Position numbers and translations under genes: made by a program
Assembly: GCF_018141425.1 (NCBI RefSeq)
Contig: NZ_CP058561.1
Location: 3,410,001-3,474,000 of the forward strand
DNA length: 64,000 nt
Direction: 5' to 3'
DNA from: Vallitalea guaymasensis
GTDB lineage: Bacteria > Bacillota > Clostridia > Lachnospirales > Vallitaleaceae
Notes under the pieces: model-generated
Databases searched by the model: none
What the model was told of the DNA's origin: nothing
What the model saw: the letters and a program-made list of their open reading frames with translations, nothing else
Shown: positions 1-64,000 of the stretch, piece by piece
Position numbering within the stretch: position 1 is the stretch's first letter
Layout: the number at the start of each line of letters is the position of its first letter

Positions 1-210
1 TCTGGGTACCCCTTCGGCTTAACCGGTGATAAACTGGATTTTAATTCTAGGCTAATCATGTGTCTTGATATATATCAAGCTTTGATGGAAGAAAGACCTT
101 ATAGGAAAGGTCTGACACATGAAAAGAGTATGTCCATCTTAAGAGATATGATAACTGATGGATTAATAGATGGTGGAATTGTTGAAGACATAGATGTTGT
201 ATTTACATAA
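1..210 (+). CDS. HD-GYP/HD-domain protein, C-terminal fragment (5' end outside window)
   Basis: The frame is open from the first base and ends at TAA 208-210. The 69 visible residues begin SGYPFGLTGDKL and continue with a segment reading LDIYQALMEERPYRKGL. These match the end of HD-GYP domains, where the GYP triad is followed by a conserved region resembling DxFxALxxxRPYR. Known members are c-di-GMP phosphodiesterases with a di- or tri-iron centre, but the HD metal ligands and any N-terminal sensor lie outside the window, so activity cannot be judged. A PilZ c-di-GMP receptor lies at 19.4 kb, consistent with this signalling in the organism. A hairpin terminator follows. Confidence 0.8.
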   Translation, partial: SGYPFGLTGDKLDFNSRLIMCLDIYQALMEERPYRKGLTHEKSMSILRDMITDGLIDGGIVEDIDVVFT

Positions 211-224
211 AAAGAAAGTTAGTA

Positions 225-263
225 AAAACCCGCTTCCTACTATGGAATTAGGGTTTTCTTTTT
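225..263 (+). terminator. Rho-independent terminator after the HD-GYP gene
   Basis: AAAACCC (225-231) pairs with GGGTTTT (251-257), an inner TTCC/GGAA pair extends the hairpin, and TTCTTTTT follows. It lies 15 nt after the stop codon. Confidence 0.7.
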
Positions 264-455
264 ATGAAGAAAAATGGTTGTATGGTAAAAATGATACAAA
301 CCAGGTAAAAATAGAACAACATAAAATTTTGCAAATTCCTATACAAAAATTAAGTAAAAATAGAACAATGAAAAGAAAAAGTAGCCTATTAAAATTATAA
401 CCAATACTATGTATACTAAAGAAAATAAGAGTATTAGATTTAGGGAGAATTTATT

Positions 456-2645
456 ATGGAAAAGAATTTTAGAATATACAGAAATACTTTTGATATGGAT
501 TACAATAAACATTTTGAAGGTGCTTTTTGTCAAGGTAATGGTTATCAATTTTTACGAGCTACATTTGAAGAAGGTATTGATGGAGAGGAACAAGGTGAAA
601 TCTACACAAGAGAATTCAAGAGCGTAACAACTGAAAAACAAAGATGTGCAATTACAAAATGGGGTACATATATTCCAACAATCATGGGAAATAATCCACA
701 GCTTAATGAGGTTATAATTAATCTGCCATATTTTATGGATTTCAATTTGTTGGCTGATGGTGAAAAGCTATCTATGAACAGATGTGATATATCTGATTTC
801 AGTATGGTACTTAATCTAAAAAATGGCTGTTTAACTAGAACTTTTACTTTTAATACTAAAAGTGGAAGTACTATAAAAGCTAAATACGAACGTTTTCCAA
901 GTAAAAAGAACAAACATTTATTTGTACAAAAGATTACCTATAAAGCAGAAAACAGAGATGCCAACATTGAAATTACATCTGGTATTGATACAAATGTTAC
1001 AACCAATGGATTTAATCATTTCATGGAAATAAGTACAACTACTAATGATGACAGTATCACTGTAGTCAGTAAAAGTGATATGGGTAATACTATTACTCAA
1101 TCATCTTATCTCGCTTGTGATAAAGAACAGGTTAATATAATAGACAATAAATTCAATGTTCAGTATGACCTTAAGGAAAATGAAGAGATTACATTTATTA
1201 AAAAAAGCTTTTCTTTCACAGACATGGATAATGAAGAAATAGGCATAGAAGGCGAGTTAGTAAAAAGCTATGATGAGCTTTATAAAGAAAATAGTCAAGT
1301 CTGGGAAAAACTATGGGATAGAAGTGATGTTGTAATTGAAGGGAATGATCATGACCAGCTTGGAATTAGATTTTCTATATACCATCTATTGAGATGTAAA
1401 GAGGAAAGTGAATACCGCTCATCAATCTGTGCAAAAGGTTTTGCTGGTGAAGCATATTATGGACGATATTTTTGGGACAGTGAAATCTTTATGCTACCAT
1501 TCTATATATACACCAATCCAAATATAGCAAAAAATCTCTTGATGTATCGTTATAATACGTTAGAAGGTGCAAAAGAAAATGCAAGGAGCTATAATTGCAA
1601 GGGTGCGAGATATCCTTGGCAATCTGCTACAACAGGAACAGAACAATGCTCATTATGGGAATATGCAGATAATGAGATTCATATAACAGCTGATATTGTA
1701 TATGGAATTTGGCACTACTATAAGGCGACTGATGATATAGAGTTCATAAAGAACTATGGGGCAGAGATCATAGTAGAAACAGCGAGATTTTGGCTTGATA
1801 GAGTAGATGTAGATAAAGATGGAAATTATAATCTGTTCAATGTCATGGGTCCTGATGAATATACGGCATTCAACTGCAATAATACTTTTACCAATCGTCT
1901 AGTAAAATTTAATTTGGAAACTGCATGCTATGTAATTCAATTGTTAAATGAAACAGATAAGATTGCATATGTAAAGCTTTGTGATAAAGTTAAATTAGAC
2001 AATAAAGAGCTATTAGAATTCAAGAAAGTCGCTGAAAAATTAATATTACCTGACTACGAAAAGGTTCAGTATATACCTCAAAGTGAAAACTTTGATAATT
2101 ACGCTGATGTGGATATTGATAATCTTTGGAAAGATAGAAAAAATCCTTTTGGTATGTATATGACTCATGAAAAACTATATCGCTCAAAGGTTCTTAAACA
2201 GGCAGATTCTTTATCTCTTGCCATGTTATTTAAAACTGATTTCACAATAGAGCAGATCAAAAATACTTATGAACATTATGAACCAATTACTACCCATGAC
2301 TCATCTTTATCACCTATAAATCATGCTATAGTAGCTGGATGGATAGGCAAAGAAGAACATGTTAACAAGTTTCTTCAATATTCATTAAGCTTAGATTTTG
2401 ACAGTAATAGGAATGGTGCAAAAGATGGTATTCACATTGCCAATTGTGGTTGTATGTATCAATTCATAATCCATACTATAGCTGGTATTGATAATGCATT
2501 AATTAATGAAGATGAGATACCTATGTCAACCTCTTATACTATGCCGAAAGGTTGGGACAAGGTGTCTTTCAAGATTCTATGGAAAAATGTTTCATATTTT
2601 GTTACAGTTGATAAAAATGGTACAAAAATAACTAAGGGTATCTAG
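456..2645 (+). CDS. Glycoside hydrolase family 65 disaccharide phosphorylase-like protein
   Basis: 729 aa and apparently complete. GH65 proteins are mainly inverting phosphorylases that split alpha-linked glucose disaccharides (maltose, kojibiose, trehalose, nigerose) into beta-glucose-1-phosphate and a sugar. The N-terminal beta-sandwich is followed by the (alpha/alpha)6 barrel with GFAGEAYYGRYFWDSEIF, ARYPWQSATTGTEQC and VMGPDEY; the Glu of the last motif is the expected general acid. THDSSLS near residue 610 matches the usual phosphate-binding segment, which favours a phosphorylase over a hydrolase. The substrate cannot be read from sequence. AGGGAG precedes the ATG. It stands alone between two terminators, without a beta-phosphoglucomutase or sugar transporter beside it, and is probably cytoplasmic since no signal peptide is seen. 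Confidence 0.88.
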   Translation: MEKNFRIYRNTFDMDYNKHFEGAFCQGNGYQFLRATFEEGIDGEEQGEIYTREFKSVTTEKQRCAITKWGTYIPTIMGNNPQLNEVIINLPYFMDFNLLADGEKLSMNRCDISDFSMVLNLKNGCLTRTFTFNTKSGSTIKAKYERFPSKKNKHLFVQKITYKAENRDANIEITSGIDTNVTTNGFNHFMEISTTTNDDSITVVSKSDMGNTITQSSYLACDKEQVNIIDNKFNVQYDLKENEEITFIKKSFSFTDMDNEEIGIEGELVKSYDELYKENSQVWEKLWDRSDVVIEGNDHDQLGIRFSIYHLLRCKEESEYRSSICAKGFAGEAYYGRYFWDSEIFMLPFYIYTNPNIAKNLLMYRYNTLEGAKENARSYNCKGARYPWQSATTGTEQCSLWEYADNEIHITADIVYGIWHYYKATDDIEFIKNYGAEIIVETARFWLDRVDVDKDGNYNLFNVMGPDEYTAFNCNNTFTNRLVKFNLETACYVIQLLNETDKIAYVKLCDKVKLDNKELLEFKKVAEKLILPDYEKVQYIPQSENFDNYADVDIDNLWKDRKNPFGMYMTHEKLYRSKVLKQADSLSLAMLFKTDFTIEQIKNTYEHYEPITTHDSSLSPINHAIVAGWIGKEEHVNKFLQYSLSLDFDSNRNGAKDGIHIANCGCMYQFIIHTIAGIDNALINEDEIPMSTSYTMPKGWDKVSFKILWKNVSYFVTVDKNGTKITKGI

Positions 2646-2712
2646 TGATATGATTATCCAATGATAAACTTGAATTAGTATAAAATTAAAATATGTATAG
2701 ATAAACAAGATA

Positions 2713-2750
2713 AGTAAAGGTAGTAGGAAAAGATACCTTTACTTTTTTAA
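2713..2750 (+). terminator. Rho-independent terminator after the GH65 gene
   Basis: A perfect 10-bp stem AGTAAAGGTA (2713-2722) / TACCTTTACT (2734-2743) is followed by TTTTT. Confidence 0.85.
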
Positions 2751-2829
2751 TACCTATCAATAATTGTTTGGAGATTAATGAAATCTTTATAACAAAAATT
2801 TTGTCACATAACTTTATATAATTACTATA

Positions 2830-2840
2830 TATGGTATAAT
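2830..2840 (+). promoter_or_regulatory. Extended -10 promoter for the helicase gene
   Basis: TATGGTATAAT is an extended -10 (TGn-TATAAT) ending at 2840, 24 nt before the chosen ATG. No good -35 is present at the usual distance. The same block occurs before the AraC gene (10190) and the PilZ gene (19294). Confidence 0.6.
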
Positions 2841-2864
2841 TAGTAAGACCAAGGAGGAATGTTG

Positions 2865-4874
2865 ATGGGGCACGAATTGAATAATAGTCAAAAGCAGGCA
2901 GTAACTCATAATGAAGGTCCTATGATGGTTTTAGCTGGACCTGGGTCTGGAAAGACTATGGTTATAACTCATAGAGTAATTAATCTGATAGAAGAATTAA
3001 AAGTAGATCCAAGCAATATTTTAGTAATTACATTTACAAAAGCTGCTGCGATCACTATGCAAAATAGATTTGAGAATTTATCTGATAGTAATAATAATAA
3101 AAAAGTTCTTTTTGGTACATTTCATTCTGTATTTTTTCGTATTCTAAAAAGCTATTATGACTTGAATGTAAGTCAGATAATAATGGAGAATAAAAAATTA
3201 GATGTATTCAAAGAAATTGTTAGACAGCTAAAAATTGAATATGAAGATGAAAACGAATTCATCAATCAGGTAACTACGGAAATATCTTTAATAAAGAATG
3301 AATTGATCAATGTTAAATATTATAATGCTGTATCTTGTTCTAACGAAGATTTCTACAAGATATATAGTCTCTATGAGGCTTATAAAAGAGAGAAGAGATC
3401 AATTGATTTTGATGATATGTTAATCAAATGCTATAACCTCTTAAGTAGAAATAGTAAAATATTAAGTTCTTGGCAATCAAGATTCAGGTACATACTTATA
3501 GACGAATTCCAGGACATAAATAGAGTACAATACGAGACAATAAAACTATTGGCTAAGCCAAATAATAATCTGTTTATTGTTGGGGACGACGATCAATCCA
3601 TATACAGTTTCAGGGGAGCCAAACCAGAATTTTTATTAAACTTTCCTGAAGAATTTGCAGATACAAAGAAAATAATTCTTAATAATAATTATCGTTCCAC
3701 TAAAAACATAGTAAAAGTAAGTAGAAGCGTAATAAAGAACAATCATAAGAGATACATCAAAAATATGATAACCAGTAATAATGACGGTAAACAGCCCAGT
3801 GTCATAGAAACAAAAGATATAGGGGATGAAGCAAAGACAGTCGCTGATAATATAATGGAACTTAGCAGAGATAAGAATATACCATTATCGGAGATTGCAA
3901 TAATCTATAGAACCAATATTCAAGCTAGAGCGATAATTGATATGTTTCTTGATATGAATATACCCTTCATAGTAAGGGATAAAGCAGCTATCATATATGA
4001 CCATTGGGTTGCAAAAGATATGATTTCATATATGAAACTTGCATTGGACATAAAAGACAAAGAGGCGTTAATAAGAATAATCAACAAACCAAAAAGATAC
4101 ATAAGTAAAGCTGTTCTTGAGATATCAAAAAAATATTCTGATAACATGTGGGAAGGACTGTATAAACATTCTCAGGAAAAAGAGTGGATGACTAACAGGC
4201 TGGACGAATTACAATATCAATTACAGGTAATCAAAAAGAATAGACCTTATGATATAATAAAATATATTAGGAAAGAAATAGGCTATGATGGTTATTTGGA
4301 GAACTACGCCACATACAGGAAAATAGGGATTGAAGGATTAACTGAAATCTTGAATGAAATTGGGGAAAGTACCAAGAATTTTGAAACGATAGATGAATGG
4401 TTCAATCATATTGAAGAATATAGACAGTTGATGGAGGAAAGCAATAATAATGTTTATAAAGACTCTGTCACATTGACAACCATGCATAGTTCCAAGGGAT
4501 TGGAATTTGGTATTGTCTGGATTATCGGTGCTGTTGAAGGGCTGATACCTCACGAAAAATCCAATAGAGACAAAGATATAGAAGAGGAGAGAAGATTGTT
4601 CTATGTAGGTATGACAAGAGCCAAAGAACATCTATACATATCTTACATTAACAACAGATATGACGAACCAGCTGTCCAGTCAAGATTCTTGGATGAGATT
4701 TACGACTATTTTTCTACTAAAATTGAAGTTGGAAGTATTATAGACCATAAGAAATTCGGTAAAGGTATAGTTATAAATCTTAACAAAAAATCTGTCACAG
4801 TAGATTTTGCAAAGAAAGGAAAGATTAAATTAAATATAAAGTTTTGTATACAAAATAATCTAATAAAATGTTAA
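2865..4874 (+). CDS. UvrD/PcrA-like superfamily 1 DNA helicase
   Basis: 669 aa 3'-5' DNA helicase that unwinds DNA in repair or replication restart. All SF1A motifs are visible: GPGSGKT (residues 25-31), DEFQDIN (motif II; the family usually has DEFQDTN), GDDDQSIYSFRGA (III), NNYRSTKN (IV), TMHSSKGLEF (V) and RRLFYVGMTRAKEHL (VI). The C-terminus ends in a small basic Tudor-like segment beginning VGSIIDHKKFGKG, as in PcrA, where it binds RNA polymerase. I chose the ATG at 2865 rather than 2859 because AGGAGG (2852-2857) leaves only 1 nt to the earlier ATG but 7 nt to this one. At about 670 aa it is shorter than typical PcrA (about 730), so it may be a paralogue rather than the main PcrA. Confidence 0.9.
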   Translation: MGHELNNSQKQAVTHNEGPMMVLAGPGSGKTMVITHRVINLIEELKVDPSNILVITFTKAAAITMQNRFENLSDSNNNKKVLFGTFHSVFFRILKSYYDLNVSQIIMENKKLDVFKEIVRQLKIEYEDENEFINQVTTEISLIKNELINVKYYNAVSCSNEDFYKIYSLYEAYKREKRSIDFDDMLIKCYNLLSRNSKILSSWQSRFRYILIDEFQDINRVQYETIKLLAKPNNNLFIVGDDDQSIYSFRGAKPEFLLNFPEEFADTKKIILNNNYRSTKNIVKVSRSVIKNNHKRYIKNMITSNNDGKQPSVIETKDIGDEAKTVADNIMELSRDKNIPLSEIAIIYRTNIQARAIIDMFLDMNIPFIVRDKAAIIYDHWVAKDMISYMKLALDIKDKEALIRIINKPKRYISKAVLEISKKYSDNMWEGLYKHSQEKEWMTNRLDELQYQLQVIKKNRPYDIIKYIRKEIGYDGYLENYATYRKIGIEGLTEILNEIGESTKNFETIDEWFNHIEEYRQLMEESNNNVYKDSVTLTTMHSSKGLEFGIVWIIGAVEGLIPHEKSNRDKDIEEERRLFYVGMTRAKEHLYISYINNRYDEPAVQSRFLDEIYDYFSTKIEVGSIIDHKKFGKGIVINLNKKSVTVDFAKKGKIKLNIKFCIQNNLIKC

Positions 4875-4924
4875 TAAGTTTATAGGGTATAGATATTTAT
4901 AATTTATTGATTGAGGTGTTTCTA

Positions 4925-7798
4925 ATGGACGTAATAAGAGTGGTAAATATTTATAGTATTGTTACAAGCTTAGCATGGCTATTAATTTTTATTTGTATAT
5001 ATATGAAGATTGGTAGAAAAGATAAATATCTAGTTTATTATATTAAAGGAATAATTGTTTTCATCATATTTTTAGCTTTGGGTTTTGTTTTTGAAGAGTT
5101 AGCCATACAAGACCGTACTCTCATAGGGTTATTATTTCTGGATATTAGTTATATTCTGCTTATACTGAGCACAGAAGTATTTATAACTATAAAGGGAAGG
5201 AAAATATGGTTGTGGTTTTTTATATTTGTCATTGGGGTTATTATTGTTACTAAATTAATTCATAGAGATTTTTCGATTATTTTGAATATATATATAGGAG
5301 TCCTATTATCATATATAGGTTTTCGGCTACTTAGATCTAAAAAAATTCATAATCTTTTAATAGGAAGTTTTTTAATTCTATGGGGGATATTCAATCTTCT
5401 ATGTCCTGTACTATATAAGATTTTTGATTTTGATATGACGTTATATGTAATTAACCGTATCTTTTTCATTTTTTCTGAAGCGTTATTTATAATTGCTTAT
5501 ATATATAAAATGAATATGGATTATAAATATGATAACGAAAATATAAAAAATATATTTAATGCCTCTTCTGTTGGACTTGAACTCTATAATGCAAAAGCTG
5601 AATTGATTATCATTAATCCCATATGCCTTGAAATGTTTGAGATAGAAAATCATGATACTGTAATAGGTTCTAATCTATTTGATAGATTCAATATAGCTAA
5701 TCGTAGTTTAGAACAATTAAAGAGTGGTAAAGATGTAAGTTTTCGAGTAGAATTTGAACTTAATAACGATAATAAAGAAAATCTGATAAACAATAATATC
5801 AGGCAGAAAAAATTCTTAGAAGTTAAAATAAATATTCTAGGAACAAATAAATTACTACCAGAAGGTTACTTTGTTCAGATAGAAGATATATCAGAACAAA
5901 TATATTCCTCCCATAAGCTGGAAAAAAGGATGAAGATAGCTGTCAGCAGTGCTAATCTATATGGATGGGATTGGGATATAAGCAACAACATTTTTTATAT
6001 AGACCCTATGTTTGCTATATCATTAGGATATGATGGTGAAAAATTCAATGATAGGGGAACAGTTTTTTTTAATCTTATAAAAGAAGAGGATTTAGAAATT
6101 ATCAATAAAGAGCTGCAAAAGCATTTTGAAAATATAGAGCAAGTTTTTATTTGTGAATGGAGAATTAAAGATGCTACTGGCAATTACAAATGGTACATGG
6201 GAACAGGTTCTGTAATAGAAAGAGATGAGGATGGTTTACCTTTCAGGATGGTAGGTATAAATCAGTGCATAGAAAGACGTAAACAATCTGAATTGGAGTT
6301 ATATAATAGTGAAAAAAGGTATCGTTCATTATTTGAAACAATGGTTAATGGATATGCTAGACTGGAAATTCAATACGGTAATGATAATAATATCTGTGAC
6401 TACAAATGTATAGAAACCAATAGTTCATTAAATGAAATATTAGCATTGGATGAAATTCAAGGTTTGAGAGTAAAAGATATTATTACACATGAAAAGTATT
6501 GGATAGCACTAATAAACGATATGCTCAAAAATAAAAAGAATCAAAGCAGGATAGAACAGTATTCTAGACGATTAGGTAAGATATTAGAAGTGATAATGCA
6601 TAGATTCGGTAATAATCAGATTATACTAATAATAAGGGATGTAACTAATGAGAGAAATCTGGAAAACATGGTTAGACAGACTGAGAAACTATCAGCTATT
6701 GGTCAATTGGTTGGAGGTATTGCTCATGATTTCAATAATCAATTAATGGCTATTAGTGGTGCTGTATCTATTATCAAGACTAAGTATGCAGATAGAAAGG
6801 AATGCATAAAATACATAGATTATATTGAAAAATGTTCTAATAATTCTGCTTCGCTAGTTAATAGACTTCTAACATTCTCAAGAGAATCTGATTATAAGTT
6901 AATACCTATAGATTTACATAGTATCATTAACAGTGTAGTTGAAATATTAGAAAGAAGTATTGACAAAAGAATAAGGATAGAGACCTCTCTAGAAGCTGAA
7001 AATCATATGATATTAGGGGATGAAAGCCAGATTCAAAATACCCTGCTGAACATTGGGATTAATGCTAGAGATGCATTGATTAATGGTGGACAGCTTGTAT
7101 TCAAAACTTATAATATCATGGAATGGGATTGTGATAAAATTGATGTTAAAGAACAAAAACCAGCTATAGTTACGATTGTTTCTGATACAGGAATTGGAAT
7201 GAGTGAAGAGGTCAAGAAACATTTGTTTGAACCTTTTTATACTACCAAAGATATTGGTAAAGGAACGGGTATGGGCTTGGCTATGGCTTTTGGTGTAATT
7301 AAAAATCATGGAGGATGCATCAGCGTTAATTCTGTTATCAATGTTGGAACTGATTTCACTATAAAATTGCCAATATTGGATGAGGAAGAGTATACACCTG
7401 TAGATGAAGAGGAAAGATTGATTAAGGGTGTAGAGAAGATTTTGGTTGTTGATGATGAGGAGATAATAAGGGATTTATTACAGGAAATGATTGAGATGTT
7501 AGGTTATGAGGTAATTACTTTTGGTGATGGTTTTGAAGCTCTTAGGTATTATAAGAAGCACGTAAGTGATATTAATTTGGTTTTATTGGATATTGTTATG
7601 CCTAATATTAGTGGAGAAGAGTTGGTGAATGAATTTTATGGTATTAATGAGAATGTTAGAGTAGGATTTTTATCTGGATTTGGGTTTGAAAAGATGGATA
7701 AGAGGATAACTGATAGGATTGTTGGGTTTATTAATAAGCCGATTAATATTGAGGAGTTGTCGTTGAAGATTAGGGAGATGTTGGATTGCTTGAGCTGA
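4925..7798 (+). CDS. Membrane hybrid sensor histidine kinase with fused receiver domain
   Basis: 957 aa. The first about 200 residues form about seven hydrophobic helices, a membrane input module. Two to three PAS-like segments follow (about 210-330, 335-455 and 460-575; the middle one carries a clear PAC-type end, WRIKDATGNYKWYMGTG). The HisKA box is GQLVGGIAHDFNNQLMAISG with the phospho-accepting His. The ATPase domain shows DTGIGMSEE, FEPFYTTK and GTGMGLAMAFG. A receiver domain ends the protein (LVVDDEE near its start, phospho-acceptor Asp in LVLLDIVMPN, Lys in NKPI). No output regulator is encoded beside it, so the target is unknown. ATG 4925 was preferred over TTG 4907 because GAGGTG (4913-4918) lies 6 nt before it. 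Confidence 0.9.
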   Translation: MDVIRVVNIYSIVTSLAWLLIFICIYMKIGRKDKYLVYYIKGIIVFIIFLALGFVFEELAIQDRTLIGLLFLDISYILLILSTEVFITIKGRKIWLWFFIFVIGVIIVTKLIHRDFSIILNIYIGVLLSYIGFRLLRSKKIHNLLIGSFLILWGIFNLLCPVLYKIFDFDMTLYVINRIFFIFSEALFIIAYIYKMNMDYKYDNENIKNIFNASSVGLELYNAKAELIIINPICLEMFEIENHDTVIGSNLFDRFNIANRSLEQLKSGKDVSFRVEFELNNDNKENLINNNIRQKKFLEVKINILGTNKLLPEGYFVQIEDISEQIYSSHKLEKRMKIAVSSANLYGWDWDISNNIFYIDPMFAISLGYDGEKFNDRGTVFFNLIKEEDLEIINKELQKHFENIEQVFICEWRIKDATGNYKWYMGTGSVIERDEDGLPFRMVGINQCIERRKQSELELYNSEKRYRSLFETMVNGYARLEIQYGNDNNICDYKCIETNSSLNEILALDEIQGLRVKDIITHEKYWIALINDMLKNKKNQSRIEQYSRRLGKILEVIMHRFGNNQIILIIRDVTNERNLENMVRQTEKLSAIGQLVGGIAHDFNNQLMAISGAVSIIKTKYADRKECIKYIDYIEKCSNNSASLVNRLLTFSRESDYKLIPIDLHSIINSVVEILERSIDKRIRIETSLEAENHMILGDESQIQNTLLNIGINARDALINGGQLVFKTYNIMEWDCDKIDVKEQKPAIVTIVSDTGIGMSEEVKKHLFEPFYTTKDIGKGTGMGLAMAFGVIKNHGGCISVNSVINVGTDFTIKLPILDEEEYTPVDEEERLIKGVEKILVVDDEEIIRDLLQEMIEMLGYEVITFGDGFEALRYYKKHVSDINLVLLDIVMPNISGEELVNEFYGINENVRVGFLSGFGFEKMDKRITDRIVGFINKPINIEELSLKIREMLDCLS

Positions 7799-7809
7799 TT
7801 TAAAGGAAG

Positions 7810-7880
7810 GGCAACAAGCTGTAAAGGTCGTTTTTATCACTATATAGGGTATGCTGATTGTAGTGGCGATCTTTAGTTGT
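7810..7880. repeat. Imperfect palindrome; copy 1 of a small dispersed repeat
   Basis: The reverse complement of 7810-7846 matches 16847-16883 closely (TATAYAGTGATA, then a CGACCTTT block, then GCTTGTTGCC). Here the arms TAAAGGTCG and CGATCTTTA, plus CACTA and TAGTG, can fold into an imperfect hairpin. It lies just before a strong terminator, between convergent genes. Confidence 0.6.
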
Positions 7881-7910
7881 TATATAATATAAGATTGAGT
7901 GAATAATAAA

Positions 7911-7957
7911 AATGGATTATGTGAGAGGTTGAGTCTCGCATAATCCATTATAATTTT
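7911..7957. terminator. Bidirectional terminator between the sensor kinase and YesL-like genes
   Basis: AATGGATTATG (7911-7921) pairs with CATAATCCATT (7939-7949), extended inward by GAGA/TCTC. TTTTT follows on the + strand and A-rich sequence precedes it, so it can serve both convergent genes. Confidence 0.8.
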
Positions 7958-8574
7958 TACCATACTGTTGTGTCGTATTGGGTTAATATTCTTTTTGTTA
8001 TCAATCTTGATAATAGGTAGCATTGTATAGGTGCTAGGATGATTATTAGTAGTACGTTGTTTATCATGTAAAGTAGAGCTAATAGTGCTACTGTTATGAT
8101 AACAGCTAATAGTGTTGATGGTAAGTGTTTATTAGCAAGTATAAAAGAATATTTAAATAGTTTCTTTATACCCAATTTTGATGTAGACATAAGAGGGAAT
8201 ATATATAAAGTTATAAATAATAATTCAATAGTCAAGCTAAAATAAACTGGCAATAACCAAGGTATGTCAAGGACACCTTTAGTAATAGAAGTTATGTTGA
8301 AAAACATTAGTGTGTATAGTGCAGCTAGTATTAACCATACTAGTGTGGATTTAAGGAATTTGTTTTTGAGTGCTTTGAAGAATGTTTTGTACACGTATCC
8401 TTCGTCTTTTACCAGGTTATAATATACACTTGTGTATAGAGCGGTTGTTACAGCACCTATAGTTACTCCGAAACCTAGTAAAGAAATAAATGTCCACAAA
8501 AGACCTAATACCATAATATCAAAAACTAGACTTCCAATTCTTTGAAACGGTCCATCAATATTAAAAAAGTTCAT
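7957..8574 (-). CDS. YesL-like (DUF624) membrane protein
   Basis: 205 aa, with about five transmembrane helices and a short cytoplasmic N-terminus. The opening MNFFNIDGPFQRIGSLVFDI and the segment LGFGVTIGAVTTALYTSVYY are typical of the YesL/DUF624 family. These proteins have no established biochemical role but are usually coded next to carbohydrate ABC transporters or glycosidases. Here it lies 254 nt downstream of the GH4 alpha-glycosidase on the same strand, which fits that association; no ABC permeases are present. Confidence 0.8.
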   Translation of the reverse strand: MNFFNIDGPFQRIGSLVFDIMVLGLLWTFISLLGFGVTIGAVTTALYTSVYYNLVKDEGYVYKTFFKALKNKFLKSTLVWLILAALYTLMFFNITSITKGVLDIPWLLPVYFSLTIELLFITLYIFPLMSTSKLGIKKLFKYSFILANKHLPSTLLAVIITVALLALLYMINNVLLIIILAPIQCYLLSRLITKRILTQYDTTVW

Positions 8575-8828
8575 TATGTATCCCTCGCTTAGTATATTTT
8601 TAAAATTATTAACTCTATAATTATCATTATTGGACCAACAAGACGTAAGTTGTAATACTTGTTGTTAGTATAAAGTTATTATCAATAATATTATCATATG
8701 TATTGATGTAATTTCAATGTGTAAAATCATGTAACTTTGGAAGTTTTTTTGTTTAATTTGTACATAATATTAGTATGATTGTTAATAATGATAGATATTT
8801 GGGTATTAGGTAAATATATTTGGTTAAT

Positions 8829-10127
8829 CTACTTAAATTCTGGGAGCCAATCTCCGTGGGCTTCAATTAAATCATCACACATATTCTTGATATCATCAAT
8901 AGATAATTCACTAGAAGTATGTGGGTCAAGCATGGCTGCGTAATAGATGTAGTCTTTTTTTCTAGTAAGTGCAGCTTCTACTGTCAATTGATGTACACCT
9001 ATATTGGTTTTGTTAAGTGCTGCAAGCTGCATTGGTAGTTCTCCTACATGGCAAGGGATAACTCCGGAGCTATTAACAAGGCAAGGTACTTCGACTACAC
9101 AGTCGGATGGCAGGTTAGGGATTAAACCGGTATTCATGACATTACCACCAATAGTATAAGGAACATTGGTTTCCATTGCTTCCATTATGTATGAACCATA
9201 TTCATTGGAACGTTTATGGCTAAGAGTATTGTCTTTTGTTAGTTCATCCCTTTGTTTTTCCCAGTTGGCTATTTGCTCGACACACCTTCTTGGGTATTCA
9301 TCTAGCGGGATATTATATTTTTCTATAAAATGAGGATATTTGTCTTTAATGAAGTATGGCATATATTCTGCATTATGTTCACTTGATTCTGTTACGTAGT
9401 ATCCAAATTGTTTCATGATTTCTAGACGAACCATGTTATCATGAGGTGTTTCTAGAGCAGCAGCCAACTTCTTGATTTCAGGGTAAAGGTCAACACCATT
9501 ACTAGTAATTTCTAATAACCATGCCATATGATTGATACCTGCTATTTTCCATTGAAGATTTTCTTTTTCCATACCAAGGTCTTTTAATAAATGAGGGACG
9601 CAGGCTTGAACACTGTGGCATAATCCAACTGTTTTGACATCTGTCGCTCTTGACATGGCTAATGTCAGGATTGACATTGGATTAGTATAATTGAGAAGCC
9701 ATGCTTTTGGGCATACTTCTGCCATGTCCTCTGCAAAATCCAACATTACAGGTATTGTTCTAAGTCCTCTGAATATACCACCTATACCAAGGGTATCTCC
9801 TATAGTTTGACGAAGACCATATTTTTTTGGAATCTCGAAATCAGTTACTGTACAAGGTTTGTATCCTCCAACCTGTATGGCATTAACCACATAATTGGCA
9901 TCTCTAAGAGCTTCTTTTCTGTTTTTATAACTTACAATTTCAGCTCTGTCATCATTAATATTCTTATTTAAAGTCTTTAACATGGTTTCTGATTCAGCTA
10001 ATCTTTTTTCATCAATATCATATAGAGCTATATGGGAATCTCTCAAAGCTTCTGACAGCATACAATCTCCTAATACATTTTTAGCGAATACAGTACTTCC
10101 CGCACCTAGAAAAGTTATTTTTGGCAT
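8829..10127 (-). CDS. melA: Glycoside hydrolase family 4 alpha-glycosidase (alpha-galactosidase type)
   Basis: 432 aa, full family length. GH4 enzymes cleave alpha-glycosides by an NAD+- and Mn2+-dependent oxidation-elimination route. The Rossmann start PKITFLGAGSTVFAKNVLGD closely resembles MelA. NYTNPMS and GLCHSVQ carry the conserved Cys and His metal ligands, and AGINHMAW carries the other conserved His. The protein is cytoplasmic. The best fit is alpha-galactosidase; alpha-glucosidase or alpha-galacturonidase in the same family cannot be excluded, so the symbol is tentative. An AraC regulator is transcribed divergently from 10263 and probably controls it. AGGAGG precedes the ATG. Confidence 0.82.
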   Translation of the reverse strand: MPKITFLGAGSTVFAKNVLGDCMLSEALRDSHIALYDIDEKRLAESETMLKTLNKNINDDRAEIVSYKNRKEALRDANYVVNAIQVGGYKPCTVTDFEIPKKYGLRQTIGDTLGIGGIFRGLRTIPVMLDFAEDMAEVCPKAWLLNYTNPMSILTLAMSRATDVKTVGLCHSVQACVPHLLKDLGMEKENLQWKIAGINHMAWLLEITSNGVDLYPEIKKLAAALETPHDNMVRLEIMKQFGYYVTESSEHNAEYMPYFIKDKYPHFIEKYNIPLDEYPRRCVEQIANWEKQRDELTKDNTLSHKRSNEYGSYIMEAMETNVPYTIGGNVMNTGLIPNLPSDCVVEVPCLVNSSGVIPCHVGELPMQLAALNKTNIGVHQLTVEAALTRKKDYIYYAAMLDPHTSSELSIDDIKNMCDDLIEAHGDWLPEFK

Positions 10128-10180
10128 AATAAAACCTCCTATATAATTTATAATAATAATATAGCTGGTTTAAATCATAT

Positions 10181-10219
10181 ATTCTATGGTATAATGTTTT
10201 TATAACATGGTGAAATGTT
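10181..10219 (+). promoter_or_regulatory. Promoter and possible operator for the AraC gene
   Basis: CTATGGTATAAT ends at 10195 as an extended -10 on the + strand. Just downstream AACAT (10204-10208) and ATGTT (10215-10219) form an inverted repeat with a 6-nt gap, a possible regulator site in the divergent GH4/AraC intergenic region. Confidence 0.45.
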
Positions 10220-10262
10220 GTATAGTTGATTAAACATAATAATTCAGAAGAGGTAAAAGATT

Positions 10263-11081
10263 ATGCAATATGATTATGAAGCATATAGTACGGATTTAAT
10301 ATTCTATCATAGTGGAGCAGAGGTGTGTAAGCCTAGTCACTCATACGGACCAGCTATTAGAGATCATTACCTTATACATTTTATAATTAATGGCAAAGGT
10401 ATATATAAGGTTGGTGACAAGATCTATGAGTTAAGTAAGGGTAATGCTTTTCTGATATGTCCAAATGTTATAACATACTACAAAGCTGATAAAGAAAAAC
10501 CTTGGTCGTATATGTGGGTTGGATTCAATGGACAAAAAGCAAAAGATTATCTACAAAAAGCTAATTTGGATAATAAGAATCTAATATTCAACTTTAAAAA
10601 TGATAGCATTCAAGAGATACTTAAGCAATTGAATAACTGCAACCAATTGAGTGTATGTAAGGATTTCAATCTATTAGGATATCTATACTTGCTGTTAGGC
10701 AAGATGATAGAAGAAAGTCTCAACATAGATAATGAAAAGGAAATCAAAAACAACTATGTGGAAGAAGCTATCATATATATAAAAGCTAATTATTCGAGAA
10801 ACATAACTATTATAGATATTGCAAAATATCTTTCTCTTAACAGAAGTTATTTATATATTCTATTTCAACAGCAGTTACGTACATCACCACAACAATACCT
10901 GATTGAGTATAGAATAAATAAAGCTTGCGAGTTAATGGAATCAACAAGGCTGACTATTTCACAAATATCTAGATCGGTAGGATATAATGATCCTCTTATG
11001 TTTTCTAAAATATTTAAAAAATATAAAGGACTATCACCAAAATATTACAGAAATTCCATACAAATAAGTGAAAAAAAATAG
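10263..11081 (+). CDS. AraC-family transcriptional regulator
   Basis: 272 aa. The N-terminal about 150 residues form a cupin-like AraC ligand domain (IINGKGIYKVGDKIYELSKG, then FLICPNVITYYKAD), the part that usually binds a sugar. The C-terminal about 100 residues hold two helix-turn-helix units: ITIIDIAKYLSLNRSYLYIL and ISQISRSVGYNDPLMFSKIF, ending KKYKGLSPKYYR, the family signature. It is divergent from the GH4 alpha-glycosidase with a 135-nt shared intergenic region, so it most likely activates that gene in response to an alpha-galactoside or similar sugar. The specific ligand is inference. Confidence 0.9.
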   Translation: MQYDYEAYSTDLIFYHSGAEVCKPSHSYGPAIRDHYLIHFIINGKGIYKVGDKIYELSKGNAFLICPNVITYYKADKEKPWSYMWVGFNGQKAKDYLQKANLDNKNLIFNFKNDSIQEILKQLNNCNQLSVCKDFNLLGYLYLLLGKMIEESLNIDNEKEIKNNYVEEAIIYIKANYSRNITIIDIAKYLSLNRSYLYILFQQQLRTSPQQYLIEYRINKACELMESTRLTISQISRSVGYNDPLMFSKIFKKYKGLSPKYYRNSIQISEKK

Positions 11082-11174
11082 AATCTTAAAAAATATTAAA
11101 GATTTACTGTTAAGTATTAATAAGTAGTTGCCGATATATCATAAGGAGTTTTTTAATTTAATTTTGTACAAATA

Positions 11175-11204
11175 TTGATTTTAATGTAGAAAAAGTTATA
11201 TAAT
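11175..11204 (+). promoter_or_regulatory. Probable sigma-A promoter for the FapA-like operon
   Basis: TTGATT (11175-11180), an 18-nt spacer, then TATAAT (11199-11204). Confidence 0.55.
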
Positions 11205-11239
11205 ATGGTTAAAAATAGTAAACGATGGGGTGGATTAAT

Positions 11240-12835
11240 TTGTTCAGTAATGTGATATATTCTAACGAATACTTGGAGTTAATAGAAGAAGAGGAACAAT
11301 ATTATGTGAGAGTTTTCGAAAAGGGATATAACTTGAATGATTTTAATAATATCATGTTACAATATCCCCGTATTAATCTTACCTGCTTTTCTGCTCTTAC
11401 TTCTGCAATTGCATTGGCATCTGGTAAAATAATAAAAATCGGCATAAAAAAACCATTAGTAGAGCTATCAGTAAGTAAAGATAGGTTAAAAGGTTATGTA
11501 ACACTCAATATGACAACCGAAGAATTCGATAGTAGGGATAAATCTGAATTGGTTGAGATAGTCATGCAAGCTATACAGCATTCCAATATAGTATATGGTA
11601 TCGATGTACATGATATAGTTAATATCATTCAGCCATTGAAAAAAATTCAGATAGCTGAGGGAGTGCTTCCAACAAGAGGTAATGATGCAGAAATAAAATT
11701 ATATAAAATTGAAGAAGTAAGACCACAAATGGTCGAAAATGAAGCTGTTAACCATTATGAACTTAATTTGATAAATAAAGTAGAAAAAGGTACTTGGCTT
11801 GGTGAAAGGATAGAACCAAAAGAAGGGGTTCCAGGTAAAACAGTATGGGGAGAAATAATACCAGCTCAACCAGGTAGACAAGTTAACCTAGAATATGATA
11901 AGAAAACAGTAACAGAGAGATACGATGCCAAACAAGATAAAACAATTCTATATGCCAAACGAACAGGTGCGGTCATATATCAAAATAACATCATAGGTGT
12001 ATGTAATTGTTTAGAAATAGATGGTAATGTTTCATTCAAAACAGGTAATATTGATTTTGATGGATTTGTTGATATCAAGAATTCCATAGAGGATAATTTT
12101 ATCGTTAAAGCAGACCATGACATCCAAGTAATGGGAGATATGGGTGTAGGTAGTGTTGATACTATAGAAAGTAGAGATGGCAGTATCTACATTAGAGGTG
12201 GAATTGCAGGCAAGAACAAAGCTAAGATTATTTGTAATGGAGATTTGTATACCAAATTCGCATCAGAATGCACTATCGTATGTGATGGAACAGTAAATAT
12301 CGGTTCCTATGCAATTAACTGCAATATAAAAGCAAAAGAAGTTAAACTTGAATCCTATAAAAGCAGAATCATAGGCGGAAACATTGAAGCTAGCATAAAG
12401 GTTCAAGCTGGTGAAATAGGTAATAGAACTGAATCCTATACCAAAATAACTGTAACAGGCTTTGAGAGAAATAAGATAAAGGAAGAATACGACACAATTA
12501 TCTTGACAATCAAAAAAGTAAAAGAAAAGATATCACTATTGAAACAAAAGCTATCAATCTATTCAGCTGCTAACTTAAGCGATTCCCAAAAGGCTGATTT
12601 TGATAAACTGAATGATGAATTTGAGTATTATAGGGATAGTTTGAAAAAATTATATAACAAGCAGAAAAAATATGTTTCTTACTTGCATGCAAAAGGTGAA
12701 GGAGAAGTAAAAGTAACTAATTGCCTATATCCTAATGTATCAATAAGTATAAAATCATGCAATACTCACTGTAGCAAATTTTTGAATACACCAACAACAT
12801 TCTATGTATTAAATAAAGAACTTATCAAGGCATAA
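11240..12835 (+). CDS. FapA/DUF342 family protein (flagellar assembly protein A-like)
   Basis: 531 aa from the proposed TTG start at 11240. The in-frame ATG at 11225 has no ribosome binding site, and GGGGTGG (11227-11233) sits 6 nt before the TTG. Family hallmarks are the segment PTRGNDAEI, the region ending GKTVWGEIIPAQPGR, and a long right-handed beta-helix with repeated strands (GNVSFKTGNIDFDGFVDIKN, GDMGVGSVDTIESRDGSIYI, ICNGDLYTKFASECTI). About residues 400-460 form a coiled coil. Members are polar-growth or flagellar-associated or simply polymer-forming; function is poorly defined. It heads a likely operon with a GAF protein, a TPR protein and trxB. No flagellar genes are in the window. 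Confidence 0.8.
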   Translation: MFSNVIYSNEYLELIEEEEQYYVRVFEKGYNLNDFNNIMLQYPRINLTCFSALTSAIALASGKIIKIGIKKPLVELSVSKDRLKGYVTLNMTTEEFDSRDKSELVEIVMQAIQHSNIVYGIDVHDIVNIIQPLKKIQIAEGVLPTRGNDAEIKLYKIEEVRPQMVENEAVNHYELNLINKVEKGTWLGERIEPKEGVPGKTVWGEIIPAQPGRQVNLEYDKKTVTERYDAKQDKTILYAKRTGAVIYQNNIIGVCNCLEIDGNVSFKTGNIDFDGFVDIKNSIEDNFIVKADHDIQVMGDMGVGSVDTIESRDGSIYIRGGIAGKNKAKIICNGDLYTKFASECTIVCDGTVNIGSYAINCNIKAKEVKLESYKSRIIGGNIEASIKVQAGEIGNRTESYTKITVTGFERNKIKEEYDTIILTIKKVKEKISLLKQKLSIYSAANLSDSQKADFDKLNDEFEYYRDSLKKLYNKQKKYVSYLHAKGEGEVKVTNCLYPNVSISIKSCNTHCSKFLNTPTTFYVLNKELIKA

Positions 12836-12878
12836 ATTAGACGTGCCTTTATATTGATCAGGAAGAAGGTACCCAAAT

Positions 12879-14801
12879 ATGGCTTACGAACAAATGCTGT
12901 ATAATATCCTTGAGCACCATAGGAAAAATGAAGATATAAGTAAAAAGGTATATAGATATACAGGCTTAATACATGCTATTGAATTTTTTTCTCAGAAATT
13001 TAATTTAGACCACATAGAAAAATACATTTTTGAATTTACTAATGAACTATTATTACCTAATCAAATAGCTGTATTTATCAGAAAAAACCATGAATACAAG
13101 CTGATGCAGGTTAATGGATACGACAAAGAGCAATATACTATTAAATATAATGAATCTTTTGATGAGATAATTAAATATAACAGCGGATTACTAAGACAAA
13201 ATAATCTGAAGACATATTTTTCAAAAGACATATTTAGTGATTTTGAGTGCAATTTTATTATGCCACTAATTATGGATTGTGAATTATATGGATTTATATT
13301 TGTTAATAGAAATAATGAAGAGTTTTTAGAGGATGATGAGATTATTGCTAATGCTCTGATGAACCTGTTCTCTACATCATTGTCTAACTATAAATATTTC
13401 AAAGAATTAGAGAATGTGAGTAAACAGCTGAATGAAAAATTATTCAGCCTATTTGCGATTAATCATTCATCAAAGGCTTTATTAAGTAGCTTGGATCTAG
13501 GTGCTTTATACAGATTGTCCATTAGTGCTTTTGCAGAACTTACACAAAGTAGTTTCACTACTTTTTTCTTATATGATTCTATTAGCAATAGTTATAAATT
13601 AATGAGTTTGAAGGATGTATATAACTCAAGTTCAGTTATGTTCATCAATCTATATCCTACTAAATCAATAAAAGATACTAAGATCAGGATTCTAACTGAT
13701 ATGAGTAATGAATCACAGCGAAATCAGTTTTATGACTTATTTGAAGACTCACGAGAGATATTGAAAGATGTTAAAATCAGTTATGTGGTATCGCTGTTGA
13801 AGAAAAACAGATTGGTTGGATTTGTTACATTAGGACCAAAAGTCAATGGTAACCAATATGAAAATAGTGTATTTGAATTAATTGAAAGCTTGGCTTCATC
13901 TACCTATATAGCAATAAACAACGCCAAGAATTTTCAGAAGACCAATATGCAGAAGGAAATCATCAATAATAAATTAACTAGATTGGTAAAACTGAATGAG
14001 TTAATGAAGAATATTAATATAGCTGGTAATATGGAGCAACTGATAGATCTGACTTTAAGTACTCTCAGCGTCTTTTTCGGAGTCACAAGTGGCTTCATAG
14101 GATTATATGATAATGATAAAGACGGAATTAATATTACCAGGTCAATAAATATAGACGGTAATTTAACACATATACCCTTACAAGACGAGCTGTTGCCTCT
14201 AAAATTAGGGGAAAAGATAATATTGAATAGTGAAGCTGATGTAGAAAATACATTTGCTCCTGAAATAGTTGAATGCTTTAATGATACATATAGTGGAGCC
14301 TTATTCGTGCCAATATTTGTCGATGAGAATGAGTTGAAACTTTTGGGTGTTATTGGTATACTAGCTATTAAGGATAAGATTTTAGGAGACGAAGAGAATA
14401 TTATTACTTTAGAATCTATCGCTAATCATATCGCACCTATCATGTATCAGTTTATATCACTCAGTAAGATAATAGATCAGTATAGACCTGACTATCAAGC
14501 AGTGTTTTTAAATGATTTGAAACAAGATGTGATTGAAGCAGAAGAGTTCTATCTAGAATTAAAGATTATACATATAGAAGTTGGTGTAAATTTTACATTC
14601 ACAAGAATAAACACTGATAAATTACGAAAACAGTTTGAAAAAGTATATCCCGTAGATAACATGAATATTTTTGTTATTAGTTTTGATAAAGAACCTGTAA
14701 ATGATATTATAAGTATACTTGGTGAGAATATTAGTTGTAAACAATATGACTATGGTAAGGATTTTAACTCGTTTGAAGAATTTGTTTCAATTTATTCATA
14801 A
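12879..14801 (+). CDS. Multi-GAF domain protein
   Basis: 640 aa, without transmembrane segments or an output domain that I recognise. About three GAF-like repeats are seen (roughly residues 25-170, 190-350 and 370-530), with typical endings such as MDCELYGFIFVNRNNEEFLE, KKNRLVGFVTLGPKVNG and LLGVIGILAIKDKILGDEE. The last about 110 residues are a separate alpha/beta segment I cannot place. GAF domains bind small ligands (cyclic nucleotides, haem, amino acids) or dimerise. With no kinase, GGDEF or HTH domain, this is probably an adaptor or ligand sensor for its operon partners. The start follows AGGAAGAAGG. It lies 43 nt after the FapA-like gene and 66 nt before the TPR gene. Confidence 0.7.
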   Translation: MAYEQMLYNILEHHRKNEDISKKVYRYTGLIHAIEFFSQKFNLDHIEKYIFEFTNELLLPNQIAVFIRKNHEYKLMQVNGYDKEQYTIKYNESFDEIIKYNSGLLRQNNLKTYFSKDIFSDFECNFIMPLIMDCELYGFIFVNRNNEEFLEDDEIIANALMNLFSTSLSNYKYFKELENVSKQLNEKLFSLFAINHSSKALLSSLDLGALYRLSISAFAELTQSSFTTFFLYDSISNSYKLMSLKDVYNSSSVMFINLYPTKSIKDTKIRILTDMSNESQRNQFYDLFEDSREILKDVKISYVVSLLKKNRLVGFVTLGPKVNGNQYENSVFELIESLASSTYIAINNAKNFQKTNMQKEIINNKLTRLVKLNELMKNINIAGNMEQLIDLTLSTLSVFFGVTSGFIGLYDNDKDGINITRSINIDGNLTHIPLQDELLPLKLGEKIILNSEADVENTFAPEIVECFNDTYSGALFVPIFVDENELKLLGVIGILAIKDKILGDEENIITLESIANHIAPIMYQFISLSKIIDQYRPDYQAVFLNDLKQDVIEAEEFYLELKIIHIEVGVNFTFTRINTDKLRKQFEKVYPVDNMNIFVISFDKEPVNDIISILGENISCKQYDYGKDFNSFEEFVSIYS

Positions 14802-14867
14802 TGTATAGGTATAAACCGCCCATATCCTAAAATACTTTACATAAACATGATACGAAAGAGAGAAATT

Positions 14868-15797
14868 ATGAAAAAATATCATATAGACAATTTTATCATT
14901 TTAGGGAAAAAATATTATGAAGAAGATAATTTACTAAAAGCATTATATTATTTTAATAAAGCTTATGATTATGGTAAAAATAATGATACCGAGTTATTAT
15001 TAGATATTGCTATCATATATGATGAGTTAGATGACTATGATAATGCACTAAGAGTATACAAGGAAGTTCTAGCCAATGACGATTCAGAGGCAAGAGCATA
15101 CTATGGTATTGCAATCCTACATGACCATAAGGATAATTTTGAAGAAGCAATACCCTATTATAAAAAAGCTATAGAATGTGATCCATATTATTCAAAAGCC
15201 TATTTTTTTCTTGCTTATGCGTATGATTATTTAGGTGAAGTAGAAAAAGCAATTGAGAATTACAATAATGTGCTAGAAATTAATCCATATGATTTTTGGG
15301 CATGCATTAACTTAGGTTCTATCTATGAGCAGAGAGATGAAATCGACAAAGCTCTCAAATTAATGAAAAAAGCTCTGGATATTGATAACAGGCATTACAT
15401 GGTATTATTCAACATGGGTGTACTCATGTCCAAACAAAATAAAATTAATCAGGCTAAAAAATATTACGAACAAGCTATAAAGTATAATAAGAACTATCCA
15501 TACTCTTACTTGAATCTGGGTGTTCTCCATAGAGATGAAGAAGAATACAGGGAAGCAATCGTAGTATTCACTGATGGAATTAATAATAATGAAGATTCAG
15601 TTTTCCTATACTATAATAGAGCTTGTTGTTATATGAAATTAGAGCTAATTGATAATGCTGAAAAAGATATACTGGATGTACTTAGGCTACATCCTAAGAT
15701 GGCAGAATATGTTCAAAATGATAGAGACTTACAAAGTCTCATCAATTATTCTGCGTCCATAAGATGTATGTTAGAAAAAAGCGACGCTATTGTTTGA
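14868..15797 (+). CDS. Tetratricopeptide-repeat protein
   Basis: 309 aa from ATG 14868, preferred over ATG 14847 because GAGAGA lies just before it. Almost the whole protein is tandem 34-residue TPR units (about eight) with the W/L-G-Y-A-F-A-P pattern, for example LLKALYYFNKAYDYGKNN, AYYGIAILHDHKDNFEEAIP and ACINLGSIYEQRDEIDKALK. TPR solenoids are protein-binding scaffolds. No signal peptide or catalytic domain is visible, so a cytoplasmic adaptor role in the FapA-GAF-TPR-trxB cluster is likely. The partner is unknown. Confidence 0.82.
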   Translation: MKKYHIDNFIILGKKYYEEDNLLKALYYFNKAYDYGKNNDTELLLDIAIIYDELDDYDNALRVYKEVLANDDSEARAYYGIAILHDHKDNFEEAIPYYKKAIECDPYYSKAYFFLAYAYDYLGEVEKAIENYNNVLEINPYDFWACINLGSIYEQRDEIDKALKLMKKALDIDNRHYMVLFNMGVLMSKQNKINQAKKYYEQAIKYNKNYPYSYLNLGVLHRDEEEYREAIVVFTDGINNNEDSVFLYYNRACCYMKLELIDNAEKDILDVLRLHPKMAEYVQNDRDLQSLINYSASIRCMLEKSDAIV

Positions 15798-15827
15798 AAA
15801 AGTTTATTTACTTAAGGAGTGATTTTA

Positions 15828-16754
15828 ATGACAGAAATATATGATTTGATAATAATAGGATCTGGTCCTGCAGGTATGGCTGCAGCCATCTATGCTCAGA
15901 GAGCAATGTTAAAAACTATGGTACTAGAAAAAGATGTTCCAGGCGGTCAAGTAATCAACACCTACGAAGTTGATAACTATCCAGGAATCCCAGATATTAC
16001 AGGATTCGAGCTAAGTACTAAAATGAGAGAACATGCTGAAAAATTAGGCATAGAAATAAAATCAGAAGAGGTAGTCGATCTCTTGCTAGACCAAACAGTA
16101 AAAGTAGTCAAGACAACTGGCAGCGAATACCAATCAAAAGCTATAATCATGGCTACTGGTGCTAGATGGAAAAAACTAGGTGTAAAAGGTGAAAAAGAAC
16201 TTACCGGAAGAGGTGTATCCTATTGCGCTACTTGCGATGGTGCTTTCTTCAGAAACATGGAAGTTGCCGTAGTAGGCGGTGGAGATGTAGCTGTAGAAGA
16301 CGCAATCTTTCTAGCTAGAATGTGTAAAAAAGTATACCTCATACACAGAAGAGACGAACTAAGAGCAGTAAAAATATTACAAGACAGTTTACTGAAACAT
16401 GACGAAGATAAAATAAAAATACTATGGAACACAGAACTAAAAGAAGTAATCGGCAAAGACCAAGTAGAAAAAATTTCAATTATCAACAATAAAACAAAAG
16501 AAGAATCCATCCTAGACATTGATGGCCTATTCATTGGAATCGGTACAGACCCTAACTCACAACTTATCCAAGACAAAGTAAAATGTGACGAAAAAGGCTA
16601 TGTATTAACCGATGACTCTTGCCAAACAAGTGTAAAAGGTGTATACGCCGCCGGAGACATTAGACAAAAAACCCTAAGACAAATTATCACAGCCGCAGCC
16701 GACGGAGCCACATCCGTTTACGCCGCCGAAAGATACATCCTAGAAAATTTCTAA
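15828..16754 (+). CDS. trxB: Thioredoxin-disulfide reductase
   Basis: 308 aa, the normal length of low-Mr thioredoxin reductase, an FAD/NADPH enzyme that reduces thioredoxin. GSGPAGMAAAIYAQRA is the FAD-binding motif. The redox centre CATC is at residues 133-136, and GGGDVAVEDA is the NADPH-site Rossmann motif. The C-terminus AAGDIRQKTLRQIITAAADG is the second FAD motif. AAGGAG (15814-15819) decides for ATG 15828 rather than GTG 15819. It follows the TPR gene by 30 nt and may be co-transcribed with it. A neighbouring thioredoxin gene is not present. Confidence 0.95.
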   Translation: MTEIYDLIIIGSGPAGMAAAIYAQRAMLKTMVLEKDVPGGQVINTYEVDNYPGIPDITGFELSTKMREHAEKLGIEIKSEEVVDLLLDQTVKVVKTTGSEYQSKAIIMATGARWKKLGVKGEKELTGRGVSYCATCDGAFFRNMEVAVVGGGDVAVEDAIFLARMCKKVYLIHRRDELRAVKILQDSLLKHDEDKIKILWNTELKEVIGKDQVEKISIINNKTKEESILDIDGLFIGIGTDPNSQLIQDKVKCDEKGYVLTDDSCQTSVKGVYAAGDIRQKTLRQIITAAADGATSVYAAERYILENF

Positions 16755-16840
16755 AAATAATGTTAACTCTGTAATAGATTAAAAAATATATTCGCTATAG
16801 TTATGCTCTTTACAACTTAAGCGTGGTAAGATTAATAAAT

Positions 16841-16944
16841 AAACCATATACAGTGATATAACGACCTTTTACGGCTTGTTGCCATACCTCTAAACCAGAT
16901 AAAAGCAACAAACGTAATGAGAGTGATATCACTGTATATGGTTT
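16841..16944. repeat. Large nested palindrome; copy 2 of a small dispersed repeat
   Basis: A perfect 19-bp inverted repeat (16841-16859 with 16926-16944; arm starts AAACCATATACAG) encloses a second stem TTGTTGC (16876-16882) / GCAACAA (16905-16911). The left part matches the reverse complement of 7810-7846. It has no T-tract and lies in the 330-nt gap between convergent trxB and the NlpC gene, which otherwise holds only the terminator at 16987. Confidence 0.75.
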
Positions 16945-16986
16945 TACTATAACTACCGTTGTCCATTTTTAAAATATGATAGCATA

Positions 16987-17013
16987 AAGGGGACTGCAAT
17001 AAACAGTCCCCTT
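16987..17013. terminator. Terminator-like hairpin between trxB and the NlpC gene
   Basis: A perfect 10-bp stem AAGGGGACTG / CAGTCCCCTT with a 7-nt loop lies between convergent genes. The T-tract is poor on both strands, so termination strength is uncertain. Confidence 0.6.
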
Positions 17014-17084
17014 ATACCATTATGTATTGTGTTACCACTTACATAATATAAAGAATATTTTTTATGAAAAAGCAAGGCTTTAAG

Positions 17085-18179
17085 CTATTTAATAACTCTA
17101 GAGGCACCTATATAAGGTAAAAGTCTTGAATCACCTAAAGTATTAATGATAATTCCAGTTTTTCTGTTGTTTGCATGGATAACCTGATTATTACCAATAT
17201 ATAAAGCTACATGGGATATTCTGTTTCTATATCCAAAGAATACAAGGTCGCCAGGTAATAAATCATTTTTTGACACTCTATACCCGTTATTAATTTGTGA
17301 TCTGGAAGTTCTACTTATACTTATACCAAATTTTTTCATTACTTGTTGTGTGAAACCAGAACAATCCACACCTTTTGTTAAACTATTGCCACCCCATACA
17401 TAAGGGTTGCCTAAAAATTGTTTTGCATAACTAACTACTTGTTGTCTTAAGCTTGAAGAATCTGTAATGGTCTTCTCATCAGAAATAACTACATAATCTT
17501 TATATATATAACCAGTAGACCCGTTTGGTATCTTAATAGAAACCCATTCCTCTGATTCGCTTAATACTTCAAAAGTATTATTGCGATAGACTTTACCTAT
17601 CTTTTTAGAACTGATAGATGGTTGTTGTCTAACATTAAGTATATTTGTGTTTACAGTAGCAACTTTTTTTGATGCCTTTTCTGTAGTATCTTGTGATGTG
17701 GATAAGGATTTTGAATCTGAAGATTTAGTTTCAGATAAACTATTTTTATACATATATCCTTTACCCTTTGTTGTACTAACATAGAACCAATCTCCAGTTT
17801 GGTATTCTATGCTGACTAGTTGTCCTTTATCAATAGTTGCTAACACATTACCTAATAGATTTGGTGAGTTTCTAAGTTCAGCTTTAGTTGTTACAACTTT
17901 TGAATTGCTGGAATTCTCAATGTTAACGTAATTGCTATGTACATATGCATTGCTTAACAAATCAAGATCAATTTTAAACCAGTTATCACTTGTAGAAATG
18001 ATTTCCAGTTTTTCACCCAAATGAACATGATCAACTATAGAACTGGTGGTACTAGGGCCACTTCTAACGTTAAGATTCTTTACATTAACAACACCTATGG
18101 TAGCAGCGTTAACGTTAAGTGTTAAAACTAATCCTCCTAATATACCTAGAGTAACTTGCTTGATACCTCGCCTTTTCAT
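17085..18179 (-). CDS. Secreted NlpC/P60 peptidoglycan hydrolase with three SH3b domains
   Basis: 364 aa. The N-terminus MKRRGIKQVTLGILGGLVLT plus the following residues to about VNAA is a Sec signal peptide. Three bacterial SH3 domains follow (about 27-85, 92-150 and 172-232; each has a pattern like LNVRSGPSTTSS, LRNSPN or LNVRQQPSISSK), which anchor the enzyme to the wall. The C-terminal NlpC/P60 domain starts near residue 245 and has the catalytic Cys in VDCSGF, the His in ISHVALYIG and the third polar residue in VIHANN. Such enzymes cleave D-Glu-(meso)DAP or related peptide bonds during growth or cell separation. Monocistronic, with hairpins on either side. Confidence 0.92.
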   Translation of the reverse strand: MKRRGIKQVTLGILGGLVLTLNVNAATIGVVNVKNLNVRSGPSTTSSIVDHVHLGEKLEIISTSDNWFKIDLDLLSNAYVHSNYVNIENSSNSKVVTTKAELRNSPNLLGNVLATIDKGQLVSIEYQTGDWFYVSTTKGKGYMYKNSLSETKSSDSKSLSTSQDTTEKASKKVATVNTNILNVRQQPSISSKKIGKVYRNNTFEVLSESEEWVSIKIPNGSTGYIYKDYVVISDEKTITDSSSLRQQVVSYAKQFLGNPYVWGGNSLTKGVDCSGFTQQVMKKFGISISRTSRSQINNGYRVSKNDLLPGDLVFFGYRNRISHVALYIGNNQVIHANNRKTGIIINTLGDSRLLPYIGASRVIK

Positions 18180-18430
18180 AATTAAACCTCCTAATGCTAC
18201 TGTTATTATTTGTAAATACTAAGGAAAAATATTCTAAAAAAATAGTTGTTACAAAAATGTTAACTAATTATTACATGATTATTATAACCTTAATTAAGAA
18301 TAAATGCAATAGTTTGCTTTGATTACCAGTAATTTCCTTAAAAAGCATTGAATTCAAGCATAAATACTAATAAAATGATAAGCATAGAATTAATAATTAA
18401 TTAACAAATATTTAATAAATATGAAAGGGC

Positions 18431-18460
18431 AAAAAAAGAGCTGCTTATAAAAGTCAGCTC
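18431..18460 (-). terminator. Rho-independent terminator of upp
   Basis: On the minus strand GAGCTG(A) and (G)CAGCTC form the stem and a run of seven T (plus-strand A 18431-18437) follows. It lies 10 nt after the upp stop. The rest of the 18180-18469 gap is AT-rich, with no gene seen. Confidence 0.85.
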
Positions 18461-18469
18461 AAGTTATTA

Positions 18470-19102
18470 TTATTTAGTACCGAATATTCTATCGCCTGCG
18501 TCACCTAAACCAGGAGTAATGTATCCAATATCATTTAATTTTTCATCAATAGCAGTAGTAAAAATTTGAACATCTGGATGATGAGCACATACTTCTTCAA
18601 TTCCAGGTTTAGAAGTTACAAGACACATAATCTTAATATTTTTAACACCATAAGATTTTAATAGGCTTACAGCAGCAACAATTGAACCACCAGTAGCAAG
18701 CATTGGCTCTGTAATAATTACTGTTCTTTGTTCAATATCTTTTGGAAGTTTACAATAATATTCTACAGGTTGAAGAGTTTCTTCATTTCTATATAAACCA
18801 ATATGCCCCACTTTTGCAGTAGGTAATAAACTTAACATACCATCTACCATACCAAGACCAGCTCTAAGAATAGGAACAATAGCAAGTGTTTTTCCACTTA
18901 TTACATTTGAAGTAGTTTTGCAAATAGGTGTTTCAATAGTAGTTTCCTTTAAAGGTAAATTACGTGTAACTTCATAACCCATTAACATTGCAATTTCTTT
19001 GACAAGTTCTCTAAAATCTTTAGATCCAGTGTTCTTATCACGTAATAATGTAAGTTTATGTTGAAGCAACGGATGATCTAATAATTTTACATTTTCGTTC
19101 AT
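18470..19102 (-). CDS. upp: Uracil phosphoribosyltransferase
   Basis: 210 aa, full length. Upp converts uracil and PRPP to UMP for pyrimidine salvage. The N-terminus [20 protein letters not shown] is highly characteristic. [11 protein letters not shown] carries the PRPP-contacting region, EPMLATGGS the PRPP motif, and [17 protein letters not shown] the C-terminal uracil-binding loop. GGGAGGAAT precedes the ATG on the minus strand. It has its own promoter and terminator. It complements the nucleoside phosphorylase and hydrolases at 55-62 kb, which would release uracil. Confidence 0.97.
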
Positions 19103-19201
19103 ACGGATAATTCCTCCCTTATAATATTAAAAAATAGAACGAGCGTTAATAAGATATATTATTTATTATAAATTTCACTTATTAATTTGCATACAATTTT
19201 T

Positions 19202-19230
19202 ATATTAATATATCTACTTATGTTTGTCAA
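19202..19230 (-). promoter_or_regulatory. Promoter of upp
   Basis: Minus strand: TTGACA (plus 19225-19230), a 17-nt spacer, then TAATAT (plus 19202-19207), giving a leader of about 90 nt before the upp ATG. Confidence 0.65.
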
Positions 19231-19289
19231 TTAAATCTTATAAAATATAAAAAAATAATCATTAACCTGTTTTATTTTAATGTTATTTT

Positions 19290-19299
19290 ATGGTATAAT
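19290..19299 (+). promoter_or_regulatory. Extended -10 promoter of the PilZ gene
   Basis: ATGGTATAAT is an extended -10 like those before the helicase and AraC genes. The -35 is weak. Confidence 0.5.
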
Positions 19300-19361
19300 T
19301 AGAAATTGAAAAATATATAAAGTTAAGTTATTGATCATATGTGAAAAAGGAGAGAACTACT

Positions 19362-19709
19362 ATGGAAGAAAGAAGAAAATATAAGCGTTTACCCATAAAA
19401 TTAGAACTTGAAATTAATTCTCTTTTTAAACAGAATAATGACATAATAAAACTTGATAATAAGACAATAGAGGTTATAGATATCTCTAAAAACGGTATTG
19501 GAATATTGTGCAGAGATGAATTACCTCTCAACTATTATTTCAACGCAAAAATAGAATTCGATGAAAAAAGATACTTTTACTGTGTACTCAAAATAATAAG
19601 AAGTAATAAATGTGGAGATAAATATTGCTTAGGCTGTGAATTCGTAGGACTTGCTGAATTCTTGGCAGATAAAGTTGATGAATATGAGAAAATATTAAAT
19701 GAAAAATAA
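19362..19709 (+). CDS. PilZ domain protein (c-di-GMP receptor)
   Basis: 115 aa from ATG 19362, chosen over GTG 19341 because AAGGAGAG (19347-19354) lies just before it. It is a single PilZ domain. The N-terminal RRKYKRLP supplies the RxxxR c-di-GMP-binding box, and IDISKNGIGI supplies the (D/N)xSxxG box. Both motifs are intact, so ligand binding is expected. Stand-alone PilZ proteins usually control motility or surface polymer synthesis through a partner, which is not evident here. An imperfect hairpin follows the gene. Confidence 0.87.
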   Translation: MEERRKYKRLPIKLELEINSLFKQNNDIIKLDNKTIEVIDISKNGIGILCRDELPLNYYFNAKIEFDEKRYFYCVLKIIRSNKCGDKYCLGCEFVGLAEFLADKVDEYEKILNEK

Positions 19710-19714
19710 TAAAG

Positions 19715-19763
19715 GAAAGTGACCTTATATTTAGGGTAACAGTGGCTATGTATAGTCGCTTTC
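19715..19763 (+). terminator. Possible terminator after the PilZ gene
   Basis: GAAAGTGAC (19715-19723) pairs, with one wobble, with GTCGCTTTC (19755-19763). The T content after the stem is modest. Confidence 0.45.
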
Positions 19764-19829
19764 TTATTATGTAATAAAAATTATAAGGGTTATATCTATG
19801 TTTTTTGTAATAAAAGGGGTGAAAATAAT

Positions 19830-21923
19830 ATGAACGAAGTGGATAAAGCAATAAAAATAGATAGGTACTATGTTAATTCAAAAGCATTAAATGAAACCTA
19901 CGACCAAATTTATATGTATACAGATGTTTTCATTACATATATGGGTTCAACAATACAACCTGTAAAAATTGAATTATGGATGATTGATAATGAGAACGAG
20001 AACTTGGTTGCTGACATCAGATGTGTTTTAACAGCAAAAAACATATCCAAGGTAACATTGGAAAATGAGTTGGATGGTATCAGCACATGGTCATCTGATT
20101 TACCAAAATGCTATAGCTTCAAAATAGTTGTAAAAAATGAAAAGGATGAAGAGTTATGCCAGAAAAAATTTGAACATGGTTTTAGATTCATTGAGATAAA
20201 TAATGATATGATTCATATAAATGGTAAGCAAGTAACTCTTAATGGAGTTGTCTATAAAAATTATGAACAAGATGATATAGAGGCAATGCAGAGAAAATAC
20301 ATTGAAGATATAAGTATCATGAAGAGCAATAACATAAATACGGTAATTACATATGATTATAACAATGCAGAAGTTTTCTATGATATGTGCAATAAATATG
20401 GATTATATGTAATTAATAAACCTATGAATGAACAAGAACATGAAGAAGAGATATTATTTAATGAAGAAGAAACCAAGAATATAATATACAAATATATTAA
20501 TTATTCATGTGTAATTGTATGGAATATAGACGCCAGAGTCAATGTACCAATAAATCTATATAAGAAGATAATGTTATTAGACAACACTAGACCAATATAC
20601 TATGAGGGAAATGCAACAGGTCTTAAGAATTATAATCCAGTAACTTTCACTTATAACTTCATAAAAGAAGATGAAAAAATGGATAGCGAATCCAAGGAAC
20701 ATCCTATTGCAGGAAGATTCTTATGTGATTATATAATGATTAGAGATGAAGAAACAGAAGAACTAACCCAAAAAGGTATAGTCTATAATGATAGACATCT
20801 AACACCATATGCATCTGAACTTAAAAAGAAATACGAAATGATAAATATATATCCAAAAGATATCATCAAAGGAATTTTCAGCATCAAAAATTGCTGTGAT
20901 CCATCTTCCCTGAAAGATTACGATTTCACATGGGAGATTCTAGAGGATGGTATTGTAATAAAAAGTGGTGAATTGACAGATATAGATATACCTATCAATA
21001 AAAGAAAAGATATACACATTGACTATAATATGATGGATATTCTTGAAAATGCTTGGTACCACATCAATATCAATATGTCTACAAAAACAGAATCATGGTG
21101 GGCAGAAAAAGGGTATAATGTGGCGTGGGCACAATACAGAATACCATATAAAGCACCTAAAAAAAGAAAAATAAAATCATCAAAAAAAGCTAGATTAAGA
21201 GATAGAAAGTTGAAAGTCGAAGTGATTGGCGATAATTTTGAAATAATTGTGGACAAATTGAAAGGTAACATCCGTTCAATAGAATTTGATAGACAAGAAT
21301 ATGTCCTGTCGCCAGTAAAAGTATATATTGAAAATGGGTCTAGCAGATTAGAGATGTCAAAAGTGAAAGATGTAAAAGTCACTAGCACCGATGAAGGAAG
21401 CTATGAAATTGACATCATAAGGAAATGCCCACAGATAAAAGGGAATATCAAGACTACTTATATAATAGAACCCGATGGTAGAATAAACATAATTAATAAA
21501 ATTCGTTCTAGCAATAAATCCATAAAAGTAGGAATGACGTTGGAGATACCAGCTGAGTATAATGATTTTTCATGGCTGGGTAAAGGACCAAATGATACAT
21601 ACCCTGATATTAATAGTGGGACTAAAGTAGGTTTATATTATTACAATCTGAATAATTCTATAAAAAGTGGCAATAAATCAGATGTAAGATGGGCTGCACT
21701 TACAGATAGTGACGGTGAAGGATTATTAGTTGAAAGCTGCAAAGACATACTTCTCAATATCTATCCACGTGTACATAGTTCATATTCTATAAACCAAGAA
21801 GAAAATAATGACAAACCAATAATATTGGATGTAAGTTGTACCAGTAAAGCAAAGTACAATATATTTGATACTAGTTCTACAGGTGAAGATATATACGCAT
21901 TCAGTATAAAACGGGTTATATAA
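19830..21923 (+). CDS. LacZ-like (GH2-derived) protein lacking catalytic residues
   Basis: 697 aa against about 1,020 for LacZ. Homology is clear: INGKQVTLNGV and IMKSNNINTV (barrel start), VIVWNIDARVN, TRPIYYEG, RFLCDYIMIRDEE, KGIVYNDRHLTPYASELKKK (domain 4), FEIIVDKLKGNIRSIEF and FSWLGKGPNDTYPDIN (C-terminal beta-galactosidase domain), then KSDVRWAALTDSDGEG. The N-terminal sugar-binding domain is missing. The acid/base segment, WSLGNE in LacZ, reads WNIDAR (W231). The nucleophile segment LCEYAHAMGN reads LCDYIMI with Asp300 in place of Glu, and about 45 residues that follow it in LacZ are deleted. The GVNRHEH metal/substrate loop is also gone. It is probably a non-enzymatic or sugar-binding relative. 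No signal peptide. It is followed after 26 nt by an ABC exporter pair. Confidence 0.8.
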   Translation: MNEVDKAIKIDRYYVNSKALNETYDQIYMYTDVFITYMGSTIQPVKIELWMIDNENENLVADIRCVLTAKNISKVTLENELDGISTWSSDLPKCYSFKIVVKNEKDEELCQKKFEHGFRFIEINNDMIHINGKQVTLNGVVYKNYEQDDIEAMQRKYIEDISIMKSNNINTVITYDYNNAEVFYDMCNKYGLYVINKPMNEQEHEEEILFNEEETKNIIYKYINYSCVIVWNIDARVNVPINLYKKIMLLDNTRPIYYEGNATGLKNYNPVTFTYNFIKEDEKMDSESKEHPIAGRFLCDYIMIRDEETEELTQKGIVYNDRHLTPYASELKKKYEMINIYPKDIIKGIFSIKNCCDPSSLKDYDFTWEILEDGIVIKSGELTDIDIPINKRKDIHIDYNMMDILENAWYHININMSTKTESWWAEKGYNVAWAQYRIPYKAPKKRKIKSSKKARLRDRKLKVEVIGDNFEIIVDKLKGNIRSIEFDRQEYVLSPVKVYIENGSSRLEMSKVKDVKVTSTDEGSYEIDIIRKCPQIKGNIKTTYIIEPDGRINIINKIRSSNKSIKVGMTLEIPAEYNDFSWLGKGPNDTYPDINSGTKVGLYYYNLNNSIKSGNKSDVRWAALTDSDGEGLLVESCKDILLNIYPRVHSSYSINQEENNDKPIILDVSCTSKAKYNIFDTSSTGEDIYAFSIKRVI

Positions 21924-21949
21924 ATAATTATAAGGATGTGAATTATTTC

Positions 21950-23719
21950 ATGAAACCTAATCCTAAGAAAAATAAGTCACAAGGGGTATTGATAAAATAT
22001 TTTAAACTATATAAATTCCATTTTTTAGTAGGATTCCTTTCCTTACTTACAGTTGATTTGTTTCAATTGCAGATACCTGTAATAACAGGGAATATAACTG
22101 ACGGATTACAGAGTGGTAATTATGAATTCAGTAATTTATTGAATCAAGTTCTTACCCTATTATTGATAGGTCTTTTGATAGCTTGTTTTAGATTTATATG
22201 GAGATACTTCATTTTTGGAACATCAAGAAAGATTGAATATGGTCTTAGAAATGATTTCTTTGGTCATTTGGAAAAGCTGTCACTAAGGTTTTTTAATGAA
22301 CATAAGACAGGGGATCTGATGGCACATGCCACCAATGATTTGAATGCAATCAGAATGATGGTAGGTCCAGGTGTCTTAATGTCTTTGGATGCTATTACAT
22401 TATGTGTATTAGTAATCTATCAGATGATTACTAAGATAAGTCTTAACTTGACATTGGTAGCTATAATACCTTTGCCCCTAATAGCTATTGGAGGTATTTT
22501 CTTCGGAAGAGCAATAAGAGCTAGGTTCAAAGATAAACAGGAAGCTTTTGCTCATATGTCAGAAATGGTACAAGAAAACATATCAGGAGTACAGGTAGTA
22601 AAAGCTTTTGTCCAAGAAACCAAAGAAATAAAAGCATTCAATGAAACCAATAAAAATAATTATGATAAAAATATGCGTGTTATAAAATTATTTGCAATAA
22701 TGAATCCATTAGCTATGTTAGTCACAGGTCTTAGTATAGCCATTGTTCTAGGCTATGGAGGATATATGACAATGCTTGGCAACATAACTCTTGGAGATTT
22801 TGTGGCGTTTACACAATATCTGCTTATGTTAGTATGGCCAATGATTGCTTTTGGCTGGTGTATTAACATTATGTCTCACGGCTTAGCGTCATTATCTAGA
22901 TTTCAAAATATATTAGATGAAAAACCAGAAATTATTGATGAAGAAACAGTTAAACAGATAGACTCTATCAAAGGTGATATTGTCATTGATAACCTTACAT
23001 TCAATTATCCCGGCTCAGGGCTTAAGGAACTTGATAATATATCAGTCACTGTTAACAAAGGTGAAACTTTGGGTATTGTTGGTAGGACTGGAAGCGGTAA
23101 AACTACTTTGGTGAATATGCTTCTTAGAATGTATAACCCGCCGAGAGGAACGATTTTTATTGATGATGTGGATATTATGGATATACCGTTGAAAGTTTTA
23201 CGTCATTCCATTGGATATGTTCCACAAGATAATTTCTTGTTTTCAGATACAATATCAAGGAATATAGCTTTTGGAGTAATAGAGACTAGTGATGAATATA
23301 TAGAATGTGCAGCTAAAAATGCCAATGTACATGATAATATAATAGAATTCTCCAATAAATATGCTACTGTTGTAGGTGAAAGAGGGGTTACCCTATCAGG
23401 TGGACAGAAACAACGTATATCTATAGCAAGAGCATTAATAAAAGACCCTGCAATCATGATTCTAGATGATTCTGTATCTGCTGTTGATACTAATACAGAA
23501 GAACAGATTCTTAATCATATCAAGGAAGAAAGAAAAGATAAAACAACAATAATAATAGCCCATAGAATCTCAACAATACAGAACTCAGATAAGATTATTG
23601 TCATTGATGAGGGTAAAATCATTGAGTCAGGAACTCATGATAGTCTAGTAGAACAAAAAGGGCTTTACTATAATATGGTTGAGAAACAACAACTGGAAAA
23701 AGAGTTGGAGAAGGAATAG
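21950..23719 (+). CDS. ABC exporter half-transporter, subunit 1 (degenerate Walker B)
   Basis: 589 aa from ATG 21950; GTG 21938 lies inside the ribosome binding site AAGGATGTGA. A six-helix transmembrane domain (about 20-310) is followed by a nucleotide-binding domain: Walker A GRTGSGKTT, Q-loop GYVPQDNF, canonical signature LSGGQKQR, Walker B IMILDDSVSAVD and switch His in IIAHRIS. The catalytic Glu after Walker B is Asp, as in the degenerate subunit of heterodimeric exporters (BmrC/LmrC/TM287 type). It pairs with the next gene, 11 nt downstream, with AGGAGG between them. These exporters move drugs, lipids or peptides; the substrate is unknown. Confidence 0.93.
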   Translation: MKPNPKKNKSQGVLIKYFKLYKFHFLVGFLSLLTVDLFQLQIPVITGNITDGLQSGNYEFSNLLNQVLTLLLIGLLIACFRFIWRYFIFGTSRKIEYGLRNDFFGHLEKLSLRFFNEHKTGDLMAHATNDLNAIRMMVGPGVLMSLDAITLCVLVIYQMITKISLNLTLVAIIPLPLIAIGGIFFGRAIRARFKDKQEAFAHMSEMVQENISGVQVVKAFVQETKEIKAFNETNKNNYDKNMRVIKLFAIMNPLAMLVTGLSIAIVLGYGGYMTMLGNITLGDFVAFTQYLLMLVWPMIAFGWCINIMSHGLASLSRFQNILDEKPEIIDEETVKQIDSIKGDIVIDNLTFNYPGSGLKELDNISVTVNKGETLGIVGRTGSGKTTLVNMLLRMYNPPRGTIFIDDVDIMDIPLKVLRHSIGYVPQDNFLFSDTISRNIAFGVIETSDEYIECAAKNANVHDNIIEFSNKYATVVGERGVTLSGGQKQRISIARALIKDPAIMILDDSVSAVDTNTEEQILNHIKEERKDKTTIIIAHRISTIQNSDKIIVIDEGKIIESGTHDSLVEQKGLYYNMVEKQQLEKELEKE

Positions 23720-23730
23720 GAGGTTAGTTT

Positions 23731-25800
23731 ATGCATGATTATGAAGATGTAGATATGAAAAAAGGTTATGATAAACAACTTCTTAGACGTCTTTTTTCAT
23801 ATGCCAGACCATATCTAGGATTAATTATCATTTCTTTAGTGCTGCTTATAGGTGTAGTAGGTGCAGAGCTTGCTAAACCAGTACTTGTAGGTAATGCTGT
23901 TGATGATATAATAACAAAATACGATACTATGTATTCCACTGTCAGTAAAGATACAAAAGGTGCTGTTAAGATAAAAGATAACTATTATATAGGAGATGAA
24001 AAGAACAAATATCCTAGTGCTGAAAAAGCAAGAATCATATATGATGAAACTTATGATAACCCATATTTCTTAGTATCAGGAATTGATAGTGCACAAATCA
24101 ATAAATTAGATAAAGTAAAAAAAGTAATACTAAAGGATGGAAAATACTTCATTGAATATGATAATATAGAAAAAGAAGTAACCCTATTAACTAATAATGA
24201 AATTAAGCTGCTTAGGCAGGACCATATCAATGGTCTTTTAAGAATAACTATCATTTTTATTGTAGTACTGATATTTGGATTGTTGATTAGTTATTTCCAG
24301 ACCATTCTACTAAACTATACAGGACAAAAAATTATTTATAATATTAGAAATGATGTATTTACTCATATACAAGGATTATCCATAAAATTCTTCAATAATA
24401 ATCCTGTAGGAAAATTAGTGACAAGGGTTACCAATGACACAGAGACACTAAATGAAATGTATACTAGTGTTATAGTAAATTCAGTTAAAAGTGTACTTAT
24501 GCTGTCTGGTATATCCATTATGATGTTTATATTGGAATGGAGACTTACATTAGCTATATTTTTAGTTATACCACTTTTAATAATAGCAACTTTACTGTTT
24601 AGGCATCATTCCAGAAAAGCTTATCGTGAAGTGAGAACTAAAGTAGCAGCTATCAATACATTTTTATCTGAACACATTTCAGGTATGAGGATTGTTCAGA
24701 TATTCTCACAAGAGAAAAGAAAAATGGATGAATTCAGTGAAGCCAATGAAGAATTGAAAAAGGCTAATTTGAAGCAATTAATAGTGTTTGGTATATATAG
24801 ACCTTCAATGTATTTTATTTATGTCATAGGGCTATCAATTGTACTGATCTTTGGTGGAAATATGGTACTGGAAGGTACTATGTCCATTGGAACCTTGATT
24901 ATTTTCATTCAATATATATCTAACTTCTTTGATCCTATACAACAATTAGCAGAGCAGTTCAACATTTTACAATCTGCTATGGCTTCATCAGAAAAAATCT
25001 TTACCTTATTAGATGAAGACTCTAAAATAGAGAATAATGAAAATGCTGTCAAGCTAGATAAGTTAAAAGGTGAGATAGAATTCAGGAATGTATGGTTTGC
25101 TTATAACGATGAGGAATGGGTCTTGAAAGATGTATCATTCAAAGTTAGTCCTGGTGAGACAGTTGCTTTTGTAGGTGCCACTGGAGCAGGAAAAACATCA
25201 ATCTTGAACTTGATAAGCAGATATTATGATATACAAAAAGGAGATATACTCATTGATGGTCATAATGTAAAAGATATCGATTTGAATAATCTTAGATCAA
25301 GTGTAGGACAGATGCTTCAAGATGTATTTCTATTCACTGGTAACGTTAATAGTAACGTAAGACTAAGAAATGATGAAATCACCGATAAGCAGATAAAAGA
25401 AGCTTCTAAGTATGTTAATGCCGATAAATTCATTCAGAAGTTACCTGATAAATATAGTGAAAAAGTTTATGAAAGAGGTGCTACTTTTTCATCTGGACAG
25501 AGGCAATTACTTTCATTTGCTAGAACTCTGGCTTTTGACCCATCTATTCTTATATTGGATGAAGCAACTGCCAATATAGATACAGAGACAGAGCTCTTGA
25601 TTCAAGATGCATTATATAAACTGATGCAAGGAAGAACAACTCTTGTAGTAGCACATAGATTATCAACAGTGCAACATGCAGATAAGATTATTGTCCTACA
25701 CAAAGGAAGAGTCAGAGAAATCGGTAATCACCAAGAATTATTGGCAAGAAAAGGCATATATCACAATTTATATGAATTGCAATATCAAGAGGTTAATTAG
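23731..25800 (+). CDS. ABC exporter half-transporter, subunit 2 (non-canonical signature, large extracellular insert)
   Basis: 689 aa. It complements the asymmetry of its partner: Walker A GATGAGKTS and Walker B ILILDEATANID with the catalytic Glu intact, but the signature is FSSGQRQL rather than LSGGQ. The pair therefore makes one competent and one degenerate ATP site. Between predicted helices 1 and 2 (about residues 55-165) there is a charged insert of about 100 residues, probably outside the cell, of the kind seen in YheH/YfiC-like subunits. AGGAGG precedes the ATG. It may be co-transcribed with subunit 1 and the LacZ-like gene. Substrate unknown. Confidence 0.93.
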   Translation: MHDYEDVDMKKGYDKQLLRRLFSYARPYLGLIIISLVLLIGVVGAELAKPVLVGNAVDDIITKYDTMYSTVSKDTKGAVKIKDNYYIGDEKNKYPSAEKARIIYDETYDNPYFLVSGIDSAQINKLDKVKKVILKDGKYFIEYDNIEKEVTLLTNNEIKLLRQDHINGLLRITIIFIVVLIFGLLISYFQTILLNYTGQKIIYNIRNDVFTHIQGLSIKFFNNNPVGKLVTRVTNDTETLNEMYTSVIVNSVKSVLMLSGISIMMFILEWRLTLAIFLVIPLLIIATLLFRHHSRKAYREVRTKVAAINTFLSEHISGMRIVQIFSQEKRKMDEFSEANEELKKANLKQLIVFGIYRPSMYFIYVIGLSIVLIFGGNMVLEGTMSIGTLIIFIQYISNFFDPIQQLAEQFNILQSAMASSEKIFTLLDEDSKIENNENAVKLDKLKGEIEFRNVWFAYNDEEWVLKDVSFKVSPGETVAFVGATGAGKTSILNLISRYYDIQKGDILIDGHNVKDIDLNNLRSSVGQMLQDVFLFTGNVNSNVRLRNDEITDKQIKEASKYVNADKFIQKLPDKYSEKVYERGATFSSGQRQLLSFARTLAFDPSILILDEATANIDTETELLIQDALYKLMQGRTTLVVAHRLSTVQHADKIIVLHKGRVREIGNHQELLARKGIYHNLYELQYQEVN

Positions 25801-25857
25801 TATAATAGTAGAGACAAGATTTAATTTAGACAGATATAGTAGAAGGAATGATTATAA

Positions 25858-27720
25858 ATGTTTGATATTGAAGAAGAATTAAAAAAACTACCTGTCAAGC
25901 CAGGAGTTTATCTGATGAAGGACATGTATGGAAACATAATCTATGTAGGAAAAGCAATCAAGCTCAGAAATAGAGTAAGACAGTATTTTAGAAAATCAAC
26001 AAATCATTCTAATAAAATAAGAAAAATGGTTTCTATGATAAAATCATTTGAATATATAGTTACGGATTCTGAGCTTGAAGCACTTATATTAGAGTGTAAT
26101 CTTATAAAGAAGCATAGACCCAAATACAACACTCTTTTAAAAGACGATAAATCCTATCCCTACATTAAAGTAACAATTAATGAAAAATATCCTAGAATCT
26201 TATATGCTAGGGAATTAAAAAAAGACAAAGCCAAATACTTTGGTCCTTATACCAATACAAGAGGAGCCAAGGATACCATTGATGTCATAACTAAGATATG
26301 GAAGGTAAGAACATGCAACAAAAGTCTGCCAAAAGAAATAGGAAAAGGTAGACCCTGTCTCAACTACCATATAAAACAATGTAATGCACCTTGCCAGAAT
26401 TACATAAATGAAGAAGATTACAAAAAAGATATTCTAGAGATTATTGAATTCCTTAATGGTAAATATGATATAGTAATCAACATATTAACAGATAAAATGA
26501 CCAAAGCGTCAGAGGAACTGGATTTTGAAAAAGCTGCTGAATACAGAGATCAATTGGCAAGTGTGAAAAGTATTGCGGGTAAACAAAAGATAATCAATGC
26601 TTCAATGGAAGACCAAGACGTTATTGCATTCGCTAAAGCACATGACGAAGCCTTAGTTCAAGTATACTTCGTTAGAAACGGTAAGCTTATTGGAAGAGAA
26701 CATTTTCATCTTGATGGTGTAGAAGAATTACATAGACGAGAAGTTATGACAGAGTTTGTTAAACAATTCTATTCTGGAACACCTTTTATACCAAAAGAAA
26801 TAATACTCCAAGAAGAAATAGATGAAGCTAATATCATTAATGCTTGGTTAACCAGTAAAAAAGGTCAGAAAGTCTATATAAAAGTACCTAGAAAAGGTGA
26901 AAAACACAAGCTTGTTGAACTAGCCGCCAATAATGCTCTACTCACATTTGAACAGTTTGGCGAAAAAATAAAAAAAGAAGACAAGAGAACAAAAGGAGCC
27001 GTAAAAGAGATAGTAGAGATACTTGGTATTGAAGATGAAGTTAAAAGACTAGAAGCATATGATATATCCAATATACACGGTTTTGAATCAGTAGGTTCCA
27101 TGATTGTTTTTGAAGAAGGCAAACCTAAGAGAAGCGACTATCGAAAATTCAGGATAAAATCAGTAAAAGGTCCAGATGATTACAAAAGCATGGAAGAAGT
27201 TTTGACAAGAAGATTTACTCATGCTCTTGAAGAACAAAAAGAAATGCTGCTAAAAAAACAGGATCTAAGCTTAGGAAAATTCACCAGACTACCTGATCTA
27301 ATCCTAATGGATGGTGGAAAAGGACAAGTCAACATTGCCCTGAAAGTACTCAATGAAATAGGTTTATCAATACCAGTATGCGGCATGGTCAAAAATGATA
27401 AACATAGAACTAGAGGAATTTTTTACAACAACATAGAGTACAATATTGATAAAGACTCCGAAGGATTCAAACTAATCACAAGAATCCAAGACGAAGCACA
27501 CAGATTCGCTATAGAATATCACAGAAAACTAAGAAGCAAAAAGCAAATACAATCCATACTAGACGATATAGAAGGAATCGGACCAAAGCGAAGAATAAAC
27601 CTAATAAAACATTTTGGCTCAGTAGAAAAAATAAGACAAGCAGATGTAGACGACCTAGAAAAAACAGAGGGTATAAACAGAAAAGTTGCACAAACTATCT
27701 ATGATTTTTTCCACGAGTAA
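25858..27720 (+). CDS. uvrC: Excinuclease ABC subunit C
   Basis: 620 aa, normal length. UvrC makes both incisions in nucleotide excision repair. The N-terminal GIY-YIG nuclease reads [20 protein letters not shown]. The Cys-rich region has RTCNK and [15 protein letters not shown]. The UVR motif that binds UvrB lies in [18 protein letters not shown]. The C-terminal RNase H-like nuclease shows [10 protein letters not shown] and [11 protein letters not shown], and a helix-hairpin-helix pair ends the protein ([20 protein letters not shown]). uvrA and uvrB are not in the window. It starts 57 nt after the ABC gene. Confidence 0.97.
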
Positions 27721-27797
27721 ACTCATAAGGCTTATTTAGATATTATTATTAATAAACTATATATAAATAATGAGTTAAAGTAAGATATAAATACAGA

Positions 27798-27917
27798 GTG
27801 GAGATAGTTTAGGGGAATATGGAGCAGTGAGCCATGGACGGCGAACTCAGCAATTTAAACATGGACGTTTAATTTGCTGACGGAATATTCCCCTAAACTA
27901 ACTCCACGACCGTTAGC
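27798..27917. repeat. Nested palindromic element, core family copy 1
   Basis: Outer arms 27798-27820 and 27885-27907 pair over 23 nt with one mismatch. Inside are the core GTGAGCCATGGACGGCGAAC (27827-27846) and an inner hairpin 27847-27860 / 27867-27880 (7 bp, one T-T mismatch, 6 bp, loop ATGGAC). GACCGTTAGC (27908-27917) follows the base of the outer stem. No T-tract is present. The 60 nt at 27823-27882 recur exactly at 37509-37568. It lies between uvrC and hprK. Confidence 0.9.
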
Positions 27918-28003
27918 TTTTACAATTAAAAGATATAAAAAAATGATGATAATTCATTTATAATATGCTAAAATATTAAAGAAATAGCTTAGGAGGCATT
28001 CTT

Positions 28004-28957
28004 ATGTATACTGTAAAATTGACTAAATTAGTAGAAAAGATGAAGCTCAAAAATTTAACTCCAGAAGTAGAAATTGATGATATAGTAATAACCCATTCTG
28101 ACATTAACAGACCAGCATTACAATTAGCAGGTTTTTTTGATTACTTTGATTCCGAAAGAGTTCAGATTATGGGTAAAGTTGAAATAACATATCTAGAGAA
28201 AATGGACAAGAATGATAGACGTAAGGTATTAGATACTCTCTTTAGCAGAAAAATACCATGTCTAATACTATCCAGAGAATTAGAACCTTTTGATGATATG
28301 TTAGAAACAGCAAAAGCCAACAACGTACCTATATTTCAAACAAAAAAGACTACTTCAACATTTATGGCTGAAATAATAAGATGGCTAAAAGTAGAATTGG
28401 CCCCAAGAATATCAATACATGGTGTTCTAGTTGATGTATATGGTGAAGGTGTACTTATAATGGGTGAGAGTGGAATCGGTAAAAGCGAATCTGCTTTAGA
28501 ACTTATAAAAAGAGGACATCGTCTAGTAGCAGACGACGTTGTTGAGATTAAAAAAGTATCTGAAGAGACACTGCTAGGTTCATCTCCAGATATAATAAGA
28601 CACTTCATAGAGCTTAGAGGTATTGGAATAATCGATGTAAAAACACTATTTGGTGTTGAATCAGTTAAGAAAATACAAAACATAGATTTGGTAATAAAAT
28701 TAGAATTATGGGACCCAGAAAAAGAATATGATAGATTAGGTCTAAACGAAGAATACATTGAAATATTGGAAAATAAAGTTATATGCCATTCCATACCTAT
28801 CAGACCTGGAAGAAATATAGCTATTATTGTAGAATCAGCTGCTATAAACCATAGACAAAAACAAATGGGTTATAATGCTGCTAGTGATTTAGTAAATCGT
28901 GTAAGCGGCAATCTAAAACGCAGAAATGAAGAAAGATATATAAAAGACAATAAATAA
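28004..28957 (+). CDS. hprK: HPr kinase/phosphorylase
   Basis: 317 aa. HprK phosphorylates HPr on Ser46 in response to glycolytic intermediates and reverses this with phosphate, the central switch of carbon catabolite repression in Firmicutes. Walker A GESGIGKS is at residues 154-161, with RLVADDVV following. The signature region IELRGIGIIDVKTLFG is present, and the C-terminal segment HSIPIRPGRNIAIIVESAA is typical. AGGAGG precedes the ATG. It is followed 10 nt later by the ROK glucokinase, so the two are probably one operon linking sugar phosphorylation with its regulation. Confidence 0.97.
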   Translation: MYTVKLTKLVEKMKLKNLTPEVEIDDIVITHSDINRPALQLAGFFDYFDSERVQIMGKVEITYLEKMDKNDRRKVLDTLFSRKIPCLILSRELEPFDDMLETAKANNVPIFQTKKTTSTFMAEIIRWLKVELAPRISIHGVLVDVYGEGVLIMGESGIGKSESALELIKRGHRLVADDVVEIKKVSEETLLGSSPDIIRHFIELRGIGIIDVKTLFGVESVKKIQNIDLVIKLELWDPEKEYDRLGLNEEYIEILENKVICHSIPIRPGRNIAIIVESAAINHRQKQMGYNAASDLVNRVSGNLKRRNEERYIKDNK

Positions 28958-28967
28958 GGAGGACTAC

Positions 28968-29924
28968 ATGTATAACATTGGAATTGATTTAGGAGGAACA
29001 AATATTGCAGCGGCTATAGTTGCAAAAGATGGTACAATCATAAGAAAGGATTCAACACCTACACTTGGAGACAGAGATGATAAACTCATCATAAAAGATA
29101 TGGCAATGTTAGCTTTAAAACTTATCAAAGAAGAAGGATTATCTCTTGATGATATTCATTCAATAGGAGTAGGAAGTCCTGGAACACCAGACCCTGAAAA
29201 AGGATTAATAGTTTATGCTAACAATCTTAACTTTAAAAATACACCAATCAGAGATGAGATTAGAAAATACATCGACAAACCAGTTTACATTGGTAATGAT
29301 GCCAATGTAGCAGCTCTTGGAGAATATGAATGTGGTACAGGAGTTGACTATAAAGACTTAGTTGCTGTTACTCTAGGAACTGGAGTTGGCGGCGGTATCA
29401 TAATTGATGGTAAGATTATCGGCGGTAGCTTTAATGGCGGTGCAGAACTTGGGCATGTATCTATTGATTTCAATGGTATACAATGTAACTGTGGAAGAAA
29501 AGGATGCTGGGAACAATATTCATCAGCTACAGCATTGATAAGAGACGCAAAAGAAGCAGCAGCCAAGAACAAAGATTCAAAACTTAATGATTTGGTTGAT
29601 GGTGACCTTAGTAAAATGAATGCCAAGATTCCTTTTGATGCTGCTCAGGCAGGAGATAAAGTTGCTGGAGAAGTAATTGATAATTATATTAAGCATTTAG
29701 CAGTAGGTATCGTCAATGTAATAAACATATTCCAACCAGAAATAATTGTACTTGGTGGTGGAGTCTCTGCACAAGGAGATAATCTGATAAACCCTCTTAG
29801 AAAAGAGATTATAGATGAAATATATGGTGGAGAACCTGCATTCAAAACAAAAGTACAAGTGGCTAAGTTAGGTAACGATGCTGGAATAATTGGAGCAGCG
29901 ATGTTATATAGAGCTTACGAATAA
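28968..29924 (+). CDS. glcK: ROK-family glucokinase
   Basis: 318 aa. It phosphorylates glucose with ATP, giving glucose-6-phosphate, probably glucose released by the disaccharide-degrading enzymes. DLGGTN near the start is the phosphate-binding motif. GNDANVAALGE and GTGVGGGIIIDGKIIGG are ROK sugar-binding segments, GAELGHVSID contains the catalytic-site Glu-x-x-His, and CNCGRKGCWEQYSS is the ROK zinc-binding signature. Another ROK sugar kinase specificity is possible, but linkage to hprK favours glucokinase. AAGGAGG overlaps the hprK stop region. Confidence 0.92.
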   Translation: MYNIGIDLGGTNIAAAIVAKDGTIIRKDSTPTLGDRDDKLIIKDMAMLALKLIKEEGLSLDDIHSIGVGSPGTPDPEKGLIVYANNLNFKNTPIRDEIRKYIDKPVYIGNDANVAALGEYECGTGVDYKDLVAVTLGTGVGGGIIIDGKIIGGSFNGGAELGHVSIDFNGIQCNCGRKGCWEQYSSATALIRDAKEAAAKNKDSKLNDLVDGDLSKMNAKIPFDAAQAGDKVAGEVIDNYIKHLAVGIVNVINIFQPEIIVLGGGVSAQGDNLINPLRKEIIDEIYGGEPAFKTKVQVAKLGNDAGIIGAAMLYRAYE

Positions 29925-29953
29925 AAAATAATTAAAATATACGAAAAGTCATA

Positions 29954-30023
29954 AGGGGCTGTATCACGATATATTAGTACATTAATCCTTAAGGGTAGGT
30001 AAATGTATTTTGATACAGCCCCT
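29954..30023 (+). terminator. Terminator-like hairpin after glcK
   Basis: AGGGGCTGTATCA (29954-29966) pairs perfectly with TGATACAGCCCCT (30011-30023), and an inner TACATT/AATGTA pair lies within the 44-nt loop. The GGGGCTGT beginning is common in Firmicute 3' hairpins. The T-tract is poor. Confidence 0.6.
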
Positions 30024-30148
30024 CATTATTTATGTATAGTGTAAGCAAACTTTCTATTCATAATAAATCGTAACTAAGAAAGATACTTTGATAAATGAAA
30101 AATATATAGTGAATCTGATAATCTTTTTCAATAAATTCCTTTTTATTA

Positions 30149-30177
30149 TTGACAATGATTCTCATTTTTGATATTAT
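30149..30177 (+). promoter_or_regulatory. feoA promoter with overlapping Fur box
   Basis: TTGACA (30149-30154), a 17-nt spacer and TATTAT (30172-30177) form a sigma-A promoter. GACAATGATTCTCATTTTT (30151-30169) lies across the spacer and closely matches the Fur consensus GATAATGATTATCATTATC, so iron-bound Fur would block the promoter. The rest of the 29925-30257 gap holds the glcK hairpin and the feo leader. Confidence 0.8.
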
Positions 30178-30257
30178 AGATTTAAAGTAAGTACCATAAA
30201 ACTTCATTGGTATCTAATTAAAATTGAACGATATAAAAACAGATAGGAAGTGATGTT

Positions 30258-30470
30258 ATGACTTTATCAAAAGCAAAAATGAACAAGGAATATACAGTTA
30301 ATTCTATAGCAGGGCAAGAGGATATGGTTAAGTTTCTTTTCTCTCTAGGTTGTTATGAAGGAGAAAAAGTGACAATAATATCTAAAATAGCATCTAATTA
30401 CATTATTAACATTAAAGATAGTCGTTATGGTATTGACGAACAATTAGCTAAAATAATACAAGTTGCTTAG
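30258..30470 (+). CDS. feoA: Ferrous iron transport protein A
   Basis: 70 aa single SH3-like FeoA domain. FeoA is a small cytoplasmic partner needed for FeoB-driven ferrous iron uptake. The pattern MNKEYTVNSIAGQEDMVKFL, then LGCYEGEKVTII and a conserved end with YGIDEQLAKIIQV fits the family. It lies behind a Fur-box promoter and 131 nt before feoB, with a second Fur box in that gap. Confidence 0.9.
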   Translation: MTLSKAKMNKEYTVNSIAGQEDMVKFLFSLGCYEGEKVTIISKIASNYIINIKDSRYGIDEQLAKIIQVA

Positions 30471-30552
30471 AAAGATAATATGTAGCAATAATAGTAGTCT
30501 AGTCAAGGGCTGCTAATATTACTTAGTTATAAAATCAATGAACTTATAAGGT

Positions 30553-30571
30553 GATAATGATTATCAATATT
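30553..30571 (+). promoter_or_regulatory. Second Fur box, between feoA and feoB
   Basis: GATAATGATTATCAATATT matches the Fur consensus over its first 13 positions and lies 31 nt before the feoB ATG. Confidence 0.75.
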
Positions 30572-30601
30572 ATAAAATATGATGAAAAAAGGTGGTAAAA
30601 G

Positions 30602-32629
30602 ATGAAAATTGCATTAACAGGAAACCCTAATAGTGGTAAAACAACTATGTTTAATGCCTTAACAGGAAAGCTTGAACATGTTGGTAACTGGGCTGGGGTA
30701 ACAGTAGAAAAAAAAGTTGCGAAACTAAAGGGTAATCTAAAAACAAAGAAATCTGAAGAAGTCATGGTTGTAGACTTGCCTGGAGCATACTCAATGAGTC
30801 CTTTTACTTCAGAGGAAAGTATTACCAGTGATTTTGTGAAAGAAGAAAATCCTGACGTTATTATTAATGTTGTGGATGCTTCAAATCTAAACAGAAGTTT
30901 ATTTTTTACAACTCAGCTTTTGGAATTAGGTATTCCTGTTGTTGTAGCTCTTAACAAATATGATATGGTTAAGAGAAATGGTCTTACCATAGATGTATCA
31001 CGACTTAAGAATCTGTTGAATTGTCAAGTTATTGAAACTTCTGCATTAAAAGAAGTTGGACTAAAAGAGTTAGCAGCTTCTGCTATAGATTACGGCAATA
31101 AAAAAGGCGGTCAAGTAGCTCCAAAGATTATGGAAGACGATTTCCAGATAAAAACTAAATCAGATGCAGAAAAAGCAGATAAATTAAGATTCAACTTTGT
31201 AAATGAAATAACTAAAAAAGTTGAAGTAAGAAAAATAAAATCAAGTAGAGTAACTGTTGCTGACCAAGCAGACCGTATTATTGCTCACAAATGGTTAGGA
31301 ATTCCCATATTTGGTTTAATCTTGTGGGCAGTATTTTACATATCACAATCATGGTTAGGACCTCTATTAGCTGGATATGTAGAAACAGGAATTGAAATGT
31401 TGACAAATGCAGTATCAGGAGGCTTAGAAAGTGCAGGAACCAATGATTTCTTAACAGCATTAATTGTTGAAGGTATTATTGGTGGAGTTGGTGCCGTACT
31501 TGGTTTCTTACCATTAATCATGGTATTATTCTTCTTATTATCATTACTTGAAGATTGTGGTTACATGGCACGTGTTGCAGTTGTTATGGATAGATTTTTC
31601 AAAAAGATCGGACTATCAGGAAAATCAATTATTCCTATGGTAGTAGGATATGGTTGTGCAATTCCAGGAGTTATGGCAACAAGAACAATCAAGAGTGAAA
31701 GACAGAGAAGAATGACAGCAATGTTAACACCTTTCATTCCATGTGGTGCTAAGGCACCTATTATTGGTCTATTTGTTGCAGTATTCTTCCCAAAAGCACC
31801 ATATATGGCTCCAATAACTTACTTTGTAGCTATTATATTGATTATTCTTGTAGGATTATTACTTAAAAGAATTACCAACGCAGAAACAGAAGTTAATTAT
31901 TTTATGATTGAATTACCAGAGTATCGTTTACCTAGTATTAAACGTGCAGCACTATCAATGTTAGATCGTGCAAAAGGTTTTATTATAAAAGCTGGTACAA
32001 TTATCTTAGTTTGTAATGCAGTAGTATTCGTTCTACAATCTTTCGATTTCAGTTTACATCTAGTTGGAGACGAAGGAGTAAGTTCAAGTATGTTAGCAAT
32101 CATTGCTAAACCAGTAGCTTTCTTGTTGATTCCATTAGGATTTGGTATTTGGCAATTTGCAGCTGCTGCAGTAACTGGATTCATTGCTAAAGAAAATGTA
32201 GTTGCAACACTTGCTGTATGTTTTGCATTATTTGGTGACAATGCTGAAGCAGTACTAAGTACACCAGGTAGTGATAATGTGCTTATGGTAGCTGGTGGTT
32301 TAACAGCAGTTAGTGCTTTAGCATATATGTTCTTTAACCTATTCACACCTCCTTGTTTTGCAGCTATTGGAGCAATGAACTCTGAAATGGGTTCCAAGAA
32401 ATGGCTATGGGGAGCTATAGGAATGCAGTTTGGTATAGGATACTTGTTAGCTCTATTAGTTAATCAAATAGGTTCACTTATCGTATACGGTAAACCTGCA
32501 GAAGGATTCGTAGCATCAATAATAATTTTAATAGTTGCGGTTATATTATTAGTAACACTCATCAAGAAAAAGAAAGATGGAGGAGTAGAAGGCATTAATC
32601 AAAGCCGACAACAAAAGGAGATAGCTTAA
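30602..32629 (+). CDS. feoB: Ferrous iron transport protein B
   Basis: 675 aa membrane GTPase that imports Fe2+. The N-terminal G domain shows G1 GNPNSGKTT (residues 7-15), G3 DLPGAYSMSP, G4 NKYD and a G5-like ETSALKE. A helical spacer follows, then about eight or more membrane helices with the Gate motifs (GYGCAIPGVMATRTI; FIPCGAKAPIIGLF) carrying conserved cysteines. LFTPPCFAAIGAMNSE lies in the C-terminal half. Expression is probably Fur-repressed from the boxes at 30151 and 30553. The Cys-rich small membrane gene begins one base after its stop. Confidence 0.96.
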   Translation: MKIALTGNPNSGKTTMFNALTGKLEHVGNWAGVTVEKKVAKLKGNLKTKKSEEVMVVDLPGAYSMSPFTSEESITSDFVKEENPDVIINVVDASNLNRSLFFTTQLLELGIPVVVALNKYDMVKRNGLTIDVSRLKNLLNCQVIETSALKEVGLKELAASAIDYGNKKGGQVAPKIMEDDFQIKTKSDAEKADKLRFNFVNEITKKVEVRKIKSSRVTVADQADRIIAHKWLGIPIFGLILWAVFYISQSWLGPLLAGYVETGIEMLTNAVSGGLESAGTNDFLTALIVEGIIGGVGAVLGFLPLIMVLFFLLSLLEDCGYMARVAVVMDRFFKKIGLSGKSIIPMVVGYGCAIPGVMATRTIKSERQRRMTAMLTPFIPCGAKAPIIGLFVAVFFPKAPYMAPITYFVAIILIILVGLLLKRITNAETEVNYFMIELPEYRLPSIKRAALSMLDRAKGFIIKAGTIILVCNAVVFVLQSFDFSLHLVGDEGVSSSMLAIIAKPVAFLLIPLGFGIWQFAAAAVTGFIAKENVVATLAVCFALFGDNAEAVLSTPGSDNVLMVAGGLTAVSALAYMFFNLFTPPCFAAIGAMNSEMGSKKWLWGAIGMQFGIGYLLALLVNQIGSLIVYGKPAEGFVASIIILIVAVILLVTLIKKKKDGGVEGINQSRQQKEIA

Positions 32630-32630
32630 T

Positions 32631-32774
32631 ATGGGAAACTTCATTGCTGGTGGTATAATTATTCTTTTAGTAGGATTAGCAATCTATAAAATGTATAAAG
32701 ATAAAAAAGCTGGGAAAAAGTGCAGTGGATGTAGTAGTTGCCCTGCTCAGAGTAATTGTGAATCAAAGAAATAG
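32631..32774 (+). CDS. FeoB-associated Cys-rich small membrane protein
   Basis: 47 aa. One N-terminal membrane helix (FIAGGIIILLVGLAIYKMY) is followed by a basic stretch and a Cys cluster KCSGCSSCPAQSNC near the C-terminus. This matches the FeoB-associated Cys-rich protein family coded directly behind feoB in many Clostridia, proposed to work in place of FeoC. Translation is probably coupled: AAGGAG lies inside the end of feoB and the ATG begins one base after the feoB stop. Confidence 0.87.
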   Translation: MGNFIAGGIIILLVGLAIYKMYKDKKAGKKCSGCSSCPAQSNCESKK

Positions 32775-32794
32775 ATAAAATAAAATTAAAATGG

Positions 32795-32842
32795 GGTTAT
32801 CTTTCCAAATAGATAAAAATCTAGGGGAAGATAACCTTTTTG
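32795..32842 (+). terminator. Terminator of the feo operon
   Basis: GGTTATCTT (32795 on) pairs with AAGATAACC, with a CC/GG extension across a bulge, followed by TTTTT. Confidence 0.8.
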
Positions 32843-32924
32843 ATTGAATAAACAAAGTATATATAATAGAAACCCTTCAAATAATTGATATTAAGTGTTA
32901 AGTTTACATAATATCATATTATAA

Positions 32925-32980
32925 CTATTGTCAACCTAATAATAATATAAGTTGACAATAGACGCCATATTCATTATAAT
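32925..32980 (+). promoter_or_regulatory. BirA operator overlapping the bioY promoter
   Basis: CTATTGTCAAC (32925-32935), a 15-nt gap and GTTGACAATAG (32951-32961) form a perfect 11-bp inverted repeat of the Firmicute BirA type. The right arm supplies TTGACA (32952-32957), which has a 17-nt spacer to TATAAT (32975-32980). BirA-biotinyl-AMP bound here would cover the -35. Confidence 0.85.
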
Positions 32981-33051
32981 CATAGGTGTAATTTATAAAT
33001 GTCAACAGTATAGATAGAGATAAAATTATAATAAGCTTAAGGAGATATTTT

Positions 33052-33690
33052 ATGGAGCACAAATATGAAATTATGATTGGAATTATTGTATTTATTACTT
33101 TGATGGGTATTATGGTCTATAATATTAGAAAAGCTGAATTGAATGCTAAGAAGATGGCATTAATAGGAATGTTTACAGCTTTAATGACAATTGGAGCTTA
33201 TGTAAAACTGCCATTATTTATGTTGGAATTCACATTTCAATTGTTTTTCTGTATTTTTGCTGGTCTGCTCTTAGGGTCTAGATTAGGTATGATATCAATG
33301 ATGGTATATACACTGGTTGGACTTATAGGCGTACCTGTATTTTCACGTGGTGGAGGATTCGGCTATGTGTTTCAGTCATCCTTTGGTTATATATTGGGAT
33401 TCATTTTAGGAGCTTTCGTGACTGGAAAAATAGTGGAAGTCATGAAAAAAGATAATTTCTTAGTAAGCATCATAGCTTCACTAGCTGGAGTAGCAGCGAT
33501 ATATTTAGTAGGTGTACCCTATTTATATGTTATCCTTAATCTATATCTTACTAAAGGGTATGCGTTTAATGCAATTTTAGGTTTTGGCTTATTTCAACCC
33601 ATTATTGGGGATTTAATACTAAGCATTGTAGCCTCAAAAGCTGTACCATCTATAAAGGGAGCATTAAGAAAAAGCAAGTTAACCTTATAA
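33052..33690 (+). CDS. bioY: BioY biotin transporter substrate-binding subunit
   Basis: 212 aa with about six to seven membrane helices. BioY is the S component that captures biotin, alone or with the ECF module. Family motifs are visible: KMALIGMFTALMTIGAYVKL, a segment with the FQLFFCIFAGLLLGSRLG pattern, GLIGVPVFSRGGGFGYVF, and FQPIIGDLILSIVASKA near the end. It has one extra N-terminal helix compared with the usual about 190-aa protein. The BirA box upstream strongly supports biotin over other substrates. No ECF ATPases are nearby. Confidence 0.93.
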   Translation: MEHKYEIMIGIIVFITLMGIMVYNIRKAELNAKKMALIGMFTALMTIGAYVKLPLFMLEFTFQLFFCIFAGLLLGSRLGMISMMVYTLVGLIGVPVFSRGGGFGYVFQSSFGYILGFILGAFVTGKIVEVMKKDNFLVSIIASLAGVAAIYLVGVPYLYVILNLYLTKGYAFNAILGFGLFQPIIGDLILSIVASKAVPSIKGALRKSKLTL

Positions 33691-33720
33691 TAAAAAATTA
33701 AATAATATATGTAAGAGATT

Positions 33721-33771
33721 GGGCTGTAGAATAATACAATTAAACGTTGAAAATGTATTATTCTACAGCCC
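33721..33771. terminator. Hairpin between convergent bioY and bioA
   Basis: A perfect 18-bp stem (33721-33738 / 33754-33771; arm starts GGGCTGTAGAATAATACA) with a 15-nt loop. It serves both genes by position, although no strong T-tract follows. Confidence 0.65.
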
Positions 33772-33822
33772 ATAATTTAATTTCATTTATATTTGGATTA
33801 GGTACTTTTATACATCTTCTAA

Positions 33823-35178
33823 TTATAACTTGAAATATTCTTTTATGGAATCTATAGCGACATCTGTCATGAAGTCAATCTCTTTTTTGGTTATAACATA
33901 CGGAGGCATGAAGTAAATGATGTTTCCAAGAGGTCTAAGCAGAACGCCTTTTTCTAAAGCAATTTTATATATTTGATAACCAACTCTATCTTTCCAATCA
34001 AATGGTTCCTTTGACTCTTGGTCTTTAACAAGTTCAATAGCTCCTACCATACCTAGTTGTCTATATTCACCTACATAAGGAATATCTTTTATTTTTTCTA
34101 AGACAGATTTTTCTATGTATCTGGCTTTTTCAATATTTTTATTTATTATATCTTCATCCTTGAATATATTCAAAGTTTCAACAGCGACTGCACACCCTAG
34201 AGGATTTCCTGTATAGCTATGACTATGTAGAAAGGATTTCAAAGTTGTGTAATCATCATAAAAAGCATCATATATTTTATCTTTCATAATTACTAATGAT
34301 AAAGGTAAATACCCAGCAGTAAGTCCTTTGGATACACACATGAAATCAGGAGTGATCTCTGCATATTCGCAAGCAAACATTTTACCAGTTCTACCAAAAC
34401 CAGCAGCTATTTCATCAGCTATAAGATTAATATCATATTTATCACAAATTTCCCTAAGCTTCTTAAGATATATAGGTGAATACATTTTCATACCCGCAGC
34501 ACATTGAAGCAACGGTTCAATTATAACAGCAGATATTTCTTCATGATCTGAAATTATAGCTTTTTCCATATGTTCAAAACACTCTGCGTCACAGTGCTTT
34601 CTATCCTTATTATAAGGACATCGAAAGCAATCTGGTCCAGTCGGTCTTATAACATCAAACATAAGAGGTTTAAATATCTTATTATATAGTTCACATCCGC
34701 TTACAGATAATGCTCCTATGGTTTCACCATGATATGCATCGGTTAAAGCAACAAAACGAGTCTTTTTCGACTTACCTATTTGTTGATGGTATTGAAAACT
34801 TAATTTCAAAGCTATTTCTACTGCTGATGAGCCGTTATCACCAAAAAATATCTTGGATAACCCTTTTGGACTGACTTCAAGAATCTTTTCACATAACTCT
34901 ATTGCAGGTTCATGAGAAAAGTTAGCGAATATTGCATGTTCAAGCTTATTAGCTTGCCTATACAAGGCATCATTAATCCTTTGATTGGAATGACCAAACA
35001 TATTTACCCACCATGAAGATACAGCATCAAGATATTTTTTACCGTTCATATCTTCAAGAAATACTCCTTCCCCTTTCTTAATAACTATTGGCGGAAAAGT
35101 CTCATAATCCTTCATTTGTGAACAGGGATGCCATATATGCTTTAGATCACGTTCTTGTAGTTGTTTCATTTTATTCAT
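33823..35178 (-). CDS. bioA: Adenosylmethionine-8-amino-7-oxononanoate aminotransferase
   Basis: 451 aa. This PLP enzyme transfers the amino group of S-adenosylmethionine to KAPA, giving DAPA in biotin synthesis. It starts with [18 protein letters not shown], typical of BioA. Other marks are [30 protein letters not shown], and the PLP-lysine region [23 protein letters not shown] 35178 was preferred to TTG 35181 because AGGAGG is spaced 8 nt from it. It lies downstream of bioD in one operon with 17 nt between them. Confidence 0.96.
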
Positions 35179-35195
35179 CAATAATTCCTCCTAGC

Positions 35196-35900
35196 CTAAA
35201 ATAATTCCAGAACCTTTTGTACAGGAAAAGCTTTTTCAAATTCATATTGTAATAGTTCTTTTATCTTATATTCTTCTGATAGTTTAGGGAATACAAATGT
35301 TGTATCTATCCCGCTAATTTCTTTGATAATATCAATATTATCATCCTCATAGTCATGACCCTCATAACCATTAAAAACTATAGCCTTAATAGGTATACCA
35401 AGTTGTTTAAGATAACTAACAGTCAAACAGGTATGATTAATAGTTCCAACCCCAGTACGGGTAACTAATACTACTGGTATCTCAAAATCTTGTATCATAT
35501 TATAGATATAATATCGATCTCTTATAATGGGTACAATCAATCCCCCAGCCCCTTCCACTAAAAGATAATCATATTCACCAGAGAGAGCTTGGTAATCAGA
35601 TATTATTCTGTCTTTTGCCAAAACGACTTGCTCTTTTTCAGCTGCTCTATGAGGAGATACGGCTTCCTTTAAACAATAACTGTTCATCTTAGCAATATCT
35701 TCATTAAGATCAGCCATGTTCTTTACAAATAGAGCATCACCAGCAGTGAGCATATTGTTATAGTAGATACCACCACTTTGAACAGGCTTATAACTACACA
35801 CATTATAATCATTGTTATTAAGTACATATGAAAGACCAGCAGTTATCATTGTTTTTCCCACATCTGTATCAGAACCAATAATAAATAGAGATTTTGCCAT
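35196..35900 (-). CDS. bioD: Dethiobiotin synthetase
   Basis: 234 aa from the ATG at 35900 (AAGGAAG upstream; a longer in-frame start at 35945 would run into the promoter region). BioD closes the ureido ring of dethiobiotin from DAPA, CO2 and ATP. The N-terminus IIGSDTDVGKTMITAGL is the P-loop, YKPVQSGG and SPHRAAEKE are substrate-site segments, and LLVEGAGGLIVPI is the second conserved motif. It is first gene of the bioDA operon, controlled by the BirA box at 35977. Confidence 0.96.
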   Translation of the reverse strand: MAKSLFIIGSDTDVGKTMITAGLSYVLNNNDYNVCSYKPVQSGGIYYNNMLTAGDALFVKNMADLNEDIAKMNSYCLKEAVSPHRAAEKEQVVLAKDRIISDYQALSGEYDYLLVEGAGGLIVPIIRDRYYIYNMIQDFEIPVVLVTRTGVGTINHTCLTVSYLKQLGIPIKAIVFNGYEGHDYEDDNIDIIKEISGIDTTFVFPKLSEEYKIKELLQYEFEKAFPVQKVLELF

Positions 35901-35955
35901 ACAATTTCTTCCTTCTTTCTTCAAATTAATTAAGATATTCAACATATTAATTCCA

Positions 35956-36009
35956 ATTATAGTTAATCAATAATCAATTGTCAACTTAAAATATAATATG
36001 GTTTACAAT
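35956..36009 (-). promoter_or_regulatory. BirA operator overlapping the bioDA promoter
   Basis: ATTGTCAAC (35977-35985), a 15-nt gap and GTTTACAAT (36001-36009) match the bioY operator in arm sequence and spacing. On the minus strand TTGACA (plus 35979-35984), a 17-nt spacer and TATAAT (plus 35956-35961) form the promoter, again with the -35 in an operator arm. Confidence 0.83.
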
Positions 36010-36079
36010 GACTCTATAAAATTTTACAGCCTTATTTGTTATATTATTAATATCAAAATAAGTAATATAACAAATAAAT

Positions 36080-36134
36080 AATGGATGCACCCCAACTAAC
36101 TCTTTAATAAAGAGTTAATCGGAATACATCCATT
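36080..36134 (-). terminator. Hairpin after kbl
   Basis: AATGGATG (36080-36087) pairs with CATCCATT (36127-36134), with an inner stem AACTCTTTA/TAAAGAGTT. It lies 48 nt downstream of the kbl stop, as a terminator for the tdh-kbl unit; the T-tract is weak. Confidence 0.55.
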
Positions 36135-36181
36135 ACCAGTTAAAATCATATATCATTTATAATTTTTACAGCTTTTAATAA

Positions 36182-37372
36182 TTAAACACCCAATTCTTTC
36201 TTAGCCTCATAAAATGCATTAATAGCCACATCCAAATCTTCCTTGCTATGTACAGCAGAAATCTGTGTCCTTATTCTAGCTTTACCTTTTGGAACAACTG
36301 GATAATAGAATCCAATAACATAAACGCCCTTCTCAAGCATTTTCTCCGCCATCTTCTGCGCAACCACAGCATCACCTAACATAATAGGTACGATAGGATG
36401 CTCACCATCTGGAATATCAAAACCAACTTTTTTCATACCCTCTCTAAAATACTTAGTATTTTCTTCTAACTTATCCCTAAACTCTGTGGAATCCGATAAC
36501 ATTTCAAGTATCTTAAGGGATGTCTCAGCAATCGCAGGAGATAAAGTATTAGAAAACAGGTAAGGTCTTGAACGCTGACGAAGCAAATCAATAATCTCTT
36601 TCCTACCACTCGTAAAACCACCACTAGCACCACCTAGAGCTTTACCTAGAGTACTAGTTATAATATCCACTCTACCAATTACATCTCTATATTCATGAGT
36701 ACCACGACCCTTTTTACCAATAAAACCAGTTGCATGGCTGTCATCTACCATAACCATGGCATTATATTTATCAGCTAAATCACAAATACCTTTAAGATTA
36801 GCAATAATACCATCCATAGAAAAAACTCCATCAGTAGCAATCAATTTCAATCTTGCACCATTTTTATCAGCTTCAATCAATTTCTCTTCAAGATCTTCCA
36901 TATTATTATTAAAATAACGATATCTTTTCGCCTTACATAACCTTATACCATCAATAATACTAGCATGATTCAGCTCATCACTTATAATAGCATCCTCTGC
37001 TGTAAGAATTGTCTCAAACAACCCACCATTAGCATCAAAAGCCGATGAATATAAAATAGTATCATCCGTATACAAAAATTCCGATACTTTCTTCTCCAAA
37101 TCTTTATGAATCTTTTGAGTTCCCACAATAAAACGTACCGAAGAAAGACCATATCCCCATTTCTCATAACTTTCCTTAGCCGCCTTTATCACAAAATCAT
37201 GAGAAGCCAAACCAAGATAATTATTAGCACAAAAATTAAGAACCTGCTTCTTAGACAAAGTATCAATCTTCCCACTCTGTGGCGTTGTAACTACCCTCTC
37301 ATTTTTCCACAATCCACTTTCCTTGATATCATTAAGCTGCTCCATATAAACCTTCCTAGCATCATCAAACAT
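36182..37372 (-). CDS. kbl: Glycine C-acetyltransferase (2-amino-3-ketobutyrate CoA ligase)
   Basis: 396 aa. This PLP enzyme splits 2-amino-3-oxobutyrate with CoA into glycine and acetyl-CoA, the second step of threonine degradation. It resembles E. coli Kbl along its length: [67 protein letters not shown]-lysine region [14 protein letters not shown], and [18 protein letters not shown]. tdh lies upstream on the same strand, which fixes the assignment against the related BioF (KAPA synthase), although the gene sits between bioDA and bioB. A 120-nt palindromic element lies between tdh and kbl. Confidence 0.95.
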
Positions 37373-37483
37373 AAAACCTCATCCTTCTTTCTTCATTTAT
37401 TTTTCTTCAACCATATTTAAATTTTATTAAAATATATACTAGCCTGAACTAACAATCATTAAAGGTATGATTTAAATACCGAG

Positions 37484-37604
37484 CGTAGATAGTATAGGGG
37501 GAATATGTAGCAGTGAGCCATGGACGGCGAACTCAGCAATTTAAACATGGACGTTTAATTTGCTGACGAAATATTCCCCCTATACTATCTATGCGACCGT
37601 TAGC
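37484..37604. repeat. Nested palindromic element, core family copy 2
   Basis: Outer arms 37484-37506 and 37571-37593 pair over 23 nt with one wobble. The core (37513-37532) and inner hairpin (37533-37546 / 37553-37566) are identical to the copy at 27.8 kb over 60 nt (37509-37568). GACCGTTAGC (37595-37604) again follows the outer stem. It lies in the 255-nt gap between tdh and kbl. No T-tract. Confidence 0.9.
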
Positions 37605-37627
37605 CACTATATTAAATCTACATAAAC

Positions 37628-38683
37628 CTATTTATCCCAACTAAGTACCACCTTACCCGATTTCCCCGAATTCATCGCATCAAAACCTTTCTGGAAATCA
37701 GTATAATGATACCTATGAGTTATCACTTCACTAATATCAAGTCCCGACTGAATCATAGAAGTCATCTTATACCAGGTCTCAAACATTTCTCGTCCATAAA
37801 TACCTTTAATATTTATTCCATTGAACACTATTTTATTCCAGTCAATTAAAGTGTCCTTTGACTGAATACCAAGCATTGCGATTTTGCCTCCATGTTCCAT
37901 ACAATCTATCATATCATTAAAAGCACGTGCATTACCTGACATCTCTAAACCTACATCAAAACCTTCTTTTATACCTAATTGCTGCATAGTATCCCTAATA
38001 GTAGACTTACTCACATCCACAGTGATAGCTCCCATTTTCTTAGCAAGCTCAAGACGATAAGGATTCACATCAGTAATTACAACATATCTAGCTCCTGCTT
38101 TCTTAGCTATTGCAGATGCCATAATACCAATTGGTCCAGCACCAGTAATAAGTACGTCCTCACCTACAAGGTCAAAAGATAATGCAGTATGTACAGCGTT
38201 TCCAAGGGGATCAAAACAACTAATAACATCCCTATCAATATTTTCATCACACAACCACACATTAGTAGCCGGAATCACAAGATATTCAGCAAAAGCACCA
38301 GGTCTATTAACGCCTACACCACTTGTGTTAATACATAGATGCCTACGTCCAGCCAAACAATTACGACAATGACCACAAACAATGTGACCTTCACCAGATA
38401 CTAACTCTCCGATTCTGAATCCTTTAACATTATCACCATAACCAACTATTCTTCCAACATATTCATGACCAATAACCATAGGGGTAGGAACAGTTTCACT
38501 TGACCATTTATCCCAATTGTAGATATGAACATCAGTACCGCAGATAGATGTTTTTTCTATTTTTATCATAACGTCATTTTTACCCATTTCTGGAACAGGT
38601 ACCTCTTCTAGCCAAAGACCCTCTTTAGGATATTTTTTAACTAAAGCATTCATGGTTTTCTTAGTTTCCAATTTCGTTGACAA
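37628..38683 (-). CDS. tdh: L-threonine 3-dehydrogenase
   Basis: 351 aa zinc-dependent medium-chain dehydrogenase that oxidises threonine to 2-amino-3-oxobutyrate with NAD+. The marks are [17 protein letters not shown], the GHEYVGRI zinc ligand region, the four-Cys structural zinc site ([15 protein letters not shown]), the NAD motif GAGPIGIMA and [15 protein letters not shown]. The start is TTG at 38683 with AAAGGAG 7 nt before it; the next in-frame ATG (38653) lacks such a site. Forms a catabolic pair with kbl. Confidence 0.95.
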
Positions 38684-38759
38684 TATAATTCTCCTTTCAA
38701 TCCAAAAGATTTGGAACTTGAATCTAAATCAATAAAGAACTAATTTATTATTTATCTAT

Positions 38760-38808
38760 AGTATAAATAAAGAATGTTTTTCTGTCAAACACATTTTAAA
38801 TAAAATGT
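38760..38808 (-). promoter_or_regulatory. tdh promoter with adjacent palindrome
   Basis: Minus strand: TTGACA (plus 38783-38788), a 17-nt spacer, TATACT (plus 38760-38765). Just upstream, ACATTTTA and TAAAATGT (38791-38808) form an inverted repeat that may be an operator; GTACT/AGTAC follows it. Confidence 0.6.
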
Positions 38809-38956
38809 ACTATTTATTTAGTACAGACCCAAATATCCACGTTATTTTTAATATATAAATGGTAAATTAATACAGTATTTTCGAAATATTAAGGTATTTT
38901 TTTATTATTTAACAGATTACATTAAGTTTACATATTAAAATGTTCAAATTTATCAA

Positions 38957-38985
38957 TTGACAATTCTTTGACTATTACATATAAT
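38957..38985 (+). promoter_or_regulatory. bioB promoter
   Basis: TTGACA (38957-38962), a 17-nt spacer, TATAAT (38980-38985). ATTGACAAT (38956-38964) resembles one BirA half-site, but I see no partner arm 15 nt away. The rest of the 38684-39086 gap is AT-rich and holds the tdh promoter. Confidence 0.7.
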
Positions 38986-39086
38986 TAAAGTCAGTAGCTT
39001 TAAAATACTATAATTCGACAATATAAATAAGAAATATGCTAGTAATAAATGTGTGTATATTTCTTAGCTGAAAGGTTAGGATTCCA

Positions 39087-40046
39087 GTGGAAGAGATTAA
39101 ATATAAAGTAATTAACGGTTATAAATTAAAAAAGAAAGAAGCTCTTGAAATCTATAGAACAACAGATACCGAAGAACTATGTCAGATAGCTGATGAAGTA
39201 AGGCAATTTTTCATGGGTAATAAGATTGAGCTTTGTACAATCATGAATGCAAAATCAGGGAAATGCAGTGAAGACTGTAAATACTGTGCACAATCTGCTC
39301 ATTATAGTACTGGTGTAAGCGAATATCCACTAATCAGTAAGGATGAGGCAATAAAAAGAGCTGAAGAAAATGTGAAATATGGAGTTGACCAATTCTCACT
39401 TGTTACAAGTGGAAAAGGAATATCAGACCAAGATTTTGATAATATCATTGACATATACAAAGAATTAAAAATCAAATTTCCAGAGCTTAATCTTTGTGCA
39501 TCTCATGGGATAATTACCTATGAACAAGCAGTGAGATTAAAAGAAGCTGGAGTTGGTAGATACCATCATAATCTTGAAACCAGTAAACGTTTCTATGAAA
39601 AAATCTGTACAACCCATACATACAAAGATAGAGTTAACACAATCATCAATGCAAAAAAAGCTGGTCTATCTGTCTGTTCAGGTGGAATCATAGGATTGGG
39701 AGAAACCGTATTTGATAGGATCAATATGGCATTTGAACTAAGAAAACTTGAAATTACCTCAGTACCTATTAATATTCTATGTCCTGTAAAAGGAACGCCA
39801 TTCGGGGATAAAGAAGTTCTAGAACCTGAAACAATATGTAGAACTGTTGCCATGTTCAGACTAATATTACCAAAAACTAATGTCAGATTCGCAGGTGGAC
39901 GTATAGCACTTGGAGAAAATCAAAGACAAGGTTTCAAATCAGGTATCAGCGCTACTATGGTTGGTAATTATTTGACGACAATAGGTAATAACATTGAAGA
40001 AGATATTCAAATGATTAATGAATTAGGATATACCACAAAAAAATAG
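39087..40046 (+). CDS. bioB: Biotin synthase
   Basis: 319 aa radical-SAM enzyme that inserts sulfur into dethiobiotin. The [4Fe-4S] motif CxxxCxxC is in GKCSEDCKYCAQSAHY. Other conserved parts are HHNLETSKRFYEKICTTHTY, CSGGIIGLGET, PINILCPVKGTPF and FAGGRIALGENQ, which carries the Arg ligand of the [2Fe-2S] cluster. GTG start with AAAGGTTAGG before it. Transcribed alone from its own promoter. With bioA and bioD it covers the last three steps; bioF and the early pimelate genes are not in the window. Confidence 0.96.
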   Translation: MEEIKYKVINGYKLKKKEALEIYRTTDTEELCQIADEVRQFFMGNKIELCTIMNAKSGKCSEDCKYCAQSAHYSTGVSEYPLISKDEAIKRAEENVKYGVDQFSLVTSGKGISDQDFDNIIDIYKELKIKFPELNLCASHGIITYEQAVRLKEAGVGRYHHNLETSKRFYEKICTTHTYKDRVNTIINAKKAGLSVCSGGIIGLGETVFDRINMAFELRKLEITSVPINILCPVKGTPFGDKEVLEPETICRTVAMFRLILPKTNVRFAGGRIALGENQRQGFKSGISATMVGNYLTTIGNNIEEDIQMINELGYTTKK

Positions 40047-40197
40047 TAGGATAATGAGTTTTTATTAAATCTAGGGAGTCTATTATATAGGTGAATAGTA
40101 AAACTACTATTTACCTATAATTTAACTCTATTACCATAGTGATAATATATATATGATATATTAAAATGTTAATATGTAGAATCTGAATTTTGACTGA

Positions 40198-40225
40198 TTG
40201 ACAACAAAAAAATATAGTGTATAAT
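40198..40225 (+). promoter_or_regulatory. Promoter of the symporter-paaK unit, with a long leader
   Basis: TTGACA (40198-40203), a 16-nt spacer, TATAAT (40220-40225). The leader is about 175 nt and contains GCGC-rich repeats (TGCGCTTTATGCGC at 40288-40301 and AGCGCTTT at 40324-40331) that can pair. No known riboswitch was recognised. Confidence 0.65.
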
Positions 40226-40408
40226 TAGAAGTTAGTAAATATGATTAACACATATTAAGCTATAATTTCAATTTGTAATTTAAACATGCGCTTTATGCGC
40301 TTTTATTTATGCTAATTCGATTTAGCGCTTTAAAGTCATATTACATAATAGCGTTGAAGTTTAAAGTGGAGATATGTGGATTATATAAAAAATAGGGAGA
40401 GCGATTTA

Positions 40409-41878
40409 ATGAAAGTTTATTGGTTTTTCTTGGTAGGGTACATACTAATGATTATGGTTGTAAGCGCCATGAGTAGAAAAAAGGTTGAGGGAGTTTCAGG
40501 TTATCTCCTTGGAGGAAGAAGAGTGCCGCCATGGATGTCAGCGTTTTCATATGGTACAGCTTATTTTTCAGCAGTATTATTTATTGGTTATGCAGGAAAA
40601 TTAGGGTGGAACTTTGGACTATCGGTGCTTTGGATAGTAGTAGGGAATACAGTGATTGGTACATACTTGGCTTGGGAAGTTCTAGGAAAAAGAACTCGTG
40701 AAATGACTCAAAGGCTTAATGTATCTACTATGCCAGAATTCCTTGGAGTAAGATACAAGAGTAAGCCTCTAAAAATTGTATCAGCAACAATTATTTTCGT
40801 GTTTTTAATGCCTTACGCGGCTTCGGTATATAAAGGTTTGGGATATCTGTTTGAAGAGATTTTTGGAATACCTACTTATATTATATTAATTATAATGATG
40901 GTTCTAACAGCTCTATACTTATTTGCAGGAGGATTGGTTGCTGCAACTATGGTAGATTTTATACAAGGATGCATTATGATTGTTGGAGTTATATTGATGT
41001 TATTCTTTGTAATTAAATTTCCAAGTGTCGGAGGGTTGTCAGGTGCCATAAGTAACTTGAAATCCATTAATAAGGAATTGATATCTCCTATAGGACCACC
41101 AGGAGTTGTGCCTATTTTATCGTTAGTTATTCTGACTAGTCTAGGTAGTTGGGGATTGCCTCAAATGGTACATAAATTCTATACAATAAAAAGTGAAAAA
41201 TCTATAAAGACAGCAAAATGGGTTTCTACTGCATTTGCACTTTTAATAACTACAGGTGCTTATTTCACAGGAAGTATAAGTAGACTTATCATTAGTGAAT
41301 GTCCTACAGTAAATGGAATGCCTGTTTATGACAGGATTATGCCATTGGTAATAAGTGAGACCTTGCCAACGGTAGTTGCGGCGATAATACTTGTATTGGT
41401 TTTATCTGCATCTATGTCTACATTGGCTTCATTAGTCCTTGCATCAAGTTCTGCAATTTCAATAGATCTATTGAAGACAATTAAACCAGACATTAACGGA
41501 AAAACATTGATGTGGGTTATGAAGGTACTATGTGTTGTGTTTGTTGCACTATCATATATTGTAGCAACTTCTGATAGTCCTATACTGAACTTAGCTTCTT
41601 TATCTTGGGGAGCAGTTTCAGGGTGCTTATTAGCACCTTACCTACTTGGATTATATTGGAAAAAGGCTACTAAACAAGGAGTATGGGTTGGAATGTTAAC
41701 TGCTCTTTCCATTGTAATATACGGTGTCAGTAAATATGGATTTGGAAGTTCTAATATACCCACAGTAGGTGCATTAGCTATTGTTGTTCCAATAATAACT
41801 ATGAGTATAGTTAGTCTGGTTACTGAAAGTTATGAAGATAGACATATCAATTATATATTTGCTAAAGAGGTAAAATAA
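40409..41878 (+). CDS. Sodium:solute symporter family transporter
   Basis: 489 aa from ATG 40409 (AGGGAGAG upstream; the GTG at 40376 has no such site). About 13 membrane helices with SSS-family features: [20 protein letters not shown] near helix 1-2, [27 protein letters not shown] and [20 protein letters not shown]. These carriers import organic acids, amino acids or sugars with Na+. The paaK gene starts 26 nt later, so the substrate may be an aromatic acid or amino acid, but this is inference from position. Confidence 0.88.
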
Positions 41879-41903
41879 TATAAGGTTGAAAGGAAATGGG
41901 AAA

Positions 41904-43199
41904 ATGATTTGGTCGAAAGAAGAAACACTCAACAGGGAAGAAATAGAAAAAATTCAATTAGATAGATTACAGGAAACAGTTAAGAGAATCTACGATAAGG
42001 TTCCTTATTATAAGGCTAAGATGGATGAGGCAGGTATGAAACCAGAAGATGTCAAATCTCTTGATGACTTGTCTGACTTGCCATTCACTGTAAAAGATGA
42101 CCTTAGGAATAACTATCCTTTCGGTCTATTTACTGTTCCCAAAAAAGAGATTGTCAGAGTTCACGCATCATCTGGAACAACTGGAAAACCAACTGTTGTT
42201 GGATATACCAGAAAAGACCTTAATACTTGGACTGAATTGATAGCAAGGATTGTAACAATGGCAGGAGCAGATTCTACTGATGTTGCACAGATTGCTTTTG
42301 GTTATGGGTTATTTACAGGAGCTTTTGGACTTCACTATGGTTTGGAGAGAATTGGTGCAATGGTAGTACCAACTTCTAGTGGAAACACTGAAAAACAAAT
42401 CATGCTTATGAAGGATTTTGGTACAACATTATTGGTTAGTACACCATCCTATGCTCTACATATCATGGAGGTAGCTAAAAAAATGGGTATTGACCCAGTC
42501 AATGAGTTAGATGTTAAACTAGGACTTTTTGGTGGAGAAGGTTCCACAGAAGCTATGAGAGAACAGATCCAAAAAGGCTGGGGTATGTTTGCAACTGAAA
42601 ATTATGGAATGAGTGAATTGATAGGACCTGGTGTTGCAGGAGAATGTGAAGCTTTGAAAGGATTACATATCAATGAAGACCATTTTATTCCAGAAATAAT
42701 TGACCCAAGCACTGGTAAAGTATTACCACCAGGAGAAAAAGGCGAATTAGTAATAACGACTGTCTCAAAAGAAGCACTTCCACTAATTAGATATAGAACT
42801 AAGGATATCACAAGACTCATGTATGAAAAATGTGATTGTGGAAGAACTTTAGTAAGAATGGCTAAGATTGAAGGAAGAACAGATGATATGCTGATAATCA
42901 GAGGTGTCAACGTATTTCCTTCTCAGATAGAGGAAGTATTGCTGAATACAAAAGAAATTGGACCACATTATGAAATTATAGTTAATAGAAAAGGTTATTT
43001 GGATAAAATTGAAATAAATGTTGAATTAGAAGATACTAGTCTCTTGGATTCATATGGTAATCTTGACAAACTGCAGTTGACAATCAGACATAATCTAAAA
43101 ACCGTTTTGGGAATAGATGCTAAGATAAATCTAGTAGAGCCTTATACTTTGAAGAGATTTGAAGGTAAAGCAAAAAGAGTTATAGATAATAGAAATTAG
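41904..43199 (+). CDS. paaK: Phenylacetate-CoA ligase family protein, copy 1
   Basis: 431 aa. AMP-forming ligase that interconverts aryl-acetate and aryl-acetyl-CoA. [20 protein letters not shown] is the ATP/AMP-binding P-loop, [16 protein letters not shown] and [19 protein letters not shown] are PaaK segments, and YRTKDITR and [20 protein letters not shown] are the adenylation C-terminal motifs. [10 protein letters not shown] at the end supplies the catalytic Lys. ATG 41904 (MIWSKEE) was chosen because the paralogue at 45892 also begins MIW and AGGAA lies at the right distance. Next to iorAB it could run in the acid-releasing, ATP-making direction. Confidence 0.92.
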
Positions 43200-43379
43200 A
43201 GGATGGACTAAAAGGGAAACAACTGTTAGAATAGATATATGATAATGATTGAATGTATTCTAACTCTCTAACATATAAGGTGAATGTTCCAATAATTACC
43301 TTATAAAAAGATAACCTGTATTGAATGAACACTATATTCAATATAACTTTAAATTGAAATGAAAGGATTGATATTAACA

Positions 43380-45116
43380 ATGGCAGATAAGAAACTTATG
43401 CTTGGTAATGAAGCTGTTGCCAGAGGAGCTTATGAGGCAGGTGCTACTGTTGCAGTAGCATATCCAGGAACACCAAGTACAGAAATTACTGAGTTCGTTG
43501 CAAAATATGATGAGATCTATGCTCAGTGGTCACCTAATGAAAAAGTTGCTTTAGAAGTAGGTGTCGGTGCTTCTTTTAGTGGTGCAAGGACAATGGTAGC
43601 TATGAAGCATGTTGGAGTCAACGTAGCTGCAGACCCATTATTTACTGCATCATACACTGGGATTAATGGAGGTTTAGTAATACTTGCTGCAGATGATCCA
43701 GGTATGCACAGTTCACAAAATGAACAGGATACCCGCTATTATGCTAGATCTGCTCATATACCAATGCTTGAACCTTCTGATAGTAATGAAGCTAAAGAAT
43801 ACGTAAAAGAAGCTTTTGAACTAAGTGAGAAATACGATACACCAGTTTTTATAAGACTTACAACTCGTATTTCACATTCACAAAGTCTTGTAGATCTTTA
43901 TGATAGAGTAGATGTTCCAATCAAAGAATATACAAAAGACTTCAAGAAAAATGTAATGATGCCAGGTATGGCAAGAGTTAAGCATGTTGTTGTTGAAAAG
44001 AGAATGAATCAGATTGCAGAAGACTGTAATACATTTAAATATAACAAAGTGGAAATGAATGATACTTCAGTTGGAGTAATAACTAGTGGAGTTCCTTACC
44101 AATATGTGAAAGAAGCATTACCAAATGCATCTGTTCTAAAACTTGGTATGGTACATCCAATTCCAAAAAAATTAATTGAAGAGTTTGCAAGTAAAGTTGA
44201 TACACTATACATAGTTGAAGAATTAGAACCAATATTTGAAGAACAAATAAAATCATGGGGAATCAAAGTAATTGGTAAAGAGATATTTACAGTTCAAGGT
44301 GAATACAGTGCCAATCTTATAGAAGAAAAGATTAGCGAACATAATTTGAATCTTGATACTCCAAAACAATTACCAGTAAGACCACCAGTTATGTGTCCAG
44401 GATGTCCACATAGAGGAGTTTATTATATTCTTAATAAACTTAAAAAACATGCTACAGGTGATATAGGATGTTATACTCTTGGAGCACTACCACCACTTGA
44501 AGGTATAGATACTTGTGTTTGTATGGGAGCAAGTATAGGTATGCTACATGGAATGGAAAAAGCAAGAGGAAAAGAATTTATTAAGGATTGGGTTGGAATC
44601 ATTGGAGATTCAACTTTTGTCCACTCTGGAATAACAGGGCTTGTAGATATTGTATATAACAAAGGAATCTCAACTGTAATTATCCTTGATAACTCTACAA
44701 CAGGTATGACAGGACATCAAGATAATCCAGCTACTGGAAAGACTTTGAAGGGTGAAGAAACACATGTACTCAACCTTGTACAATTAGCAAATAGTGTAGG
44801 TATCAACAGTGTAAGAGTGGTTAATCCTTTCAAACCAGAAGAAGTTGAATTAGCTATAAAAGAGGAAACAATGAAAGAGGAGCCTTCTGTAATTATAGCA
44901 AGTGCACCTTGTGAGTTATTAGATAAGAAGAGAAAGAGAGTTCCTTATAGAATAAATGTTGATGCTTGTAAGAATTGTGGTATGTGTATGAAACTAGGAT
45001 GTCCAGCAATTCAGAAGAAAGATGGCAAGATGATGATTAATGATACATTATGTAGTGGTTGTGGTTTATGTGCTAAGGTATGTAAATTCGGTGCTATAGT
45101 AAAGGATGGTGAATAA
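43380..45116 (+). CDS. iorA: Indolepyruvate ferredoxin oxidoreductase, alpha subunit
   Basis: 578 aa from ATG 43380 (the upstream ATG 43359 overlaps the ribosome binding site). With IorB it oxidatively decarboxylates aryl-pyruvates from Trp, Phe or Tyr to aryl-acetyl-CoA, reducing ferredoxin. The N-terminal KOR segment has AYPGTPSTEITEF. The TPP-binding domain includes CPGCPHRGVYYIL, GDIGCYTLGALPPL and GDSTFVHSGITGL. The C-terminus has two [4Fe-4S] ferredoxin motifs, CKNCGMCMKLGCP and CSGCGLCAKVCKFG. iorB follows after 2 nt. The uses of 2-ketoacid substrates are family knowledge. Confidence 0.95.
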   Translation: MADKKLMLGNEAVARGAYEAGATVAVAYPGTPSTEITEFVAKYDEIYAQWSPNEKVALEVGVGASFSGARTMVAMKHVGVNVAADPLFTASYTGINGGLVILAADDPGMHSSQNEQDTRYYARSAHIPMLEPSDSNEAKEYVKEAFELSEKYDTPVFIRLTTRISHSQSLVDLYDRVDVPIKEYTKDFKKNVMMPGMARVKHVVVEKRMNQIAEDCNTFKYNKVEMNDTSVGVITSGVPYQYVKEALPNASVLKLGMVHPIPKKLIEEFASKVDTLYIVEELEPIFEEQIKSWGIKVIGKEIFTVQGEYSANLIEEKISEHNLNLDTPKQLPVRPPVMCPGCPHRGVYYILNKLKKHATGDIGCYTLGALPPLEGIDTCVCMGASIGMLHGMEKARGKEFIKDWVGIIGDSTFVHSGITGLVDIVYNKGISTVIILDNSTTGMTGHQDNPATGKTLKGEETHVLNLVQLANSVGINSVRVVNPFKPEEVELAIKEETMKEEPSVIIASAPCELLDKKRKRVPYRINVDACKNCGMCMKLGCPAIQKKDGKMMINDTLCSGCGLCAKVCKFGAIVKDGE

Positions 45117-45118
45117 TA

Positions 45119-45691
45119 ATGGAAACAAAGAATATATTAGTTGTAGGTGTTGGAGGACAAGGAACACTTTTAACCAGTAGAATACTAGGTAATTTAGCAA
45201 TACATTCTGGATATGATGTGAAATTATCTGAGGTACATGGAATGTCACAAAGAGGTGGAAGTGTTGTTACACATATTCGTTATGGAGACAAAGTATATTC
45301 ACCTCTTGTAGAAATAGGAAAAGCAGATATAATACTTGCTTTTGAAAAGATGGAAGCCCTAAGATGGCGTCATTACTTGAAAAAAGATGGTTTGATTATT
45401 GTTAATGCTCAAGAGATTGATCCTATGCCTGTTATTATAGGAGCAGCTGACTATCCACAAGATATATTTGAGCAGTTACATGATGCGGATAACAAAGTAA
45501 TTATTGCTGATGCATTAAGTGAAGCAAGAAAGATCGGTAACTTTAGAGTAGTCAATACTGTTCTATTAGGTCTCCTTGCCAAAAATCTGGATGAAGATAA
45601 AGAGAAGTGGGAAGAAGCAATTAAACATACTGTACCAAGTAAGACTATTGACGTAAATGTACAAGCTTTTGAAGCAGGTTATGCTCTATAA
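45119..45691 (+). CDS. iorB: Indolepyruvate ferredoxin oxidoreductase, beta subunit
   Basis: 190 aa, the gamma-type domain of 2-oxoacid:ferredoxin oxidoreductases. VVGVGGQGTLLTSRILGNLA and VHGMSQRGGSVVTHIRYGD are the two signature segments, and ADIILAFEKMEALRW follows. It starts 2 nt after iorA, so translation is probably coupled. A strong terminator follows at 45776. Confidence 0.95.
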   Translation: METKNILVVGVGGQGTLLTSRILGNLAIHSGYDVKLSEVHGMSQRGGSVVTHIRYGDKVYSPLVEIGKADIILAFEKMEALRWRHYLKKDGLIIVNAQEIDPMPVIIGAADYPQDIFEQLHDADNKVIIADALSEARKIGNFRVVNTVLLGLLAKNLDEDKEKWEEAIKHTVPSKTIDVNVQAFEAGYAL

Positions 45692-45775
45692 TTATTAAGT
45701 AATTATAAAAATGAACCAGGAAATATAAAGTTTTTATATATTTTAGTAACATTAATAGTAAAAAATAATTATAAT

Positions 45776-45817
45776 CCTACCACGACATATGATATAATAT
45801 GGTTGTGGTAGGTTTTT
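45776..45817 (+). terminator. Terminator of the iorAB unit
   Basis: CCTACCAC (45776-45783) pairs perfectly with GTGGTAGG (45805-45812), followed by TTTTT. The loop contains an extended -10 sequence (see next entry). Confidence 0.85.
45790..45798 (+). promoter_or_regulatory. Possible paaK2 promoter inside the terminator loop
   Basis: TGATATAAT is an extended -10. Initiation would start about 45805, in the right arm, so the new transcript would not form the terminator. No clear -35 is seen. Confidence 0.4.
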
Positions 45818-45891
45818 ATTAAAGTGTAGGACAAAGAAGTTGCAATAGTAGATATGCTGCTTATTCAATACTTCAAGGAGGACTGAAAAAT

Positions 45892-47193
45892 ATGATATGG
45901 AATGAACATATTGAATGCATGAGTCGAGATGAACTTAGAGAAATACAAAGCAAAAGATTATGCGAAACAGTGGAAAGAGTTTATTATAACGTACCTTTCT
46001 ATAGAAAAAAGATGCAAGAACTTGGCTTAGAACCGGGAGACATAAAAGGAATACAAGATTTATCCAAATTACCATTTACTACAAAACAAGACTTGAGAGA
46101 CAATTATCCATTTAACTTATTCGCAGTTCCTATGAGTGATGTGGTCAGAGTACATGCTTCTTCTGGAACAACTGGAAAGCCTACTGTAGTAGGTTATACG
46201 AGAAGAGATCTTTCATCTTGGTCAGAAGTTGTAGCACGTTCCTTACACTGTGCTGGAGTAGAAAAAAATGATAGAATCCAAATAGCATATGGATATGGTT
46301 TGTTCACAGGTGGACTAGGTATCCATTATGGAGCTGAAAAAGTAGGGGCTACTGTTATTCCTATATCTGGTGGAAATACGAAAAAACAGCTGAACTTGAT
46401 GAGTGATTTTGAGAGTACTGTTATAGCTTGTACACCTTCTTATGCTCTTTATTTAGCTGAAGCTATGGAAGAACAAGGAATAGACCCAGCAAAATTAAAA
46501 TTGAAAACTGGTATATTTGGAGCTGAACCATGGACCAATAACATGAGAAAGCAAATAGAAGCAAAACTTCATATTAAAGCTATGGATATCTATGGTTTAA
46601 GTGAGGTCATGGGACCTGGGGTAGCTTGTGAATGTAGTTACCAAAATGGTTTGCACGTAGCAGAAGACCATTTTATTCCTGAGACAATCAGTACGGATAC
46701 ATTGGAAAATGTAGATATGGGTATGGAAGGTGAATTAGTATTTACAACAATCACAAAGGAAGCTCTACCTATATTAAGATATAGAACTAGAGATCTTACT
46801 GTACTTAATTATGATAAATGTGAATGTGGAAGAACTATGGTCAGAATGCAAAAATGTACAGGACGTTCTGATGATATGTTGATTATTCGTGGTGTCAACG
46901 TATTCCCATCACAAATAGAAAGTGTTCTACTGGAAATGAGTGAAACCAAACCTCATTATTTACTTATTGTTGAGAGACATAATAATCTTGATACTCTAGA
47001 GATATGGGTAGAAGTAGATGAAGCCTTTTTCTCTGATGAAATCCGCAAACTAGAGAATTTAACTAAGAAGATTACTCACGAAATACAAAGTACACTAGGA
47101 ATAAGTGTAAAAGTGAAGTTAGTTGAACCAAAAACAATAGAAAGAAGTGAAGGTAAAGCTAAACGTATTATAGATAGGAGGAAATTGGTATGA
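45892..47193 (+). CDS. paaK: Phenylacetate-CoA ligase family protein, copy 2
   Basis: 433 aa, a clear paralogue of the copy at 41904, with the same motifs: [79 protein letters not shown] and the Lys-containing end [10 protein letters not shown]. Differences in the substrate-side segments (for example GAEPW in place of GGEGS near residue 210) suggest a different aryl-acid preference. The ACT-domain gene overlaps its last 4 nt, so the pair is translationally coupled. Confidence 0.92.
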
Positions 47194-47612
47194 TAATTAA
47201 ACAACTCAGCGTTTTTCTAGAAAATAAATCTGGAAGATTATCAGATGTGACGAAAGCACTTGGTGAGAATGATATTACTATTTCTGCACTTAGTGTAGCT
47301 GATACATCAGAGTATGGAATCTTAAGATTGATTGTAGGCAGTCCAGAAAAGGCTCATGAACTATTAAAGGAATTAGGTTTTTCAGTTAGTCTTACTGATG
47401 TCATATGTTTAATAATACCTCACAAACCAGGAGCATTACATAAAGCAGTAAAAGTATTAGCAACAAACGGTGTGAGTATTGAGTATATGTATGCGTATGC
47501 TATGAATGGTGATGCTTCAGTAATTATGAAAGTATCTGAGGTAAATAAAGCTATAAAGGCATTGACTGAGAATGATGTTGAATTAGCAAGAGCCAGCGAA
47601 ATATGTAATTAA
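47190..47612 (+). CDS. Tandem ACT-domain protein
   Basis: 140 aa made of two ACT domains (about 1-67 and 70-138), e.g. [20 protein letters not shown] and [23 protein letters not shown] domains bind amino acids and regulate associated enzymes. Proteins of this type are often coded right after phenylacetate-CoA ligase genes, as here with a 4-nt overlap, so it probably senses an aromatic amino acid or stabilises the ligase. The ligand is unproven. Confidence 0.9.
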
Positions 47613-47989
47613 ATATATAAATATAAAAATAAAATTAATAATGATTTGGTCTATATTTGACGGCTTTTATAGTCGTTCTTATTTTTTGTCATTTTAGCAA
47701 TTATAATATCTTAATATAAAATAATATTTAGAATAATGAAAATGGACATGTGTCCTTTTATTTGATCATTTAATTTAATATAATGATGTTAATGAAATTG
47801 TGAATTAAATACTAATTTTTACAAATAATATTAAATAAAATAAACATAATAACTAATCTAACGGGATTAACATTATTTTATAAATAAAATGTGCTTATAA
47901 AATTAAATTAAATTAATATAATGTAAGTATTTATTAATAAAAATATTATAGACCTTATTCTTAAATAATTAGTATGGAGTGAACTGAAT
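47613..47989. other. AT-rich intergenic region
   Basis: 377 nt with no gene. A poor hairpin followed by TTATTTTTT (about 47636-47690) may end the paaK2-ACT transcript. AATAAC-TAATC / GGATTA-ACATTATT (about 47848-47878) can form a short stem upstream of the Crp gene. Nothing else recognised. Confidence 0.4.
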
Positions 47990-48676
47990 ATGTTACTGCA
48001 AGAACTTATGGAATATCAACCAAAATTGAGAAAAATTCTTGAAGGTATGCCAAGGGATATTAAGGAAAGGTGTAGACTTAAGACATATAAAAGTAACAGT
48101 ACGATTATTAAGAAAGGCGAAGATATAAAATATGTCGATATATTATGTAAAGGCGAATTAAATGTCATAAATGAATTTGCAAACGGAAGTATATACATAT
48201 TTGATACTAATAAAGCCATTGATTTTATAGGTGAGATGGAAGTATTAGCTGGTGAATCAAGAGCTGTAGTAACAAATGTAGCAAAAACTGACTGTATAGT
48301 TTTTAGAATATCAAAAAATGATTTTATCAAATGGACTGAGAGTGATAATGGTATAACTCTTATGTTAGCTAAAAGATTAGCTGCTAGGTCGTGCTATACA
48401 TCATGTTATCAAGGGTATTCTCATTACTACCCGGCTATTCATATGATCAAGAGATTTATCATTGAATATGTTAAAAATGAAATAAATGATAATAATATAG
48501 TATATGTGAATAAAAAAAGACAAGAAATAGCAGATATTCTGGGGATGAGCGTAAAAACAGTTGGGAGAAATATTACTAAGTTGAAGGAAAAAGGTTTAGT
48601 AACAGTAAAAAAAGGTAAAATATATGTAGATATAAATCAATATGAAGATATGATTGATACTTTGGAGATATGGTAG
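47990..48676 (+). CDS. Crp/Fnr-family transcriptional regulator
   Basis: 228 aa. The N-terminal cyclic-nucleotide-binding fold (IIKKGEDIKYVDILCKGELN; FIGEMEVLAGESRAVVTNVA) is followed by a winged HTH (KKRQEIADILGMSVKTVGRN). Cysteines exist (positions near 24, 53, 99 and the LAARSCYTSC segment), but they do not form the FNR cluster pattern, so ligand class is open. It is 42 nt upstream of the ADP-ribosylglycohydrolase-like gene and is the likely local regulator of nucleoside salvage. Confidence 0.88.
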   Translation: MLLQELMEYQPKLRKILEGMPRDIKERCRLKTYKSNSTIIKKGEDIKYVDILCKGELNVINEFANGSIYIFDTNKAIDFIGEMEVLAGESRAVVTNVAKTDCIVFRISKNDFIKWTESDNGITLMLAKRLAARSCYTSCYQGYSHYYPAIHMIKRFIIEYVKNEINDNNIVYVNKKRQEIADILGMSVKTVGRNITKLKEKGLVTVKKGKIYVDINQYEDMIDTLEIW

Positions 48677-48718
48677 TAGAATAATAGCGGAATATATTTA
48701 CAGAAAGGAAGAGACAAA

Positions 48719-50107
48719 ATGAAAGCTTGGGAAATGGAACAACAGTTAATAGAATCAGCAATCCCAGTAGTCTTAAGTGAAGAAGAACAGCAATGGGATG
48801 GAATGGCGGACATAGGTAAAGTTGATGATGACAAGATTAAACTTCTTTGGGGTAGTAATGTACCTGGATCAGGTGCTCCAGAAAGAGTCATCATTGCAGG
48901 TATACAAGCCATCGAAAACAGAGGATATATAGTAGAAGGTTATGAAGAAATAATAAAAGAGGGTTTGGAAGCATTAAATAATAATGACATGGTAAAACTT
49001 CATACTCTTACTTCAAAATTATATCATCAAATGAATATATGCATAAAAGATGAAAAATCCTCTTATTGGAAATATAAAATATACAAAACTTGGAAACAAT
49101 ATGAAGAGGATGTTACTTTTGTAAAAGATTCCTATGATGTAAATTCCAAAGATTTTGAAGAAAAAATTCTTATTGGATGGAAATCACAATTAGTTGGTGG
49201 TGCTTTAGGTACTGCTGTTGAAGGTTATACAACTGATAATCTAAGAAAAGTATTTGGTGAAATCAGAGATTATGTCAGAAAACCGAATACATTGAATGAT
49301 GATATCACTTTTGAATTGGCTTTTCTCAAAGCTTTCATGGATAAAGGAGGTGATGTAGATTCAGTAGACATTGCTCATGAGTGGATAGGTCTTATTCCTG
49401 CTGGATGGTCAGCAGAAGAAGTGGCTCTAAGAAATATTCGTTATGGAATATATCCACCAGAAAGTGGTACATTCTGTAATCCTTATTGTGAATGGATTGG
49501 AGCTCAGATGAGAGGTGCCATATGTGGTATGGTTGCACCTGGAAACCCAAAAGAAGCGGCAAGACTTGCATGGCTTGATGGACAAGTTTCACATTATAAC
49601 AATGGAATTATTGGTGAAATATTCAACGCTATGTTAGTTTCATTATCATTCACAAGAAAAGACGTAAGATTATTATTAAAAGAAGTAATCAATATGATTC
49701 CAAGCAAAAGTGAGTATTATTCAGTTGTTAAATTTGCTCTTGATCAATGTGAGAAATCAACTAACTGGGAACAGGCATGGAGACCATGTGAGGAAAAATA
49801 TGCAAAATATAATTGGATTCATGCTTATCCAAATGCAGCAGCAGAAGTTGTTGCACTATGGTTTGGAAATGGCGATTATGACGAAACCCTTCATATCATT
49901 GCTATGGAAGGTGTAGATGTAGATTGTAACGCAGCTCAAATTATGACAGCTCTAGGAATTATTGTTGGTAAAGATAAAATCGCTGATAAATGGACTGAAC
50001 CATTTGACAATAATATCGAAACGTACGTAAGAAGTATGGAAAATATCGACATTAATGAATTGACAAAATGGACAGTAGAAAGTTGTAGAAATGCTTTGAA
50101 AGCCTAA
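48719..50107 (+). CDS. ADP-ribosylglycohydrolase-family protein
   Basis: 462 aa. Members (ARH/DraG fold) hydrolyse ADP-ribosyl bonds or related N-glycosides using two Mg2+. GGALGTAVEG at about residue 160 and NDDITFELA at about 198 match the first metal motifs, and GVDVDCNAAQIMTALG (residues 398-413) matches the C-terminal DxDTNA motif with Thr replaced by Cys403. The first about 150 residues are an extra helical region. The context (nucleoside transporter, two nucleoside hydrolases, ribokinase) suggests it acts on a nucleoside or ADP-ribose-like compound rather than on a modified protein; that is inference. AGGAAG precedes the ATG. Confidence 0.83.
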   Translation: MKAWEMEQQLIESAIPVVLSEEEQQWDGMADIGKVDDDKIKLLWGSNVPGSGAPERVIIAGIQAIENRGYIVEGYEEIIKEGLEALNNNDMVKLHTLTSKLYHQMNICIKDEKSSYWKYKIYKTWKQYEEDVTFVKDSYDVNSKDFEEKILIGWKSQLVGGALGTAVEGYTTDNLRKVFGEIRDYVRKPNTLNDDITFELAFLKAFMDKGGDVDSVDIAHEWIGLIPAGWSAEEVALRNIRYGIYPPESGTFCNPYCEWIGAQMRGAICGMVAPGNPKEAARLAWLDGQVSHYNNGIIGEIFNAMLVSLSFTRKDVRLLLKEVINMIPSKSEYYSVVKFALDQCEKSTNWEQAWRPCEEKYAKYNWIHAYPNAAAEVVALWFGNGDYDETLHIIAMEGVDVDCNAAQIMTALGIIVGKDKIADKWTEPFDNNIETYVRSMENIDINELTKWTVESCRNALKA

Positions 50108-50139
50108 GTAATTAAGGTGTTTTATAATAATATCTTAGG

Positions 50140-50207
50140 TTGAAAATAATATTTTCATGGTGTATAATAATAACTTGTAAATTGCAAAATATGGCAATTT
50201 ATAACAA
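50140..50207 (+). promoter_or_regulatory. Promoter and start-site hairpin of the nucleoside transporter operon
   Basis: TTGAAA (50140-50145), a 17-nt spacer, TATAAT (50163-50168). Right after the expected start, TTGTAAATTGC (50175-50185) and GCAATTTATAACAA (50194-50207) can pair with a small bulge, a possible operator or leader hairpin. Confidence 0.6.
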
Positions 50208-50226
50208 AAAAACAAAGGGGGAATAA

Positions 50227-51393
50227 ATGATGAAAAAATCATTAATCCTAATATTAGCACTAGTAATGTCTGTATCCATGCTATTAGCTGGCTGCGGAGA
50301 AAAGAAAGACGACACTAAGACTCCAGATACTGGAGATACTAACACAGAAGACAACAAGACAGATGATAAAGACGATGCAAAAACAGAAGGACCATTAAAA
50401 GTAGTATTATTAATCAATGGTAACCTTGGAGACAAATCATTCTTTGATTCTTCTAAAGCAGGTATGGACCTTATTCAACAAAAATATGGTGATAAGGTAG
50501 AAACTGAAACTATTGAAATGACTTATGATGAGACAAAATGGGAACCAGCATTACAAGATGTATCTGACAAAGATTATGATATAATCATTGTGGGAACATA
50601 CCAAATGTCTGAATATCTAGAAGACATTGCTGTTGATCACAAAGATAAAAAATACATTATCTTTGATTCAACTGTTAATTACGAAGAATATGATTTAGAT
50701 AACGTATATTCTATCGGTTACAAGCAAAATGAAGGTTCATTCTTAGCAGGTGTTCTTGCTACAAGAATAACTACTTCAGATATGGAAGGTATTAATGCTG
50801 ATAAGAAAATTGGTTTCATCGGTGGTATGGAAAACAATGTAATCAATGACTTTTTAGTTGGATATATCCAAGGAGCATTATATGCAGACCCAGATACAAA
50901 AGTAGCAAGTTCTTACATTGGTGACTTCTCTGATGTAGCAAAAGCTAAAGAAATGAGTCTTGCTCAATTCAAACAAGCTGGAGTAGATATCGGATTCAAC
51001 GTTGCTGGACAAGCTGGTCTTGGACAAATTGACGCTGCATTAGAAGCTGGTAAATATGTTATTGGTGTAGACTCTGACCAAGCTGCATTATTTGCAGATG
51101 AAAAAGAAAAATCTGATTTAATATTAACATCAGTATTAAAGAGAGTTGACCAATCCTTACTTCGTGCTATAGATATGCATTTAGAAGGAACTTTACCATA
51201 TGGTTCAGCAGAAAGTCTTGGATTCAAAGAAAAAGCTATTGATATAGTTGATACTAATACAAATGTTTCAGCTGAGATTATGGAAGAATTAGCTGAAGTC
51301 GAGCAAAAAATCGTTGATGGAGAAATTGAAGTAAAAACTGCATTTAAGATGACACAAGATGAACTTACTGAATATATAAATTCTGTTAAATAA
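50227..51393 (+). CDS. BMP-family nucleoside-binding lipoprotein of an ABC importer
   Basis: 388 aa. The N-terminal signal peptide ends in the lipobox LLAGC (Cys23), so it is anchored to the outer face of the membrane. An acidic, Thr/Asp-rich linker (about 25-60) follows, then the BMP/PnrA fold: VVLLINGNLGDKSFFDSSKA, YDIIIVGTYQMSEY, IGYKQNEGSFLAG, GFIGGMENNVINDFLVGY and YVIGVDSDQA. BMP proteins bind purine or other nucleosides for YufNOPQ/RnsBACD-type importers. The three transporter genes and two nucleoside hydrolases follow. Confidence 0.94.
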   Translation: MMKKSLILILALVMSVSMLLAGCGEKKDDTKTPDTGDTNTEDNKTDDKDDAKTEGPLKVVLLINGNLGDKSFFDSSKAGMDLIQQKYGDKVETETIEMTYDETKWEPALQDVSDKDYDIIIVGTYQMSEYLEDIAVDHKDKKYIIFDSTVNYEEYDLDNVYSIGYKQNEGSFLAGVLATRITTSDMEGINADKKIGFIGGMENNVINDFLVGYIQGALYADPDTKVASSYIGDFSDVAKAKEMSLAQFKQAGVDIGFNVAGQAGLGQIDAALEAGKYVIGVDSDQAALFADEKEKSDLILTSVLKRVDQSLLRAIDMHLEGTLPYGSAESLGFKEKAIDIVDTNTNVSAEIMEELAEVEQKIVDGEIEVKTAFKMTQDELTEYINSVK

Positions 51394-51476
51394 TAGTTTT
51401 GTAGTATAATTTAGATGGTGCATTTATTGTTTTCAATGAATGTACCTTCTTAATAATAATCTAATGGAGTGATAAT

Positions 51477-53030
51477 ATGCAAAACGAACTACTTAAAATG
51501 GAGAAGATAACTAAAGTTTATCCAAGTGGTATAGTAGCTAACGATGGAGTTGATTTCTCTATTAGAGAAGGAGAGATTCACGCTATTTGTGGAGAAAATG
51601 GTGCTGGAAAGTCAACTTTGATGAAAATCTTATTTGGACTTCATACTCCAGAGGAAGGGAAAATCACCTTACGAGGAGAGGAAATTCACATAACATCACC
51701 TACAGTTGCCATAGAGTATGGTATCGGTATGGTGCATCAGCACTTTATGTTAGTTCCTTCTTTAACAGTTGCAGAAAATATGGTATTAGGTGTAGAGCCT
51801 AAAAAAGGTTTATTTATTGATATGGATAAAGCAATAAAGACCACTGAAGAGTTATCAAACAAGTATAATCTACATGTTGACCCAAGAGCAAAAGTTGAAG
51901 ATATACCAGTTGGAATTAAACAGAAAGTTGAAATACTTAAAGCTCTACTAAGAGGGGCTAAGATATTAATATTAGATGAGCCCACAGCAGTACTTACTCC
52001 TCAGGAGACCAAAGAACTTTTTAATCAGCTAAAATTATTAAAAGAAAAAGGACATACAATAATATTTATCTCACACAAATTAAACGAGGTAAAAGAGTTA
52101 TGTGACCGAATTACAGTTATGAGAAATGGTAAGAGTATGGGTGTCCATAACACAAGTGATGTAACTGAAGAAGATATCTCAAGATTGATGGTAGGAAGAG
52201 ATGTAGTTCTTAGAGTAGAAAAAGAAAAAGCTTCACCAAAAGAATCAATACTTAACATAAAAGATTTAGTATATGTCAACGAGTTAGGTAAAAAGGCTCT
52301 AAAAGGTATTTCATTCAGTGTTAGAAAAGGTGAAATACTTGGTGTCGCTGGTGTAGAAGGTAATGGACAAAGAGAGTTAGTAGAGTCTATAACAGGCTTG
52401 GAAAGTCCAACATCAGGTAGCATCAAAATAGTTGATAACGAGGTTATTGGTAAAACAATAAAACAAATAAGAAGACTTGGTACATCGCATATCCCAGAAG
52501 ATAGAATGACATATGGTGTTGCAGGTGATGTAAGTATTGAACAGAACATAATCTCTGATAAGTATGATACCAGTGAATATAACGGTAAAGTATTATTGAA
52601 AACAAAAACTATAAAAGAAAGAGCAGTTGAGCTTATAAAAGAATATAGAGTTAAATGTAATTCTGCCAATCAAAAGGTCAGAATGCTTTCTGGTGGTAAT
52701 ATACAAAAAGTAGTTGTTGCAAGAGAATTTTCAGGAGGACCAAAACTTCTTATAGCTAACCAGCCAACAAGAGGTATAGATGTTGGAGCAACAGAATTCA
52801 TTAGAAAAAGATTAGTTGAACTTAGGGATGAAGGATCAGCAGTATTACTGATTTCAGCTGACTTGAATGAAGTAATGGAACTTAGTGATAGCTTGATCGT
52901 AATGTATGGTGGAGAAATCGTAGCTTATTTTGAAGATACTAGTACATTAACTGAAGAAGAATTAGGTCTATATATGTTAGGAGTTAAAAAACAAACACCA
53001 GAAGAGATTGGGGGAGTTATTAATGCGTAA
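51477..53030 (+). CDS. Nucleoside ABC importer, ATP-binding protein (two fused NBDs)
   Basis: 517 aa, two nucleotide-binding domains in tandem, typical of CUT2/nucleoside importers. The first has Walker A GENGAGKST, Walker B ILILDEPTAVL and switch His in ISHKLNE. The second has the weaker P-loop GVEGNGQRE, signature LSGGNIQKVVVAREF and LLIANQPTRGID in place of Walker B, as is usual for this family. The first permease overlaps its last 8 nt. Confidence 0.95.
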   Translation: MQNELLKMEKITKVYPSGIVANDGVDFSIREGEIHAICGENGAGKSTLMKILFGLHTPEEGKITLRGEEIHITSPTVAIEYGIGMVHQHFMLVPSLTVAENMVLGVEPKKGLFIDMDKAIKTTEELSNKYNLHVDPRAKVEDIPVGIKQKVEILKALLRGAKILILDEPTAVLTPQETKELFNQLKLLKEKGHTIIFISHKLNEVKELCDRITVMRNGKSMGVHNTSDVTEEDISRLMVGRDVVLRVEKEKASPKESILNIKDLVYVNELGKKALKGISFSVRKGEILGVAGVEGNGQRELVESITGLESPTSGSIKIVDNEVIGKTIKQIRRLGTSHIPEDRMTYGVAGDVSIEQNIISDKYDTSEYNGKVLLKTKTIKERAVELIKEYRVKCNSANQKVRMLSGGNIQKVVVAREFSGGPKLLIANQPTRGIDVGATEFIRKRLVELRDEGSAVLLISADLNEVMELSDSLIVMYGGEIVAYFEDTSTLTEEELGLYMLGVKKQTPEEIGGVINA

Positions 53031-54087
53031 AAATCTAAAGTTTGAAGTTGTTCGTACTAGTATGGCAATATTGATTGCACTAGCTGTTGCATTGATAATT
53101 ATCTTTTTAACAAGTAATGAACCAGGAGTAGCCCTAAAAGAATTTGTTGTAGGACCTATTGATAGTCTTAGACACTTTGGTAATGTTATTGAACTTGCAA
53201 TCCCTCTTATGTTTACAGGACTTGCAGTTAGTATTATGTTCAAGGCTCAACAATTTAACCTTGGTGCAGAAGGTGGTTTCTTCATCGGTGGTGTTGCAGC
53301 AATGGTTGTTGCTATAAAAGTATCATTGCCTGTAGTAGCACATCCATTGGTAGCTATTTTATTTGGAGGTATTCTTGGAGCGATTGTTGTTAGTATACCT
53401 GCATTTATGAAAGTAAGATGGAATGCTACAGAGTTGGTATCATCATTGATGTTAAACTATATTGCATTATTTATAGGCGCGTATCTATTGAATTACCACT
53501 TTAGAGATCCTAATTCAGGAGCTATAGCATCTTACAAAATTCCTAAGACAGCAAAACTAATGGTTATTCTAGATGGAACTAGAATTCATGCAGGTCTGAT
53601 AATTGTTGCTGTCATGGTTGTTCTTTGCTACTATTTCCTATATAGAACTAAATGGGGATATGAAATAAGAATAACTGGTGAAAACAAAAGATTTGCTGAG
53701 TACTCTGGAATCAATACAGCAAAAGTCATAATACTTTCTCAAGTATTTGGTGGTTTCATTGCTGGTATGGGAGGTTCTATTGAAGTACTTGGTTTATATA
53801 GGAGATTTACTTGGCAGACGTTGCCTGGTTATGGATGGGATGGTATCATAGTTGCTATTCTTGCCAGAAATAACCCTTTATATGTTCCTATAGGTGCCAT
53901 TTTCTTAGCTTATCTTAGAATAGGTGCAGACTTGATGTCTAGAGGTTCAGACGTACAAAGTGAAGTTGTTGCCATAATTCAAGGTGTAATAATTGTGTTT
54001 ATAGTTGCTGAAAGCTTCTTATCAAAATATAAACATAAATTAGTATACAAAGAAGCTAAAAAATTAAGCGTGAAGGGGGTAAAATAA
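53023..54087 (+). CDS. Nucleoside ABC importer, permease 1
   Basis: 354 aa from ATG 53023 (GGGGGAG upstream; overlaps the ATPase stop codon, so coupled). About eight to ten membrane helices with family motifs FNLGAEGGFFIGG, KVRWNATELVSSLMLNYIA and GGFIAGMGGSIEVLG, in the YufP/RnsC-type group. Forms the membrane channel with the next gene. Confidence 0.94.
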   Translation: MRKNLKFEVVRTSMAILIALAVALIIIFLTSNEPGVALKEFVVGPIDSLRHFGNVIELAIPLMFTGLAVSIMFKAQQFNLGAEGGFFIGGVAAMVVAIKVSLPVVAHPLVAILFGGILGAIVVSIPAFMKVRWNATELVSSLMLNYIALFIGAYLLNYHFRDPNSGAIASYKIPKTAKLMVILDGTRIHAGLIIVAVMVVLCYYFLYRTKWGYEIRITGENKRFAEYSGINTAKVIILSQVFGGFIAGMGGSIEVLGLYRRFTWQTLPGYGWDGIIVAILARNNPLYVPIGAIFLAYLRIGADLMSRGSDVQSEVVAIIQGVIIVFIVAESFLSKYKHKLVYKEAKKLSVKGVK

Positions 54088-54088
54088 T

Positions 54089-55030
54089 ATGGCTGAGTTA
54101 TTTAATATTATTTTTACTACTGGATTTGGATATTCTGTGTTACGGGTAACGACTCCTATACTATTTGCTGCTCTTGGTGCGCTTATATCAGATAGAGCTG
54201 GTGTAATCAATATTGCACTAGAAGGTATTATGTTAACTTCGGCTTTAGCAGGTGTTATTATAAGTGCAACAACACAAAGTGCTTGGATCGGATTATTAGG
54301 TGCAGTTATTGTAGGTGCTTTGGTAGGTTTACTATTAGCTTACTTCTCACTTAACCTTAAGACGGATATAATCCTATCAGGTATTGCTCTTAACCTTATG
54401 GCAGCTGGTGGAACAGTATTTGTTCTATTCTTAGTTGCTAACAACAAAGGTGTTTCTTCAGGATTGAAAAGTAAGGTAATACCTAATATTGATATACCTT
54501 TGATAGAGAAGATTCCAATAATAGGACCTATTTTTTCAGGTCATAACGCTTTGACTTATATATCAATATTATCAGTAATATTCATTTTCTATTTATTATA
54601 CAAAACACCACTAGGACTTAAGATTAGAGCTGTTGGAGAGAATCCTAATGCAGCTGATTCAGTAGGTATTAGTGTAAGAAAGATAAAATATATCGCTCTT
54701 ATTTTAAGTGGGATGTTTGCAGGATTTGGTGGAGCTTATATGTCAATGGGATATCTTCCATATTTCACAAGAAATATGACAGCTGGTAGAGGATTCATCG
54801 CTTTGGCAGCAGAAGCAATGGGTGGAGCTACACCTATTGGAACATTCCTTACATCATTATTCTTTGGATTTGCAGATGCATTGGCTAACAATCTACAAAC
54901 CCTAAGAGTGCCACCACAATTTATATATATGATTCCATATATTGCAACACTAATCGGATTAGTTATATATGCATCAAGAAAACAATCTCAGATTAAAAGG
55001 ATTAAGAAACAGAAGATAAAACAATTATAA
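54089..55030 (+). CDS. Nucleoside ABC importer, permease 2
   Basis: 313 aa, starting one base after permease 1. About eight to nine membrane helices. VLRVTTPILFAALGALISDR, GVINIALEGIMLTSALAG and FAGFGGAYMSMGYLPYFTRN are YufQ/RnsD-type family features. Completes the importer with the lipoprotein and the two-domain ATPase. Confidence 0.94.
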   Translation: MAELFNIIFTTGFGYSVLRVTTPILFAALGALISDRAGVINIALEGIMLTSALAGVIISATTQSAWIGLLGAVIVGALVGLLLAYFSLNLKTDIILSGIALNLMAAGGTVFVLFLVANNKGVSSGLKSKVIPNIDIPLIEKIPIIGPIFSGHNALTYISILSVIFIFYLLYKTPLGLKIRAVGENPNAADSVGISVRKIKYIALILSGMFAGFGGAYMSMGYLPYFTRNMTAGRGFIALAAEAMGGATPIGTFLTSLFFGFADALANNLQTLRVPPQFIYMIPYIATLIGLVIYASRKQSQIKRIKKQKIKQL

Positions 55031-55038
55031 AATTAATG

Positions 55039-55112
55039 AATAAAGCCATTAATATTATTATTGATTGGAGATCATAAAGTCTTGTTCAATAATAATATAT
55101 AGGCTTTATTTT
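55039..55112 (+). terminator. Long hairpin after the importer genes
   Basis: AATAAAGCC (55039-55047) pairs with GGCTTTATT (55102-55110), extended by TAATATTATTATTGA / TCAATAATAATATA. A second hairpin AAGCAAAAAGA / TCTTTTTGCTT spans 55132-55185. They may partly terminate before the hydrolase genes. Confidence 0.55.
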
Positions 55113-55228
55113 GTATAAAGATGATAATTATAAGCAAAAAGATTAATGTTTTTACGAAAATAGTTTCAACATAGTCTTTTTGCTTGTTTAGATATATTAA
55201 AATTACTATATGCGTAGGAGGATGAATT

Positions 55229-56161
55229 ATGGCTAAACCAGTAATTATTGATTGCGATCCTGGACATGATGATGCGATTGCTTTATTACTTGCTCTTGGA
55301 AGTGAAAAACTAGATGTAAAAGGTATCACAACTGTTGCAGGAAATCAGACAGGAGACAAAACAATTAATAATGCATTAAGAGTATTAAGTTATTTAGATA
55401 TACACAAAGAAGTTGCAAAAGGGGCAACTAAACCTCTTATAAGAGATTTGATAACAGCAGCAGAAGTTCATGGTGAAAGTGGTCTAGAAGGACCAGAATT
55501 ACCTGAGCCATCATTTGAAAAAAGTGAAAAATCAGCTATAGAATTAATGTATGAAATAATAAATGAATCCAAAGAGAAAGTAACTCTCATACCAACAGGT
55601 CCTTTAACTAATATAGCTAATCTGTTTTTAGCGTATCCTAGTGTTAAAGACAACATAGAAGAAATTGTATTAATGGGTGGAGCATGTTTCGGCGGTAATT
55701 GGACACCAGCTGCTGAGTTTAACATACTTGTTGACCCAGAAGCTGCTGATATAGTCTATCGTTCAGGATTACCAGTTACTATGTGTGGACTTGATGTAAC
55801 TCATAAAGCTCAGGTTTTTAAAGATGAGACAGAACGTATTAGAAGTATTGGAAATAAAGCCAGTAAATTAGTAGCTGAACTCCTTGATTATTTTGGGATA
55901 TTTCATATGAACCCTAATTTTGGCTTTGATGGTCCGCCATTACATGATGTTTGTGCTGTAGCATATGTCATAGACCCAAGCATATTCATTACTGAAAAAC
56001 ACAATGTTGAGATAGATATATCAGGAGAGCTAACAGTTGGAGCAACAGTTGTTGATTATTATGATACTAGTGGAAAAGAAAAAAATGTCAACGTTGTTTT
56101 TGATTTGGACAGAGAAAAATTTATAGATATGTTATATGATAATCTAAAGAAATATAATTAG
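55229..56161 (+). CDS. Nucleoside hydrolase, copy 1
   Basis: 310 aa. Hydrolyses the N-glycosidic bond of ribonucleosides, giving free base and ribose. The N-terminal Ca2+-binding motif is DCDPGHDDAIALLLAL. PTGPLTNIANLFLAYP and LMGGACFGGNWTPAAEFNIL form the active-site loops, and the GPPLHDVCAVAYVID segment carries the later catalytic His and Asp. The SD AGGAGG lies just before the ATG. A paralogue starts 13 nt downstream. Free ribose would go to the ribokinase in the same run of genes. Confidence 0.95.
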   Translation: MAKPVIIDCDPGHDDAIALLLALGSEKLDVKGITTVAGNQTGDKTINNALRVLSYLDIHKEVAKGATKPLIRDLITAAEVHGESGLEGPELPEPSFEKSEKSAIELMYEIINESKEKVTLIPTGPLTNIANLFLAYPSVKDNIEEIVLMGGACFGGNWTPAAEFNILVDPEAADIVYRSGLPVTMCGLDVTHKAQVFKDETERIRSIGNKASKLVAELLDYFGIFHMNPNFGFDGPPLHDVCAVAYVIDPSIFITEKHNVEIDISGELTVGATVVDYYDTSGKEKNVNVVFDLDREKFIDMLYDNLKKYN

Positions 56162-56173
56162 GGAGGCAAAGTA

Positions 56174-57103
56174 ATGACAAAAATACCTATTATAATAGAT
56201 ACAGATCCAGGTACAGACGATACAACCGCCATACTAATGTGTTTGGCATGTGAAAAATTTGATACTAGAGCTATTACAAGTGTAGGAGGAAATGTTGGGA
56301 TAGAAAAGACTTCTAATAATGCACGAAAGATAGTAGAGCTCTCAGGAAAAGATGTAAAAGTTGCAATAGGAGTCAAGAATCCTATTGTGAGAAAAATAGT
56401 TAATGCAGAATTTGTACATGGTGTTTCTGGTTTAGGCAATATTACATTACCAGAACCTGTAATGCCTTATTATGAAAAAGATGCTATAGATACTATATAT
56501 GAAGAAGCATTAGCAGCAGATGGCAGACTCAAGATTTTAGCTCTTGGACCTTTAACTAATATTGCAGTAGCATTGTTGAAATATCCACAATTAAAGAAAA
56601 TGATTGATAGTATTGTCTTTATGGGTGGAGCAGTCAATCTAGGTAATGCTACCCCAGCTGCTGAATTCAATATCTATGCTGATCCAGAAGCAGCAAAAAT
56701 AGTATTTGATTCAGGCATAGATTTAGTGATGGTTGGGTTAGACGTCACTCATGAAACTATTGTTACAAAAGAACAAAATAAAAGAATACACCAGTATAAT
56801 AACAAGGTAGCTAAGGTAGTAGCAAAATTAATAGATTATACAATAGATAGAGAAAGTCCTTATAACCCTAATGGTGGAGTTATGCATGATCCATTAGCGG
56901 CAGCGACACTTATTGATAGCTCTGTTCTAGAAACAGAAGATTATTATGTGGATGTAGAACTTAAAAGTGATATCACTAGAGGAAAAACTGTTACAGATGT
57001 TTTTAGAGTTACAGATAACAAACCTAACATTCATGTTGGTGTAAAGTCAGATAATGAGAAGTTCTTGGAGATACTTGAATCTATGATAAGCAAGTATGAA
57101 TAG
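56174..57103 (+). CDS. Nucleoside hydrolase, copy 2
   Basis: 309 aa paralogue of the preceding gene. Motifs: DTDPGTDDTTAILMCL (Ca2+ site; the His of the first copy's DPGHDD is Thr here), ALGPLTNIAVALLKYP, FMGGAVNLGNATPAAEFNIY and GVMHDPLAAATLID. The change next to the metal Asp pair and different loop residues suggest different base specificity. ATG follows GGGAGG in the short gap after copy 1. Same operon as ribokinase, which starts 25 nt later. Confidence 0.94.
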   Translation: MTKIPIIIDTDPGTDDTTAILMCLACEKFDTRAITSVGGNVGIEKTSNNARKIVELSGKDVKVAIGVKNPIVRKIVNAEFVHGVSGLGNITLPEPVMPYYEKDAIDTIYEEALAADGRLKILALGPLTNIAVALLKYPQLKKMIDSIVFMGGAVNLGNATPAAEFNIYADPEAAKIVFDSGIDLVMVGLDVTHETIVTKEQNKRIHQYNNKVAKVVAKLIDYTIDRESPYNPNGGVMHDPLAAATLIDSSVLETEDYYVDVELKSDITRGKTVTDVFRVTDNKPNIHVGVKSDNEKFLEILESMISKYE

Positions 57104-57127
57104 TACTGAACAAGGAGGTTTAAATAT

Positions 57128-58024
57128 ATGAAAATTGTTGTTGTGGGTAGTACTAATATGGATTACGTATTAAAAACCAATGAATTACCTAAGTTGGGGG
57201 AAACATTGTCAGCTATGTCTTTTAATACTGTATTCGGCGGTAAAGGTGCTAATCAAGCTGTAGCAGCAGCAAGACTTGGTGCAGAAGTTACGATGATTGC
57301 AGCTGTTGGTGATGATAGTATTGGTGAACAGCTAAAGGATAATCTTGCAAAAGAAAGTATAAATGTTGAAGGTGTAAATGTAGTAGAGGGACCAAGTGGT
57401 GTAGCAATGATTACAGTTGCGGATAATGGTGATAATACTATTGTTGTTTATCCAGGAGCCAATGGGAAGATTGATGAGAAATGGCTGGAGGCTAATGAAG
57501 CATTGATAATGTCAGCGGACTGTATACTTGTTCAATTGGAGATTCCTATTAATGTAGTTATGAAGGCGGTTAAAATAGCTAGTGATAATAACGTGAAAGT
57601 TATATTTAATCCAGCGCCAGCAAAAGAGTTTCCTAATGATATTTTCAAGTATGTAGATATAATTACACCTAATGAGACAGAGTTGAAGAAGATATCAGGA
57701 AAAGAGGATATTAAAGAAGGTGCTATGGAATTAATTGAAAGAGGCGCTAATAGTGTTGTTGTGACACTTGGTGAACAAGGAAGTATGTATATTGATAAGG
57801 ATAATACAATTAGTGCAGGTTCGTTTACTGTAAAGTCTATTGATAGTACTGCGGCGGGAGATGCTTTTAATGCGGCATTAGGGATAAAGCTTATTGAATC
57901 AGATGATATAGAGGATGGGTTGAAGTATTCAAATGCTGTGGGAGCTTTGGTTACGACTAAATTAGGGGCACAGACTTCTTTGCCGTTTAAGAATGAAGTG
58001 GAAGCATTTATGAAAAATAAATAG
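57128..58024 (+). CDS. rbsK: Ribokinase
   Basis: 298 aa PfkB-family kinase that makes ribose-5-phosphate. GGKGANQAVAAARLGAEV is the first PfkB signature region, with the N-terminal GSTNMDYV. The C-terminal signature is SIDSTAAGDAFNAALG, with the catalytic Asp and anion-hole Gly. The Mg/K-site NxxE reads TPNETELKK. It collects the ribose released by the two hydrolases upstream. It ends just before the palindrome-bounded island. Confidence 0.94.
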   Translation: MKIVVVGSTNMDYVLKTNELPKLGETLSAMSFNTVFGGKGANQAVAAARLGAEVTMIAAVGDDSIGEQLKDNLAKESINVEGVNVVEGPSGVAMITVADNGDNTIVVYPGANGKIDEKWLEANEALIMSADCILVQLEIPINVVMKAVKIASDNNVKVIFNPAPAKEFPNDIFKYVDIITPNETELKKISGKEDIKEGAMELIERGANSVVVTLGEQGSMYIDKDNTISAGSFTVKSIDSTAAGDAFNAALGIKLIESDDIEDGLKYSNAVGALVTTKLGAQTSLPFKNEVEAFMKNK

Positions 58025-58089
58025 GAACGTAGAACTTATTTTTATTTATTTGCAAAATAGGTTAATGGTAATTATAGTGCAAGACGGTC

Positions 58090-58298
58090 GTAGATGGAGG
58101 GATGGGTGCAATAAAGTAGTTCAGATTAAAGGAGCCTAAGAAAAGCTAAGGTTCGTTCCAGAGGTATTTCCTAAAGCTTACAAACTCCCTAGCGGTCAAA
58201 CAAGTAAGCTTCTTAACGGAAATACCTCTTCCACTCACCAAGCTTTTCTAAGGCTCCTTTAAAAGTCACATCTTTATTGCACACATCCCCCCATCTAC
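58090..58298. repeat. Four-tier nested palindrome after rbsK
   Basis: Arm pairs from outside in: 58090-58116 / 58272-58298 (27 nt, two mismatches), 58126-58147 / 58241-58262 (22 nt, one mismatch), 58160-58171 / 58218-58229 (perfect) and 58174-58181 / 58204-58211 (perfect). The loop is 58182-58203. GACGGTC just before the left arm is the complement of the GACCGT that follows the copies at 27.9 and 37.6 kb. No T-tract. It occupies much of the gene-free stretch 58025-58846. Confidence 0.9.
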
Positions 58299-58370
58299 TT
58301 GGCTCGTTCTGTGAAGCTTGAGGCTAGATTAATCAAGTAAGATGGTAATAGGAAATATAACAGTGGCAAG

Positions 58371-58609
58371 GTACTTTTGTAAATATAACCGAGAGCCTAG
58401 TAAATGCCATATCTGTAATCTTTCAATGGGGATAAGAAGGTAAGGTATTCTAGGTGTTACGTCAAGTGAACCATGGACGGTGAACGCCTTTCCTTTAATC
58501 AGGACGATTAACGGAAAGGAAAAGTAACACCTAGAATACCTTACAGAAGCCACTGGATATAAGGAAAGATTAGAGATATGGTATTTACGGAAGTACTGCA
58601 AAATTGTAC
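58371..58609 (+). repeat. Nested palindromic element, core family copy 3; left inverted repeat of island
   Basis: Tiers: 58402-58424 / 58564-58586 (two mismatches), 58440-58460 / 58524-58544 (21 bp, perfect), inner 58487-58500 / 58506-58519 (7 bp, mismatch, 6 bp; loop AGGAC). The core AGTGAACCATGGACGGTGAA starts at 58465. About 58371-58595 recurs in reverse at 60992-61214. GTAC occurs at both outer ends (58371-58374, 58606-58609). Confidence 0.9.
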
Positions 58610-58749
58610 GATTTATAATTCTTTTTTTATTTTGAACAGTATATTTTTCAGTATGAGATAATATGTTATCAAAAAGTGACGTTTATAGGAGGATAAAAAA
58701 ACATATAATCATGGGATGTATTGGAATGTCATTAAACATGTTAATAGCC

Positions 58750-58818
58750 TAAAATAGGCATGAATACTAGGAAACCTAGCAAACATGCCCTGAACTTATC
58801 AAAGATAGCACTATTTTA
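58750..58818. repeat. Small nested palindrome downstream of the island genes
   Basis: TAAAATAG (58750) / CTATTTTA (58811-58818), GCATG / CATGC and CTAGG / CCTAG are nested. The outermost pair encloses a 22-nt unpaired 3' segment. It lies 29 nt after the stop of the minus-strand gene, so it could end that transcript, but no T-tract follows. Confidence 0.55.
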
Positions 58819-58846
58819 CATCTTTATAGTTTACTTAAAAAATATG

Positions 58847-59356
58847 TTAATCAAACTTATAATATTTTAACTTACTATAAAACTGTTCCTTTAACTCTCT
58901 AAACGAATATGGAGTAAAATTATCATTATGATATCTATCTTCTAACCACTTTTTTATTATGTTTAAATCATTAATGATATCATTAAATCTATTTTTATCT
59001 TTAATAGTCCCAGTTTTAATTAATTCAATATTATATTGTTTTAGAAGAGATATATATGTTTGATAAAATGTACCAATGAATATACTGTCACTTCTAAATA
59101 TATATGTGTAGGTAATATCAGCTACTTCTAATGCATCAATAATATTTTGTATTTTGATATATGAATCATCTTCTAATATTTTATCATCTTCTAATTCAGT
59201 AAGAAGATTCATGCTAAGTAGATGATCATTCATAATTATTATTTCTTCATTATTATTAGAATTTTCAACATTATGCAATTTAGTTCTAATTCCAATTATA
59301 TATAATAAAAGTATTATTATAATTGATATATACATATAAAAGTATTTTTTCTTCAT
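58847..59356 (-). CDS. Unrecognised membrane-anchored protein of the island
   Basis: 169 aa. I do not recognise a family. Residues 1-4 are basic and about 5-20 form a single hydrophobic helix, without a lipobox, so the protein is probably anchored with its bulk outside the cell. The remainder is Asn/Asp/Ile-rich and mostly helical (e.g. SYIKIQNIIDALEVADITYT; YQTYISLLKQYNIELIKTGT). A GGGAC-type ribosome binding site precedes the ATG. It lies 12 nt after the larger island gene and must be co-transcribed with it. Codon use is even more AT-biased than in the neighbouring salvage genes. Confidence 0.7.
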   Translation of the reverse strand: MKKKYFYMYISIIIILLLYIIGIRTKLHNVENSNNNEEIIIMNDHLLSMNLLTELEDDKILEDDSYIKIQNIIDALEVADITYTYIFRSDSIFIGTFYQTYISLLKQYNIELIKTGTIKDKNRFNDIINDLNIIKKWLEDRYHNDNFTPYSFRELKEQFYSKLKYYKFD

Positions 59357-59368
59357 AAAAGTCCCTCT

Positions 59369-60532
59369 CTATAAACACTCAAAAAATCCACTCTGAGAAC
59401 CTTCATTGTATTTTCTAATAGTTAGAGAATATTGATCATCTACCTTTGTTAAAGCATTTTTCATAGTTATCTTACAACCTCTAAGCTCATCGTCATCATC
59501 AAAAGTTTTATGTCCACTTGATTTAAATGTTGACGTATATGGTGTCCATGTAATTCCTGCACCAACTACTTTTCCAATCCATAATCCAGGACTTATTGAT
59601 AATCCACCTTCATCAGTGTGTACATCATATCCCCATTCAAATCTTCGAATTGTATCAATTGCTGCATTATAAGTATAAGTTTTAGAGACAAGTGCTGATT
59701 GGGCAAGACAATTATAGACTCCTAAAAAAGTTTTATCATACTCTTTACCATTGCAATAGTATTTTTGTTCTACCATTCTTAAATATGAATCATCTTCCTG
59801 AGTATCACTACCTTCATATGAATATACCGTTGATGACGCTTTAAGCTTAATTGTATATTTATAACAATCTTCTGGTCCATTATATAATATTGTGTCAAAA
59901 TATTCATCATCTTCAACTGGAGACATTTTGGTGAGTACTCTTTCATTTTTAACAGGTTTCAACGTTTTGATCCACCAATGCTCATCTTCAATATTTTCTA
60001 TCATCGGTACATTATAATTAGTTTTACTATTGTAATTATTAAGAACATGTAATGGTAATTCAAACATAAAAAATTCTCTTGTATCATTTTTCAATAAGTA
60101 TATCTGTAAGATATCACTATTATTTTCTGAATTATGTTTAGTAACAAAGCAGTTCTTATTCTTAGAATTTTTTATTGTAGATACAAAAACCACGTTAAAA
60201 TTATTGGATTTATCATATGGGTTGCTACCCACTAGCACCTCATCTAATGTTAAAGACTTCCTTAATTGTGTTTTTAGGTACAAGGGATAATTATTATTAT
60301 CATATGTTACTGTAGCGTGAATGCTTAAATCATTTTCTTCAATTTTTGTATCATTTATAGATATTTTTGCTTCTTGTAGATCCGACATCATATTAGATCC
60401 ATCATTATTAAGATTTAAGTTAACTGTACCTACATAATTGTTTGTTGCATTAGTAACCTCACTAAAAATTTGACAATATAAAACACTTACTAAACATATT
60501 GCAATAATTATTTTGATTTTATTTCTATTCAT
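59369..60532 (-). CDS. Unrecognised secreted protein of the island
   Basis: 387 aa. No family recognised. The N-terminal residues to about 29 (basic start, hydrophobic IIIAICLVSVLYCQIF, then a small-residue site near NATN) form a signal peptide. The mature part is Asn/Asp/Tyr-rich and beta-strand-like, with a YDVHTDEGGLSISPGLWIGK segment, an acidic KTFDDDDELRG and several cysteines (DCYKY, YYCNGK, NCLAQS, GCKI, ending ECL). It reads like a surface or exported binding protein. Its partner at 58847 carries a membrane anchor. Both genes sit between inverted copies of a palindromic element. Confidence 0.72.
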   Translation of the reverse strand: MNRNKIKIIIAICLVSVLYCQIFSEVTNATNNYVGTVNLNLNNDGSNMMSDLQEAKISINDTKIEENDLSIHATVTYDNNNYPLYLKTQLRKSLTLDEVLVGSNPYDKSNNFNVVFVSTIKNSKNKNCFVTKHNSENNSDILQIYLLKNDTREFFMFELPLHVLNNYNSKTNYNVPMIENIEDEHWWIKTLKPVKNERVLTKMSPVEDDEYFDTILYNGPEDCYKYTIKLKASSTVYSYEGSDTQEDDSYLRMVEQKYYCNGKEYDKTFLGVYNCLAQSALVSKTYTYNAAIDTIRRFEWGYDVHTDEGGLSISPGLWIGKVVGAGITWTPYTSTFKSSGHKTFDDDDELRGCKITMKNALTKVDDQYSLTIRKYNEGSQSGFFECL

Positions 60533-60991
60533 ATATATTCTCCTTCATACTAATTTATTATAAGTATTTTTTAAATTTTATATTAAAGCTGCAGCATCAA
60601 TAACAAAAAAATATTATTAAATTGCTAGGTTTATATTTTTTTACGAATATATTTTTTCAATTTTTACATAATTAATTATACTATTTATATTTTTTTATAC
60701 AATACTAATATAGAAATTCGTCACTTTGTAATTATATAAAAAATAGCTTAATTTTATATAAGGGTAATAAACTATAAAAAGGTTACAATGTTTTTTATTT
60801 TTGTTATTTTTAGATAAAATACATATATATATATTGGTTATATTTACAACTAATATTTTTATATACGAATAATATAATTTGTTTAGATTTATGAATTTAC
60901 GCTTATTACTTAATAATAAAAAATAATTTACCAATAAATTTAAGGTCATTTTTATATAGATTAAAGAGGATTAGACCTAGTAAAATTATAT
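60533..60991. other. Extremely AT-rich upstream region of the island
   Basis: About 460 nt, mostly A/T, upstream of the secreted-protein gene. A weak 84-codon minus-strand frame is present but looks like a composition artefact. It should hold the island promoter; several TATAAT-like words occur and I cannot choose one. Confidence 0.5.
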
Positions 60992-61214
60992 TACTTCCGT
61001 CAATACCATATCTCTAATCTTTCCTTAAGTCCAGTGGCTTCTGTAAGGTATTCTAGGTGTTACTTTCCTTTCCGTTAATCGTCCTGATTAAAGGAAAGCG
61101 TTCACCGTCCATGGTTTACTTAACGTAACACCTAGAGTACCTTACCTTCTTATCCTCATTCAAAATTAAAGAAATGACATTTACTAGGCTCTTGGTATTA
61201 GTTCACAATAGTAC
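60992..61214 (-). repeat. Nested palindromic element, core family copy 4; right inverted repeat of island
   Basis: The reverse complement matches 58371-58595 along nearly the full length. Middle arms are 61043-61063 / 61125-61145; the core (61099-61120, minus strand) differs from copy 3 by one base; the inner hairpin has the same geometry. The outermost tier has decayed relative to copy 3. Confidence 0.88.
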
Positions 61215-61273
61215 TACTTAGTATTGTTTGAAATTATTTTTATAGATAGCAGAATAAAAAAAGTAAAAATATG

Positions 61274-61302
61274 TTAAAAACTTCTTCGACTAGTGTTATA
61301 AT
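61274..61302 (+). promoter_or_regulatory. Probable promoter of the nucleoside phosphorylase gene
   Basis: TATAAT (61297-61302) with a weak TTAAAA (61274-61279) 17 nt upstream. Confidence 0.5.
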
Positions 61303-61338
61303 AAAACTAATTAATATTTTTTACAAAGGAGGAGTTAT

Positions 61339-62088
61339 ATGAAACAACCACATATACTATGTAGTGACAATGACATTGAAAAAATGGTTATATTGCCTGG
61401 AGACCCAGAACGTGTACTACGAGTGGCCGGCTTTTTAGATACTTGGGAAGAAGTTGCTTATAATCGTGAGTTTAGAACTATCAAAGGGACATATAAGGAA
61501 ATGCCAATTACAGTGACATCAACTGGTATAGGTGGTGCTTCAGCAACTATTGCCCTTGAAGAACTAATAGCTTGTGGTGCAAAGTACTTTATTCGAATAG
61601 GCAGTGCAGGTGCTTGTAATAACCAGATTGATATTGGAGATTTGATAATACCTACAGGTGTAGTTAGAGAAGAAGGAGCTTCAAGAATGTACGTAAGTGA
61701 TAACTATCCTGCAGTAGCAAGCTTCAATCTTCTAAGAGTTATAAATGATACAAGCATAAAATTAGGTTACAAAACTTTTATGGGTATTACAAGAAGTCAT
61801 GACTCTTTTTATATTGATAATGAACGTGAAATAATGAAACATTGGAATTCCAAGAACGTCCTAGGCTCAGATATGGAGACATCTGCTATCTATACTGTAG
61901 GCTCCCTTAGACAAATACACGTAGCAAGTATCCTCAATAATGTCGTAAGATATGAAGCAGATGTAAAAGACGCTATCAACGATTATGTAGACGATGAAAC
62001 AAAAGCCACCGAAGGCGAAAAAAAAGAAATAATCCTAGCCCTTGAATCATTCTACAACTTATATTGTGAGCTATTTGATAATCAATAA
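61339..62088 (+). CDS. Nucleoside phosphorylase (uridine phosphorylase-like)
   Basis: 249 aa. Phosphorolyses nucleosides to base and ribose-1-phosphate. The family start ILPGDPERVLRVAGFL is clear, STGIGGASATIALEELIACG and RIGSAGACNNQIDIGDLII hold the phosphate/ribose site, and SDMETSAIYTVGSL carries the conserved Met-Glu that binds ribose. Length and the general sequence favour uridine phosphorylase; a purine nucleoside phosphorylase role is possible. The SD AAAGGAGGAG is strong. It is separated from the upstream salvage genes by the inserted island. Confidence 0.9.
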   Translation: MKQPHILCSDNDIEKMVILPGDPERVLRVAGFLDTWEEVAYNREFRTIKGTYKEMPITVTSTGIGGASATIALEELIACGAKYFIRIGSAGACNNQIDIGDLIIPTGVVREEGASRMYVSDNYPAVASFNLLRVINDTSIKLGYKTFMGITRSHDSFYIDNEREIMKHWNSKNVLGSDMETSAIYTVGSLRQIHVASILNNVVRYEADVKDAINDYVDDETKATEGEKKEIILALESFYNLYCELFDNQ

Positions 62089-62181
62089 AAAACAAATCAG
62101 TATATTTAAGAAATTACAAGTAAACTACAATAAATTACTAACTAAAATAACAAATCATCATAATAAGTAGCCATCAGAGAA

Positions 62182-62252
62182 GAGGTTATAGGGTTCGTTT
62201 TACGCAGACCGTTCCTTTGGAGTAAGGCAAGTAAAACGAACCCTATAACCTC
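62182..62252. repeat. Perfect 22-bp palindrome with structured loop
   Basis: 62182-62203 pairs perfectly with 62231-62252 (arm starts GAGGTTATAGGGTTCG). The 27-nt loop contains GACCGTT and an inner CCTT/AAGG pair. It lies between convergent genes and may act as a terminator, but no T-tract is present; GACCGTT links it loosely to the larger palindromes. Confidence 0.75.
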
Positions 62253-62293
62253 AATCAACTATTCCCGTTCACAACCTAAAAACTAACTATCCC

Positions 62294-62938
62294 CTATACT
62301 TCCTTCCTACCCAAATAATAAAACCCTTTGGAAGTATTACCATTCATCGTAGTATATGACATCTCTTTAAACTCAATCCTATCAAAACAACTAAGCAATT
62401 CCCTAATCCAATCCACCGTATGATGCCTCATAATAGCACCCTCTGGTAATTCAAACACACCATACTTATTAAACTTGTTATGAAAAACATTATACCTCTT
62501 AACATTTCTTTCATCAGAATTAATCAAGAAATCATTTATATAAATGACGCCCTTAGGTTTCAAAATCCGTCTGATCTCAGATATCAATGCTCTCTGGTCA
62601 TTATCACTGATAATACTAGTTAGAACAGCAAGTATAATAACAGCATCAAAAGAGTTATCTTCATATTCTAAAGTCTTACTATCTGTGCATTTTAGATTAA
62701 GATGAGGATATTGAAGTTTTCCTCTGTCAATCATATTCTTAGAGAAATCAATTCCATATAAATTGTTGTATCCCTTTTCATATAATTGGTCTAAAGTCCT
62801 TCCATAACCACAGCCTATATCTAAGATTGTATCATTTTTAGATATATACTTAGAAAAAACATTAAATTGAAATGGAGTAGTAAAGTTCTTACTATCTGCC
62901 ATCTTATTCCAATAAGATTTTTGATAATTATAGTCCAT
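62294..62938 (-). CDS. Class I SAM-dependent methyltransferase
   Basis: 214 aa Rossmann-fold methyltransferase. Motif I is ILDIGCGYGRTLDQLYEKGY, followed by YGIDFSKNMID (acidic residue binding the ribose), NSFDAVIILAVLTS (motif IV) and RRILKPKGVIYINDF. The substrate cannot be inferred. AAGGAGA precedes the ATG on the minus strand. It is transcribed against the nucleoside phosphorylase gene and divergently from the pseudouridine kinase-like gene. Confidence 0.9.
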   Translation of the reverse strand: MDYNYQKSYWNKMADSKNFTTPFQFNVFSKYISKNDTILDIGCGYGRTLDQLYEKGYNNLYGIDFSKNMIDRGKLQYPHLNLKCTDSKTLEYEDNSFDAVIILAVLTSIISDNDQRALISEIRRILKPKGVIYINDFLINSDERNVKRYNVFHNKFNKYGVFELPEGAIMRHHTVDWIRELLSCFDRIEFKEMSYTTMNGNTSKGFYYLGRKEV

Positions 62939-63244
62939 TTGGTTAATCTCCTTTTTCTTTTGGATATTCTAACATATATATGTATTATTTGAAAGTATAA
63001 AAATTATATCCTATTAAATATGAAATTAATAAATAAATGATGGGTATTTTGGAGATCTATTTGGTTTGTAAATTATAAAAATAAAAGTGAATTGACTAAA
63101 TACTTATTAAAATAAATATAAAAATAATATATATTAAAACTAATGAAAAATATTGAATAATACATTGGGAAAATGGTGATAAAATGCTAATATATACTTA
63201 ATAAGCAAAAGCTTATAATATAAGCACATATTAAGGAGAGGGTT
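62939..63244. other. AT-rich divergent intergenic region
   Basis: 306 nt between the methyltransferase and the PfkB-type gene. Very AT-rich; it must hold both promoters, but none stands out. AAGGAGAG at 63232 is the ribosome binding site of the latter. Confidence 0.4.
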
Positions 63245-64000
63245 ATGACTGGTCGAGAAAAGGAAATATTAGAATTGATTAAAAGAAACCCACTTATTTC
63301 ACAGAAAGAGATAGGTGAAAAGCTTAATATTACTCGTTCATCAGTTGGGGTTCATATTACTAATCTAATAAAAAAAGGTTATATCAAAGGGAGAGGATAT
63401 GTCATGAATAAGTCCGATTATGTAACAGTAATTGGAGCAGCTAATATTGATATTCATGGATTTACTGAAGAAAAACTTATTGAGAGAGATTCTAATCCTG
63501 GACATATCAAAATATGTCTTGGTGGTGTAGGGAGGAATATCTCTGAAAATTTGGCTAGATTAGGAATTGATACAAAACTTATTTCAGCAACAGGAGGTGA
63601 TATGAATAGTAAGAGACTTATTGATGAATGTAATCAGGTAGGTATTGATATGGAACATTCTCTGATATTACCAGATCAGAATGCATCAATTTATTTAGCG
63701 ATCATGGATGTAAAAGGTGATATGTCCATAGCTTTATCAGACATGAGCATTGTTGATAGAATGACACCAGAATTCATTAAAAGTAAGTATCATATAATCA
63801 AGAATTCTGAAGTCATAGTTGTTGATACCTGCTTATCAAGACAAGTCATAGAATTCATTTTAAACAATTTTAAAGATAAAAAAATATTATTGGACCCTGT
63901 ATCAATAAGGAAATCAAGAAGAGTAAAAGATATAATTGGTGGTTTTCATACAATAAAACTTAATAAGCACGAAGCAGAGTTCCTTTCGGATATTAAGATA
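63245..64000 (+). CDS. psuK: HTH-PfkB protein, probable pseudouridine kinase (3' end outside window)
   Basis: 252 residues visible, open to the window edge. The first about 55 residues are a winged HTH (ILELIKRNPLISQKEIGEKL, then RSSVGVHITNLIKKGYIKGR). A PfkB sugar-kinase domain follows: VIGAANIDIHGFTEE, CLGGVGRNISENLARLGIDT, NASIYLAIMDVKGDM and LNKHEAEFLS, the NxxE-like motif. This HTH + PfkB layout is typical of Firmicute pseudouridine kinases (YeiC/PsuK), which phosphorylate pseudouridine before PsuG cleaves it; psuG would be expected downstream. Another sugar/nucleoside substrate is possible. The DNA-binding part suggests self-regulation. Confidence 0.85.
   Translation, partial: MTGREKEILELIKRNPLISQKEIGEKLNITRSSVGVHITNLIKKGYIKGRGYVMNKSDYVTVIGAANIDIHGFTEEKLIERDSNPGHIKICLGGVGRNISENLARLGIDTKLISATGGDMNSKRLIDECNQVGIDMEHSLILPDQNASIYLAIMDVKGDMSIALSDMSIVDRMTPEFIKSKYHIIKNSEVIVVDTCLSRQVIEFILNNFKDKKILLDPVSIRKSRRVKDIIGGFHTIKLNKHEAEFLSDIKI

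What the first reader, a model, noticed from the sequence alone, without database searches (positions are those of the whole stretch)
27798..27917. A family of intergenic nested palindromes with a conserved core (four copies)
Elements at 27.8, 37.5, 58.4 and 61.1 kb share a core near GTGARCCATGGACGGYGAAC, always placed 5' of an inner hairpin with the same geometry: 7 bp, a single mismatch, 6 bp, then a 5-6 nt loop containing GGAC. A long perfect or near-perfect outer stem encloses both. No T-tract, no ORF. Copies 1 and 2 are identical over 60 nt although about 10 kb apart. This is not a terminator, a riboswitch class I know, or an insertion-sequence end I recognise. It could be a structured RNA, a non-autonomous mobile DNA or a recombination site.
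Basis: seen in the sequence. Interest (0 to 1): 0.8.

Follow-up and report, generated by a model that had tools for sequence, protein, structure and literature searches.

The report
Dispersed CsrA-type hairpin RNA repeats
The four "nested palindromes" belong to a little-studied RNA family called TwoAYGGAY, here scattered in dozens of copies through a marine bacterium's genome, and each copy shows two hairpin loops that look suited to the regulatory protein CsrA, although that binding has not been tested.

Summary
The four elements belong to a dispersed intergenic family with 88 covariance-model matches in this Vallitalea genome. Each folds as a long stem closing a three-way junction with two GGA-loop hairpins, one with tandem G·A pairs. 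Covariation is strong (31 of 42 pairs change on both sides). In 28 in-register pairs, 41 G·U against 4 A·C cells mark the GGA strand as the folding strand (71 against 43 over all pairs).

It is not a new class but a divergent branch of Rfam RF01731 TwoAYGGAY. Copies 1 and 2 score 37.5 and 38.9 bits, below the cut-off of 43; copies 3 and 4 do not match; a paralogue scores 46.1. CsrA binding was already predicted for TwoAYGGAY (PMC4333381).

New here: copy number, lineage-specific subfamilies, an outer helix and an insert, no conserved promoter, and co-occurrence with csrA (25 of 25 element-bearing genomes in the order sample, 49 of 51 in the phylum sample). Best reading: RNA docking sites for CsrA, spread as repeats. 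Binding and transcription are untested; recent insertion was not shown.

The parts
27798..27907 (+). Copy 1 (subfamily A), between uvrC and hprK, same direction as both. P1 arms 27798-27820 and 27885-27907; P2 27826-27847 with loop ATGGAC 27834-27839; P3 27848-27879 with loop ATGGAC 27861-27866
   Evidence: Fold; RF01731 37.5 bits, below cut-off 43; R1 match 27794-27906, 121.6 bits, copy in the training set; gene names
37483..37594 (+). Copy 2 (subfamily A), antisense to both neighbouring genes. P1 arms 37483-37506 and 37571-37594; P2 37512-37533 with loop ATGGAC 37520-37525; P3 37534-37565 with loop ATGGAC 37547-37552
   Evidence: Fold; RF01731 38.9 bits, below cut-off; R1 match 37479-37593, 117 bits, training copy
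58440..58544 (+). Copy 3 (subfamily B). P1 arms 58440-58460 and 58524-58544; P2 loop ATGGAC 58473-58478; P3 loop AGGAC 58501-58505
   Evidence: Fold; R1 match 58435-58544, 67.4 bits, not in training; no RF01731 match at E <= 10
58404..58586 (+). Further outer helix around copy 3, arms about 58404-58424 and 58564-58586 (read by eye)
   Evidence: Sequence; arms shared with copy 4 (inverted repeats I1, I2, I5)
61043..61150 (-). Copy 4 (subfamily B), inverted relative to copy 3; P2 loop ATGGAC, P3 loop AGGAC
   Evidence: Fold; R1 match 61043-61150, 62.6 bits, not in training; no RF01731 match at E <= 5

Best explanation
The elements are divergent members of the TwoAYGGAY RNA family (RF01731) that have multiplied into a dispersed intergenic repeat in Vallitalea. 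In the sense orientation each folds into a long stem capped by a three-way junction that presents two hairpins with GGA in the loop, 27 nt apart in copy 1. Inferred: a CsrA dimer docks on the two loops, so that each transcribed copy takes up CsrA as a decoy or brings the transcript that carries it under CsrA control. As no conserved promoter was seen, expression would come from read-through of neighbouring genes or from chance promoters, and many copies together would tune free CsrA beside the FliW protein switch. Shown: family, structure, folding strand, copy number and csrA co-occurrence. Inferred: transcription, CsrA binding and the decoy effect.
For: RF01731 is the best Rfam family for copies 1 and 2; a paralogue passes the cut-off (46.1) and R1, built without it, scores it highest of 55 matches. 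Covariation: 24 of 42 pairs in 22 own copies, 31 of 42 in 65 copies of six genomes. 41 G.U against 4 A.C in 28 in-register pairs. GGA in 65 of 65 P2 and 65 of 65 P3 loops, ANGGAN in 61 and 50 (P2 is partly selected by the search pattern). The CsrA literature gives RUACARGGAUGU with ANGGAN hexaloops and CAGGA(U/A/C)G repeats in CsrB (PMC7652899, passages); subfamily A P3 reads ACA(T/C)GGACGT and B/C loops read CAGGACG. One csrA beside fliW and flagellin. csrA present in 25 of 25 element-bearing genomes of 295 in the order (177 of 295 overall) and 49 of 51 of 398 in the phylum (285 of 398 overall). Prior prediction of CsrA binding: PMC4333381 (passages).
Against: No expression or binding data. 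csrA is common and genomes are related, so the co-occurrence is weak proof; two RF01731-positive genomes, G474 (94% complete) and G527 (75% complete), gave no csrA match. Orientation is only mildly sense-biased, 30 against 13, p 0.014; copy 2 is antisense to both neighbours. No conserved promoter and none above chance near copies 1 and 2. Most subfamily C copies, and P3 of subfamily B, have AGGAC pentaloops, not ANGGAN. Over all pairs of A3 the wobble bias is only 71 against 43. Copies are lost at many sites in G005, so single copies are dispensable. Very stable stems may not favour CsrA (SELEX hairpins were mostly short; PMC7652899).
Confidence: 0.55

Rival explanations
1. Selfish non-autonomous mobile DNA (REP- or MITE-like): a transposase recognises the hairpins, the elements spread as DNA, and any RNA role is incidental.
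For: 88, 67, 42, 34, 17 and 2 model matches in six Vallitalea genomes, lineage-specific subfamilies, about 28 near-identical C copies, tandem trio in G002, a 225-nt difference at the L004 site between this genome and G003.
Against: G.U-over-A.C bias on one strand; GGA loops and tandem G.A kept across families; no target duplication or terminal repeat seen beyond the stem (by eye); shared remnants in G005 show old insertions. Transposase genes were not searched.
Confidence: 0.25
2. A structured RNA that binds a protein or ligand other than CsrA (for example an RNA chaperone or ribosomal protein), with csrA co-occurrence reflecting motile Clostridia.
For: csrA is present in 177 of 295 and 285 of 398 sampled genomes anyway; tandem G.A and a rigid junction are more elaborate than CsrA needs; pentaloops in subfamilies B and C.
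Against: Paired GGA hairpin loops fit the published CsrA site and an earlier independent motif annotation.
Confidence: 0.15
3. Transcript-end or mRNA-stability hairpins acting only on neighbouring genes.
For: Mild excess of sense orientation (30 against 13 of 62 copies).
Against: 13 copies are antisense to both neighbours and 9 lie between divergent genes; a plain hairpin needs neither two GGA loops nor tandem G.A pairs.
Confidence: 0.05

Closest known systems
TwoAYGGAY RNA, Rfam RF01731, clan CL00106 (PMC2864571; CsrA prediction in PMC4333381)
   Same: Two hairpins with AYGGAY loops in subfamily A, tandem G.A in one of them, an enclosing stem, Clostridia; a paralogue in this genome passes the cut-off.
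   Different: Window copies score below the cut-off or not at all; subfamilies B and C have AGGAC pentaloops and an extra outer helix; a two-hairpin insert in some A copies; 88 model matches in one genome.
CsrB/CsrC and RsmX/Y/Z sRNAs
   Same: GGA in hairpin loops, matching CsrA consensus forms.
   Different: One junction with two loops instead of a string of many; no conserved promoter seen; many dispersed copies instead of one or a few genes.
REP/BIME elements and their RAYT transposases (abstract openings only, listing)
   Same: High-copy intergenic palindromes with lineage-specific families, sometimes clustered.
   Different: About 110-230 nt with a conserved three-way junction and GGA loops; wobble bias to one strand; no transposase sought.
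MITEs (listing; features recalled)
   Same: Non-coding, long inverted arms, dispersed.
   Different: No target duplication or parent transposon found; internal structure under covariation.

Membership tests
TwoAYGGAY (RF01731) | Two terminal loops AYGGAY | tested here: met
   Copies 1 and 2: ATGGAC in both loops. In A3, 59 of 65 P2 and 48 of 65 P3 loops are AYGGAY. P3 of copies 3 and 4 is AGGAC, so only one loop fits there.
TwoAYGGAY (RF01731) | Tandem G.A in one stem (named in PMC4333381) | tested here: met
   GA/GA in P2 is invariant in the 65 rows of A3; copy 4 reads AA/GA.
TwoAYGGAY (RF01731) | Enclosing stem with both hairpins at its junction | tested here: met
   Folds and pair counts.
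TwoAYGGAY (RF01731) | Curated gathering score 43 bits | tested here: inconclusive
   Window copies: 37.5, 38.9, no match, no match. Paralogue 2,049,148: 46.1. R1 overlaps RF01731 loci in G060 and G129.
CsrA-binding RNA | GGA in a hairpin loop, best ANGGAN closed by AC/GU | tested here: met
   Subfamily A P3 ACA(T/C)GGACGT; ANGGAN in 61 and 50 of 65 loops; B and C loops are CAGGACG pentaloops.
CsrA-binding RNA | Binds CsrA | not testable with these tools
   Needs a binding assay; csrA co-occurrence is indirect.
CsrB-type sponge sRNA | Own promoter and terminator | tested here: not met
   No conserved promoter in 74 of 81 aligned flanks; promoter-like sites at chance level and no terminator at copies 1 and 2.
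REP (RAYT-mobilised) | Cognate Y1 transposase in the genome | not tested
MITE | Target-site duplication and clean empty sites | tested here: inconclusive
   L004 differs from G003 by 225 nt without a visible duplication; G005 sites show remnants.

The most novel reading that the evidence does not exclude
TwoAYGGAY is a genome-wide, multiplying CsrA decoy: repeats that spread through intergenic DNA and, transcribed from many places, titrate CsrA or wire it to new transcripts. It would be an RNA antagonist of CsrA in a bacterium that also carries the FliW protein switch.
Probability: 0.3. Interest if true: 0.85.

Novelty: new variant of a known kind. Interest (0 to 1): 0.52.

Why it matters
In 2014 CsrA-sequestering sRNAs were described as identified only in Gammaproteobacteria, and TwoAYGGAY was proposed as a clostridial candidate (PMC4333381, passages). 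My searches of the held open-access library found no later test (subscription papers are mostly not held). The structure, strand bias, copy numbers and csrA co-occurrence reported here strengthen that proposal and make it testable in an environmental anaerobe. If right, they point to an unusual design: a regulator buffered by dozens of dispersed repeats instead of one sponge gene. The curated Rfam model also misses most copies here (one above the cut-off, where few candidates were scored, against 88 with R1), so the family is probably undercounted.

Tried and rejected
New RNA class: rejected by RF01731. Terminator: no terminator-like site at copies 1 and 2. Autonomous sRNA promoter: an apparent -10 box seen by eye did not hold in aligned flanks (74 of 81 flanks, seven own copies lacked an anchor). 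Recombination site: the A right end reads GTTAGC in many copies but differs in other subfamilies; not pursued. Fresh insertion with empty sites in G005: rejected where remnants remain (copy 2, L010, L021, L022, L221). R1 finds an element at 6 of 33 G005 loci and one truncated match in 21 G003 loci.

Distant exact-core matches (7 of 16 stretches, and L048): R1 matches only the P2 part in most, which the search pattern itself imposes; L036 (Mariprofundus) extends to P3 at 19.9 bits. None matches RF01731 at E <= 5. They were not counted as members; L036 remains open.

Errors and limits: one search compared P1 arms one base out of register; one search corrects it. A2 misaligned subfamily B and was not used for counts. 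A1 left out eight of 30 own copies (seven with the insert, plus L003). In searches over more than 40 genomes few candidates per genome are scored, so those copy numbers are floors. Fisher tests ignore phylogeny. csrA counts were read off the printed lists by handle. Palindrome-arm template switching could also produce paired changes. The neighbouring-gene calls are from simple ORF scans.

Full report
What is there. Each copy has a long outer stem (P1, 20-24 bp) closing a three-way junction with two hairpins. P2 is AGT-GA-GCC[ATGGAC]GGC-GA-ACT with tandem GA/GA in copies 1 and 2 (ACC/GGT in copies 3 and 4). P3 is two short helices around one mismatch, with loop ATGGAC (copies 1, 2) or AGGAC (copies 3, 4). 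Fold z-scores run from -7.5 to -9.7. Copies 3 and 4 (subfamily B) have a further outer helix and lie inverted around two genes without a Pfam match at E 0.001.

How far it extends. The window is 3,410,001-3,474,000 of a single-contig 5.63 Mb genome; the core has 32 matches there at up to one mismatch and 0 for the reversed control. Nine of 16 exact-core stretches in named genomes are from Vallitalea MAGs, so I take the organism to be Vallitalea. A covariance model, R1, from 65 copies in six genomes (A3) finds 88 matches in this genome and 67, 42, 34, 17 and 2 in five congeners at E <= 0.001. Among them is a subfamily C of 28 near-identical copies with an additional outer helix. Seven of the first 30 own copies carry a two-hairpin insert in P3.

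Identity. The gathering-level Rfam scan finds nothing in the window. At relaxed threshold RF01731 TwoAYGGAY is the best family for copies 1 and 2 (37.5 and 38.9 bits against 43); copy 3, two other B copies and two insert-bearing copies do not match, nor does copy 4. A paralogue at 2,049,148 scores 46.1, above the cut-off, and R1, built without it, scores it highest of 55 matches. R1 and RF01731 also overlap at loci in other families, for example G060:C9:106098 and G129:C14:42175. I file the elements as a divergent branch of TwoAYGGAY. PMC2864571 (one table passage) lists the motif as probably RNA and probably not cis-regulatory; Rfam labels it Cis-reg. PMC4333381 (passages) notes tandem GAs and predicts CsrA binding, validation then in progress. 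I found no later test in the held library. PMC11661157 (passages) calls the motif relatively unexplored.

RNA strand. In 22 own copies 24 of 42 pairs show changes on both sides. In 65 copies 31 of 42 do, with 92.2% of cells paired against at most 42.3% when partners are slid. Among 28 in-register pairs 41 cells are G·U and 4 A·C, in 15 and 4 columns; over all pairs, including frayed ends, 71 against 43. The strand with the GGA loops is thus the better folder, as expected for RNA. In 28 C copies P1 shows 7 compensated two-arm changes and 4 single ones; I read all four single ones as G·U on the sense strand.

Loops and CsrA. In A3 all 65 P2 and all 65 P3 loops contain GGA (P2 partly by selection); ANGGAN occurs in 61 and 50, the rest being AGGAC. 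Most C copies have AGGAC in both loops. PMC7652899 (passages) gives RUACARGGAUGU as the SELEX consensus, mostly in six-nucleotide loops closed by AC/GU, ANGGAN for RsmE, and CAGGA(U/A/C)G repeats in CsrB. P3 of subfamily A, ACA(T/C)GGACGT, and the B/C loops, CAGGACG, fit these. The genome has one csrA match beside fliW and flagellin. The flagellin leader has a hairpin with GGA in its loop and a GGAGG site, read by eye, but its fold is not unusual (z -0.36).

Co-occurrence. In 295 genomes of the order 21 match RF01731 and 15 match R1, 25 in union; all 25 are csrA-positive against 177 of 295 overall (Fisher 1.4e-6). In 398 genomes of the phylum 51 match RF01731 and 49 are csrA-positive, against 285 of 398 (Fisher 3.1e-6). 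The exceptions are G474 (94% complete) and G527 (75% complete, match at E 0.001). Among genomes at least 90% complete and at most 5% contaminated the values are 21 of 21 and 44 of 45. The samples share three element-bearing genomes, genomes are related, and csrA is common, so this is support and not proof.

Context and mobility. Of 62 own copies examined, 30 are sense to both neighbours, 13 antisense to both, 9 between divergent and 9 between convergent genes, and one lacks a left neighbour. The sense excess is mild (p 0.014). Only about 10 nt before P1 are conserved. In G005 (about 94% identical) several sites keep part of the element (copy 2, L010, L021, L022, L221) and copy 1's orthologue is a half element with the insert. 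That indicates presence in the common ancestor and later loss. R1 finds an element at 6 of 33 fetched G005 loci and only one truncated match in 21 G003 loci. At L004 the two genomes' flanks are 90% identical and this genome has 225 nt more, element included, with no visible duplication. Multiplication is clear from subfamilies and a tandem trio in G002; its mechanism is not.

Verdict. A real, strongly structured RNA repeat family, already catalogued as TwoAYGGAY but here in high copy and divergent form. The best reading is RNA docking sites for CsrA spread as repeats. Binding, transcription and the decoy effect remain to be tested.

Noticed in passing
58083-58312: A second, larger nested palindrome (X) without GGA loops, fold -106.4 kcal/mol, z -11.25, just upstream of copy 3; the same X-then-B order occurs at L025, so B may be part of a longer unit.
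   Followed up: partly
L001, L005, L006, L007, L009, L023, L027 (own copies) and L099 (G005 orthologue of copy 1): A two-hairpin insert inside P3, itself with paired changes; the G005 orthologue of copy 1 has it while this genome lacks it.
   Followed up: partly
L218-L245: 28 near-identical subfamily C copies whose 5' stretch before P1 varies in an oddly patterned way between copies.
   Followed up: no
58847-60532 (-): Two ORFs (169 and 387 aa) without Pfam match lie between the inverted B copies 3 and 4, a layout like a composite element.
   Followed up: no
L003 and L005: Two own copies share an identical, unrelated 5' flank that replaces the left half of the element, perhaps another mobile element joined to it.
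   Followed up: no
L036 3134-3183 (+), Mariprofundus erugo: Exact core followed by a second GGA-loop hairpin; weak R1 match, 19.9 bits, no RF01731 match.
   Followed up: partly
L105 (G002:C42:11500-14500): Three head-to-tail copies about 170 bp apart.
   Followed up: no
L247 1150-1345 (-): Flagellin leader beside csrA with a GGA-loop hairpin and a GGAGG ribosome site, as expected for a CsrA target.
   Followed up: partly
L054 978-1234 (-), congener G004: T-box leader above Rfam's cut-off, 106.8 bits.
   Followed up: no
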